Source of the DNA: Nannobrachium achirus
Taxonomy: Eukaryota; Chordata; Actinopteri; Myctophiformes; Myctophidae
Direction of reading: 5' to 3'
NCBI GenBank assembly: GCA_963921795.1
Contig: OY997645.1
Location: 26,954,159 to 27,018,158, forward strand
DNA: 64,000 nucleotides
The notes below the pieces were generated by a model. It ran no database searches, was not told the origin of the DNA, and saw only the letters and a list, made by a program, of their open reading frames with translations. Positions 1 to 64,000 of this stretch are shown here, one piece after another. Position numbers and translations under genes: made by a program. Every line of letters starts with the position of its first letter. Positions within the stretch are counted from its first letter, which is position 1.

Positions 1-533
1 CCCCGTTAGAAATTGGTACATGCCAATTCCTTTTCCCCACACTTGCAAAACTGCATGTAGTCCATCTCTGCTAACCCCTCGTGCACATGTCTCCTCAGAT
101 ACAAAATTAATGAAGTTCTGTGCTCCTGATCAGTGTCATCCTGCCTATTTATCAAAGTGGGGGCCACAAGGGGGTGCCATTTTGGCCAGTTGGAGAGGAG
201 AGGGTGTAAAAAATTATTCTGTACCATATTAGCAACTGGCGGGCCACGGCCATATGCTATGTGGAGGTCCACTGCATGGAAAAGCCTGTTTGACTCTGCT
301 CAGGGCATTGCTTTCACTCAAAAGTTCACAACCTCCAAACATTCTGTCACCAGTTGTAGCAGTACCAGTTTGTAGCAAGAACTGTACCCCGAACAGTGAC
401 AAAACCTGAAATTCTCATATGCCCTCTCTCATCATATGAATAATTCACGTATGAATACAGTAATACACAGTTTCATATAATTAGACTGTGTCAAATTAAT
501 TAAGGGTTGGGACTTAGTTGTATCAAACAGCAT
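1..533. other. Intergenic DNA, nothing recognised
   Basis: No splice-bounded coding segment, RNA gene or clear repeat was seen here. The short open frames on both strands lack any recognisable domain or codon bias and overlap one another. Confidence 0.5.
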
Positions 534-863
534 TGATTGATTGATTGAAGAATTTATTAGAAGTTTGCAATAGAAAAAGGTACAGTTTCATGACAGTACA
601 AATCACTGTTACAAGGTCAACTAAAAGGAGATCCTAGAAAGCCGAGGCTTATTTCCACAGGAACCACACTTTAAGTATCTCATATAACATTGAAAGACAG
701 ACGGATAGAACATACTTTATCTAGGATAATATCAGTTTCAAAAGCATAACATCAAATACAAAGGCAGAAAAGAAAGAAAAAGGGGGGGGGGGGGGGAGCA
801 TGGGGGCTTAGTCTATTTACAAGTCACGGGTAGCAGCTGTCTGAAGGTGACTTTTCATACCAA
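534..863 (-). mobile_element. LINE-like 3' fragment, copy A
   Basis: The segment starts with a (GATT)n stretch, the usual look of a non-LTR retrotransposon tail read in reverse. It is almost identical over about 320 bp to 37488-37808, apart from a G-run of variable length (782-797 here) and a few substitutions. Near-identity of two copies 37 kb apart implies recent activity of the family. Both copies have no coding capacity, as expected for 5'-truncated copies. The family (Rex or L2-like) could not be decided. Confidence 0.6.
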
Positions 864-1728
864 TTTTGAAGGAGGCTAGGGATTTGCTCTCCTATCACTA
901 TGGATCATTTATCACATAAATGGCTTATTTTTTAACTCAAAAGTACTTGTGCAACTTCATCCCACATTAAATACACCAAAGTATTGACATTTGTTATAAA
1001 CGTATTCCAAGGTGCATTAGCTCAATGAGCAAATTCTGATAATGCTATTTAATGTTTGAACTCTTAGTTTATTATTCCAAATGCAACAATAATGATGGAC
1101 CCTGCAAACAGCCTTAGTTCATGAGAGACTTTATTCAGTAGCCTACCTCATGTTGTGTCATGGGGCTGTGTGATGTCTTTATTTATTATCTTGGGTTGTG
1201 CATGGACTGGACTATGGCTCTACACTGCTGTGCCATGAAACAAGTCCGGGTGTGCCTTGGGTTTTTGGGACAACCACATACTATATACGAATATACAAAA
1301 AGGTGAATCATTTTTAAATTTGCTATATCACTGCAATTTCCAGCTGAACTCATTTCCCAACACAGAGGCAAATTCGACCGTCTTGTTTAAAAATCAAATG
1401 CTCTTTTCCTACATAAAAACATATATATACGTATACATATACATATATATTTCAAAAGATTTATTTTTAAATCATTTTCTTTGAAGAATTGAATTGAAGA
1501 ATTGACTAAGACATTCCATGAATTCAAAAAAATATATGAGTATTCAAAATTGACGATCTAAAAGCTCACAGCGCGTCACAAAGTTGTGTGCTTGTAGATC
1601 TGCTATTTTTTACTAATTTGGGTTCCAGGCATCTAATTTCTCTATTGGGTCTCGATCTAAAAGGTCTGGGAACCACTGCTCTAAGGAGGCAGTCTCAGTG
1701 TGAGAAGATTTGAAGTGGCCCCTCAGAA
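864..1728. other. Intergenic DNA with repeat fragments
   Basis: Mostly unrecognised AT-rich sequence. It contains a degenerate copy of the GATCTACAAGCTCA palindrome module (1554-1610) and, around 1650-1680, a GGGAACCACTGCT segment that resembles the right end of an hAT element. There is no gene. Confidence 0.45.
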
Positions 1729-2297
1729 CAGTGGCGTCAGTTCAGCAAAAGCTAGGGTATGGCAAAGATAGGAGTCCTCATGGAAAAGAGGCTTTACATT
1801 TTGGATAACACAGATCTATTGTGAAAATAGAAGATCTACATGCTCATGTAGATCGGCTATTTTCACAATGTCTGGAAAAAATTAAAAAACGACTTTTGCC
1901 AGTTTTTTTACACAGGTTTCTACGGTTTCTTGGGCTGGATATGGCAGCCTGGAATGTTTTTTCAAGTGCAGCTAAACTTGGCATGTTAGTAAACGTGCCA
2001 CAATTAACACTAATGCATTGCACCTGTGCAGCTGAACTGCGGAACCTGGGAATATACCATTCTGTCAAGATGGGGAGAATAAAAGTGTGGGGAATATATT
2101 TATAATACCTTGTTAAAGTGACCATTATGTTAAATGTTGCATTTGTAGTTATTTTACTGTAATTTAACAACATAATAACCAGCGCAGATAGACCAAGAGA
2201 CATTTATGGATTTATATTTAAAAGTAACTTTTATTTTCCCCCCTGGACCCAGGGTATGGCAGCTGCATACCCCTGCCATACCCAATTGACGCCCCTG
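1729..2297. mobile_element. Non-autonomous hAT element with perfect 8-bp TSD
   Basis: The ends CAGTGGCGTCAGTT and AATTGACGCCCCTG are imperfect inverted repeats. They are bracketed by an identical 8-bp duplication CCTCAGAA (1721-1728 and 2298-2305), the hallmark of hAT transposition. Subterminal GGGTATGGCA and TGCCATACCC also form an inverted pair. The 569-bp interior has no transposase. A palindromic module (1818-1869) is nested inside. Confidence 0.85.
1818..1869. repeat. Palindromic GATCTACA module
   Basis: A near-perfect 52-bp palindrome: ATTGTGAAAATAG and AGATCTACATG on one arm match CATGTAGATC and CTATTTTCACAAT on the other, with one mispaired block. It belongs to a family found about eleven times in this window and here sits inside an hAT element. 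Confidence 0.8.
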
Positions 2298-2621
2298 CCT
2301 CAGAAGTCCCAACATGGCATCCAGCAGGGCTCCTCTTCTGTTGGAAGGCCATGGAACAAAGTGCAACAGGCAAGTCTCTGATTATTGGTGATTGAATCAG
2401 ACGTACTAGAGGAAGCTAGTACGCTTTGTAGTGATGTGTGTCTCACATTTGTGCCTCTAATCCCACCCTAATATCTGAAGGTATGGTGGTCATATGAGGC
2501 ATGAAGCTGAACGTGCATCCACTTAAGTTGACTTTTTTCCTCTCCACCCCACCCTGCACCAATGACAGTCATGGGACAGGGAGGGTGTGTGTCATTGGGA
2601 AGCATGTGTATGTTTATGTTT

Positions 2622-2730
<109 letters not shown>

Positions 2731-2885
2731 GTCACATTTCATTTAAATCCATTCAAGTGTGCCACGCATTTGTCACTGCTGTGAAAGATTACACAGCATT
2801 TTGGGCCTAAAAGAATTATGTTGACTGGCAACTGACTTAAACATCAACATGAACTAATATCGTTCCACTTAAAATTCATATTAGC

Positions 2886-3088
2886 AGGGGCGCCTGGTGG
2901 CCTAGTGGACCAGGTGCATACCATATAAGCATTGCCATTTCGGCATCAATGCCTATCGGCGTTGCCGGTTCGATTCACGATCCGGGCGACCTTTGCCGCA
3001 TGTCACTCCCTGTCTCTCCCCCATTTCCTGTCAGTCTACTGTCCTATCCGTTAAAGGCAAAAAGCCCAAAAACAAATCTTTAAAAAAA
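2886..3088 (+). mobile_element. tRNA-derived SINE with 10-bp TSD
   Basis: The head has an A-box-like GTGGCCTAGTGG and a B box GGTTCGATTC. Next comes a body with the word CATGTCACTCCCTGTCTCTC, then an A-rich tail. A perfect duplication TCATATTAGC flanks it (2876-2885 and 3089-3098), so both boundaries are exact. Two further copies in reverse orientation lie at 20698-20864 and 26498-26688. The tRNA-like part does not fold as a functional tRNA. Confidence 0.88.
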
Positions 3089-3098
3089 TCATATTAGC

Positions 3099-3884
3099 TA
3101 GCCTATAACCAGTGTTCATTGGCCAATAGCACACGTCTGACCTGTGGTTTTAATATCCAACCCAACCCATCGTTAGCCATCCATTCAAACCCTATAGGTC
3201 AAAATGAGACAATATTTCTATATCTAATTTATATCCTTTACAACAGTACGATACATCAATGTTCATGATCACCTGTAGTATAATAGAAATGTCTCATTGT
3301 GCCCTGAGAGCTGGATAGATGGCTATGAATTTATGGCTTTAGATCCGGCCATTAGTGGTTATTTGTTGTACCCCTTTTGGGCGTATACCTTTGAATTCTG
3401 TTCAAAGAGCAACCAGCTCTACTTCAATAACACTGTTGGACAAGGCAAGTCATGGAGAAAATCCCTCTAAAGCTAGCTGAACTTTGATCTTTAAATCTGA
3501 GCTTCTTCAGTCAAGATGCCTAGAGAAGCATGTAAACAAATAAACAAACAAACAACCATGCAGCATTTTCTGTCTATGCATAAGTTGGCCTACTGTACTT
3601 CTAATAACAAAGGTGTCTTCGGAGTTACTGTACAGTGCAAGAAGTTACATATTTTTGAATAGCAACAAATAGTTTTATTTATTAACAATTAGGCTTTAAG
3701 TTCTCATAGAATATGAACTACTACATACAGTATCATTCTCTTTGTCGTAACATAATTATTTTCTTCACTCGCATTCCCATTTTATGATTTGGATAATGAA
3801 TTGAATTTGTTAGGACTCAAGAATCGATTGTCTGTTACAAAGTAATGGACATTTCTATTTGACAAGGCTCAGCTATACACATTT

Positions 3885-3969
<85 letters not shown>

Positions 3970-5585
3970 ACACACACACGTGCACAGACCACATGGTCAA
4001 ACATTAGTTGATGATTGTTTATTTAAGATAATATAAAACCTTTCAAAGAGGGGCACACAGATCTTCAAAAGTGCTTTCACTGCACCAGCTACAAAAGGGG
4101 GACAGTAATTATTGGATGGAGCATTATATAAAGTTGTTATATATTATATAACGATGTTTTTGTTTTAAGAAATAAAATAAAAAATGAATAAAGAAAAAAA
4201 TGCAAATAAGTAAATTATCAACTGAGTCAACAATAAACATTATGAAAAGGGTTATCCATTGACATAAAGTAACCTATGGGCCAGATCATTTGATCTTGCA
4301 TGGGATCTTTTTTTAAATATCTTATATATTTGTATTTCAAGCTTTCATCTTGGCTTCTGTAGGCCTACTGATTGAACACCCTCCTCTCCATACTTCACAT
4401 TCATATGCAATCTAATGTACATTAAATGATCTTACAATACAGTAAATAGCATTAGGTAAATAACACCAGCATGTATCCTGATTCCTAACCAAATGCCTCA
4501 ATGCATGTTTACAGAACTTGATGCTGCCCTTCATTCCACCACAAAAGGCATTGTCCTAATATGGTGACGGTGTCACACAGAGAACCACCAAAGATTACTT
4601 CACTGTTGGGTATTCCCCAAATCAATTCTCTTTATAAGGGAGCACCCTAATATGGTTGCCCCATGATACACATTGAGTATCTCCACCTAATAGGAGTGGG
4701 GTGATGAACTTTACGGTTTGAACCATTTGTTTTAGGTCAGTTGAACTCATTCCAGATGTGAAATTGAACTGAACTTGACACTACAAAATATAAATATACT
4801 GTCTAAAGCCTGTTTTGAATTCAAGCTATAGGCTCTTTACAATTATAGCCTACATGCTGAAATGACAATTGTATACATTTATAGAAACCATATGAAGGCA
4901 CTGACTGCTCAGATATGAAGTAAGGCCTCAAGAGATGTTATTGTAAATGCTGCGCATTAAAACAAATTGTAAAACCTACAAACTAAAGTGAGACTATACT
5001 GCAATACACTGTGTGGGCCTGAGTGTCACAATAAAAGCCCAGACAGGGGTGTTTACTCTCAAAGTTCAGACTTTGAATGTTTACCAAAAGTACTGCCTGA
5101 AAGACACGGAGATGCATGCAGGCCTGACAAAACAAACTAGGCAAACAGACTAAAAATACACTATGCTCAAGCAAACATGGAGAGTCTGGTCCATGCTTTG
5201 AAGTTCAGCTCACATGGCCATTTCCCCCAACATCAATTTCCAATTTACCATTTAGGCAAGTGTGAAATCAGAGTAAATGGCATGAACCCTAATCAACAAA
5301 CAACAGGGTAGATAGTCACATAAGTAGAGTGCAAAGAGAACAATATCGTGCTTCAAAGAAACTAAGATACCAGATAAACATCAAACATCTGTCTAAACAA
5401 TGCAAACATGCTATCTAAATAAGATTCTTAACATTTGTGGTCAAGAAACTAGAAATGGCAACAGTCATTATATAATCAGGTTGCACTTGTTGTTTTCTTT
5501 AGCATAACAAAGAATAATAAAGTTATGGCTCCTGCTATATGTTATGAACAAATTCAGTGCTTATAATGCACAACATCTACTCACT
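3099..5585. other. Intergenic DNA, no gene seen
   Basis: AT-rich single-copy-looking sequence with one (CA)n array at 3889-3975. No exon with flanking splice sites, no RNA gene and no clear transposon end was found. Confidence 0.45.
3889..3975 (+). repeat. (CA)n microsatellite
   Basis: A CA array of about 85 bp, interrupted by single G changes (CACG, GTGCAC) near its 3' end, the mark of an ageing array. Confidence 0.97.
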
Positions 5586-5893
5586 CCTATCCCTCCACAA
5601 TGACTTTTTTTCTATTGATTACTCACGCCATGGAGACTTGAATTCAATCATGTTTTTGGTTTTTTGTCGCATTCATAAGACGATAATTTGATTACAATAA
5701 ATGTACCCCCATTGATTCCGGATGGGGACCCAAATGCATTCGGGTCCCCATCCGGAATCAATGGGGGTACATTTACTATAATCATATTTTTTGTCTTATA
5801 TGCGGCAAATACAAAAATATATTATTGAACTCAAGTCTCCATGCTGTGAGTCAATAGAAAAAAAGTCATTTTGGGGGTGAACTAATCCTTTAA
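5586..5893. mobile_element. Foldback TTAA-type MITE
   Basis: The right end GGGGTGAACTAATCCTTTAA matches the terminal word of a MITE family seen at 11422-11522 and 47249-47532. The left end is eroded. The centre is a near-perfect palindrome (about 5699-5773) with arms of about 31 bp containing ATTGATTCCGGATGGGGACC. The sequence on either side also pairs (AGACTTGAATTCAA against TTGAACTCAAGTCT), so the whole element can fold back. It has no coding capacity. Confidence 0.75.
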
Positions 5894-7945
5894 GCCCAGC
5901 TTCAGCACAAAAAAGTACTCCCTTTCACAGTTGTTTCACATTTAACTAACTAAGTGCATGTAGTGTGCACACTGTGCATTTCCATGCAAATTTACTTGAG
6001 TATAAGTACAAAAATATCGGTACCAAAGTAGAAAATACTTATAAACATTGCGTATGTATGCCACACATACTATCCTAAAATATCTTAAAAGTACATTCCG
6101 TGACACAAAACAAAAATTTTGAGGGTGTTTAAGAAGGTAAATACAGCAGTGAAAATAACAATGTCCGCCGTTCAGTTTCATTCGTTTCCATTCGGAAGCC
6201 CTCGTTCTTGACACACCAAGAAATTAGCATTTTTTTGCGATGACTAGCGAGAGAATGATGACTAGCCAAAAAAGGATGACTAATATACAGCACTGGGCAC
6301 AGAGTGCACTGGCCAATACAAACTATGTGAGTGCGCCTCCGGTACCCATGTTTTTTTTTTTTTCGAAAGCACCTTCGGTCTTTTATAGAATCAGGTTTAG
6401 CAACTACCTGATTAAAGATCTACGAGACACAGAGCAATTGGACTTAAACAGACCTACTTATGATGATAAAGTTAGAAATGGGTGAAGTGCTCCTTTAAGT
6501 GCGTTTTATCTACAGTACTATACAATTCTCTTCATTTTAAATGTGTTTTGAAATATAAACTATGCATCTAATTCCAAGTGTAGACTGGACATGGTAAATT
6601 GAAGGCACAAGTGTCACAGATTAATATTGATGTATGCAAACTGTATAAATACATGTCAGAAATTTTGGGGGTAGGCTATTTGTCGTGTGTTTATGTTTGG
6701 TGCTGTAGTAACACAGCAACAGTGTGTCTGACTGACCATGGGCACCAAATGGTCAGAAATGACACAGGTCCCGTTAAGGTTGTGTCAAGGCCCACCCGAG
6801 CCAAGAGCAAAAGCAGTAATAGGCACCCACACGGACAGAATCATGTGTAATCCCCTTAAGATTTATTTGCGTCATTAGAAGAGTGGTTGTACTGTACTAT
6901 TGAGGACCGTCATGGATATGTTGGCTACATTGACCTGTCACTGGTTTGCACGCTACCCAGCCTGTATCTCACAACAGTGAACCAAAAGGCATTTTGACAA
7001 TAGCATTGACTGTTGAAGTGACTCACTATGATTGGATCGATCAAGTGTGATGCTGCTTTCAATAATGTCCAGTGTCAGCTATGGCAACTATGCTCTGAAA
7101 AAAATGTCTGGGCTACTGCTGACTTCACGTTTTGTGTGGACAAAGGATCAAATTGTTTTGTGAGTCTTGCATGACACACCCTGGCAGTTGGGGTCAGGGA
7201 CCGCAGACGACCCATTCTCCTGCCCTGTCTCTTTCATACAGAGGCCAGTCAGTCGATAACACAATTAGGCCTACACCAGCCACAGCAACTCGTGGCACAT
7301 GATCTGTCCTTGTTAAATAAGAAGCTCTAATTATGAAACTAAGAGGGCGTATGTATTTTATTCTGCAGTTCAAATGAGTAAACTGCATTTTCCAAAGTAT
7401 ACTAGTACAGACAGTAAGGCTCAGAATCTCTTTTTTGCAGAATCATGCACATGGGCATGCACGCACGGAAATATTTAGATCACACTGAAATAACACATTT
7501 TCCTCCAATTTCCAAATTCACCACACACGTCATCTATGAGCCGTACATACAAGCTGCAACAATCTATCCTTTCTTTTTGTGCATTATTGCTGCCAAATCC
7601 ACTATGGTTATGTAACACCTTTCCATTAGGGAGGTTTATGCATTGGAAAAATACATCATTCTTGACACTTGAGTATGGAGGTAGGGAAAACTTTCAGAAC
7701 ATAACATGCAATTACAATAGAACAGCAAGGACTAACCCCAAACAAACACTATATCCAGCCTGCCTACTTAAGCCTACTTGTATCTTAAGCTGTGTTGTGA
7801 GCTTGGAGGTCTGCTATTTTCGATATTTCCACCAAAAGGCCCTCTTAGAAAACTTGAATGCATGAACATGTGGAAGCTAAAATAAGGGTTAAATAGTGAA
7901 TAATGTGCCTCTGTATCAAGCTTTATGTTGGCAAAATACTGTATT
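5894..7945. other. Intergenic DNA with a possible MITE end
   Basis: Mostly unrecognised. At 6479-6498 the sequence GGGTGAAGTGCTCCTTTAA resembles the right end of the TTAA MITE family, but no matching left end was found. No gene is supported. Confidence 0.35.
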
Positions 7946-8040
7946 TTGATTGATTGATTGATTCATTCATTGAATACTTTATTGGACATAAATGTAAACA
8001 GCACAAGGTACAGTCAGACATTTGAGCTAAAGCCTAGGGG
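7946..8040 (-). mobile_element. LINE-like 3' tail fragment
   Basis: (GATT)n followed by CATTCATTGAATACTTTATTGG resembles the tail of the element at 534 and 37488, read in reverse. It is short and diverged. The family is uncertain. Confidence 0.45.
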
Positions 8041-8230
8041 ATAACACAAAAAAGTAGCCTGATTTCAGACTAAGTTTCCTGAAGCAGTCCACTCAGAGGG
8101 GTCTATGGGCTGGAGCCAGGCTAGAAAACAGTCCTGGGGACTTCCTTTCTCCAGGAAAGATATTGAATTGTCTTAAACCCACCACCTTGAGATCTTCCTG
8201 TATCAAAGAAAGATATACGCCTTTGTGTCA

Positions 8231-8870
8231 CATAATAATAATTAGAAAAAGTGCTCTTCGAAGCACATCTCCGCCAGGTCAGGTAGGTTATTGTGGGCCA
8301 GCAATGTCCAGAATTCGCCAATCAGAATGGAATATGAGAAATCAGACTGATCCGTCTTGATCTGTTGACTATAGAGATAATGTGTACCGATTTGTGTGAT
8401 GTTTGGGCATACTTTTATATACAAACTAAAGCTGTTCTATTCCGAGCACAGGTCTCTGCCAGGTTATTTTGGTGGTGCTATAATAGGCCAATGTGAAAAG
8501 GGAGCCATTTTGACTTTCACAGCAATTGGATGCTGCATTCATGATTTAAGGCATTTTGTTCAAAAGATGTGCTTTGCAAAAGTCGACCTGCTGGTGGGGC
8601 TATAACAGGCCAATGTAAGAAGGGGGGCATTTTATTTGTTCCTCAACCTAGTGGGAATGTGCATGCAAAATGTCACAGAAATCGCATGCTACGTTCATGA
8701 TTTGAGTATTTATTTATTTTTTACAGACCAATCACGCAAACTTTGAAACGTAGCTAGTTAGGATGGAATATGAAATTTCGGACAGATCCATCTCGATCAC
8801 ATGACCATAGAGATAATGTGTACCGATTCTCGTGATTTTTGGATAATTATTCCATTTTAGAATCGGCCGG
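8231..8870. repeat. Degenerate tandem repeat unit pair
   Basis: Two diverged direct copies about 440 bp apart share AGAGATAATGTGTACCGATT (around 8371 and 8812) with similar flanks. The block also holds CCGAGCACAGGTCTC(T), which recurs at about 60923, and GTGCTATAATAGGCC, related to the TTATAGCGCCACCATGAGG word at 53580 and 60960. It looks like a dispersed fish repeat with an internal tandem structure. Confidence 0.55.
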
Positions 8871-9007
8871 GGCTAGTAAATCAGAATTTTTCTCTGGGAA
8901 ATTATGTTCAGTCCTCCTTCACGACTCCTCCTCTTCTGTTTCAGGACGGGTTAATTTTTTGGACCTGTGCTACCCTCTGCCTCTGTTACCCCTGCAACCC
9001 GATCCCG

Positions 9008-9056
9008 GATAAGCGGTATAGTGCTTTTCTAAGTACTCAAATTCGCTTTACAAAAC
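9008..9056 (-). repeat. SINE tail fragment
   Basis: ATAGTGCTTTTCTAAGTACT followed by CAAATTCGCTTTAC matches the 3' tail region of the SINE at 18727-19013, here as a short fragment just upstream of the tRNA gene. Confidence 0.5.
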
Positions 9057-9098
9057 TAGAAAAAAATAAAATAACGTCATATATAATACCTTGACAGA

Positions 9099-9171
9099 GC
9101 CCGGATAGCTCAGTCGGTAGAGCATCAGACTTTTAATCTGAGGGTCCAGGGTTCAAGTCCCTGTTCGGGCG
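9099..9171 (+). tRNA. tRNA-Lys (anticodon UUU)
   Basis: A 73-nt cloverleaf. The acceptor strands GCCCGGA and TTCGGGC pair with one G-T wobble. The D arm carries the A box TAGCTCAGTCGG, the anticodon loop CTTTTAA reads TTT, and the T arm carries the B box GGTTCAAGTCC. A run of five T at 9179-9183 is a proper pol III terminator. The 3' CCA is absent, as expected in a eukaryote. The perfect arms and terminator argue for a functional gene rather than a SINE head. Confidence 0.95.
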
Positions 9172-9178
9172 ATAGTGC

Positions 9179-9183
9179 TTTTT
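9179..9183 (+). terminator. Pol III terminator of tRNA-Lys
   Basis: A TTTTT run begins 8 nt after the tRNA 3' end, typical placement for RNA polymerase III termination. Confidence 0.85.
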
Positions 9184-9589
9184 AGCAGCAACTCGAGCGT
9201 CGTGTCCAGTTACTTTGGGTGGGGTTGTCAACTTTGGCCGAGAAATAACTGCTAATAGTTGTTGACAGCTTGGAAACACGGAGCAACAATATGGTGTCTC
9301 TCATAAATCCTTGTCAACATGTAAAATAACATCTGTGTAAAAATAAATACGTGTGCACTGTGCAGTCAGTGTGGTGCATTATATCGAGCAACGAGCAAAT
9401 GAGTTTGCTTGGTTTCACTCTGACTCTCTTTGATTCGCGTTGGCATTTCATCACCTCTTGTTGACAAGCGACACCAAAAGCCTGCTTGATTGCGCGAAAC
9501 TGGCGCGCTGCGCATCTGGGTATTCAGTCTAGTATTTTAATTCGGCGCATCCCTTGAGGTATGACTGCATCCTTGATCGTGATCTCTGC

Positions 9590-9720
9590 CATTCGCCACG
9601 GTCGGTCGGTGACGGCAACTCTGTCACGTGAAGCGGTAGTGATGGGGCGGGCTTTAAACGACACGCCGGCCAATCGGAGCCTCTGTTGTGCGGCTTCCCA
9701 TTCGTCGATAAACATTGTGA
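9590..9720 (+). promoter_or_regulatory. slc25a36: slc25a36 CpG promoter
   Basis: This GC-rich, CpG-rich block lies just upstream of exon 1. It contains an E-box CACGTG (9625-9630), a GC box GGGGCGGGC (9644-9652) and a CCAAT box in forward orientation (9670-9674). No TATA box is evident, in keeping with a housekeeping-type promoter. Spacing suggests transcription starts around 9700-9800, but the exact site cannot be read from sequence. Confidence 0.6.
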
Positions 9721-10155
9721 GCTGTCTGACGGGCGCTCAGTGAGTGAGGCAGGCACGGCGTGAATGTGAGGCCGACTCATTAATGCATTTGGGGGAAATC
9801 TTCCACAGCAGCATCATATATTTGGGCGCACGCACTATGGTGAAGCATTATTCTGATTTACGAGGAGGAGACCCGCAACTGCTGCTGCCCTGACTCCGAG
9901 TTAGTGATCTGTCCGGGGTTGCAGGAGGCAGCGTCAGCTGCTCGGGGAGCTAACGCTAGCTTAGGCTGTGCTACCGTTAGCTGTCCTCGTTTTTTTCCCT
10001 TCTTCTGGCAACTGACCTCCACCACCACAACAACACAGACCAATAACATTGACTAGCTGATTTGGAGGTTTTTCCTGTCGTCGTGACGCCCCCGACCCCC
10101 CCACCCCCTTTGCCCGAGTGGTGTCCCGAGGACGGATCCTGAATAATGCTAAAGA
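9720..10155 (+). other. slc25a36: slc25a36 5'UTR (start approximate)
   Basis: Sequence between the promoter motifs and the main ATG. It carries several upstream ATGs: a start-stop ATGTGA (9764-9769), a 36-codon uORF (9783-9893) and an out-of-frame ATG at 10146 that overlaps the main frame. The 5' boundary is inferred. Confidence 0.5.
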
Positions 10156-10196
10156 ATGAGTCAGAGAGACACCCTGGTTTATCTGTTTGCTGGAGG
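10146..10196 (+). other. Overlapping upstream ORF (first part)
   Basis: An ATG 10 nt before the carrier start, with A at -3, opens a +1 frame. It runs 17 codons to the exon 1 donor and, after splicing to 15533, 30 more codons to TGA: about 47 codons overlapping the main frame. Whether it is translated is unknown. Confidence 0.5.
10156..10196 (+). CDS. slc25a36: slc25a36 coding exon 1
   Basis: Encodes [13 protein letters not shown] plus two bases of the next Gly codon; the donor is GTAAGT at 10197. This ATG was chosen because it yields the conserved N-terminus and keeps phase with exon 2. The ATG at 10146 is out of frame. Confidence 0.96.
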
Positions 10197-13100
10197 GTAA
10201 GTGTGAAAATGTCACGACATATTATATGCGACGGTGCAGCTAGCTATATAGCTGCTCTCTCTGCGATCAGGGCTAGCTCAGCTGGCTGCAGTGGCTAGCT
10301 GATTCACGTTAACGTCAAAAGATCAGTTATGAGATGTGCTAGGATGACAATATTATCTAGATCACTGGTTCCCAAGCACTGGGTCGGGACCCGTTTGTGG
10401 TCGCGGACACATTTTTGTGGGTCCCTAAATTTTTTGTTTCCTTCATTTATTATTTCAATAAACGTTCATGAAATAAGATTTTTTTTTTGTCAATAGTTTT
10501 ATATAGAAATCAAAGAAAAATCTAAGAAATTGCATAGTGCATAGTTAGAAAACAAATGTTTGAGTAACGACGTTGGTTGTCATTTGAGTCATCAGCAGTT
10601 CGTCGACATCTATATTTACTTAGACAGTGGGGACCGTACCTTTGTTCCCCAGGCTCTATGTTCCCCAGGTTCTATGTTCCCCACTTTCTTACCACCTAAC
10701 CTACCCCTAACCCTAACCCTAACCTCACTAAAACTAATGCTGTGAGGTGGGGAACATATAGAGAGGAGAACATAGAACCTGGGGAACATAGAGAGGACCC
10801 CAGACAGTGGTGGAAAAAGTACCCACATATTTTTCCTTTTGTAAAAGTAACAATACTGCAACATAGAAATACTCTGTTACAAGCAAAGGAATTCAAAATG
10901 TACTTGACCTGAGTAAAAGTATGAATGTGTTGGCATCAAGAACAACATGTTTGAAAATAGCAGATCTACAAGCTCATAACGCATCGCATCGCTTGTAGAT
11001 CTGCTATGGTTCATGTATGCTTTATAATATTACAATTGATGTGATATCTGCAAAGTAACTAACTAAATCTTTCAATTCATTGTAGTTGAGTAAAAATACA
11101 ATATATGGATCCGAGATGTTGTGGAGTAGAAGTAAAAGTACTGGAATTGGAAATCCTCAAGTAAAGTACAAATACCGTAACTCAAAATTGTACTTAAATA
11201 CAGTACTTAAGTTAAGTAAATGTACTTAGTTACTTTACATCTCTGTAGACAACCAAAACAAACACGCCCAGATCACCCAAGATAACATGCCTGCATAAAA
11301 TTATAGGGATATCCACTCGGGTCAGTGTTTAGAGAAATGGCACATGGTTTAGTGCTGCGTCACTGTTGCAAACCGGGAGTCTGTGAACTGTAGTTTTATT
11401 TGGATTGCAGTCTACTCAAGATTAAAGGAGTAGTTCACCCTCAAAATGACTTTTTGTCTCTATCCGGAATGAGTATTTGATAGGGGGAAAAGGGTCATTT
11501 TGAGGATGAACTACTCCTTTAATCTTCTATCCTTGTGAGTCAGACTCGCAGGTGAAAATGGGCACAAGACATGGTGATTATTTAAAAGTAGTGAATGCTG
11601 TTGTCATTGATCCCCCGGGGGTCAATAAAGGCTTATGATCTTTCACAGACGCTTAGAAAAGAATTAATGGTAACAACATTAGATTCACATTCCTCTTGCA
11701 GTTTATTTCTTTGTCAGGACATGTTTCCTAAAGAATAGAGCACCAAGTGGCAGTGGATGGGGGAGGCTCACAGAATGCTACCTTCTTTAACAGGATATAG
11801 TGTAAAGATGATGTTACGGTGTCCCTGCACTCCTGCAGTCAGTTACAAGAAAAAGAAAACAGACAAGAAAAATCCCTGAAATGCATTGACGTGTCACTTA
11901 ATAGTGTTGTATATGATCACTGATTAGCACATTGTATCTGTTCTACAAATTATGATTTCCAGTTCTTCCTACAGTCCATAATCCTTCAGCTGTTTGTATG
12001 GAAATTGTAAACATTGGGGACCTTGGAGTGTACCAAATGTTTACAATTTCCATACAAACAAGAGTCATAAATACTTACATACTTGATGACAAGTGCTATT
12101 TATAAGCCCCGCAATTCATAAGGTAAGACGAACCCATTGATCTCCATGGGGAAACTAAGTTGTCAAAATTCAGGTCATGTTAAAGCTAACACGTTGTCAT
12201 ACCGTTGGCCAAAACTCTGTCGACAGGACTTTGCTGCCTCGACTACCATGGTTGCTTTACTACTGATTTAATATTAACCCCAGCTAAAGATAACTGTAGT
12301 CAGTTATTCTTTGTTGCTACAGGTCAAACCCAGCCCTGTCTAGCACTGCAGAGCCCATTACGATCTTATATAGTTTTTCAGGTTAACTTCAGATCTTATC
12401 TCGGTGCTCTCCGTTATCTGCATCTCTGTCATGATACAGGCACCACTGGAAGATGGTACCTGAATTATTATAATCTTGACAAAAAGGCAGTAGTATTGCC
12501 TTGAAAGACCTCATATGCAAACTGAGAGCTTGAGTTCAATTATTTTGTAGACCATGTTAATATACTGTTTTTCAGCTTCACTGCGTTGGGCCAGGAAGGG
12601 GGGACCGGTGACCTTCTGATTACCAGACGGCAACTCTTAAGCTAATAATTTGTGAATCTATTTCAGGGTTTGGTCATGTGTGTGCAATTGGCAGACTCAA
12701 AACAATTTGATGGTTTGTTTGATTGTATGTAGTTGCCAGAGGTTGGGATGGGCCACATGGGACAATGCAGTGAGTGACATAACACTCAGTCACACAGGGT
12801 CAATTTGGATGTGACCGTCAACTTTGATTTATCCAAACAATGTTTTTGAAACGGATGTGATACTCATACTAAAAAAGTAACATGGCTTTTAGGAACATAC
12901 TCCAACAGTGCTGCCTTAGAGTTGGTTCTGGAGAATGTCTGCCCACTGCTCCCGTTGGGATAGGATAAATGCAGAGGCCAAATGATGGGTATGGTATTTG
13001 TACATTTAAATTATGTACTTATGTACTTGGCAATAAATACAGTACCATGCATATACATTGGGACCACAGGTCTACATTAGAAACGGAGGAGTCGAGAGAT

Positions 13101-16100
13101 TTCTTCCGTTTGGTCCGTTTCATGTCCGTTCTATCTCCCTGTCCGTACTTCTCCGTATATTTACGTACACCCCTCAACTGAACGTACTGGACTTGTCTGT
13201 AGCAACTAGCAAGAAGTACCCGTGGCCACCGTTGTGGACCGTAGGGCAGTATTTAGGAAAATAACTTTTCCTCTGAAAAAAGAGTGGAAAGATGTTCTTC
13301 AACGTCTGTAAATATCAACCATACCTCTATGATACAAACATGGAAAGCTCTGTGGCGTGAACATTCTCATCAAGAGTGAAACAGCAGTCAGTTGAAAAAC
13401 ACACAATCTAAATTTCCTTTGTATGTAGACATTGTCCTTTTTAAAAATAATAAAATATTACATTCCGTTGGTTATTGATTAATCACCAGATTCGAGAGAT
13501 GGGGGCTACTCGAGGTTCATTCAGCCAAAATCCGTCTCACTTGAGTTTCGAGTCCCTTTGATTGGCTCATTTGGCTGGCTGGTAATGTAACTTAACTGAC
13601 ACAAAGTATTTATAAAAAAGACTTCTTCTTCTCCGCGCGCTGAGAATTGTTCTCTGCTCTGCTCTGCTCTTGTGTGATGCGACCATAGGATGCGACATGC
13701 GAGCATTGATGCAAGGTGCAATACAGGCGTGCGGCCCCAACAGGAGTGGAATTGCATCGCAGGGCGGGTTGGCTCGTGCTCGTGCATATACCGTACAGGA
13801 ACTAGGCATGTCAACGCAATTACTGCACGTGCTCTCTCACCCAAAACGTAGATAAAATCAAACGTACAGAAGTATAAACAGCCCTTAACTTACAGTAACT
13901 ACCTTATCAAGTTAGGTGCCATTTATCAGAAGCGTGGTGTTGTGCTAGGAAACACAAAACATTCCTGACTGGATCTCTTGTTCCCACGCTAGGCCATTCT
14001 GCAGCCACGTGTTACAGATCTTTAGAATTCCAGAAACAACAATGTTGTTCCATGTCTGTTAGTGATGGTCATTTGGGTAATGGCCAACCACCCTTTTTTT
14101 TGTTAAACACGTATGCTTGGGAATGTCGATTACCTCCACATGGCGTCATATTTGTCTCTTGTACACAACAACTGGGATTTATATAGAATGCAAAGCTGCG
14201 CATCTCCTGCCTTTTGAAGTTAATGTACTTACTGTAGATTTTGTTGGCAGCTCTGGACCCAGTAGGGGGGCTCATTGTCATACCCCATCACCGATGACAC
14301 CTAAAGCCTGGCAGGCACATCAACTTTACTTGCTTGCCCATCACTATTGCCACATGTAGACAGTACCACACTTTGATAGCAAGTGTGTCCTATATTAGAA
14401 CCAAGGCTGGTAGAGGACTCGCACACTACATATATACTTAAGGAATACTCCTTAAATATAATTTATTTTATTTTTAGCCCATAGTGCTCATGGTGCTCAG
14501 TGCAAAAATAAATAAAAAATATTTTTGCACTGAGCACCATGAGCACTATGGGCTAAAAATAAAATAAATTATATTTAAGTCTCAGTCTAAGGAGTATTCC
14601 TTAAGTATATGTGTGCGAGTCGTCTACCAGCCTTCCTTCATTTCCTCCAGACCTCCGCACCTGCAGTTAAACCAAGACAAAGGACAAACAAGGGCGCAGC
14701 AGTTTTCTCTAAAGTTCTATATTAGAACCAAGCACGTGTCGTAATTAATGAGCAGCATCTAGTCTGAGAACTGCCGATCGTCACTTTGGATTTTTTTTTT
14801 TTTTTGCTCTGCTCGAGAAATAATTAAATATAATGTAGTAGTTTATATTCTCATTATTTATTTGAAATGTTTGGTTTATCAAATGGATGTTGAATCATTT
14901 TCATGTAAATGGTTAATCGTGTACCTGCGCCCCATCCCTAATGTCTGTATTGGAATCAGCACTCTTTACACTCGTGCTTGTCTGTCTTGCATTCCCGCCT
15001 TGCTAAGCTTTTTCTTTTTTTTTTGCATCACTAGAGCGAGGAAAGTACTACACAATGAGTCTTGTTCCATTCATTTAGACCTGGAGAGATACGCATAGGC
15101 TGCAAATCAGTGGGGACTGCCAGGACAGACAGTTGGAAGGAGAGGAAAAGGAGAATAGTGTGTGTGCACGTACACTGTTATACTGTGTAATGTATATAAT
15201 GTATATACATTTAAATTTGTAAGATTATGGTGCCAGTTTTCACAACTCTAACCCTGGCGTCCCTACAGTATGTCATTAAAAATGTTTTATGGTAGCAGAT
15301 CAGTGAAGCTCACAATGCATCACAATGTGACATGTTTTGAGCTTGTACAATTGTCAATTTTATTTGAACCATTTGGGGTTCCATTTTGGAGTCCTTTGGG
15401 GAAAAAAAGGTTTGAAAACTAGTAAACTACTGTGCTAACTGTCATCTTCTCTGTTCTATACATATTCTCCCCACCCACATCCTTCTGTCTTCCCATACCC
15501 CCCTCCCATTGGTGTGTCTGTCGCTGTGCCAGATGTGGGGGAACGGTAGGAGCCATATTGACATGTCCACTGGAAGTAGTGAAGACACGGCTGCAGTCGT
15601 CCTCCGTCACCTTCTATGTATCTGAGGTGCAGCTCAGCACGGTCAATGGAGCCAGTGTTGCCCGCATGTCCCCGCCTGGCCCCCTGCACTGCCTCAAGTG
15701 GGTACCTAAACAAGGCTGATCACTGGGCCATTTACAGTCTCCTATAGTTATCGTGTGTCATTGAGTGTGTTCATTTAGGCTTGGACAAAATGCTTTGTAC
15801 AATTAGGCTGCCTTTAGCATGCATTTCAAGTGGTAACTGGTAAGTAACATTTGCGTATTCATGATCAATGATCATTATTTTGCAAACCGAAAGAAATATT
15901 TGCACACAGCTACTTGGTTGTTTCCAGTCTGTAGTAACCAAAGCTATTACTGGTGCATAACCTGGCTGTTCCTCCCCCTTTGGCTGACCAAGTCAGATTT
16001 GGCTGAAGAGTTTGCGTTCCTTCTTCAGCATGAGCCTTGCTGTTGGTTTTGTTGTTGTTTGGACTGGCTGGCGTCCCTCTGGAAAGGCCAGCCAATGACT

Positions 16101-19100
16101 GAAACCTACCGCCACAACGATAACCTCAGGGAGAACTGCACACAGGGCACAAGCATATAATGTTCAGCTTAGCCAAGCAGGATATTTCACAACGGTATTC
16201 TCAAATAGGATTTTATTTTATGAACAAAAACTCACAGCCCTGTTAGTTTTTTATGACTGGGCAGTAAAACTGTCCTGCTTCATGCTGAATAGAACAAAGT
16301 GTGCTATAAAGAGGTCAAATCAGGACTGCGCCACCCTTTTTGGAAAAAATTAGGGCATTTGACGATGTGAGGCCAGTCACAAAATTCATAACAGTTCAAC
16401 TAGCTTTACAAGCAGAAGTAGTTTTTACCACTAGACATGAATTTTGTACTTAATATATGATTGCTAAGATGCTGTCTCCTCTTTATTCAGTCCCTCATTT
16501 GGTTGAAATGACAGAAGACGGGTTAATTTAATAATTTGTATGTCCAATTATTTTGATACATTAGTACATTTCCTCTTGAGGCATACAGTATTAGCTGTCC
16601 ATCTTATTCAGAGCAGCTAAGCCATAGACCACCTGCATCAAAGTATAAAGTACTGCACGGTCAGTTTATCGTGCCCTCAAAGCATTTCTGTGATCACAGA
16701 GAGCATGAGCTGTGCAGAGAGGTAGCAGGTATGCGGTATATCAAGAGGAGGGTAGGTTACAGTGATTTGAGAAAGTAAATACAGTATGGAAACATGGGAT
16801 CTAATTGGGGGAAGAGCAGAAGTGATTTTCCTTCTCTCTGACATGAAATGCTAAAAGGTAATGACTGTCTGGATTAGTGTTGACAGACAGAAAAAATAAA
16901 CATTGTTAAGCCCATGGAGGCATCTAGGCTTGTAGGGCGCCTTGAGACTCTATATCGGATTATAAGAATCTAATATCTACAAAGACAGAAGCACACCTTC
17001 CTCCTCTAAGATGTAAACAAGCGAAAGGAAATGTACATGCTGTTCATAACCATATAAACCACTCTGCAAAGTGTCTTCTGGCTGTAACTATTTAAAGAAC
17101 AACTTTGTTTTTTTACAACAAGGGTTCATATTTTAGATTGTAATTAATTGAATATAAAAGATGGGTGCTCAAATGTTTGTAATAATTATTTTGATTTCAG
17201 TGGCTGGGGGCATGTGTACAAGTGGCTTTTTACACAGAATAAGCCCATTCCCAAGATGCAACGCAACCTTTCATGGTTAGATGTGACTTTTTTGGCTCGG
17301 GGTCGGGGCACCTCTATAAATATATTTTTCATCCGAGGCACCCCTACATTATTATATTCCTAATTTTTACTCCCAGCACCTTATATTTATAGCATATTTT
17401 AGCGATTATGTTACGAGGAAAGCGAGATAATAGCCATTTTGGTTAGAACTGACTGAAAATAACTTTGTGCTTTCACGTTTAAAATGATACTAAATATATT
17501 TTTAAATACATTTCAAATATTATCAAATTATCAAATTATCTCGCAGCACCCCTAGACTGCCGTCGCGGCACCCCAGGGAGCCCCGTCACCCACTTTGAAA
17601 ACCCCTGCTGTAAATAGCAATAAAGAAATTGCTGGCTTATTGTGTCTAAAAATACATATTTAGCCACTTGTACGCATGCCCCCACATTTTAGCATGCTAA
17701 ACGTGATAAACCAATTGAACAAAGTAAATGAAAAAAATTTAACACTCACCTTTTCTTTTCTCTCATTACAATCTAAAATATGAACCCTTGTTGTAAAAAC
17801 GAATGTTGTCCTTTAATTAGTTCTCTCAGAACAGCTCAGAAATTCTGAATCAATTCACACCAAGGAACTATCATTTATTTTCTACAGTCTCTTTCAATGT
17901 TGAACAGAGGCGATGTATGTTTATATTCTTTGATCTACCAGAACATTTACTCTGGTCAGTAGTGTATCAACTGTTTAAATTAGTCTGCCTGACACACAGT
18001 AAAAACATTGGCCTGTGATTTTATTTAGTTTTGCAGTGGGAAGTGCTAAGAGAAAGGACATGGTTTGGGCTCAGATACAATCTTTCTCTGCCCTTGCAGG
18101 AACTTGGTCTGCATTATCTGGCTTGTATGCAAGGAATGGCAAGTGTAGGATAAGGTGACTTGTGTTTTCAAATAGCTTAAATGGGACAACATCTTGGATA
18201 AGATGACATGTGTTTTCAAATAGCTGTCAATGGGACATCTTTGTCAAGATCACATTGTTGCATAACATCTATTGTCATATCAAGTTGTCTGGGACATGGC
18301 CAGAATCTCACCTGTTTTACAACATTGAATTCTACTTAACTATACACCTACAGTATATCACCCTGGTCATTGGTTTAACTTGGGGCTGAGGCATCAGGAA
18401 TATGAAAATGTCCATGTCTACATACATGTGTGATCCGGCTTGATTCCCCTGTGTGAGTTTGAGGTGTGTTGCTATAGTAACACTGACTTTGTATCTTCTA
18501 CAGGTTGATCCTAGAGAAGGAGGGACCTCGCTCTCTCTTCAGGGGCTTGGGGCCTAACTTGGTTGGTGTGGCTCCCTCCAGGTAAGTGTATATTCCAACA
18601 TTTTCATCACACTCTTAGCATTGTGCATCCAACTTATTATGAATAAGTGTGGACTGGACCGTATGTCTTTGAAGGCGGTCAATAATTATGGTATTGAAGT
18701 AGGAAGTTGGTAAAACTGGTTATAATGGATTGCATTTTATAGCGCTTTTCCAAGTGCTCAAATCGCTTTACAATGATCCATTCATTCATACATTGGGTAT
18801 TGAAGTGTCAAACATTCGACACCAGCGTCTTCACTTCCCACATTTACACACCAATGGTGGCAGGCTAGCACCGACCGACTCATTGGAGGCAATGTGGGGT
18901 TCAGTGTCTTGCCCAAGGACACTTTGACATGTGGACATGAGGAGCCGGGATTTGAACCACGGATCATTGGCCAACCTGCTCTACCTCCTGAGCCACTGCC
19001 GCCCCAAATATATGGACCCTTTTCCAGAGCGCTGCCGTGTAGCTGCTGTGTCGGCCCACAGCCTCACACACACAAGGTGCCGCTTGACGCCGCAGTTATG

Positions 19101-22100
19101 GTTGCCGCTCTGAGAAATCGGTCTATAGAGAGACCAAGGTCAATTGAGATCTGCCCAGAGTAAAAAAGAATAGACTGTGCCATGATAAACAAATTGTATT
19201 GTCTGTTTTTGCCTTGCATTTTGATAAGCTTTTATATAATAGATGTTTACTGGATTACTGTCACTGTCTCCCTGACATACACAAGGTCAACTGCTTCGTC
19301 CTATAGCAGGCATCACAGGCAATCTGGGACATGAGAGAAAGTGTTTGTTCGTTGACCCGCTAATAAGAGCAAATTTGTTACAAATGTTAGCCGTAGCAGT
19401 GAAAGTATACAATCAAAAGTCATATGATTGTAATGTATCATATTGTCACTGCCAGGGCAGAAACCTTGTATCTCATTCTCCATATTTCATCATCTTTTTG
19501 ATTGTTTTTAACTTTTTTCATAAATAAATGTATAGTTCATCATATGACGGTGGATGACAGTCTCACTAGCAGATCTACGTGTCAGAGAAAAGAGTGCATT
19601 TCACTCATAGTACAGACTGAGAAAGATCAGAGTGAGGCAGCAGTGTATTCAACAACTCAAAGAGCTACATTCATTGCGTTCAGTCACCTTTTTTGTGAGG
19701 GTTATGTTAAATGTTATAACGTTTAGCATTCACACATCTGCCCCATATGGTATATGCTATAGGCTCTGCAGGGTGTTTGCTGTGTGTTTGGAGCTCTACA
19801 ATCACTCAATCTGATCTCACAACGTAGTCTGTAATAGTCAGGACAAGACAACTGTTCAGCTTTAAGCTAAATACCACGGGTGTCTTTGTACAGTAAGTTG
19901 TTAGTCAAGAGGGGTCCTGTCAACACTGGCTTTGGTCTTGTGATAATTAGGACATGGTACAGTAGCATCAGCAACATGGCATTAGGCATGTAGCTTTAAA
20001 TGGTCCGTTTCCTAGGCTGAACCAGAGACGCCAGGAAGAGTGTTAGAAATGAATAATAGATTACCTAATTAGTGGAAATATAAACGTCTCTACAATATTA
20101 TTAAAAGCTGTTCAAAGCTTCCTTAGCTTCATGAGCTGTGAATCAATCCAACTCATGAGGGAGTTTCTGCTCCATCTGTCTGATAAGAAATTAATACCCC
20201 ACTCGCCAGGGGTTTAATACTGTTATATAATACTGACACTGAAGGGGAAAAGAACATGAAACTAGGTTTTTTTGAATGCCATAAGAGGATCAGAGAAGCG
20301 TGTCTCACTCGTCATGCTGAACTGTAAGCAGGACAGGGCAGAAAGAGTTACCAATTAAAATGCCCGCTGTGCTAATTTGCCACTAAAGCTATAGCTAGCA
20401 AGTGCTAGTGCTAAGCACGAGTCAAGTGTTTTGTTGACGGGCTAAATGATTCTATGCTGATGTAAGGCAGAAACCACCTGCGCTTCCTGAGGTGTGATGC
20501 AAGGCTTAAGACAGGCAGATGGACACAGGCAAATACTGTTGTATAATATACCTGATGCGCTTTTAGCATCCCACTACAAAAACACGGTACTACTGGGTCT
20601 CAAATGATGGCAGGTGGCGACATATGGGTGTATGTGACATGCAAGGCTGATAAAGGAATATTGACATTACTACAATGTCTCAGGCATTTCCTGAGGGGGA
20701 CTTTATGCCTTTATTGATGGGACAGTAGACTGACAAGAAACGGGGAGAGAGACGAGGAGTGACATGCAGCAAATGTTGTGCAACGGGACTCAAACCCACA
20801 ACACGCTGTCAGACAGAGTCTACTATGTGGTATGCGCCTAGACCGCTAGGCCAGTGGGCACCATATAGGGCATACATGGCTGCTGTGTCGCAAGACAAAT
20901 TTCAGTGTGAACTGACAATAAAGTACTATATCATATCATAGTTTTCATGGGAGTGTTGCTTGATGACAATTGCTGGGTGTAGGCAGCATTAAGAGCGGTG
21001 TCCAGGACAGTCAGAGGAAGGCAAAGTGAGCCAAGTAAAGAAAAGTAGAGCAGTGGCGTTGTGAGCCAAGAATATGTATGTAACAGGCCATACGTCTACT
21101 AGGGCATAAGAATATGATGTCAAGCCCATTCCCATTTCGGTTCCCATTGTTCTGTTGTAGTAAACACCAAATACACTATCCAGAAATTAAGCACAAAACA
21201 ACAAGACATACAGTACGGTAGATGACCATCATGGATGATGAAACACGTATTCTCATGAAGGGAGTTAACACCACAAGAGCTGTGTACTGTACAATAGAAT
21301 AATAGACATGTGCACAGACTGCACACATGTGTTGGCAGTGGCACGTATGTCAATTGTCAAACTATGTTCTGTCATTATGCACTGTATCCATATCCAAACG
21401 TAAATTAGGTGTCACACATATCAGTTAGATGTAGTTAGGTGACATATTTACTGTGCAGGTGCATACAAGAATAGTGTCCAGAATGTTATACTTGATTGTC
21501 ATAGTTGCCATTAGTCCAATACCAACAGCCTATAATGTTATTTCTCCTCATGGCTCTATGCTGAATGAGTTTTTCAAATAGGCCCAACTTTGTTTATGCT
21601 ACGTAAATAATAAGCTGCATTTGTTTTACATAGAAAGACTCAGACTGTCTGAGTCTTATACTACAATGATGAACCAAAGAAAAGACGATTGCATTAAGAA
21701 CTATTATCTTTGTGTTTTTTCTGTTAACATATCCTCTCCTTTTCACTCCCAACAGAGCCATTTACTTTGCTGCGTATTCCAGTGCCAAAGAGAGACTTAA
21801 CAATGTGATGGAGCCCGACTCTAAGCAGGTGCACATGTTATCAGCTGCACTGGCAGGTAATCATATATAGTGTTTTATATATATGTATACAGTATAGTTT
21901 TTTTATGTTTATATTTTCCCACATGGAATGAATGTAATTTAGCAGTAATTTCAGAAATGTTAGTAGAATGGAGCTTGCCTGCTTTAGTAGCGGTAAATAA
22001 AAAACTAAAAGGTGTTGGAATTCCTACCTACTTTGCATAATAATCCACTTGACGTGTGCTTCCACTGATTAAGCACCGGTCATCAATGTGAAGCTGCATC

Positions 22101-25100
22101 CACATTTCACATTGGCACTTGTTTTCGATTCTAAGGACTTCTTGATTCACTGCTTAAAATGTATCTTGGATCGTCAATCTGCTCCTAGTGGAACTGGAGC
22201 ATGCTACGCAGAGTTGTTTATAATGTAGGTCAGTTAGGCCATATGCACCAGTACATGAGGAGTATGAATGCACGTGCATACATACTGTGTGTGTGCATGT
22301 GTGTGTGCACGTGTGTGCGCGTATGTGTGCGTGCAAGAATAATGTAGGTTAATGGTAACTGTATCCAACTTTGAACAAACCATGACTCAGATCTTCCTGC
22401 TGCTAAATCCAAGGTCAGTTGTGTTTTGCCAAAGGCCATCTAGTGGCCAATGACAGCAAAGCAGTCAAGTACAGAACCCTACAAATCAAGTGAGCTCAAC
22501 TGAATATCCTCTCTATTCTAAGAGCGATAAGTTGTTGACAGGGTAGTGATGAAGCCAGTCTGTTTGCCAACGGCACGTAGATGTGGGATACAGACAGTAG
22601 CAGAAAGCTGCCTTCTCCCATGGCTCAGAAAATGTACTTCATATGAATATAATAGACCTGACATCATATGAAGATATCCTCTGGACTAAAACGGACCAAA
22701 CTCACTTAAGTGTCATAATTTATGTACATTGTACAATCTGGCCTTGTTATTTTAGCTATTTCATATTCTACTTGATATATTACAAATGAAGTGTGTAGTA
22801 TAAACTCCTTAGGGTGACTAATGGCAGCCTTACGCTAAAGGACACATCAAGCAATTTCACTGGCTCATAAATCTTGGTCTGAACTGTCTTAAGTCAGGCT
22901 TTTTCTCATCACTTCACTCTTTGCCTGTAACTGTCCTGGGCATAACTCGGGCACCGTCCGATCGACTTGGTGAAACTTGGTTTGTGTCGCTGATGACCCG
23001 GGGTTGTGTTGTGCCAAGAGGGAATTCGGTCGGACCCGTGGTTGTCCAGAACTGAAAATCCACGAATGTCTCTATCTGACAGCCTGTGTCCACAGACATT
23101 GGCATCCATGATCCCTAACCAAATCCAAGCCGTCGGCTTCATGTATCGGCGAAGCTTTGCCGCACGTTTGTGCCGCTTTACCAATAAAGTAATGTTTATT
23201 CTTTTACCCAATACCCATACATGGAGATCCCTGTGCTGGCATCGTAGACTAGCCTCTGAGTACAGTGTTAACGTGTACTGCAATGGATACTCTTGACGGG
23301 TACAGCAGCATCTATGGCAGCAAGTACAATTATTCTAGTATTGCATATCTGGCATGCATTCCCACCTTGCATCATTCAGCTCACATGGAAGTCATGTATA
23401 CACAGATACAGCAAATGACTGCTGCAGAGGCCTCCTTTGCTCAGGGTCTGCTATACAGGGCATGTCTATTTGTACTGTATATATATATATATACCCGCAC
23501 GGACCCAAAGCCAATCCTGAGCGTAGATCCACCTAGGAGGGTGACCCAGCGGTCCATCCGCGTAGTTTATTTGCAGCATATGAATTCTGCTTATGAACTA
23601 GCCTTAATACTGAGACACACTTCTTTCAGGACCAGTGCCAGATCCAAAGATAATATTATACAATGTGCTGTCTTATAGTGCAGCGCCTCTGAAACGTTTT
23701 GGATTCAGTGCACCACAGGCTTCATGGGTCGTGATGCAAGCATAATTATGTTGTTAGTAGAACAGTAAGTCATCATCACCCTCTGAGGTAAACTAAGGTG
23801 ACAATATGATATTTTAAGCACTTCAAGCACATGTGATTTGGCATTTGTGCATGCATGGTTTAGTAAAGAGGAAGAGCATTCTCACTGTCAGCACTATTTA
23901 CAGATGTAAAACACACGCGCGCAACAATCTTATGACCTAAACTGATTTTAAGATTTTTATCTTCATCTCCTTTATCTATTACAGTATTGTTAGCAATACA
24001 TTTTCAGATGTTACACTTGTATGATTTCTATGGTTAGAATATACTTATAGATGTCTAATTGTGGTGCGCTTATCAGTAACATGGTAGGCACAAAAGGTTA
24101 TCGATGGCTACGTTTAAAAAATATATATATAGCTGGGAAATGTTCATTTCAGAACGCCGGGTAGTGTTTGGGGATGATAAAAAAAAAAAAAAGACTTGGT
24201 GTGTGTGTGTAGATTGAATTGCGTTTACTACAGTATGTCACTAAATGCTATCCGTTTAACTCTGATAGGCTGCTGTGCATTTGTGATGGTAGACTATCAA
24301 GCCATGCCGCGAACCCCCCAACAGGGGTTTGATTTTGGAACTGTGGAACATGTCACCTTTTTACACCCCTCATGAGTTTGCAGGTCTGGCCTGTTCAGCA
24401 GGGAGCGGAACATGGAGGGATAGCATGTTTGTCCGTGTTATGCCCTCCCTGTGAAACTCCTCACTGTCAACTGAAAAGCGGCGTCTGGCAATTCCATGTG
24501 TATCGGAGGAGACATGTGGTTGTCTACACCCTCCTCAGACCAACAGCAGGGGTTAACTATACTGTACGCAATGGGACAATTAGCAATGAATAAATTGGGA
24601 GACAATTTATAGTAATAGTAATAGTATTTTCTGTATAACCGTTCTTCCAACATGTCCCTTCTGTTGTCTGCAATGGTGATGATATTTCTTTTCCAATGCT
24701 TGGTTAGTGGGGTAAATCCTGTGGAAGTTATGGGGGGTGTGGGAAGTGAGACGGTTGCATGACGCTCAGTGTGCTACACACCCGCCTGTGTCTGTTTTAG
24801 GCCTTTACTCTTACCGTAGCTCTCCTCTCGCAAGGGCATGAGACCCCCACACCACCAGGGGTCTCTAGCTGCATCTGTGAGGAGTAACTTGGGTCTGCGT
24901 GAGTACTCACCACAGATCTGTGCTTCTTCTGTTGTTTTTGTTTTATTATTATTTCTCTCTGCCTCTCTCTCACTCTCTTCTCCCTCTTTCTCTCTTTCTC
25001 TCTCTGTTTCTCTCTCTCTCCCCTGTTTCTCTCTCAACTTTCTGTTCTGTGCTCCCCTTTTTAATGTAGGCCATTGGATAAGATGCACAGTTAATACACG

Positions 25101-27881
25101 TCTTTTGCACGCACTGACAAAACTATTACAGTATTTATCTCTCCCCGTATAGCACGCACATAGGCTAACGATTAACAAGGTTAGATGTCTCACTAAGCTG
25201 CCTTTATGACTTACATTGGATTTAAGCTAAAGACAAGTCCACATATGCAACATAATATACACTTTGTTCATTTATTAACATGACTGCAGCTTATTAATTT
25301 GTGGGCCATCTTTGTTGTGCCGCTGGCAGCAAGGCACTTTAGACAACCATGTTATTTGTGGGTTTTAAACCTTAATTAAACTGTTTTTTAACTGTGTTTC
25401 TCTCTCCACAGGGTTCACAGCTATCACAGTTACCAACCCCATTTGGCTGATAAAGACTCGCCTACAACTGGATGCCAGGTACACACAGCCAATCAGAGCA
25501 GCATGCTTACCAGTCACAGCGAGCCTAATTCAGTGCATCTCCCCATGCGTTTATGAATAATACATGGCAGCCTTTAACTTTCCGCCTGGTATTGGAGATA
25601 CGTTACCCTGGTCCATAGGGATTTTGAGTAGACAACTAGTTGGTTTGGCCTTTTTCTCCGACTGTTCTAAAATTGTGTCTAAATATCAATGTGGCCATAG
25701 TACCTTGTGGGCCACAGCCACAGGGGAACAATTAAAGTGAAGTTGCTATGGGCTTCTTTTGCCTTCCCTCTCTAAGTCCACCCTTCTTTCTTGTCCTTTC
25801 CTAGGAACCGAGGGGAGCGGCAAATGAATGCGTTTGAGTGCATTCGGCGCGTGTACAAAGCGGATGGCCTCCGGGGCTTCTACAGGGGCATGTCCGCATC
25901 CTATGCCGGTATCTCAGAGACTGTGATCCATTTTGTGATCTATGAGAGCATCAAACGGCGACTCCTAGAGTCTAAGGCAGCACAGAACATGGATGAGGAG
26001 GAGGAGGGGACCAGGGATCCATCCGACTTTGTGGGCATGATGCTCGCCGCGGCCACCTCCAAGACGTGTGCCACATCCATTGCTTATCCTCACGGTGAGA
26101 GCAGGAAAACAATACCAGGGTGCTGGAGATTTGGTTTATCATACAAATAGATGAATAACATTTCTGTGTGTTTTCTCATATTTTGGTAACTATACATGTA
26201 CCGTATTTTCTTATCATAAATGTGATGAGAATAGCCTCGATAAATTAGGGCCTGACCAATACTGGGTGTTTGAGACCAATATTGATACAGATTAAAATAC
26301 TGATATCGATATGTTATATAGGCAATTAAACAATAAACTTTATTGTCCAAAATGACATCGGTGCACTGAAACGATAAACGCCACTGGTAATTTAATAATT
26401 ATAAATACATTTTAAAATGTTATATCTGTGATATGCCAATGTCGGGCAATAAAATCGTCTGACCTATAAAAAGGCCTGGCGCTACAATAAAAGAATCATT
26501 TTTAAAGATTTGTTTTTGGGCTTTTTATGCCTTTATTGATAGGACAGTAGACTGACAGGAAATGGGGAGAGAGATGGGGAATGACATGTGGCAAAGGTCG
26601 TCCAGATCGGGAATCGAACCGGCGTCGCCAGCAGGCATCATAGCCTAGTATGTGGTATGCGCCTTGACCACCAGGCCAGCGGGTACCAGAAAGAAGCTTT
26701 CTAGAATAGAAAGCGTTCATAAACATGTCAGACAAGCAGTACTTGGGCTTCGAGCAGTCCACACATGTCAGAATTTCAGTGCTTCTCTAAACTTGGAGTG
26801 CCCTTTGCTTTTTCTGATGGTATTCAGCCAGTTTGTATTTGTATTTTGGATTGTATCTTGCCCTGTATCGGTACTAATTATCTCTGCTCGGAGCACATAT
26901 GACCAATCGTAGGTCCTGATTCAAGGCAAGACGGTGTTAAACGTTGAATCCTGTTCAACTTTTGAAGAGTAGCGCTGTACAGTTTTTGTACAGAAAAACC
27001 TAAAAGTGATGATAAGTCTTAGTTTTAGTGCATATTTACCCCATATTAGCAACAAGTGTGTTAATTTTCCTCAATATAGCACAGCTTTAGTTCCAGTGTT
27101 GTTCACAGGTACCTAACCTAACAGCCATTTGTAGAGAATCCAAGTTGATTGTTGTATGCTAATTATTATAAATATAAATGTATATCATCTATTTACTAGT
27201 AAGACGCCTCAGTGCTATCAGGGATCTCCATATATGGGCATAAAAGGGAATTGTTCCCCTGGCATAACAGGGATCTCCATCTCCATATATGAGCATAAAA
27301 GGGATTTGTTCCCCCTGGCATCACAGGGGTCTTTCTAACAGGGCATCATTAATATTGATGACATCAGGGAACTCCATTCTGTTAGAGTGGTTTCCCTGAC
27401 ATCACAGTGACATCAGAGCATGATGTCAGAGCGGCTCATAGACCGTAAAAATGTGTACATGTCTACACGGACGGACACAGACAAGCTGTGCCATCTCTCA
27501 TAGTAAACTGCAACCTTCGGTCGCATTAAGCGAGTATTTTTATAAATAGAAAGAACAGTTCCTCCAGAGGAATTGGAGGAAGTTAGATGATACATCTCAA
27601 GGGGTTATCCTTTCAATAAAGGTACAATATAAAGGTACATATAAAAGTGATCACTCATGTTTTCCGTGTCTTCCCTCCTCCTTGCAGAAGTGATTCGCAC
27701 CAGGCTACGAGAGGAGGGCACCAAGTACCGCTCCTTCTTCCAGACTCTAATGGCAGTGCCCAGAGAGGAGGGCTTCCGCGCTCTGTACCGCGGCCTCACC
27801 ACACACCTGGTCCGTCAGATCCCCAACACAGCCATCATGATGTGCACCTACGAGCTGGTGGTCTACCTCCTGAAGGGTTAA
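10156..27881 (+). CDS. slc25a36: Mitochondrial pyrimidine nucleotide carrier SLC25A36 (7 exons)
   Basis: Joining 10156-10196, 15533-15697, 18504-18581, 21756-21856, 25412-25478, 25805-26094 and 27688-27881 gives 936 nt, or 311 residues plus TAA. All six introns are GT-AG and phases match. The three carrier signatures are visible: [10 protein letters not shown] (from P26), [10 protein letters not shown] (P138) and [10 protein letters not shown] (P246). The three repeats imply six membrane helices in the inner mitochondrial membrane. In repeat 2 the acidic signature residue is replaced by Trp, as in SLC25A33/36 relatives. Known family role: exchange and uniport of cytosine, uracil and guanine nucleotides, supporting mitochondrial DNA and RNA synthesis. 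The N-terminus [14 protein letters not shown] and the length point to SLC25A36 rather than SLC25A33, which has a longer N-terminus. I cannot tell the a from the b fish paralogue. No frameshift or missing key residue was seen. Confidence 0.97.
10363..10560. mobile_element. hAT-like fragment (right end unclear)
   Basis: CACTGGTTCCCAAGCACTGG then GTCGGGACCC is the typical left end of a fish hAT/Charlie-like element. The right terminus and a target duplication were not found, so the end is approximate. Confidence 0.5.
10631..10801. mobile_element. Foldback element with telomere-like core
   Basis: Words such as CTATGTTCCCCAGGTTCTAT on the left recur in reverse (ATAGAACCTGGGGAACATAG) on the right. 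They flank a core CCCTAACCCTAACCCTAACC. A second foldback element with GGGTTAGGGT in its centre lies at 40791-40941, so the telomere-like core belongs to the repeat and is not a telomere remnant. Confidence 0.65.
10805..11245. mobile_element. AGTACTT-type MITE, copy 1
   Basis: It begins CAGTGGTGGAAAAAGTAC, ends TGTACTTAGTTACTTTACAT, and is full of AAGTAC/GTACTT words, as in the common fish MITE of this type. A GATCTACAAGCTCA palindrome (10953-11007) is embedded. Copies 2 and 3 (29155, 36045) carry the same module. No matching target duplication was seen. Confidence 0.75.
10953..11007. repeat. Palindromic GATCTACA module
   Basis: GAAAATAGCAGATCTACAAG on one arm against CTTGTAGATCTGCTAT on the other, with a loop rich in CGCATCG. 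It lies inside an AGTACTT MITE. Confidence 0.75.
11422..11522. mobile_element. 101-bp TTAA MITE
   Basis: TTAAAGGAGTAGTTCACCCT at the left is mirrored by GATGAACTACTCCTTTAA at the right, giving terminal inverted repeats of about 29 bp (CAAAATGAC against GTCATTTTG continues them). TTAA at both ends suits piggyBac-like integration. The centre contains TATCCGGAATGA, reminiscent of the palindrome at 5699-5773, so this may be an internally deleted relative. Confidence 0.85.
11991..12060 (+). other. Hairpin with 25-bp perfect stem (miRNA-sized)
   Basis: 11991-12015 is exactly complementary to 12036-12060 (arms start TGTTTGTATGG and end CCATACAAACA), with a 20-nt loop. A 70-nt fold of this size suits a pre-miRNA or a small foldback MITE. 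It lies in slc25a36 intron 1 and would be transcribed. The perfect symmetry favours a transposon origin; no family was recognised. Confidence 0.6.
14403..14634. repeat. Long foldback hairpin in intron 1
   Basis: An inner perfect 58-bp inverted repeat (14452-14509 and 14521-14578) surrounds an 11-nt loop. An outer stem pairs AAGGCTGGTAGA with TCTACCAGCCTT and ACTTAAGGAATACTCC with GGAGTATTCCTTAAGT, separated by an 11-nt bulge on the right arm. A 16-bp direct repeat CTATATTAGAACCAAG occurs at 14390-14405 and 14717-14732, possibly marking an insertion of about 310 bp. The slc25a36 pre-mRNA would fold here into a long duplex. Confidence 0.85.
15291..15350. repeat. Degenerate palindromic module
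   Basis: GTAGCAGATC, AAGCTCACAATGCATCACAA and GAGCTTGTAC match the GATCTACAAGCTCA module family with several changes. It lies in intron 1, close to exon 2. Confidence 0.5.
15533..15697 (+). CDS. slc25a36: slc25a36 coding exon 2
   Basis: The acceptor ends CCAG at 15532 and the donor is GTGGGT at 15698. The exon encodes residues 14-69: [11 protein letters not shown], the first carrier signature [10 protein letters not shown], and the loop ending GPLHCLK, with the Lys codon split across the junction. It covers helix 1 and the first matrix loop. Confidence 0.96.
15698..18503 (+). other. slc25a36: slc25a36 intron 2
   Basis: 2.8 kb with a 725-bp TTAA MITE (17092-17816) holding a nested hAT-like segment. 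The rest is unremarkable; no further exon was seen. Confidence 0.75.
17092..17816. mobile_element. 725-bp TTAA MITE with nested hAT-like insert
   Basis: The left end TTAAAGAACAAC... and right end ...GTTGTCCTTTAA are inverted repeats of about 50 bp, including AACAAGGGTTCATATTTTAG and its complement CTAAAATATGAACCCTTGTT. TTAA brackets the element. Subterminal TGTACAAGTGGCT and AGCCACTTGTACG pair as well. Inside, GGGGTCGGGGCACC to CACTTTGAAAACCCCTGCTG (about 17290-17611) looks like an hAT-type insertion. No transposase is present. Confidence 0.8.
18504..18581 (+). CDS. slc25a36: slc25a36 coding exon 3
   Basis: The acceptor is CTACAG and the donor GTAAGT. It encodes [20 protein letters not shown] and GVAPS plus two bases of Arg. 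The EG[12 protein letters not shown] stretch is the conserved segment after the first matrix helix. Confidence 0.96.
18727..19013 (-). mobile_element. tRNA-derived SINE (reverse)
   Basis: Read on the minus strand, the head GGCAGTGGCTCAGGAGGTAG carries an A box and GGTTCAAATCC a B box. Next come a body with GTCCTTGGGCAAGACACTGA and a tail with GTAAAGCGATTTGAGCACTT. This is the layout of a common fish SINE. A fragment of the same tail is at 9008-9056. The head is too diverged to be a tRNA gene. Confidence 0.8.
20698..20864 (-). mobile_element. tRNA-derived SINE copy 2 (reverse)
   Basis: The reverse complement matches the SINE at 2886-3088: TGGCCTAGCGGTCTAGGCGC head, GTTTGAGTCCC B-box region, CATGTCACTCCTCGTCTCTC body. 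It is more diverged and lacks the A-rich tail. It lies in intron 3. Confidence 0.8.
20880..20940 (+). mobile_element. LINE-like 3' tail fragment
   Basis: CAAGACAAATTTCAGTGTGA followed by ACTGACAATAAAGTACTATA and a TCATA repeat resembles the 3' end of a fish non-LTR element. It is only about 60 bp, so the call is weak. Confidence 0.4.
21756..21856 (+). CDS. slc25a36: slc25a36 coding exon 4
   Basis: The acceptor is CAACAG and the donor GTAATC. It encodes [21 protein letters not shown] and so on to SAALA, with the next Gly codon split. It finishes helix 2, crosses the intermembrane loop and enters helix 3. Confidence 0.96.
24405..24620 (+). mobile_element. SINE 3' portion, related to 43580-44065
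   Basis: Shares with 43580-44065 the ordered words ACTGTCAACTGAAAAG (there ACTGTCAGGTGAAAAG), a CATGTGTATCGGAGGAGACA-type block and a terminal GGGACAATTAGCAATG block. The tRNA-like head is missing. Confidence 0.55.
24954..25045 (+). repeat. Pyrimidine-rich (CT) tract
   Basis: An impure run of TCTCTCTC, TTTCTCTC and CCCTC within intron 4. The reverse frame reads as Arg/Glu repeats and is not a gene. Confidence 0.85.
25412..25478 (+). CDS. slc25a36: slc25a36 coding exon 5
   Basis: The acceptor is CCACAG and the donor GTACAC. It encodes GFTAITVTN, the second carrier signature [10 protein letters not shown] (residues 138-147), and LDA plus two bases of Arg. It is the smallest internal exon, 67 nt. 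Confidence 0.96.
25805..26094 (+). CDS. slc25a36: slc25a36 coding exon 6
   Basis: The acceptor is CCTAG and the donor GTGAGA. It encodes residues 152-247, including [20 protein letters not shown] (end of repeat 2), an acidic linker with [29 protein letters not shown] and PH of the third signature. The next Glu codon is split across the junction. It is the largest exon, 290 nt. Confidence 0.97.
26498..26688 (-). mobile_element. tRNA-derived SINE copy 3 (reverse)
   Basis: The reverse complement has a TGGCCTGGTGGTCAAGGCGC head, GGTTCGATTCCC B box, CATGTCATTCCCCATCTCTC body and AAAACAAATCTTTAAAAA tail. It is the same family as 2886-3088. It lies in intron 6. Confidence 0.85.
27221..27420 (+). 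repeat. Local tandem/dispersed repeat (CCATATATGGGCAT)
   Basis: GGGATCTCCATATATGGGCA recurs about 50 bp later as a slightly longer variant. Next comes TTAATATTGATGACATCAGG, which is shared with 32803-32829. The neighbouring block AGTAAGACGCC is also shared (27200 and 32533). An unclassified dispersed repeat is likely. Confidence 0.6.
27688..27881 (+). CDS. slc25a36: slc25a36 coding exon 7 and stop
   Basis: The acceptor is TTGCAG. It completes the third signature (EVIRTRLR) and encodes [33 protein letters not shown] and the C-terminal [12 protein letters not shown], then TAA at 27879-27881. The open frame extends upstream to 27657 only because the intron happens to be open; the coding part starts at 27688. 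Confidence 0.97.
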
Positions 27882-28552
27882 TCCCTGCTCCTCCTGTTTT
27901 ACGTGTTTATATATATATATAACCCTGCCCCTAAAACTGGAGAAAGCGAGAGACAGACAGACAGACAGAGAGAATGCCAGCCAGGACCGATGTGCAACAG
28001 ATCGCCCCCTCCTCACTAGAAACAGACAGGAGGCGGTGACTTCACATTCCTCACTGAAAGCTAAAGCTAAAGTGTAAATTTCAAAACGGCGTAGCAGTTG
28101 TTTTAAATGATGTGGGCTTTTGTTTCTCTGATGGATACAGGCGACAGCTAGGATCTTCACATTGATTTTGGAGATCTGGTTTTAGTGATGGTTGGCCCAC
28201 GGCCAGCCCCCCGTCATTCTTTTTTGACATGTCTAATTTTTACATCCTGCTGCACTCCCTTAGCTTCTCTTTGATGAGTTGCTTGTGGAAGCACATAGAT
28301 GTACAGACGAGAGCATCTAAGTTATATTATTACAAGCCGCAGCGCTAACAATACTAATAATTGAGAAGTAATCCCTCTACTTTACTACCTGTAGTGGATC
28401 TTAGAACCTCAGAGGCAGAAGGTGTGTTTTTCTCTCGGTTATTATGAGAATTGTACTTTTTGTTGTTGTTGCTTTGGGAGCCTTTTAGATTACTGCGCAG
28501 CATTCCTCCCTTAAGCCTGTTTTGAGCTTAGTTGCGTGCCTGTGTCGCACAC

Positions 28553-28616
28553 AGAAATAGCTGATCTGAAAGCTCACAACAGATAGCATTGCGACGTGTT
28601 GTGATATTTTAGATAG
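28553..28616. repeat. Degenerate palindromic module
   Basis: GAAATAGCTGATCTGAAAGC followed by TCACAAC, then TTGTGATATTTTAGATAG: a decayed copy of the GATCTACAAGCTCA palindrome, in the probable 3'UTR. Confidence 0.5.
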
Positions 28617-29154
28617 GCTTTTCCGTGTGAGACACGGCACATCAATAAGTATACTGTAAATCAGGCTTCATTGTCCCATCGGACCCAAAGTTGTCCAGAA
28701 ACCACACTTTATCAATGGTCACTGCTGTGTTTGAGCAAAAATCTATGATCTGGATTCTTGCTGTTGATGTATAGAAGTGGGTTCAGCACTGTAGGCTTGG
28801 TGTGGGTGTATAAACGGAGGGAGGGAGGGGATGTGCCTTGTGTGAAAATGTGAACTGGAACTGCACAGAGACGCACAGTGGTTGTCGGAGATGGGTGGAG
28901 TTCTAGTCACTGTCACAATATATGACAAGTGTATGGAGTAGCACACTGGTGTTGGGCAACACACATGGTCAGCAGCCTTACTGCACATGATGAATACACA
29001 CAGACAAAGGGCCTGCCCCGGGGTCGATAACCAGTATCGATAAAGATCATATCAATCACATTGAAAAAAAATGGCAAATGCATCACAGAAATCTGACATG
29101 CTAATTGTAATTTGGTTTGTAGTGTTCATTTAGACAATACGATATATAGATATA

Positions 29155-29668
29155 CAGTGGTGGTCTGGTGGACAAAGTGTTCAACCCCAGTACTAGTAGT
29201 CAAAAGTATAGATATTCCTGGCTAAATACTATTTAACTCGAGTACAAATTAGACAGAGCAACTGTCACTTTAAGTGCTGGAGTACTTGGTTTTAATAATA
29301 CTTAAGTATTCAAATGTAGATGCTTTTAATTCAAAAGTACAAATGGCATTGTACATTGTCTTTTTAATCAATGCATGCACAAAAAAAAATAATAGGTGAA
29401 AATAGCTTAACTACAAGCTCAAAATGCGACTCGTTGTAAACTTGTAGAACTGCTATTTTCACTATAATTGAAATAAGGCTTAAGTAGTTAATTCATTATG
29501 TACTTTTTTCCTAGAAATGTAGTCAACATAATATTTGTCTTTGAATTGTAGTGGAGTGAAAGTCATAAGTATCCAAAAATATTCAAATAATACTCAATTA
29601 ACATACAGATAAAATAAATACTTAAGTACAGTACTCAAGTAAATGTATTGTGTTACTGTCCACCACTG
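29155..29668. mobile_element. AGTACTT-type MITE, copy 2
   Basis: It starts CAGTGGTGGTCTGG and ends TACTGTCCACCACTG, with inverted termini and many AAGTACTT words. Flanks TAGATATA and TATCTATA are similar but not identical. The palindromic module at 29396-29462 is embedded. Confidence 0.75.
29396..29462. repeat. Palindromic GATCTACA module
   Basis: GTGAAAATAGC and CTACAAGCTCA on the left pair with AACTTGTAG and GCTATTTTCAC on the right, around a loop with ATGCGACTCG. It lies inside AGTACTT MITE copy 2. Confidence 0.75.
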
Positions 29669-31433
29669 TATCTATATATATATATATATGTGTGTGTGTA
29701 CAGTATTATCTATATATGCACACACCATAATATGGTTACAATATTGATATATTGCACAGCCCTAGACACATTGTCTGCAGATTTCGTGAGACCTATCTTT
29801 CAAGACACCATGATATTGTCACACATATGGGCATTTACATGTGTTTACATTTACTTGACACCAAAAGCATACCGTCATTGACCATATTCACACTTGGGCC
29901 ACTTTGCGCTTACGTCATACTTGACAGCCCAGAAAATGACTTGAAAATGGCTCACTGTGTGATTATGGTCAATATGATCAGACAAGAGGGCAACGGTTGA
30001 ATCTGACCATTACATCTCTAGTGTGTTTGTGTTCTGTGGATTGTCTGTGAGAGCTGACAACGGTACAGTGTCAACAGAATAACCCTAAGCAGAGTCTACC
30101 ATTCTAACATACTTGAATGTAAACAGAGATGATGAATAAACTTACTAGACAAGGAAGTGAAACACCGACCAAAATTGTGAGAAAAAACAAAAAAAAAAAA
30201 AAAAACATTAACTGAATGAATAAAGTTATACGTTCTAACATAAATATAGTAATATTGATGAAGGCTATATTGTATACAGTTGAAGTATGTCCACACAAAA
30301 TGTGACTATGTTGTGTTTGTCTGCCCTTTATCGGGAAATGCAAACCATTTTTTTATTTTTTTCCTTTTTTGGCCTTCACTTGTTGTTTTCTCCTCGGCAA
30401 ACAACTGTGTGGTTCTTTATGCACTTTTCCATTGGCTCTACAAACCTTTTATTTCATGTTGTGTCTTTCCTCACGTTCAGAATTCAGGCTAGTTTTACAG
30501 GCGAGGACAATCCTCTATTGAGTTGACTCTGGAAAATTGTACACTTTAGCCTGCAAGGTTTGTTTTGTGGGGACGGAGAAATTGCAAGAATTTGTTCTCC
30601 TTGGAGTGTACAGTATGTGTGTGAATGAGTACTGGAGACATTCATATCCCGTTTTGTCGGTTTCCTCACCCCATGCTGTATGTTTCGCTGTAACGTGTTT
30701 TTTTTTTGAGAAAAGAAATATGGCTGCATTTAAAATAATTTCCAAACTAAGATAAATAATTTTGGAACGATAGTATTTTTTGCTTTAGTTTATTTTAATT
30801 TGAATGTTTTGTTTGTGATGTCCTTGCCTTGGAATTTAACGACGCTTGCTCTCTACCCACCGGTTTTATTTAATTGGTTTTGCTTTGGTTTTGTGTTCTT
30901 TTTAAACTGTTAAACACGTGTTTTGTTGTCACCGCATCCAGCCTTGTAACCATGGAGATGCCCTCACCTACTGACCTTTCCTCACTCACATGACATTGAC
31001 ATGAGCACAAAGAGGCTTTCCCAGTCTGTGTAAGCTTCACTGTTTGCATTTCAATCGCGGGCTGCAATGTCGATATAGCACGTCTTGACCCAGACCGACA
31101 TCTCACATTAACAGCCCAAACCCATTACTTTCCAATGATAACTTCTTAAAACTCTTCATTAATTTGATCTGAGTGTTAGTGTGCAGCATTATGCTTGTCC
31201 AACTCTTATTTGGAACATTTGAGGACATAATGGCAGGCTTTAATAGAGATCTCTTCTATGTGCAGCTCGGACATGCTAACTTTGTGCCATTCAACATCTT
31301 GAGACTGTAGACAAACTGCTTTAGTCTGTGGCTCTACAAGGGCCTCAGATGTTCTAAAGAGTCCCAGTGAAAAGTGATCAAAAATCATTTTTACTGTTAA
31401 CTCATATCTGCGCAAATGATTGATGCATTAGAC

Positions 31434-31583
31434 CAGTGGTTCTCAAAGTGTGGTCCAGGGACTCTGGGTTTCAAGTCTGTAACTGACAGTATACAAATGC
31501 AACCAGATGGGTCCATTTGGTTCCATTTATGTACTGTCAGAGTTGAGGGGGTTCTTTGAAATGTAATGGTTTGAGAACCACTG
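31434..31583. mobile_element. 150-bp hAT MITE with perfect TSD
   Basis: The termini CAGTGGTTCTCAAA and TTTGAGAACCACTG are a perfect 14-bp inverted repeat, the Charlie-type hAT terminus. CATTAGAC is duplicated exactly on both sides (31426-31433 and 31584-31591). It lies in the probable slc25a36 3'UTR and has no coding capacity. Confidence 0.93.
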
Positions 31584-32196
31584 CATTAGACCGATGGCCT
31601 CATTGTAAATTAATTGTTAACAAATATTCTATGGATGAGTCTGGACAAAACCATTTATGCTGCAGCTGATGATGTAGTGCTTGAGGCTCTACGTCCATGG
31701 GTGTCTGTGTTGCTGCTAGTAATGACTTGTGTCCTCAGTCACGGTGCTGGCTACACTCCCATAGACCTGAGACCGGCCTGGTTCACACAGTCTATGCAAA
31801 TGGTGAGTCCACTTGTTTGCACCTAGAGTACTTCAATGTTTGTCCCAGGACACATTCACAACTCATGGTTATCGTCTTGCCTCTGAATGTGTGTGCCGTT
31901 TCAGTGACTATGTTTTAATCTGTGTGCATGTTTGTGTGTTGTATGTGTGTGTGCTTCAGTTGCCTCATACTGTATGTCAACCAGTTATTGTTTTTTGTGT
32001 GTGCGACTGTGCGTGTGTGAGAGACCATAGGAGGATGCACTCAGTTGAATAACCGCTAACAGTGTTTTTTTTATTTTACTTTTATAATACATTGTTTTCC
32101 CATCCCTCTCCCCCTCATGGTAACTTTGGTGAGGCTACTGGAAGTGTGTCTCATGCTATGCATTCTGTCATCCCTATTTTTTGTAAAACAAAATTC

Positions 32197-32202
32197 AATA
32201 AA
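32197..32202 (+). promoter_or_regulatory. Candidate polyadenylation signal
   Basis: AATAAA preceded by A/T-rich sequence and followed within 30 nt by GT-rich TGTTCATGTTCC. It is the best 3'-end signal between the slc25a36 stop and the next promoter. Confidence 0.45.
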
Positions 32203-32220
32203 ATGGAAAGAGTGCAGATA

Positions 32221-34607
<2,387 letters not shown>

Positions 34608-34698
34608 TGAGAGAGCAAGGAGGGAGAGACTTCTTGTATGTGGGTGTGCATGCATATGTGCCCATGTCTGTTGTTTGAGAGATGGGAAGGGGGAGAGA

Positions 34699-34872
<174 letters not shown>

Positions 34873-35064
34873 TGAAAGAGAAGACATAATGAAAGGCAGA
34901 CTAAGAGACAACGGAAACCAGATGATGAAACATGGGTGTCTGAGGACTTGTGGAAGTTACAGGGAGTTCTGAGAGACCGCCACTCATGGCAACTGTCTCT
35001 GAGGTTTGTGCCAAAAGACAGACAGACAGACGGGCAGACAGACACATGCACTCAAGGCCTCACA

Positions 35065-35065
<1 letters not shown>

Positions 35066-35120
<55 letters not shown>
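35066..35120 (+). repeat. (CA)n microsatellite
   Basis: About 55 bp of pure CA; part of a cluster of arrays within 1.1 kb. Confidence 0.98.
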
Positions 35121-35126
<6 letters not shown>

Positions 35127-35299
35127 CACTCGCAGTATGAAGTTAGGTTGTGACTCATCTACATTTGTAAGGGTATATGTAATATGTGAATTATGATTAT
35201 GTATTTGAATTTATGAGGAACACACAGCAAGCATTCTGTGGTGATAGATAGGGAGAGGAGGAGAGAAATAATCCAGTAATAAAATTACTATAAGGAAAT

Positions 35300-35383
35300 A
35301 AGAATGCTGACCAGGAATATTTACTCCTGAAGGAGTAAATATTTAATCCTAAAGAAGTAAATATTCCTGCGGTCAGCATTCTT
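35300..35383. other. 84-bp hairpin
   Basis: AAGAATGCTGACC pairs perfectly with GGTCAGCATTCTT. Just inside, GGAATATTTACT pairs with AGTAAATATTCC, and TACTCCT-GAA-AGGAGTA can form an alternative inner stem. The size suits a small foldback element or pre-miRNA-like transcript. Confidence 0.6.
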
Positions 35384-35410
35384 GTAACTGACAGTCTGTC
35401 CACCCCAGTA

Positions 35411-35526
<116 letters not shown>

Positions 35527-36044
35527 TGCACTCACAGTCTTAAACTGTAGATTGCACACCAAGGGTGTAAAACTTAAATAATAATGTTATTCTGGGAATT
35601 GATTAGACAATGTGTGGGAGCAGGCACACCATGTTCTCTCAAAACAGATGGGCTCTTAATCTACACTGAAGCTAATAAGCCTATTAGGCTATTTCACACC
35701 ATTATAGGCCTATTTCAATTCTCAAAATACTTTAGGCAGACAAAGCTGTTGCTTATCTATAATCACAGGTTTGAAAGCTGTCAGAATATTACTTCATGTA
35801 TATTTGAATTAGCTTTGTTTGTTTAGGCTAAGTATGTTATGTCATTGTTTGTCTATTAAATTGGTGATGCAAATGGTCTTCCAAGACCAAGTCTGACAGC
35901 CAGACAGCTCAGCATGTCATCCTATACAGGTCTCCCTTCAAACTCCTTTGGCTAATGAGTTGGAGATAATTAATCCAATTTAGTGGCATATGGCCCATGT
36001 AAGCCTGGGGGGTACAAGGGAAAGGGAAAGACAGTGGCTTCCAC

Positions 36045-36444
36045 CAGTGTTGGAAAAAGTACTCACATTTTATTTTAACAAAATATAGCTTAAAGCACCA
36101 AAAGTAAAAGTAGGCCAACAAAATGCATATTTACAAGCTCACAACAACGTGTATAGTGATGCAACACATCTATTTTCAAATAGTCTATCCTGTATGAAAT
36201 AGGGCTAAAGTGGTTTGTGTACTGTATTATATTATTTATATCTGTAAAGTAACCAGTAAAGTTTCCAAATAATTGTAGTGGAGTAAAAGTAGCCTAAAGA
36301 ATTTGCCTGTGAGATGTAGTGTAAAAGCGCAGAAGTAAAAGAGTAGAAGTAAAAGTATTGGAAAATTGGAAATAGCCTACTCAAGTAAAGTACAAATACC
36401 TCAACATTTTACTAATTTTAGGCCTACTTAGTTAGGCTACTTAG
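36045..36444. mobile_element. AGTACTT-type MITE, copy 3
   Basis: It begins CAGTGTTGGAAAAAGTACTC, contains AAAGTAAAAGTAG, GTAGTGGAGTAAAAGTAG and CAAGTAAAGTACAAATACC, and carries a decayed palindromic module (36122-36179). The right end runs into an hAT-like element. Confidence 0.7.
36122..36179. repeat. Degenerate palindromic module
   Basis: CATATTTACAAGCTCACAAC and ACATCTATTTTC match the outer parts of the module family, at the same relative place as in MITE copies 1 and 2. Confidence 0.55.
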
Positions 36445-36446
36445 TT

Positions 36447-36775
36447 TACAGCAGAACCCCCAAAATGAACTGGGGACCCCACCCTGACAAGCATTTAATG
36501 TGACTCGGTTCCACAGATAGGGCCTATATTGTGAAAATAGCAATGTTCGCCTCTTGCTTAGGACAGTTTGGCCAGTTTGGTATTAAAACAGTCTTGAAAG
36601 TCCTTAAATTGTCACTTTAGAAATGTTCAGATGCCATATAGTGTTGGTTGGTATGTTTGTTTACAAGTGAGTGAGAAAAGAAATGAGTCAAATGACATTA
36701 AGCTAATCATGGGGACCCCACAAAATAAATGTGGGGACCCCACTGGGGTCCCAACCCCAAGTTTGAGAACCACTG
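36447..36775. mobile_element. hAT-like element
   Basis: The right end AGTTTGAGAACCACTG is the hAT terminus also seen at 31583. The left end CAGCAGAACCCCCAAAATG is less certain and no duplication was found. Repeated GGGGACCCCAC words fill both ends. A fragment ATTGTGAAAATAGCA of the palindromic module is inside (about 36530). Confidence 0.6.
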
Positions 36776-36839
36776 GTTAACAGTGCACACCATTGGCTTC
36801 CACGCTCGTGTCTCCTCCATCACCTACAGTTGATCCCGT

Positions 36840-36930
36840 CCCTCTGGCAGCGACGTGGCCAATCAGCGCGTCTCTCACACACATGCACTGTGTCTGTGTG
36901 CGGAGAGGGAACAAAGAGAGCCGACCGACG
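36840..36930 (+). promoter_or_regulatory. Candidate promoter of the next gene
   Basis: A consensus NF-Y box GGCCAATCAGCG (CCAAT at 36859-36863) lies in locally CpG-containing sequence just upstream of a CpG-rich, splice-donor-terminated block. Confidence 0.45.
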
Positions 36931-37206
36931 GGAAAATCCTGCTCTCTGATACACACAGCACACACACTCATAACACCCAGTGCAATGTTCTCTGTCTCAA
37001 GCTCTCCTTTTTCCTTTCCCCTTTCCGTTTTTATTTTTATTTTACGGACTTTGTAATAAGCAGGCTATTACACACGACGACGTCGCTGCCGCAAATTCCC
37101 TCGACGAAAACAAACGCACAAGTCTGCCCGTTTTTTTGTGCGTGAGAAAGAGGAAACTTGGCGTCGTGAGAGGTTTTGTCGGCCGATGCAATAAGGCTCC
37201 ATATGT
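36930..37206 (+). other. Candidate non-coding first exon
   Basis: Non-repetitive, CpG-containing sequence (ACGACGACGTCGCTGCCG, TTGGCGTCGTGAGAGG, TCGGCCGATG) ends at a strong donor GTAAGT (37207-37212). No long open frame starts here; ATG at 37186 stops after one codon. It fits a 5'UTR exon. In vertebrates SLC25A36 is followed by SPSB4 and PXYLP1, so one of these is a reasonable guess, but no coding exon appears in the rest of the window. Confidence 0.45.
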
Positions 37207-37297
37207 GTAAGTATCTTTCTTCTCTTCTCTTCTCTGACCGACTTTGTCTGTGTTGTTGTCACTATTGCCGACAACACGCATAATAATCAGCCGAATA

Positions 37298-37487
37298 CAT
37301 TAGTGGTTCTCAAACTTTTTCATGTGAAGGACCCCCAAATTGACACTTATCAGCCATCGGACCCCACATTTGAAAGGATAAGCCACCCCCCCCCCATAAG
37401 AGAAGGTGTTTTACAGCTCTATCAGCCAGGGGCCAGTTCGCAGCCTAATGCATGTCATGACATTTAATGTCAAGGACCCCCAGTTTG
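37298..37487. mobile_element. hAT-like fragment, left part
   Basis: TTAGTGGTTCTCAAACTTTT then GGACCCCCAAATTGACAC is a typical hAT left end. It is interrupted by the LINE-like copy B at 37488. The sequence on the other side (37809-38090) continues with GGGGACCCCCTGG words and may be the rest of the same element. Confidence 0.6.
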
Positions 37488-37808
37488 ACTGATTGAAGAT
37501 TGAAGAATTTATTGGGAGTTTGCAATAGAAAAAAGTACAGTTTCATGACAGTACAAATCACTGGTACAAGGTCAACTAAAAGGAGATCCTAGAAAGCCGA
37601 GGCTTATTTCCACAGGAACCACACTTTAAGTATCTCATATAACATTGAAAGACAGACGGATAGAACATAGTACTTTATCTAGGATAATATCAGTTTCAAA
37701 AGCATAACATCAAATACAAAGGCAGAAAAAAAGGGTGGGGGGAGCATGGGGGCTTAGTCTATTTACAAGTCACGAGTAGCAGCCGCCTGAAGGTGACTTT
37801 TCATACCA
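37488..37808 (-). mobile_element. LINE-like 3' fragment, copy B
   Basis: Near-identical to 534-863 over almost its whole length, including GGAGATCCTAGAAAGCCGAG and CATGGGGGCTTAGTCTATTT. It is inserted into an hAT-like element. The flanks 37435-37475 and 37817-37856 are inverted copies of each other, each with TAATGCAT, ACATTTAATGTC and GTTCGCAGCC or its complement. Confidence 0.65.
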
Positions 37809-37862
37809 TGACATGCATTTCCTTGACATTAAATGTCATGAAATGCATTAGGCTGCGAACCC

Positions 37863-39284
37863 CCATTTAATGGTAGCCTATATCTATCTCTTATCTCCAG
37901 TCCCAATATTGTAAAATCAATGTTAATTTAACTCAGACTCAGAGAGTGTACAAATGGAAACATTTAGGTTAATTTGGTTCCATTCGTACACTCTAACCCA
38001 TAAGTGTCCATTTGGTTCCAAACTATCCTTTAGCTGGGGACCCCCTGGAACTCACTGAAGGACCCTTCCCTTGAGACCAATGTATTACATTCTGTTACGT
38101 GCTGGCTGTACTGATAAATGCCAAACTGTCTGTACAACTACAATAATAATTACTGATGTGGCTCCTTTTATGTTAGAAACCCATAAGCCAATGTTACAAG
38201 AAAACTGAGTTAATTCATCTTTAAGTTGATCTGGGGCTGTTATTCGTAACCATCCTATTCATATGAGAAACCCAGAATACCTTTTTATATAAACAAGAAC
38301 ACTTTCCTGCAATTGAACTGACATTTCTTTTTGGTTGGTGTGGTGGTTAACTGTGTGGTCGCTACCCATTCACTTTCAGGATCTACTTTTTATATGGGGG
38401 AACTTTGAAACACAGTTTTGTTTGTTTTTGTTTTGTTTTGACATCACCTGCGCAGGCAGGTGAGCAAACACGGTTGGTCAAACCCACAGCCGGCCTGAGT
38501 CGAATGGTACATTTCTGTGCCCGTTTGAATTGATCTCTCTCCGTTTGCATGCTATTCAAAGGCTAAATGTTTTGCCTGTAACCACACACCATCTGCCTTG
38601 CCCTCCAGGGCCCTGACAGGCTACTGTCCAGATCAAGTGTTCAGTGAGGGATTCTGTGTGGGCGGGTGGAGCAAGGCAGATGGTAAGATGGGGGGGATAG
38701 CTGGCAGATAGGATGGTTGGTTAATTGTTTGTCTTTTCTGTGGTTGAGATGAGAATACTTTAATCTAGCTAAAGGTGTTGCTTTGTTCCTCAGTATTACC
38801 CGCAGAAACAAGTTGAGAGTTGGCTTGAATTTCCACAGGGACCACCTACATTCTAAACTGCTATTGTTCCCCTATGCCCTTACTCTTTAAACTATTACCA
38901 TCTGGGGTTTGACCCCATGACACTCGATGACATCAGTTAACCTCTGACCACATCTCTGGCCTCAGTGTATGAGGTTGCTGTGTGCTTTTCGCAAACCATG
39001 ACTCCATCATTTTAATTGGCTACGCTGTCCTTCCTTTGGCTGAGTAGACGTGACGTGCGTCCGCTTGTAGCTGTCAAGTACTGTGTGTAATTTGGAAATG
39101 GGCGATAACCTATTCCGTCCACAATGGCTTGCCAAATTAGACGACAGTGCAACAGCAGCTTGGAGTGGACGCTCGTTCACCTAATAGCGGCTCACTCTGG
39201 CATGCTTCACGAGCCTCAAGGTCTTGCTGTCTTGATGCCTGCACAACGATGGGGGTGTGGTTAGCAAAATGGCATCCACAGTGC
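37863..39284. other. Non-coding DNA, nothing firm
   Basis: Apart from hAT-like GGGGACCCCC remnants up to about 38090, no repeat, exon or RNA gene was recognised. Confidence 0.45.
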
Positions 39285-39427
39285 ACCCAGGACCACATGG
39301 GGTTGGGTCAACATCAATACCCAAGGCCGCATGGGGTGGGTGGGGTCACCAGCAGTACCCAGGGCCACGTACGGGGCTGCTGTCAACAACGATACCCAAG
39401 GCCACATGGGGCTGGTGTCAACAGTAT
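39285..39427 (+). repeat. Degenerate minisatellite, about 36-bp unit x4
   Basis: Four diverged units start at about 39285, 39320, 39358 and 39394, each beginning CCCA(A/G)G(G/A)CC followed by (A)CATGGGG or similar and ending in CAACA or CAGTA. Confidence 0.75.
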
Positions 39428-39492
39428 GCTGGAGAGTACAGAGTACTAATTTATCAGTGGTCAGATTTTTATAGTGTTCAAAGTTCCATAAT

Positions 39493-39567
39493 AGTGAAAG
39501 TAGCAGATCTACAAGCTCACGTGTCACATCGCAATGCGTTGAGCTTGTAGACCTGCTATTATTTCAC
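39493..39567. repeat. Palindromic GATCTACA module
   Basis: AGTGAAAGTAGCAGATCTAC and AAGCTCAC on the left pair with GAGCTTGTAGACCTGCTA and TTTCACT on the right. The loop contains ATCGCAATGCG. It is one of the more complete copies. Confidence 0.8.
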
Positions 39568-40374
39568 TACACCAGGGCCCATTATAAATTATACAAAAAA
39601 AGAAAAACTGAATTATCTTCATATCTATTAGTTGATGAAAAAAAATACTATCATAAATAAAACGTACTTCTTGATTATTGGATTAAGCGACATGAACAAT
39701 TTTGAGATATTAACAATAATTAATACGTTGGTTGTAAATGTTGTTTTCAATAAATTTTCGGTTAATGGTCCAGCCCTTATTGACAGGGATGGATATCCTT
39801 TAGCTGTCCAACTTGGTGTGAGTGCCAATGGTTTAGGTGTTTCTGGGCATAACAGTTGGGACTGCGTACGGCATGCATCAATCTTGATCTGTTCAGGACT
39901 GTCACTGAAGGGGGGCTTCATTAGAGAGAGTGTTGTTGGCTCCTGGACATCCAGACAGTGATAGAGTAGACTATTTGCCACTACAACTCACCGTTTGCTT
40001 TGCTGAACAATAGAAATAGCAAACACATTTTTTCTAATAAAGTTGTGCCCATTGTAGTTACAGTATAGAGTAGGGAACGCACATCTTATGTATTGTTCAT
40101 TGGTGCAGTTTTGTTACATGCCTTTGCTTTGTTCTCACATTGTTAAAACTACAGAACAGTGTAAAACACTACGGGTTAGAATAGAATGCCTATTTAATTA
40201 GTTAACAGTGATGATTGCAGAGGGAGTAAATATTAATTAATTGATATTAATATGAAATCCATTTCGTAGATGTTTTCCCGAGCCAGTGGTACTTTGTAAT
40301 GTCGACCTGATGGCAGTAATTTGAAGGATTGGTGGAGGGGGTGAAAGAGGGGTCCTCCTGCTTGATCAGTTCAG

Positions 40375-40378
<4 letters not shown>

Positions 40379-40434
<56 letters not shown>

Positions 40435-40437
40435 GCG
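40379..40437 (+). repeat. (GT)n microsatellite
   Basis: About 50 bp of pure GT followed by GCGTGTGCGC. Confidence 0.97.
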
Positions 40438-40790
40438 CCTTTGAGGTGATGGTGTTGTTGTACCAGTCCAGGATGAAATCAATTTAAAAGGAAGGAAGCA
40501 CCTGTTGTAAATAAACTAAAAAAACAAATACTTTTTTTTTATACATAAAACCACCAGTGTTGGGTTGACCTGAAACACCACTAGGCGGTGATGCAGGGTA
40601 ATTGTGTTTTCAGTGTTAAGAGCAGAAGAAAATTCCATGAATACAATCCTAGTGTGGTTGGTGTGTTGAGTCCAGGTGTCTTGTCTGCAATATTTAAAAA
40701 AGGATCAGAATTGCATCCTCTGCCCCAGCGTTTTTCCTTGTAGGCAAACTGAAGTCTATCCAGTATGTCCACCATGCTGGAGAGGGGGGT

Positions 40791-40941
40791 CTCTCTCCAT
40801 TCCGACATGTTGCCACTCCGACAGTGACTTCTTATTGTCGGAGTGGCAAGAGTGGCAACACTTCCATAGAGGTTAAGGTGAGGGTTAGGGTAAGAGATGG
40901 GGTTAGTGTCTGTCGGAAAGGAGACATGTCGGAATGGAGAG
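40791..40941. mobile_element. Foldback element with GTTAGGGT core
   Basis: The outer arms CTCTCTCCATTCCGACATGT and ACATGTCGGAATGGAGAG are perfect inverted repeats. An inner pair GTTGCCACTCCGACA/TGTCGGAGTGGCAA follows the left arm. The centre holds AGGTGAGGGTTAGGGTAAG. The design resembles 10631-10801. It has no coding capacity. Confidence 0.75.
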
Positions 40942-41942
40942 ATGCACCCGCTGGAGAGGTGGTCACACTCACACACCACTCTTTCCATGCATTTACACAG
41001 CACTGGTGTCAGTTCAACTGGCCTGTTCAGATCCTTGGCATGTGTGATTTTGGGGAATGGGATTTTAATGCATTCCTTCCATCAGGGCCTGTGGCTTTGT
41101 GTTATTTGACGTCGCTCAGTGTCCTAGATAACGCAGTATGAAGTATAAGATGTCCCGACTCCCTACATATTATGTCAGTGAATTAAGATCACCACCAATC
41201 ATTGAAAAAAATGAATCCCAGTCAGTTCCATCAACATTCAGTTAATTAAAAACATTCAGTGACCTCTTTATTCCAAACCCAAATGTAATTTTATTTTGTC
41301 TTGGGTACTCTTTTTAGTTGTGGGGTGTGCTTGGGCAGTAACAGAATGATTGTGTGGTCAGAAGAAACACAGTAGGAATATTGGTTGTTTGCCAGTTCGT
41401 TTGACAGCTCTAATTGTCCTCTACACTACAGTAAGTGCGCAACAGCTAATGTGAAATCAGGCCTGGGTAATATACACAGAAATGACAGTGAGAACTCTTG
41501 TTCATCAGTTCATACTTGTGCTTACTGCTTGAAGCACTCTGTCTGTTTACATATAAATTTTAATTTGAATGTTTGACACCAGCGACGGGGGTGGATGGGG
41601 TGTTAAATAATAATAGTCGGGATTCATGAATCACAGAGCTCGAGTTGTGCTGCTCACTTGGCTTGTGTCAAGAAAGATAACATACACGCAGAAAAAAATA
41701 GAAAATAATAAAGAAAAATGTCACATTCGAATCCTGTGCCATCGAACAACGCTGCGAAGCTTCAAACTAGTTGGGTCAGACCTAGTTTATTGCCATACAA
41801 CGCCAACCCCATCAAGTCTCCAAGTTAAAGTATCCATCCTTATTACGACTGATGTGAGTTTGACCCAAATGCACAGCAAAGGAGGAAGCAGTAGAAGGTT
41901 GAAGCCCACCTGGGCGTGTTTATTAACAATGGAACGCAGAGT

Positions 41943-41990
41943 TTAAAAAATCAAACCTCGGTTCGAAGTGGAGCTGTGAATTTGAGCAGT
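41943..41990 (+). repeat. Left end of GGAGCTGTG element
   Basis: AATCAAACCTCGGTTCGAAG followed by TGGAGCTGTG matches the left end at 53277-53300. Here it is followed by a minisatellite instead of a (GT)n array. Confidence 0.6.
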
Positions 41991-41991
41991 T

Positions 41992-42140
41992 CCAGATCTA
42001 TGTTTTTGATTCTATGTGTTTTAGATCTATGAATTCTATGTGTTCTAGATCTATAAATTATGTGTTCTAGTTCTATATTTTTTAGATTGATTCTGTGTTC
42101 TAGATCTATATTTTTACATTCTATGTCTTCTAGATCTGTG
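41992..42140 (+). repeat. Minisatellite (TTCTATGTGTTCTAGATCTA)n
   Basis: About seven degenerate units of roughly 20 bp containing TTCTAGATCTA. The reverse frame gives an RTHRIHRSKTH-like repeat and is not a gene. Confidence 0.85.
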
Positions 42141-42497
42141 TGTGTGATGGGAGTAGACAAATAATTGCTTTATGCAAATGTAGCATATTTACTATTATTT
42201 GAAATAATAACAAATACTGTCCATAATAGGCATAACAAACGTATAACTTGAGAAAATATCTGCTTCTATAGGACAGATTAATAGTGAAAGGACCACCACT
42301 CATCGAGGTGCTGCATGCCTGAAGAAGGTATATGAACTGAAAATGAAGAACATGATTTTGCACACTTTTGAGTGTGCGGAGGCTCCCTTAAATCTTTCAT
42401 TAGGACAAAATCTTTCATTAAAATAAACATTTATAGGCCTACTTGGCATTCAATCAATAAACCCCAGCATCCCTATTCTAAGGGGATATTCACCAAA

Positions 42498-42531
42498 AGT
42501 AGCAGATTTACAAGCTCACTACAAGATATTG
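42498..42531. repeat. Half of palindromic module
   Basis: AGTAGCAGATTTACAAGCTC is the left arm only; the right arm is missing. Confidence 0.5.
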
Positions 42532-43090
42532 ATACATTTTAAATATTATTCTGAGGCACCCTGGACTGGTGTTATTGGGCGCCCTAGTTCACTATGAGAA
42601 AGTGATTGAGAAACCCAGCTGTTATTATGATAGAGACACTGTGATGACTAGTTGGAGATGTGTGGCACACAAGCCATAGTCAGCCAGACCTGCCGGATTT
42701 CAGCCGGATTCGGCCCAAACCTGTTTGCTATGTGGGTTCTCTGGCCGTTGTTGCATGCATTCGGTGGTCACTGTTGTGCTGTTGTGTTGGTGCGGGGGTC
42801 TGGGGAGCACTGTATAAAGGACGTAGGCTACTATGTGCTCGTGTACAAGGTGGAGCGCTCCTGTTCTTGGGAGTGTGTTTGTCTGGGGCTCGCGCTGTCT
42901 ACGTGCAGATGTGCCGTTTCAACGCTTCGGTATTTGCAGTCCGCGACGCCGTCAGCGGTAATATTGTAGTTGTAATTGTGGTTGTCTGCTGCCCCTTTCA
43001 GTCGGAGGCAGCCCGACTGTCGGGAGGGTAATTAAATGCCCCGATTATCGTGTAGTGTACGTCCGCCTTTACTAGTCAATTTCGGCCGGG

Positions 43091-43124
43091 ATGCGACTCA
43101 TTGTGAGCTTGTAGATTTGCTAAT
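43091..43124. repeat. Half of palindromic module
   Basis: ATGCGACTCATTGTGAGCTT followed by GTAGATTTGCTA is the loop and right arm only. Confidence 0.55.
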
Positions 43125-43168
43125 TGCTACGTTTGCTAATTGCTACGTTTTCTGTGTGTTCGTTCGAG

Positions 43169-43337
<169 letters not shown>

Positions 43338-43358
43338 GCGCATGCGCAGATCCTGTTC

Positions 43359-43436
43359 AAACTCAACGGGACAGTTCTCACTTGTGAGACTGGACACAAA
43401 CTCAACGGGACAGTTCTCACTTGTGAGACTGGACAC
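43359..43436 (+). repeat. Perfect 39-bp tandem duplication
   Basis: Two identical 39-bp units (43359-43397 and 43398-43436) beginning AAACTCAACGGGACAG and ending GAGACTGGACAC. Shortly after, GTTCCACACAGCTCC matches the right end of the element at 53277-53995. Confidence 0.93.
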
Positions 43437-43579
43437 ACATTGCTGCCTATGGGGAGCTCTGTTCCACACAGCTCCAAAAAATGTACGAGGGGGGCAAAAG
43501 AGGAATAGGGCTCCGCCGCTGCTTCAACCCAGCACGGGACCCAGAAAACTGGGGAGGAGAGGAGAATGCAGAGTCAGTA

Positions 43580-44065
43580 AAAGCGCAGTGGTTAGCGATT
43601 CGCCTCACAGCTAGAAGGTCTTGGGTTCGATTCCCGCCGGGGGACACTGTGGGCGTGTTCCTCCCTCCGCATCATCAGCGCCCATACCCTAGGTGGGGTT
43701 GGCGATAGGGCCTTTCTGTGTGGAGTTTGCATGTTCTCCCTGTGTCTCCTAGGGTTGATACCCTCACAAAAACTTGCAGTAATCCTGGTCTCAATAATGC
43801 CTCCCCCTGGCCAGCCGGGGTGCCTGATGGAGGGGAAAGGAACTGGTTGGAATAACGTGTTCCTTCCATGCGCTACGTCCAAACCAGGGAAATCCCCACT
43901 GTCAGGTGAAAAGAAGCAACTTGGACTTCTCATGCATAGCAGGAAGCATGAGGTCAGTCTGTTGTCTCCCCAGGCGCGGCAGAGGGAGAGCAGAGCCCAG
44001 GATTACATAGGCAATTGGCACTGGGTGAAAAATGGGTTACAAAATTGTGGGATAAAAAGAAAAAA
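43580..44065 (+). mobile_element. tRNA-headed SINE-like element
   Basis: The head AGCGCAGTGGTTAGCGATTC and the B box GGTTCGATTCC (43624-43634) are tRNA-like. CCTTTCTGTGTGGAGTTTGC and ATGTTCTCCCTGTGTCTCCT follow, words typical of an abundant fish repeat. The 3' part is shared with 24405-24620. The head does not form a valid tRNA. Confidence 0.7.
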
Positions 44066-44780
44066 AAGAAATGTATGGAGGTAGATGATTGAATTGATTT
44101 GGACAACTTGGACACATAATGCTGTGACAGCTCTCCTGCTGGTATATTTGGGTAAATGATGATGGCAAATGATTGTGTTGCTCCCTGGCCTGGCCTCTAT
44201 TGTGTCAAGCATCAGTCGCTGCCAAGGATGAGTGCATAATAATCAAGAGGCTCTCATTTTCAGTGCGCTCATTTTCTGCCTTCTCTTTGCTGTTTCCCTG
44301 TCCAGTACTTAAAAAATGGCTGAAATAGATTTTTTCCAGGTAAGAACAAGGGATTTGTTCATCAACGTTATGATATATTAAAAAGGAGTCATCCAAAGTA
44401 AACGAGAGCATTTGAAGACAGGTTGCACTTTTAATCTCGAGTTAAGTGTATAAAAAAAAAATCGCCATTCCCCAAAGTATTATTAGTGCGGTGTCCCTGG
44501 AGCCATGGTAGCCGACAGCGATCGCTCGCTCCTTCAGCCCTGCCCCCTCCAAATGACCTTCTGCCTGTCTGTCTTTTCCGCTTGTGACAAATATGATGAA
44601 TGCTTCTCCATCTGTGAACATGGTCCCATGCTACTGTATCAGGCCTGACAATCCCCACGGAGGAGACACACCTAACCTCCCCTGATCGCCCTTTGTTCCA
44701 CCTGCTCGTGTTTGTGAGAACACATTCGCTGTCGTGAGTGTGCATCCCGCAATTCTTATTCGTGCCCAGTCATGCCCTTC
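44066..44780. other. Unique non-coding DNA
   Basis: No repeat or exon recognised. The even base composition and lack of repeats make it a possible conserved non-coding segment, but there is no comparative evidence. Confidence 0.3.
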
Positions 44781-44827
44781 CTCTGTTTCTCTCTCTCTCT
44801 CTCTCTTCTCTCACTACCCAGCCAACA

Positions 44828-44962
<135 letters not shown>

Positions 44963-45049
44963 TCCAACTCAAGCTTGTTTCACTAGGGGAGCTGTGTTGC
45001 CACAGTGTGCATATGTGTGTGATGCTGACTCAGGAAGAATGTTAATGTT

Positions 45050-46774
45050 GTAAAATCCCATTAAGAGTGATGTGGCGTGGTGCGGGGGCCGGGCAGGGGT
45101 GTTCAGGGACAGTACGGTTGTTTAAAAGGCCAGTCGTGCCCTCGTGTTCCCCACCATGTAATGGAATGTAATCACTTGAGCGCTTTGAATTAAATTGAAT
45201 CGTCTCCTCCTTTCCGCCTTTCCAGGCACACTCAGCCCACCCCATTCATGATTGTTAAAATGAGTTTGGACTTGTTAAACTCTGAGGGAATGACTGCATT
45301 ATTTAAGATTTCATCTGCATTGAATTTTTGCTATTGAAATAAAAAAAAAAGTGCATAAAGTTACTTGCCTTTACTGTGGAACGGGCCCTGCAGAGAATGA
45401 TTTTTTCCCATGCATTCATCTTGTATCGTGTTGTATCAAGACAAGTGCACATTAACAGATTTCATTGGACAATTAACACATCGGAACAATATGCAAAACG
45501 TTTGCCTACAGCATCTTTTGCTTTTGGATCTTTCAGGTGGACGTTAGCCATCTTGTGCATGGACCCTAATGAATCAGGTGTGTGACGCAAAAGCTGCGCT
45601 ATTAAGCTTGACAGGTTGTTAATTGACGAACGCCCACTCACACTGGTCTGGTGCAGCTTGGCTGCAGCGGCATCATGCCAGCAGCTGTCAGGCTATCGGC
45701 ACTGATTAGATTCAATAGCAGATATTTTCCTTTTTTGAAGAGGTGTTTCCACCTAATATGCTCAGCTAATTGAACTGCCACCTCTCCCCCAGTTTATTCC
45801 ACGGTCACACTTTGCCCAATTATTATAACAGAATAGTTTATGGCACTCATAAGCTGGAGCTGCCTCGGGGGCTCCTTGGAAGTGATGCAGTGGTCACATA
45901 GTGGAGATTGGATTCTCACCCTGGCCCTTCTGGAGCGATGATGAATGCATCTCCCAATGGACATTAAAATGGAGCGGAAGAGAGATGGTCTAGCAGTGAC
46001 TGGAATCGTTTATCTCTCTCTCCACTGATCTGATCTGTGGAAAAAAGAGTGAGGAGCTACTGGAAGTGACTGACTTCCACCCACGCATGTTTCTATACTG
46101 GTGCCTGACGCCTGTAAGGTGCGCTGAAACGCTGCTTCCTGTACAGTGATTACACATATACTGGATGAATGGAATTTCATTTTGGATTATTCATAGCATT
46201 CCCTGTTCCCTCTTGCCTCCATTATTCGTTATTTCCTAGTAAAATCAGTATTTATTTGCTTGGTTTTATGTATCTGGTTGGCTTGATATACCCGAGTGTG
46301 CATTATTAGACAATTAGTATTTAGTGATTAGGCCTATCTGTTGTTGGATCAGCTGTAGCGGCTCGGTGATGTTTATCTAGATGGGCAGTGTGAACTCACT
46401 GTTTCTTCCTCCATCTGTCAACAGCAAGGACAGGACATGCAAATTACTACTGACAGTTTTGCATGAATTCCAGACAATACACTGAATGATCTATGGGTGG
46501 CATGGGTGTCAAACTCATTTTAGGTCACAGGCCAGACGCGGCGAAATGTCAACTTATCTGGCGACAGGTGCGCACGCGCACACCTGCCTTCATTTTTTCA
46601 ACCCGTTGTTCTCGGTGTCTCTATGCTATAAAAAAAAAGAAGATTGCTGAGCTCAGCAAGCATTCGTTTATGACTGATATTAACAGTAGGCTACGAAAGA
46701 GATAAAAAAAGTATATGCTATTTTGGCTGTTTTATTTGTCTCATCGTTTCCATTAAACTAATTCAAGTCAATAC
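45050..46774. other. Unique non-coding DNA, possible enhancer-like region
   Basis: A repeat-free stretch of 1.7 kb with balanced composition and words such as TTCATTGGACAATTAACACA and GGCTGCAGCGGCATCATGCC. It reads like conserved non-coding sequence, but that impression is not evidence. No exon was found. Confidence 0.3.
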
Positions 46775-47168
46775 CAGTGATGGGTATCGTTACTTTTTAA
46801 AGTAACTTGTTAAGTTACTGCCGTTATTGCCATTAAAAAGTAATCTGTACATTACTGCGTTACCTACTGAGCAAAGTAACTTGTTAGTTTACTTTTCCGT
46901 TACCGACCATTAAAACCCACCTGCGAGGAAGTTTGGTAAACATAAAATAGTGCAGCCTACCCGGAGTGTTGTGGAGCTGTCAGCTGTGTGTGGCTGCGTG
47001 CAGCTTCAGCGTGGTTAATGTATTGACTTTGATCTATCTTTTTACCAGTAAATCCAAAAATAGTGTGAATCCTTCCACAGCCTTCGTGGCAGGGCTTCTC
47101 TCAAGCCCTGCCAGACCTAACGCTGTTAGGTAACGCCGTTAGTTATAACGCTGTTACACCCAACACTG
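46775..47168. mobile_element. hAT MITE (AAGTAAC type)
   Basis: The ends CAGTGATGGGTATCGTTAC and GTTACACCCAACACTG are inverted, with repeated AAGTAACTTGTTA words inside. The flanks GTCAATAC (46767-46774) and GTCAAGAC (47169-47176) match at 7 of 8 positions, an aged hAT duplication. It resembles a common fish GTAACGCGTTAC-type MITE. Confidence 0.85.
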
Positions 47169-47248
47169 GTCAAGACATTAGCAGAGAACAGATGACACAA
47201 ACTGTAGGCTAAATGTAGGCTACACAGTTTTACCTAATATTCTTTTTG

Positions 47249-47532
47249 TTAAAGGGATTGTTTACCCCCAAAAATGTTCACCCCCAAAATGACAAAATGA
47301 CTAGTATCGATTACTCACCCCATGGAGATCTTTGTTTTTGTTGCATTCCTAATCCAATAATTTGATGAGACTATTTATGTCTCCATAGGGAACAAAGCAG
47401 GCTCTTTGTGTCTCCATAGGGAACCACTGCTGGTCATCAAATGGTTGTCTTAGGAATACGACAAAAACGGAAATATCCATGGGATGAGCAATCAATAGAA
47501 AAAAGTAATTTTTGGGTGAACTATCCCTTGAA
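47249..47532. mobile_element. TTAA-type MITE
   Basis: It begins TTAAAGGGATTGTTTACCCC and ends TTTGGGTGAACTATCCCTTGAA. The interior GATTACTCACCCCATGGAGA pairs with the CCATGGGATGAGCAATC region. The terminal and subterminal words match 5586-5893 (ATTGATTACTCACGCCATGG there). Middle part: two copies of TGTCTCCATAGGGAAC. Confidence 0.8.
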
Positions 47533-48663
47533 GCATGCACAGACATCAGCAAGTTGTTGTGCACAGATCAATGTAAGGTACATGGTTGTGACAAGTAAAT
47601 AGACTACCAGCAATCATTGATCAATCATCCGTGACTGAAAAATGATAAAAAGATAAGTAAAAAATACAATACAAGGAGAAAATGATAAGCATTTGACACA
47701 GATAGAGATGAGGATGGAGGCGAAGTTAGTGATCAATAATACCAGGATAGTAAGGAAGGAGCTGAGAGCGGGGCCTGGTAGCGAAGTGAGAACTTGATTG
47801 CCTCTTCTTCCTGCCATTGCATTAATCAAGCAGTTAGTAGGACCATTATAACTGTAGTCATTATCACAAGTACTTAACTAGGATGAAGGGGCATGGTTGA
47901 TGGCTGAGACTGTTGATTGTTGTAGTCCTAGCTTTAACACTTTAACTGCCAGAGTTAAAACATTGTCTAGCCTCCCCTTACCAGCAATTTCACATACTTA
48001 TTTTTCCAACACGGATATAATCAAAGGAGGTGACATTGGAAAGACTCGTCTCTCCACCAGAAAAATGATAGGACAATGGACAAATTGACGAGATTTCTTG
48101 AAATGAGTTAATACACTACAGCCGATTTATTTGTTTTGATGGAAATACACAGTGAGATAACTCGTTGCTGTAGGAATGGGAGCACACATCGTATGTTGTT
48201 GTGTATCGTATGTTTTAGATGTGGCTGTTTCCACCCGTGGTAAATGAAAATGTTAAATCAAATCCTCCTCTCTGGTTTATGCTTGTCGTTGGGATCAAGA
48301 GGTCATCTCACTATTTCACTGTCGCTACTAAATCATCCACCTGGAAGCAGGAAGTGTTTACCGTGACGTTCAGAACCCTTCTCTTATCCTTACAATCGTC
48401 TGCTCTCTCTCTCTCTCTCTTCATAGACACAGTATGCCATGCAAAGCACTTGTACATAAAACAGTGGGTCAGCAAGAGGGCAAAATGCACCTCAGAGGCA
48501 AACACACCACTTGCACATCAAAAGAATTGTGACTGAGATCACTTTTGTGCCCAGGCCGACAGACCAACTCGGCTACTGACGCACTTGCTGGATTATTATG
48601 TAGACCTGTCAGAAGGTACATCCCAGGTAAAATAATGTGTCACTTACATGATATAATGATATA
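47533..48663. other. Non-coding DNA, nothing recognised
   Basis: No exon, RNA gene or clear repeat apart from a short CT run near 48404. Confidence 0.4.
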
Positions 48664-48914
48664 TACCCGTAATTGCCGGACTATAAGCCATGGTTTTTTT
48701 CCCATGTTTTGAACCCTGCGGCTTATACAACGGTGCGGCTTATATAGAGATTTTTACAGCTAACGGCCACCAGGGGCGCTCTAGCGGGAAGCAGGAAGGA
48801 CACCTGCGCTTATAGTCAATTGTGGCTTATATATGCAAACATTTGTTTTTTGTTCTAAATTTAGCTGGTGCAGCTTATATTCAGGTGCGACTTATAGTCC
48901 AGCAATTACGGTAA
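48664..48914. mobile_element. MITE with ACTATAAG-type inverted termini
   Basis: The left CCCGTAATTGCCGGACTATA and right TATAGTCCAGCAATTACGG are imperfect inverted repeats of about 25 bp; TA lies at each edge. The interior repeats GCGGCTTATA, a pattern known from widespread vertebrate MITEs. It has no coding capacity. Confidence 0.75.
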
Positions 48915-51433
48915 TGATAATGCTATATGAATAGTAATCTTTCAAGACCTCAGCCGACTGAGGAATAATAAACTGAGAGATGATGAACTTTATTTTTGTG
49001 GCCACTCTTACATAAAAGGTATAGACTGAAGCCTAAGCTTATTATGTCTACTCTTTTGTTGTTTAAAAATATATACAAAACATTTAATACAACACGACAA
49101 TACAATGTTCAAAAATAATAATAAAATAAAATACAATACAATAAAGGTATGTTCTTCTCCCAAAGATCCATAAAGCTATTAATAACAATAACAAGATCAA
49201 AATGTGATTGCAAGAATCCCAATAAAACTCTTTTTACACTGTATAGCTATCTATTGCTTTGTTTTTAAACAGCGGTCTGGGTCATAGTTTCCATTAGGTC
49301 AGGAAACGCAGAGCCTTTAAAGGCCCTGAGGGTTAAGCACAGTGTGATGAGTGGCTGTACATAATCTTGCCGTTAGTCTGAGGTCATTGCATAAAAGATC
49401 AGTTATGGGCATTTGTCATTGCATGAGGTTGTTTACCGAGGGCTATGACGAATGTCTGGGTGATCATCATTGGTTTGTCACATCTATAGCCTCGAAAATA
49501 CCCTGATCAATGTAGTAATTCTGCTGGCAATGGTTGACATCATGAGTTTGTAACACAGCAAGGTTGCCAACTGACAGTTCATTGTGGTGGAACCTGTTGC
49601 TTGCGTTGCGCTAATTGATCAACTACTGCTATAAGTCCTTGGCTTATTTTTTTCCACACCCCTCAGCTATCACAAATACAGCCTGGCTATGTGATAAAAT
49701 GAGATTCAACCTAGCCCAGCTAGGATGTTGGGGTGATTCAACCAGTTGGTGTGCCGACTTAAAATGCTTAATCATGAAGCCTGTGTCTGTTTGAATGCTT
49801 TACACAATTGGTGTCATATGTCATCCACTCTCTCTATCTCTCTCTCTGTTTCTGTCTCTCCACTCTATTAGCTGATGGAGCTAGCAGTTACCGGTACTTG
49901 AAACTTGTATACTAGCCTGATCAGGACATTGAACCCAACCCACCCTTATTCCCGGTCCTGGAAAGTGGAACACTTGTCCCAGAACTAAAGGACTAGATAG
50001 ATAATGCTGCATATCTGCACACACAGCTTGTAAATCATCACAGTGTCGCTGACAGTAATGCTGAGATAGAAAATGTGCTCTCCACCCTCCACTGACATTT
50101 AGCATTTAGCATGCTCTCCTCTCACGTGTGTGCGTGTTCATGCACGCGAGCACACACACACACACCCTACCTAGTTCCGCTTTCAGCTTTCCCCTGTGTT
50201 AAGCCATTGTTAGGCACCCACAGCACCAGCATGAATAATTGAATTGTCTTCTGTGTTCGGAGTTGTGTGCTACAGTGAGTCCATTGCTTCGATGACGTTC
50301 CACAGCTCTGTTGCTTGCTGAGTCCCCAGCTTGCCACAGCTTCAGCAGCGTAGGGATGTTTGCTCACAGCAGCGAGTCACAAGCAAAAATACCTCATGCT
50401 GTTATGTCTTTGGGGTGGTGACACGTGGTGTGAAAGGCCAATTTGTGTTCTCACAAAAATAAATAAATGCTGAAGAAATATTCTTCAGTGTTTATTTTTG
50501 ACTCTTAGATTTCGTTCCAGTATTAAACATTGCGATCCAGCCGCAGGCTGAGTGACAGTTGGCCTGTCCTTCTCAGCAGTTGAGATCTCCTGAGGTTTGC
50601 CTTTTATGACGCAGAGCAGTCCTGGGGCGTTCCGGGGAGGGGGGGAGAGGGGGGGGATCAAAGGCATACAAAAATGAAACTGACACTTTGTCATGGTTGC
50701 TTCCGTCCTCACCCCCTTCATAATTTTGTTTTACACTTTTAATCAAGAAGACTAGAGTCAATTGCCTGAGCCAAACGACCTATAAATTATCTAACAGGAG
50801 ACACGCTGCGTATGGCCGCAGTTAATGACTATTTTTCTCAGGGGGGCGTGCACAGCTTCTGGAGTGACTTGATCACGTTGAGCCAATTTAGCTGCTGAAG
50901 TGACAAGGCACTTTTGAACTGCTAACATGCTATCCAATTAGGCTCAGTGTCATCAGAATCATCAGAAGGCCTACTACATGCACTGCACTCGCAAAGGGAT
51001 TCAAATAATTTCTGATCATAGCCATCCCCATCACCAGTTACCACGTGGAGGAATGAGCCTCTGTGTCTTGCTCTCTAGAGACTCCCTGTAAATCGTTGTA
51101 ACTGTATTCAGTTCGTCAGTTGTGTGTTTCCATTTGAGGCAAGGCAGGCATGCTGCCAGTTTACAAATAACTTTTACCTGACTCTCTTGATCTGAGGAAA
51201 GCAGATTGATCAATCAATACAGCTGAGTCAGTGGGAAAACACAGATGCCAGGATTACTGTGGTTTGGTCCCATCTGGTAGGTGGTTTTTGGATCTGATAC
51301 ACTTGGAGCCAAAAAGCGAATTCTAGTCCTTTTCTGTGCCAAAAAATACTTTTTGTGTATATGAGATAAAAGCAAATGTCCTCTTATTGACGGCACTTAA
51401 GGCAGCGAATAGTCAAAAGCGATGATGACAATG
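48915..51433. other. Non-coding DNA, no gene seen
   Basis: Includes short CT and CA runs (near 49830 and 50152) and a G-rich patch (50636-50658). Otherwise there is no exon or RNA gene and no clear repeat. Confidence 0.4.
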
Positions 51434-51441
51434 TGATAGGT

Positions 51442-51703
51442 CAGGGGTCTTCAATGGCCAGGGACCCCTTAGTTGAGAGAGAGATGAAGCAGGGACCCCC
51501 ACAACCTGTTCATAGATGCCACATAGTTTCATCTTTTGACAGCACAATCATCAGTGTATTTTGGATTCATGTCAATTTGAGTTTTCAGATATTTAACCAC
51601 TTGAACCGTCAATACTTATTCTCTCACACAAAGATTTGGTGGACCCCCTGTAGTACCTCTGGGGACCTCCTAGGGGTCCCGGACCCCCTGTTGAAGACCC
51701 CTG
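51442..51703. mobile_element. 262-bp hAT MITE with perfect TSD
   Basis: The termini CAGGGGTCTTCAA and TTGAAGACCCCTG are a perfect inverted repeat. TGATAGGT is duplicated exactly (51434-51441 and 51704-51711). GGGGACC and GGACCCCC words fill both ends. It has no coding capacity. Confidence 0.93.
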
Positions 51704-51711
51704 TGATAGGT

Positions 51712-53276
51712 GAATGAGGAACCAAAACAAGTATTTAACATGTCTATCTGGTTCTGGTCCTATAATTCAAGTGCTTATAAACAGCACATGCGTTAATCAC
51801 GTCTTCCCTTGATAATATGAAACTAGTTTGCACTGAACAGAATAAGCCACATTCCTGCCCTGTAGGGAAAATGTGATAATCGAACAATAAGATATTGTGG
51901 GCAACATGGCTCTACCCATTACGTTGTTCTGTCTTTGTGTTTGCTCAAGCTTAACCCAAATGCAGCATCAGTCTCAGGGGCTTTGTTAATGGAATATCCA
52001 CAGTCTGTTCCACATGAGTTCTTAAATGGGGGCTAAATTTGAATAGGCAGTGAGCCTGTGTTAACATTTGGTCAAGTCCCCAGCATGTGTGGATTGAATT
52101 AAGTGGCACTATGAAAGTAGCAACACATGGGGTCTTGTGATCCATTGTGGGATGAAAATGTATGTGAATAAACATCAATACAACAATCTCAAGACTTCCA
52201 TAGTGGCCCTATAGAGAAATGCAACAAATGTGTCAGAAAACAGTCATTAACCAGGATAGCCAAGTCATACTTCGGTGGGGACCAGTCCATTGTGGAGCCA
52301 ATTGTCTATTATGCTGCAGACCTATTTACTAGCTGTAGATGGATTGTTGGGCGCAGGCTGCAATGTTTTGTGCTCGGGAGTTTCAGAGAGTCTGCTCCAC
52401 TGCTCTGGGGATGACACCATGTCTGGAGGTGTGGCTGCACTTGGCGCTGTGTATTTTTGGAGCTAATTTACAGCTCTTAGCTCTGGGGGTTGCACACGGA
52501 GGGTGAATGGAGGAGGGTGGGAGAGGGCGCGATGCACCCAAGGCTCCTGGCTAGGTGATTTATCTGTGCTCCACATTGCCGTGACGCGAGCCTCTTTAGA
52601 CTACAATTTAATGACCGAGCCTACCGGCGCTCTATTCAGCCAGGGCTCATATACCACTCAAATTCTCCAGGGGATGTGATTGGCTTCCTGGGAATGTTTT
52701 GGAGGATTGAGAGATGGAGATTGAGGAGAGAGAGGGTTGACGGGACAGAAAGGGAAAGAGAGGCTATTGTGTCTCCTGTGGTTCCTAGTGATTAATGGTT
52801 CACCCTTTCTCCCCTCCAACCATCATTAAAGATGTCAAATCATTAAAATCTGCACAACTCTAGAAGTCCCCCTTCGCTGCATCCCTCCCATACCAAACCT
52901 AACCACTTCTTGAGTCAGACAGAAATATTGATTTTGGCCGAAATAGTGTCCTTTATTTGACTGACGACATACCATAGGTATCAGCAATTATGTGGCCAAT
53001 TTGTCCTAATTTGTTAACCTCTTTCAACCTTGTGTAAGTTGTGTACCTATTTTGGGCACGTCCAATTTTGCACATGTGATGATGTACATTTTATTCAAGA
53101 TTGTGTACTTAAAAGAAGAAAACAATACTGTTCCAAACAGTACATGGTTTGTAAATGGCAGATTGCAAATTAAAACAATATCCGATGTTCCGTCAGACAA
53201 ATTGGACAGTGTAGACAAGACCTTTTTTGTGAAAAGAAAGATGATACATCTATAAAAGTATACAAGGTAAAAAATC
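51712..53276. other. Non-coding DNA, no gene seen
   Basis: No exon with convincing splice sites, no RNA gene and no recognised repeat. Confidence 0.4.
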
Positions 53277-53297
53277 GAACCTCTGTTCGAAGTGGAG

Positions 53298-53345
<48 letters not shown>

Positions 53346-53995
53346 CACCTCTCTGGTCACCCAGGATCATGTGTACCGATTTTTGTGACATTTGAAGAAA
53401 ATATGTAGGAAAAGGTGCAAAAAGTGTGTTTTGGAGAAAATTCAAGATGGCGGAAAATCTATCCTGGCGCAAATGGGCGTGGCCTATATGGGGAGATGCG
53501 TCTTGACCCAAGGAATCCAGGGAAAAAAGAATTTTAATTTTCCGATCTACGGTTCAAGAGTTACGGGGCAAAACGCAAAGTGGGCCGTTATAGCGCCACC
53601 ATGAGGCCGAGTGATGTAATTATTTTTGGATTCATTCTTAAAATCATTATGAATCTCCTCTCCGAGGTTTGAAACTGTAGCTCCTATGGTTTACGAGAGA
53701 AAAATACTTGAATGTGAGTTTTTGCAATTCCCATTATAAGTCAATGGGGAAAATTAATTCACTAATTAATTAATATCAATTAAACTATAGAACCTTTCTC
53801 TTAGCAAGTTACTAGCACACGATTCCCGAGTAAGCCGGTCGATTTGACATATGGCGCGAGTGTGTGGTGCAAAAACTGTGGGAGGAGTAGCGTGCCAAAC
53901 TTTGAGGCTACATACAGACAGACACGGACGGACGGACGGACGGCCACACACACGGCCACGTATAGGGAGCTTGTGTTCCACACAGCTCCAAAAAT
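53277..53995. mobile_element. GGAGCTGTGTG-ended repeat with (GT)n inside
   Basis: The left TTCGAAGTGGAGCTGTGTG and right TTCCACACAGCTCCAAAA share inverted GGAGCTGTGTG/CACACAGCTCC ends. The (GT)n array (53299-53342) begins directly within the left end. The interior contains AGGATCATGTGTACCGATTT, TTATAGCGCCACCATGAGG and a (GGAC)n run (53926-53943). It is related to 8231-8870 and 60938-61330. No protein domain was seen. Confidence 0.65.
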
Positions 53996-56900
53996 AAGGT
54001 GATATGGACAGTTGAGCGTAGGCCCGGCAATGGCCGGGTGTAAGGCAGGCAGGCTTCACCTAAGAGCCAAATGCCAGAATGGCATTTTTCACTAGTTTAT
54101 TCAATGGAACGTATTAACAAGAGCTTCTGACTAAATAACTACATTGGATCTATCAGAACACAGGTTTTTTCCATTTCCTGAAATGTAAGTATGTAACCGT
54201 TTAGGACATACAGTACAAGGTTTACACCCGAGACCAAGAGCAACAATGATCTATATACTGTTGTGAATTTCCATAGGGAAATAAAACTTTGTTCCTCTTG
54301 AGAAATTCTGTTTGATAAGAAACCCTATGCCTTCCCTTACATAAGAGGGGCTCTTTGAGGCTAACCTATAAGTGAGCACTGTCCCTGAATCTGTACACTT
54401 CTTTTGATACGTTTTTTTAAATGTATTTCTGACCTATGCCAGTGACATAGGTTGTCTGTCTCTACAGTAATCAAACAAACATCTCAAATGGCTGTGCGTA
54501 GAGAGTGTGGCCATTGATTCATGTCTCAGGCAGGGCCACCTTGACCCGAGTGGCCCCACTCCATTCTCACTTTGGCTCAGTAACAACAAAGGCAGGCATG
54601 CGCCTGAGACCTGTATAGGAACCAAGAGCAGAGACAGGTGGCAAGGAGAGTGGCAGATATTGAATAAAAAGAAGTCTTAAGTGTAAATGTAAGCTATCCC
54701 ATCCTGTTGCCTTGTCAGTTATGGAACACATATCAGGGACTGGATCAGCAGTAATGACTTTGTAGGCCTGAGGCAAGGGCACTGTGCCTCATAGTTGACT
54801 ATGCGTCCAGCACCTGTGGCAAATGGCAAACTCCATGTTCAATAGCTTCAATCCACCAAGCCTCAGGCCAAGTTCAAAATAATGTAATTGGATGAAAATG
54901 CCAGTCGTACTCACATCTGTGTTTATCTTCCTGGCCTACGGCACTTCTATTACAACCATAGCGTTTTATGTAAAGTGTCAAGGCTACACCAAGCTCAACA
55001 AAGACCCTTGGGTTGCCATAGAGATGTTGCTCTGAATCTTAAAGAAGTTGCAGATGAAAATTCACATCTTAGATGCAAATGATGGCTCCAGAAAGGTTAT
55101 TGAAGTGTTGAAGGATAAATAAATAAAAGTCCACATGGATTCATTTTATTTATTTAAACTTTTTTGTTATTATTTATTTAATCTGCAATTGTATTATACT
55201 ATATTTCTTAGATATGAGTGTGTATATACAGCAAACTAATGGCAGAGAAAGAGTAGAGACATGAAAGACACAGAGAGTCTGTTTCGAACTTGATGACACC
55301 ATCAAAGCATCCGATGGCCCATAACGGTGTGTGCTTCATTTCTTCCACGCCCAAATTCATCAATATCATCTTTCTCCAGCTCTTGAGTGTCGCTCGCTTT
55401 AAGCTGGACTTTCCCCCACAGACATTGCTCTATCCACTCCTCCATAATTAAGCCTCCATGAAGATCAAAGTTAAACTTTGTTGTGGATTTCACCTCCACC
55501 TGAATGGTGGTCATGTGATATGCGTTTTCAGGCTTGCTATGGACAGAGGATATTTCTGAGACAGTGATAAAATGCTTGTGTACGGTTTAGCCTAGAAACC
55601 AGACGAATCTGCCATTGCAAAAAAAATGCCCTCGGCAGATTTGATATCTACACACAGTGATATTAGTCTGGCCAAGCCAGGGTAGTGTACCGTGGACAGA
55701 GATTTCCTGTGGCAATGTTTTTACTGGGTGTCAATGAACTGCCAAACTTAATTCTGCTGCATTTAATCATTTGAGTATAATTAACATATAGGTGAGTCCT
55801 CTTGTGGGGGAGTGAGAACCAGTTAATTAATCAGTGCTGACATCTCTGCTAATTTATACAAGTGTCCCAAGTTCCACTCAGTAACATCTGGAGACGCAGC
55901 AGGTGAATGAGCTCCTCTGCTCCCTCCACCATGAGAAGGATGGAGGGATTGCTCATTGGATTGAATATACAGGATGGTCATTGGTATTTTAACCAGACAT
56001 TGATACATTGTACCACCATCAGTCTAAATGGACTGATCCTTTTTTGTCAAAACCAGGGCTCAAAGGTTGTTCTTATGGCAGTCAGAGAATCCAAATAAAT
56101 GAATGTCTTTTGTGACTGCTTAATTAAGCCGGGGATGAGAGAGCTTTTCTTTTTGTAAATGGCATAAAATAGATTATGATTTATAAACACAAGCGTTTGT
56201 TTCAAATGAAGGCATTTTTCATGGTTGCCAGAAATGCGACATAAGTGAAGCCCACGAAATTGTTTAATCAGTAACTCTTCGGTTTGATGGACAATTTAAC
56301 CAGCAAAAGACCAGCTGAGTAATCATTCATGCTTCATAAATGTTTGAAGAGCTGTGGACCTAACATTTGATGAACATTAAGATTTCAACACCTCATGAAT
56401 ACTCAAAAGAGCAGACTTCTTCCCCACTCTTCCATCTGTCTTGTTATTGTTTCTCTCTCGCCAATCCTTGTTCTAATTACCTTGAAGTTTAGCCTGACCT
56501 GAACCTGTGCCTATAAAACTTCACTCAGCATGCCATCAGCCAACACAGCGTGGTCCTCTACATTTATAATTCAGTGTGCACTATCAAAGATCATGACCTG
56601 TGGTTCTGTCAGTGAGTGTTAGTGTTTCAGCTCATCACCACGCCCCACCCATGGCGGTTGCACCCGTTATTTGTCCAACTTTCTAACTTTTATATTCTCT
56701 CTACTCACCCTTTGTAAGTAGAGAAATATTTTAGGTAGAAAATCCTAGCATACACATTATCATGGCTATTAAAAACCCCAACCTTCAAATTAAATCTCCC
56801 ATGTCGTCATGCAAGTTGTAACTCTGACCCTGTTGCTTTTGACATATCTTTACAGGAAGTGGGCAGAACGTGGGCACTGACCTGTGACTTGTTGGACTGG

Positions 56901-58446
56901 CAGAGATGCATTTTTATCAGGACACCAGCTCTTAGATGGATTAACAGGTGAGCTCGCTGCCCCACGGCCAACCCATCTCATGCACTATTCATTTGATACT
57001 TCAACACTGCCTCCATTGTATGTTTGAGGTTTTGTTCTTTTTTTTATTGGTCATTCCAACTTCATTCGAACTGAAAAGGTGGCCATAATGGGAGACATTG
57101 TGAGCTGATTCATGTGGTGATTGAATGATGGTTTTCTATTCAACAGAGATGGAATGGATAGCAGCCACAGAGAAGCGGCTTGCCCACGTTTGAAAATGAT
57201 AATGAAATAGCAGGCAGATGAAGCAAATGGTTTATTCTTGATGACGATGACTGATTGAGGGGCGCATAATGAGTCATTTCAATGATTGGCCTCAATTCTA
57301 TGACCTAATGCTGGGAAACCTGATCAGACTATTTTGCATTTACCTGCAGGTATGGGAAATGGATCCAAGGCTGGTGCTGAATATTTCAGCAGGGCTCGGC
57401 CCAAATGCAGCTGAGAAAGCTAACACAAGGGTTGGCCAAGGTTTCAACCTGTGGAAGATTACATCACTAACTTACTGCCCACAAGATAGTGATGTGCAAT
57501 GGAGGACAGTCTACTACAAGTGCCCAATAGAGCACCAAAGTCTGACGCAATTTACGCATCCTACCAGGGTCACTTTCCCTCACACCCCACCCATTCCCAT
57601 GACGCGTGTAATATCGCGGCATTTACGAGCTGTGTTCCAAAAACAAACAATTTACAATTTAGGCATTTAGCAGAGTGATTTACAATATCTCATGACCACC
57701 ATACAGGTGGAGGTGAAATCCAGTACATCAACATCAATACATCAAATGCATAAATAGTAGGCTAATCTAAGAAAAACGTAGGTGGATGAAGCACCTATAC
57801 AGTAAAACGTTTAAAAGTATTAAAAAGGCTTTACTCATGAAGCATCAACTGATGGTGAGAAAACACTAATGTTACCACTGCAAAAAAACAAATCTTTTTA
57901 TTTAATATCGCTGGGATAATTTGTTTGTTTTTGTACCACAGTTCTTATATGAGACGATTCTAAGATGACCCAATGTCATTTTCCATAGAGAAAAACTTCT
58001 GTGACCCAGGGGATGAGAGGACTTCGGTACTCTATATACTTGCTGGCTGCTAGCCACTGCTATCAACCATGGTTTCATAATGACAAATAATGGCTAAATG
58101 AACATATACCAAGAACATGAATCACCATACATATGTTACCGGGGTTCCTAACTCGTTTAGATTTAGTAAGTATCTGTGTGTGGCTTGAGAGACGCCTGCT
58201 GGGAAGTCCTTTGGGAGTGGGACTCTTTTTGCACTAGCAATGCACAAGCAAACCTATATGCAATGATAACTGCAAATAATTTTGTCACCCAGTTTTGGGA
58301 CAACCAGGCTGTTTATTTGTCAAAACATGGAATCCAGGTCATTATAAGGGACATGGCTGTTAGTTGGCAGAAGTTACCCGATTACTACATGTGATGACCT
58401 ATGTCGACTACCAAAAGACACTTATTAACTGCCAAAAAAAGAGTGG
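53996..58446. other. Long non-coding stretch, possible conserved elements
   Basis: 4.4 kb almost free of recognised repeats. 56100-56400 is AT-rich with CTTAATTAAG-like homeodomain-type words and resembles conserved non-coding DNA by eye. Open frames such as the one at 57269-57670 have no domain, no splice context and no codon bias. No RNA gene was found. Confidence 0.35.
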
Positions 58447-59462
58447 ATATGGGTCAGTGACGTGACGCCCCAAAAAATGTGTTTTTTAAAAAACTTTAAA
58501 TTGCAGGCATAAAAGTTATTTACTTTTGTTCTACTCACTCTCAACCTTATGGAAATACATTTTGTTTTTAGATATTTTATTGGAATCAGACTTTATTCAG
58601 CAGTTTGTTGTACTTGTGCCTAAAATCGTCATATGGTGTGACATGAAAATAATTGTTCATAAAATGAAAATGGAGTACATCTTTCTTAAGTTACTCACTT
58701 TATCAAAGTCCTTTATCATAACTAACCAGTGATCCACTATAGTTTTTTGAAAATTAATTATATCTGTATATTCTTTTCATAATCGACACTCTGTGTGAGG
58801 CCCATGTTCATGATCTTACAACATATTTTAAATGTATTCTGTCAAAACTTTCTCTAAAATTACACAAATATTTGTGACTCTTCCTGATAATATTCTCTAT
58901 GTAATCCATAAACATTTTTTTGGTTTAATCATTAATAAAGGTATGATTTCTCACTATTTGGAATGTCACACCAAATGATTTAGTGTCACACCGTATGATC
59001 ATATCTTCATGTGTCAAAGCAAACTGTGTTTTAACCTACCTATTAGTGAGTACTGAACTTTACTGATTGATTAAACTATTACCCAGGATAACATGGCCTT
59101 AATATTTCTGAACAGGATATTATTGTAGGGCTTTAACATGGGATAAGAAAGAATTGTAGTAGTAGATGGATGATGAGGATGTGCACAGGAATGCTACGCA
59201 CACCTAAGTCTTCTGCCGGCCCACGGCAGAAGGATCCTAAAGGGACAATAAGGCGCATAGCCACACTTGGAGCCAAGGCATTGAAGGCAACATTTTATTA
59301 ACACCAATTAGTGGAAACAGAACTCAGCATTCAGGTAAATTGCTTTTTTCCGAAGTCTCCTGAACTTGAACACAGCATTTTTTTGTGTTGAACAAATGTA
59401 ATTAGGAATCATGACATAACACCACATCTCCACTAGCTAAAGAGTGCTGGGTTGCGCAACTC

Positions 59463-59529
59463 CGAAAATAGCTGATCTACAAGCTCTCGCAGCACAACGT
59501 GTTGAGAGCTTGTAGATCAGCTATTTTCG
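59463..59529. repeat. Palindromic GATCTACA module, perfect arms
   Basis: 26-bp perfectly complementary arms (59463-59488 and 59504-59529, starting CGAAAATAGCTGATC) around a 15-nt loop. It is the best-preserved copy of the family in the window. Confidence 0.88.
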
Positions 59530-59621
59530 CTAGTTTTGTCTCGGGTCCTACCTTAACACTGTCCACTGTCCAGTCCAGTGAGTGAAAGTACAAAAGTATT
59601 AGATCAGATTAGATTATACAT

Positions 59622-59816
59622 TTAGACTGTATTGTACATCAGCCAGTCGTATTTGGTGAGGGTAGCAAACCGGCTGCCTTGTTGCGGTTCTGCTATGCCA
59701 CAGACAACCTCCTGCTCTTCGTAGAAAATGCAGTCTCGCCCCTTTGGCTCCTCTCTCCTTGCTGGGTCATTGTTTAGTTTCTCCCTGTACTTTCTCGTTC
59801 TCTCAGCACTTGTCAT
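59622..59816 (-). pseudogene. Possible transposon ORF remnant
   Basis: A 64-codon frame starts MTSAERTRKYREKL and continues NNDPARREE. This basic charged start resembles the N-terminus of ORFs I recall from fish DNA transposons. After about residue 23 the resemblance stops and the frame ends at 64 residues, so it looks truncated or frameshifted. Its position inside the 58.4-60.9 kb element fits a decayed transposon protein. The resemblance is from memory, not a search. Confidence 0.35.
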
Positions 59817-60937
59817 TTTCCAGCTGACAAAAGAAAATGGAATGTATAGTTTAAGACAAAGAGAAAATATTGTTTAGATTGAAACAATATGTTAAGGTTT
59901 CTGTGAAGGGGTTTCTGCTCTGTCTGATGAATTTGAAGTATCACTGAATGAAGCTAAATTACATTTTATGTAAAAATGTTTAAAACAAATGTTTAAATGT
60001 ACAAAAGAAACATGGAACTTTGTTATTTGTTGTTATATCTGTAGTTAAATACAGTATAAATCATATGGTGTGACAGTCAAGTCATATGGTGTGACAAGCA
60101 GACATGTCACACCATATGATTAAGTGTCACATTACTGTTTTCTCCATTTAGGTTTACCTTGAGGCTACTATGTACACATTAGCATGCTAACAGCATGCTA
60201 GTATAACAAAGCAGCCTAGATCTACATGGAAATATGACCAAAACTTCAAATAACTTAAGCTTTTTTTAAAGAAAAGGTGTCACACCAAAAGACATCCAGA
60301 ATGGTGAGTTTGTCAACGTTTCAACAAGATGGCATTTCATGAAAATGTTAAAATCATAACTCACCTCAGACACCTGTCTTGCAGTTGTGCTGGGAGTGCT
60401 GAATAGCCTTACAGAAGAAGGACCTCTCTAGCCAATAGGTGTCCAAATAATTGCCTGTTTAATTTTTCCAAACTAGTGTCACACCAAATGATTTTGGGTT
60501 GGGGGACAAAATGTTTTTGATCAGAAATGACTGAAAACATTATGCTTTGACTTTGAAAAGATATAGGCTCAAAATAGACATTTTTTTTAGCCTAAATTCA
60601 TTTTCAAATGATTTTTAGCAATTCTTTTTCTTAGTTTTATTCAAGTTCCCACTTTGAGAAACAAGGTCAGGACAGTCACACCATATGAGTTTTGCCATGT
60701 TTGGTTGAAGATTCTGAAGAAATGAGGAATGAAATGTTTTAATCTTGAGTAAGTTCACATAAAGCTTAAGGTCCTGCACAATATTCAGAAGGTTTTTGAC
60801 AAATATATTTTTTATTTATACATGTTTGACACCGAGGACAGCAAAAACGTTACGTCACGTCACCCACCCATATACAGAATGCACTGATGTTTAACATAGT
60901 AAAACTAGAAGCAGTGCTCTTCCGAGCACAGGTCTCC

Positions 60938-61228
60938 ACCAGGCCACACAAATCGGCCTGTTATAGCGCCACCATGAGGCTGATTTAAAAAATGTGGGGC
61001 AGAGGTTCTGAATTAGCATCCAGGGAGTGTGTGTGCTCAGTTTGGCAGCGATCGGGCCAACGGCGCCGGAGATTAGCTGGTAACAACCAGGCCACACAAA
61101 TCGGCCTGTTATAGCGCCACCATGAGGCTGATTTGAAAAATGTGGGGCAGAGGTTCTAGATTGGCATCCAGGGAGTGTGTGTGCTCAGTTTGGCAGCGAT
61201 CGGGCCAACGGTGACTGAGATTAGCTGC
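60938..61228 (+). repeat. 148-bp tandem duplication
   Basis: Two direct units (60938-61085 and 61086-61228) start ACCAGGCCACACAAATCGGC, contain TTATAGCGCCACCATGAGGC and CAGTTTGGCAGCGATCGGGC, and differ at only a few positions. The surroundings CCGAGCACAGGTCTCC link it to 8231-8870. Confidence 0.9.
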
Positions 61229-61235
61229 ACACAAA

Positions 61236-61300
61236 CTGCGAGGACACACGGACACACGGACACACGGACACACGGACGGACGCACGGACGGACGGAGGGG
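61236..61300 (+). repeat. (GGACACAC)n / (GGAC)n short tandem repeat
   Basis: Four GGACACAC-type octamers followed by GGAC/GGAC variants. A similar (GGAC)n run is at 53926-53943, in the related element. Confidence 0.9.
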
Positions 61301-61330
61301 AAAACATACTCTCCCTCAGCCTTCGGCTGG

Positions 61331-61765
61331 TGGAGACAATCATAGTGAAGTAGTGGGGTGGGGAGGGGTGTGGGAGCGAAACTACTCATAAGCAAATATA
61401 TAATAGCTCCGATGCCCATGTGTTGATACAATGTTGTGGTTTTATGACCTATCAATCAGTATGAAAGATAGCAGTGGCAATATGAGGGCTACATAGTGAC
61501 GGCACTGTATTCTGTGTAATGGATAAAGTGAGGCTGAGTTGAACACAATGCACAAGAGGAAACATCACCGTTATAATCTCTCCTTCGCTGATCTTTATGA
61601 TTAGCTTTTGTGTGCGATTCACGTATGTAACAGATGTCTTTGTGTGCACGGTTGGTTCAAACTCAGGAAAACCAGGCCACCACATGCACATAAGCCCGTT
61701 GCACTTCCAGTAGTGCTACTTTTGCAAACCACTGGCTCAGTGCAACAAGAAGCTCATTGTGCGTT

Positions 61766-61796
<31 letters not shown>

Positions 61797-63787
61797 GCAT
61801 GTGCGTGTGTGTGAGGCACAGTGACTCCAGGTGAACATGGCAGCCCTACAACCATGATTTTCCTATCTACTGTAGATCTAGTTAGGTTGAACTCGGTGGC
61901 CCCATTCAAGGTTTTTGATTTCCCTGTTGGTCTCTCTATTGTTATGCATAATAGATCAGAAGAAAACACCATCAGTGCCTGTAGTTATTGTGATGACCTG
62001 GTTAATAACAGATATTTACATGTATTTGAGCGGCCACTGCTGAAGAATGCCAGGAATTATCTGTGGTTTGTTCCTGCTCATAATGTGAGCAGACCATTTA
62101 TAATCGCTTACGAATCTGTGATAGTCTTTTGTAGCCAATCGGAGATATCTGCCTACTGATATATCTGGAGGAATCTAAATTCAATATAACAGTGGCGAGA
62201 ACCTCCGCCTACAATGCTTACTGATTTTGAAACCAAATGGATGGCATCCCCCATATGAAGGACTGCCTAAGGTCTTTGTATTGGTTCTCCCATGCTGTTA
62301 TTATATTCTGAAACAAATAATGATAATTGTTGCCACACAGTTTTAGCCCCTACATTGAATTTACCCTACACGTCAGTAGGCAGAAATGAGACAATACCGT
62401 AGATTCAATGTGTGTGAGTGTGACTGTTTGTGAACGTGAATGTGCATTATTCTGAAGTTATGACACAGAGTCAGAGAAAAGCAGCCAATAGCCTCTAATG
62501 CCAATTTTCCAGGCTCATGCAGTAGCTATGCTCAAATAAAAATATTATGGACTGGTGCTACCAGGCTTCTGACTCCCTGTCTAAGAATGTCAGCAGACCA
62601 TGCTACAAACTGATAACATTTGAACATCAAATATTTCAAGTTGTACTCACACTAGGGCAGGAGACTAGTTCAATTCCACCGGTAAAGTTCCCCAAAAAGT
62701 GTCAATCACAAAAATGTTACTATTATATCAGCCCAATGTTTTAGTATGATATAAAGAGCCTTGCTAATTACTAGTAAATACTACTGGCTTTGACAGACTC
62801 CATCACATGGTGACTATGACTAAGGTTCAGTAGTTTCTCAGGTTATTGAACATCAACGCGAGTTTCAGTGTTTAGCTTATAGCCCTGTTTACAGTACATG
62901 ATTAAATGACATTGTTCAGAAAAGGTGTTTTACAGCTGTAATCTATGTGTTCTACCTCTGGAGGTGGCAGGTACATTATACTCCAGTGTAAATGGAGATG
63001 ATAGGTCTGGGTGGCTGAGTGCTCTTATCTTCTGTGTGTGTGTTTGTGGAGCAGGAAGTAATTTGGGCAAATGGTCTATTATTGACTGGAAACTTCACCC
63101 ACCACCACCTTTGCTGGTCAGACTCTTTGATCCCAGGCTGCATGGTAACCTCCTGTTTGTACGTGAGAGAGAGAGAGGGTGAGACAGAGAGAGGTTGATG
63201 AATCGGCTTCCATTTCTTAAGCTGAGGTGGTTGAATTTCCATCAGCTTATTTATAGGGCCTCTGATTTATGGCTGGTTGTGACTTTACTTGAAAGTTTTG
63301 AGAGAAGGGGACAGAGAAAGTTGTGAAGTTGTTGAGAGAAAGACTGTGAAGCGGTCTGTAGCTTCACATGAAAATAACATCACAAACTAGCAACACGTTT
63401 GACACAATGCTAGACAGTTGCTTCACATAAACACATCTTGAACATAAAAAGACTCTTTTAACTACAGTAACTGTGACAAGATGACTGCTTAAAAAATAGC
63501 ATATTTATTGTATGTTGCCCTAAGATTTAGGATTAGAGTCGGGCAGCTTGATGTAGGCTGGAACAAAGGATGGCTTCAATCGGTTTGATTTACACTTTAT
63601 GGGCTCATAGTCTTTCTTCCCCATTACCTTTATAGCTATTTTGTGAATACTGAACAGCCTGCAGTGCTTTTCAGTTGCACTGTTACATTGCCAAACCATG
63701 CTGTAATTCTGTATCTAATGATGCTCTCTAGGATTGTCCGGTAGAACATCATGATCCACCTGTTCACACCATACAGGCTCAATTTCC
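61331..63787. other. Non-coding DNA with one (GT)n array
   Basis: Contains (GT)n at about 61764-61820 with GCGTGTGC interruptions and a short GA run near 63169. No exon, RNA gene or transposon end was recognised. Confidence 0.4.
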
Positions 63788-63879
63788 TTAAGGACCACTT
63801 CACCTCAGGATTGTGTTGATCGTGTCCCAACAACAATAAAATAAGATCTGGTTGTCCCAGAGGTGAAGTGGTCCTTTAA
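63788..63879. mobile_element. 92-bp TTAA MITE
   Basis: The left TTAAGGACCACTTCACCTC and right GAGGTGAAGTGGTCCTTTAA are near-perfect inverted repeats, flanked by TTAA. The short interior has no coding capacity. The terminus resembles, but is distinct from, that at 11422. Confidence 0.85.
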
Positions 63880-64000
63880 GGCTCTTACACACTGAGTACA
63901 AATTGTCGCACATGAAAAAATGAATACGACCTCGCGTTGTGTCAATCACGTTTACACAACGCCTCTGAAATGTTTGACTGTCAGTCAAGACTTAGGATCA

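What the first reader, a model, noticed from the sequence alone, without database searches (positions are those of the whole stretch)
58447..60873. 2.4-kb element carrying about ten TCACACCATATGA-like words in both orientations
Ten near-copies of a 13-15 bp word occur inside one segment bounded by inverted ATATGGGT..GTGACGTGAC termini, and I noticed none elsewhere in the window. Chance cannot explain that density. The core TCACACC is a T-box half-site and CATATG an E-box, so each word could be a composite transcription-factor site; equally they may be transposase-binding sites. A repeat family spreading clusters of such sites would be notable. The sites and termini are seen; the roles are inference.
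Basis: partly seen in the sequence, partly recalled or inferred. Interest (0 to 1): 0.72.

Follow-up and report, generated by a model that had tools for sequence, protein, structure and literature searches.

The report
Young jumping gene with word array
The segment is a recently multiplied jumping DNA element without a working gene of its own, whose repeated short words most likely help a movement enzyme grip it, although that role has not been shown.

Summary
Nine near-copies of TCACACCATATGA lie in 58447-60873, and GTCACACC occurs 9 times in the 64-kb window, all inside. The segment is one copy of a young, non-autonomous cut-and-paste DNA transposon. Of the 40 best-scored places in the window's own genome (window copy included) 38 carry both ends; the 21 compared first differ by 0.19% on average. 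The true unit is 58451-60869. It has 17-bp terminal inverted repeats beginning GGGT and 4-bp target duplications, exact in 29 of 38 copies and single at unoccupied paralogous sites. Most copies have ten words (34 of 40); the window copy has lost one. The outermost words sit 178 and 181 bp from the two ends in inverted orientation, and words and terminal repeats share GTGAC. Inside copies the words mutate as fast as the rest (0.32% vs 0.33%), so host use as T-box/E-box sites gains no support. Best reading: internal binding sites for the transposase or its partner protein (inference). The superfamily is open: Sola2 is the best lead, but no transposase was found; the genome search answered 2 of 58 requests.

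The parts
58447..58450 (.). left target-site duplication ATAT
   Evidence: 4-bp direct repeats flank the 38 two-ended copies, exact in 29 of 38; unoccupied sites hold the four bases once
58451..60869 (+). transposon unit, 2419 bp (2425 bp is the commonest length among the 21 copies measured)
   Evidence: copy boundaries; lengths
58451..58467 (+). left terminal inverted repeat GGGTCAGTGACGTGACG
   Evidence: 15 of 17 bases as in the right repeat
58629..58641 (-). word 1, exact; 178 bp from the left end of the unit
58966..58978 (+). word 2, 1 mismatch
58986..58998 (+). word 3, 1 mismatch
58999..60060 (.). word-free core; richer in G+C than the arms over most of its length
59463..59529 (.). 26-bp perfect inverted repeat with 15-bp loop; similar repeats lie elsewhere in the window and beside other insertions, so probably a nested or captured hairpin repeat
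59622..59816 (-). remnant reading frame of 64 codons from an ATG (MTSAERTRKYREKLNNDPARREE...), preceded by a splice-acceptor-like stretch; probably a first-exon remnant of a lost gene
   Evidence: frame 59622-59873; 150 of 150 scored genome places carry the same 64 residues; the exon reading is inference
60061..60073 (-). word 4, exact
60082..60094 (-). word 5, exact
60107..60119 (+). word 6, exact
60125..60137 (+). remnant of word 7 (TGTCACA, then a deletion of about 5 bp); a word with 1 mismatch in 19 of the 21 copies
60280..60292 (+). word 8, 2 mismatches
60479..60491 (+). word 9, 1 mismatch
60676..60688 (+). word 10, exact; 181 bp from the right end of the unit
60853..60869 (-). right terminal inverted repeat, read inward GGGTGGGTGACGTGACG
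60870..60873 (.). right target-site duplication ATAT
   Evidence: as for the left one

Best explanation
A non-autonomous cut-and-paste DNA transposon, about 2.43 kb, that lost its gene (probably by internal deletion) and multiplied very recently with enzymes supplied in trans. Shown: the family, its ends, the 4-bp target duplication, the recency of the best-scored copies, and ten words in most copies. Inferred: the lost gene, supply in trans, and that the words are internal binding sites for the element's transposase or a DNA-binding partner protein. That protein would read a GTGAC-type core both in the terminal repeats (GTGACGTGACG) and in the words (GGTGTGACA). The outermost inverted pair of words, about 180 bp from each end, would help bring the two ends together, and the inner words would recruit or titrate more protein.
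For: 38 of the 40 best-scored places in the own genome have both ends. Mean pairwise difference is 0.19% over 21 copies. The target duplication is exact in 29 of 38, against 4.7 on average and 11 at most when left and right sides are paired at random. Unoccupied paralogous sites hold the four bases once, cleanly for L035 (in the L038 flank) and L037 (in the L029 flank). Outermost words are symmetric and inverted, 178 bp and 181 bp from the ends. GTGAC occurs 15 times in L028's unit, of which 4 are in the terminal repeats and 10 in the words; 300 shuffles gave a mean of 4.0 and a maximum of 10. GTCACACC is intact in all nine window words while the following bases vary. Words 1 and 6-10 have GTGAC in the same orientation as the nearer terminal repeat.
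Against: No transposase, autonomous partner or binding data was found. Words 2-5 point the opposite way from the nearer terminal repeat. Words reach about 815 bp from the right end, further than the terminal 200 that a Hermes paper gives for Tol2 (passage, cut there). Some of the repetition is local duplication: element positions 1623-1685 match themselves inverted at 81%, and two 28-bp stretches match at 93%, so not every word need be selected. The GTGAC count in words is not independent of the words being copies of one another, and two other five-base words, CCGGC and ACACC (the second lies in the words), have a larger excess ratio. The words are not conserved after insertion.
Confidence: 0.6

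Rival explanations
1. The words are host transcription-factor sites (T-box half-site plus E-box) that the element uses for its own germline expression or spreads as regulatory modules.
Against: Words in inserted copies are not conserved above background; CATATG is intact in 5 of 9 window words; the symmetry about the two ends and the core shared with the terminal repeats are not expected of this. No expression or binding data were available.
Confidence: 0.15
2. The words are passive: descendants of a short sequence multiplied inside the ancestral element by local direct and inverted duplication, with no binding role.
For: An inverted self-match of 63 bp at 81% around words 4-7 and a 28-bp pair at 93% extend beyond the words, and gapless matches of 24-32 bp at 71-78% between other words are listed; words drift at the background rate in copies.
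Against: Words 1, 8, 9 and 10 lie hundreds of bp from one another, their close matches to other words end within 13-18 bp, and the eight bases GTCACACC are invariant in all nine window words.
Confidence: 0.2
3. Chance cluster of a common motif.
For: At 3 mismatches the window count equals the shuffle expectation.
Against: 0 of 200 shuffles of the segment had even one site with at most 1 mismatch, against 8 observed.
Confidence: 0.01

Closest known systems
Sola2 DNA transposons and their non-autonomous derivatives
   Same: AT-rich 4-bp target duplications (AWWT; ATAT, AAAT, ATTT) and short 12-21 bp inverted repeats are described for Sola2 elements of amoebozoa (PMC3627910, passages read); here the duplication is 4 bp and the repeats 17 bp.
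   Different: No Sola2 transposase was found with the element. By my count of the left-hand 4-mers listed, 15 of 38 fit AWWT and 21 of 38 fit AYRT. Word arrays are not mentioned in the passages I read.
hAT elements with subterminal repeats (Hermes, Tol2)
   Same: Short repeats inside the ends are bound by the transposase's BED domains in Hermes, where two of them form a quasi-palindrome (PMC10368747, passages read).
   Different: Target duplication 4 bp here against 5-8 bp for hAT (PMC4482050 passage); the words lie about 180-815 bp inside, not concentrated in the first 55 bp.
En/Spm with its TnpA 12-bp sites (recalled, from no call)
   Same: Many 12-13 bp protein-binding words in direct and inverted orientation inside both ends.
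   Different: Termini here are GGGT, not CACTA; target duplication 4 bp, not 3 (recalled).
ISL2EU / PHIS group
   Same: Terminal repeats usually begin GG; AT-rich target (PMC4482050 passages).
   Different: ISL2EU duplicates 2 bp (AT); here 4 bp.

Membership tests
cut-and-paste DNA transposon (class II, terminal inverted repeats) | inverted termini at constant element boundaries | tested here: met
   the same 17 bases at both ends in 38 of 40 copies; L065 and L066 lack the right end
cut-and-paste DNA transposon (class II, terminal inverted repeats) | target-site duplication of fixed length, single at unoccupied sites | tested here: met
   4 bp, exact in 29 of 38; single in the L038 flank for L035 and in the L029 flank for L037; 3 of 38 joined sites had any spanning match
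cut-and-paste DNA transposon (class II, terminal inverted repeats) | DDE/D transposase in an autonomous member | tested here: inconclusive
   no Pfam match at E<=1 for 5 frames of the window copy; requests for an autonomous relative did not complete
Sola2 | 4-bp AT-rich target duplication (AWWT) | tested here: inconclusive
   length 4 bp is met; the pattern AWWT of the passage fits 15 of 38 left-hand 4-mers (listed)
Sola2 | Sola2-type transposase | tested here: inconclusive
   no autonomous relative could be fetched
Ginger | 4-5 bp target duplication (passage) | tested here: met
   4 bp; its transposase and termini were not tested, so it is not excluded
CMC (CACTA and relatives) | 2-4 bp target duplication (passage) | tested here: met
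   4 bp
CMC (CACTA and relatives) | termini beginning CAC (recalled) | tested here: not met
   termini begin GGGT
ISL2EU | 2-bp AT target duplication (passage) | tested here: not met
   4 bp
PIF/Harbinger | 3-bp TWA target duplication (passage) | tested here: not met
   4 bp
hAT | 5-8 bp target duplication (passage) | tested here: not met
   4 bp
piggyBac | TTAA target (recalled) | tested here: not met
   none of the left or right 4-mers of the 38 two-ended copies listed is TTAA

The most novel reading that the evidence does not exclude
A transposon family whose transposase, or a separate partner protein, assembles on a long array of ten GGTGTGACA words reaching about 800 bp inward. The array would include a four-word quasi-palindrome and right-arm words about 198 bp apart, and copy number would rise or fall with word number. 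The target preference near GT(AYRT)AC and an excess of one-base mismatches between the two target duplications would point to an unusual strand-transfer or repair step.
Probability: 0.12. Interest if true: 0.55.

Novelty: new member of a known kind. Interest (0 to 1): 0.33.

Why it matters
If the words are transposase sites, a very young family with many nearly identical copies that differ in word number (10, 9 or 8 here) offers a natural test of how internal binding sites drive the success of non-autonomous transposons. If they were transcription-factor sites, a recent burst would probably have spread more than a thousand of them (over 150 places, times about ten words), but the evidence here does not favour that role.

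Tried and rejected
Chance clustering: rejected. ISL2EU, Harbinger and hAT by target duplication: rejected. A recognisable gene in the window copy: five frames have no Pfam match at E<=1, and no Rfam family reaches its gathering score in 56000-63000. Relatives in viral contigs: 19 stretches match the terminal pattern once each; 30 stretches matched a peptide pattern but none encodes a relative; the paired-word pattern has 0 matches; the 15-base word matches 40 stretches, once each, read as chance. I did not study those viral stretches further. Prokaryote genomes: paired-word pattern 0 matches. Literature: four strings of 11-13 bases gave one unrelated paper; in the listings I saw no title or abstract start about this element. 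Repbase and Dfam were not available. The core hairpin as a functional part: set aside, since similar repeats are dispersed.

My note says word 7 of the window copy was lost by a 6-bp deletion; reading against it is about 5 bp (the unit is 6 bp shorter in all).

Full report
Observation. The sequence was read directly and scanned. Nine words with at most two mismatches to TCACACCATATGA lie between 58629 and 60688: five exact, three with one mismatch, one with two. In 64 kb there are 8 sites with at most one mismatch, all inside the segment, and GTCACACC occurs nine times, all inside. None of 200 shuffles gave a site with at most one mismatch. With three mismatches allowed, the window holds only what chance gives (33 against 31.1). 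The terminal sequence ATATGGGTNNGTGACGTGACG, with up to three mismatches, occurs at the two ends and nowhere else in the window.

What it is. Of these 40, 38 carry both ends; L065 and L066 lack the right end. The second, with the 64-residue remnant frame, scored 150 of 1593 candidates; all 150 are identical over the 64 residues and all lie on contigs C1-C4, so the list is full and the family is probably larger than 150. Of the 8 loci fetched with that search, 5 align over nearly the whole element at 92.9-99.1%, L068 over positions 1-2362 at 97.6%, and L067 and L069 are partial, so more diverged copies exist as well.

Ends and target. Comparing 21 copies with their flanks shows that the shared sequence begins at GGGT and that the four bases outside vary but repeat on the two sides. 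Over the 38 two-ended copies the 4-bp repeats are exact in 29, differ by one base in 8 and by four in 1 (L062). Pairing left and right sides at random gives 4.7 exact on average and 11 at most in 2000 trials. The two bases before the left duplication are GT in 20 and AT in 14 of 38, and those after the right one AT in 13 and AC in 12 of 38, so the preferred target is near GT-AYRT-AC. By my count of the left-hand 4-mers listed, 21 of 38 fit AYRT.

Empty sites. I joined the flanks of the 38 copies with one duplication and compared them with one another and with the window; 3 of 38 (L035, L036, L037) had matches across the junction. L035 in the L038 flank and L037 in the L029 flank are clean and hold the four bases once. 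L037 in the L063 left flank matches the four bases and the eight bases before them, then has gaps. L036 in window 53522-53994 has a gap next to the duplication, in a TG-rich stretch, and L037 in the L064 flank has a 2-base gap within the target. The unit in the window is therefore 58451-60869, and the outer ATAT are target duplications.

Age. Among 21 of the best-scored copies the mean pairwise difference is 0.19% and the largest 0.37%. These were picked by score, so they are the young end of the family.

Anatomy. In the 2425-bp unit of L028 the words start at 179(-), 516(+), 536(+), 1611(-), 1632(-), 1657(+), 1677(+), 1836(+), 2035(+) and 2232(+). Ten words occur in 34 of 40 copies, nine in 4 and eight in 2, the last being the two without a right end. 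The window copy has nine because a deletion of about 5 bp removed word 7. The outermost words lie 178 bp and 181 bp from the ends in inverted orientation. The stretch between words 3 and 4 is free of words for about 1.06 kb, is richer in G+C than the arms over most of its length, and holds the remnant frame and a 26-bp perfect hairpin. Similar hairpin repeats occur elsewhere in the window and in flanks of other copies, so it is probably a passenger. The remnant frame has no Pfam match at E<=1; calling it a first exon rests on its ATG and a splice-acceptor-like stretch before it, which is inference.

How it probably works. GTGAC occurs 15 times in the L028 unit: four in the two terminal repeats, ten in the words, one elsewhere. 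Shuffles give 4.0 on average and 10 at most. The count is weakened by the words being copies of one another, and CCGGC and ACACC have a larger excess ratio. The terminal repeats read GTGACGTGACG and the words GGTGTGACA. Words 1 and 6-10 have GTGAC in the orientation of the nearer terminal repeat; words 2-5 have it the other way. A single DNA-binding domain reading both would explain the end symmetry and the shared core. Binding of transposase domains to short repeats inside the ends is reported for Hermes (PMC10368747, passages). The step from that to this family is inference; no protein was found here.

Against host regulation. I compared 47 copies with L028, counting substitutions only. Word positions differ at 19 of 5932 and other positions at 349 of 105859; in the four copies with more than 0.5% difference outside the words (L065, L068, L069, L070) the figures are 12 of 468 and 163 of 8774. 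Gaps, such as the deletions in word 7 of the window copy and L046, are not in these counts, and changes inherited by several copies are counted in each. The words are thus not kept after insertion, as host-used sites should be. This does not test a role in transposition, which acts before insertion.

Against the binding reading. Part of the repetition comes from local duplication that reaches beyond the words; the words run deep into the element; words 2-5 point the other way; and the autonomous partner, which would decide superfamily and role, was not obtained because 56 of 58 requests to the genome search did not complete.

Comparison. The 4-bp duplication and short repeats agree with Sola2 as described in PMC3627910 (passages), though 15 of 38 left-hand 4-mers fit its AWWT pattern. 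ISL2EU (2 bp), Harbinger (3 bp) and hAT (5-8 bp) are excluded by duplication length; Ginger (4-5 bp) and CMC (2-4 bp) are not excluded by it (definitions from passages of PMC4482050), but CMC termini begin CAC (recalled). I therefore call it a non-autonomous DNA transposon, Sola2-like by its target duplications, superfamily not settled. Four short strings of the element found no relevant paper in the held library; Repbase and Dfam were not available, so whether this family already has a name is unknown.

Noticed in passing
L029, L034, L038, L052, L061 target duplications: Nine of 38 copies have unequal 4-bp duplications, 8 of them by one base, and 5 of these read ATNT on the left and ACNT on the right. 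Those 8 of 152 sites (about 5%; L062 set apart) exceed the 0.19% divergence among the 21 copies compared. Recombination between copies was not excluded.
   Followed up: partly
window 60932-61337: Next to the element lies a second small repeat with inverted ends GTCTCCACCAG ... CTGGTGGAGAC, holding two 148-bp units 95% alike and an ACGGACAC-type run.
   Followed up: no
window 59463-59529, also near 1546-1610, 39496-39560, 29398-29464: A dispersed hairpin repeat (GAGCTTGTAGATC..) sits in the element's core, has similar copies elsewhere in the window and lies beside, or is the target of, other insertions such as L037 and L063.
   Followed up: partly
window 60061-60137 and 60280-60688: Four words form a quasi-palindrome spaced 21, 25 and 20 bp in the L028 unit, and the last three words are spaced 199 and 197 bp.
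   Followed up: no
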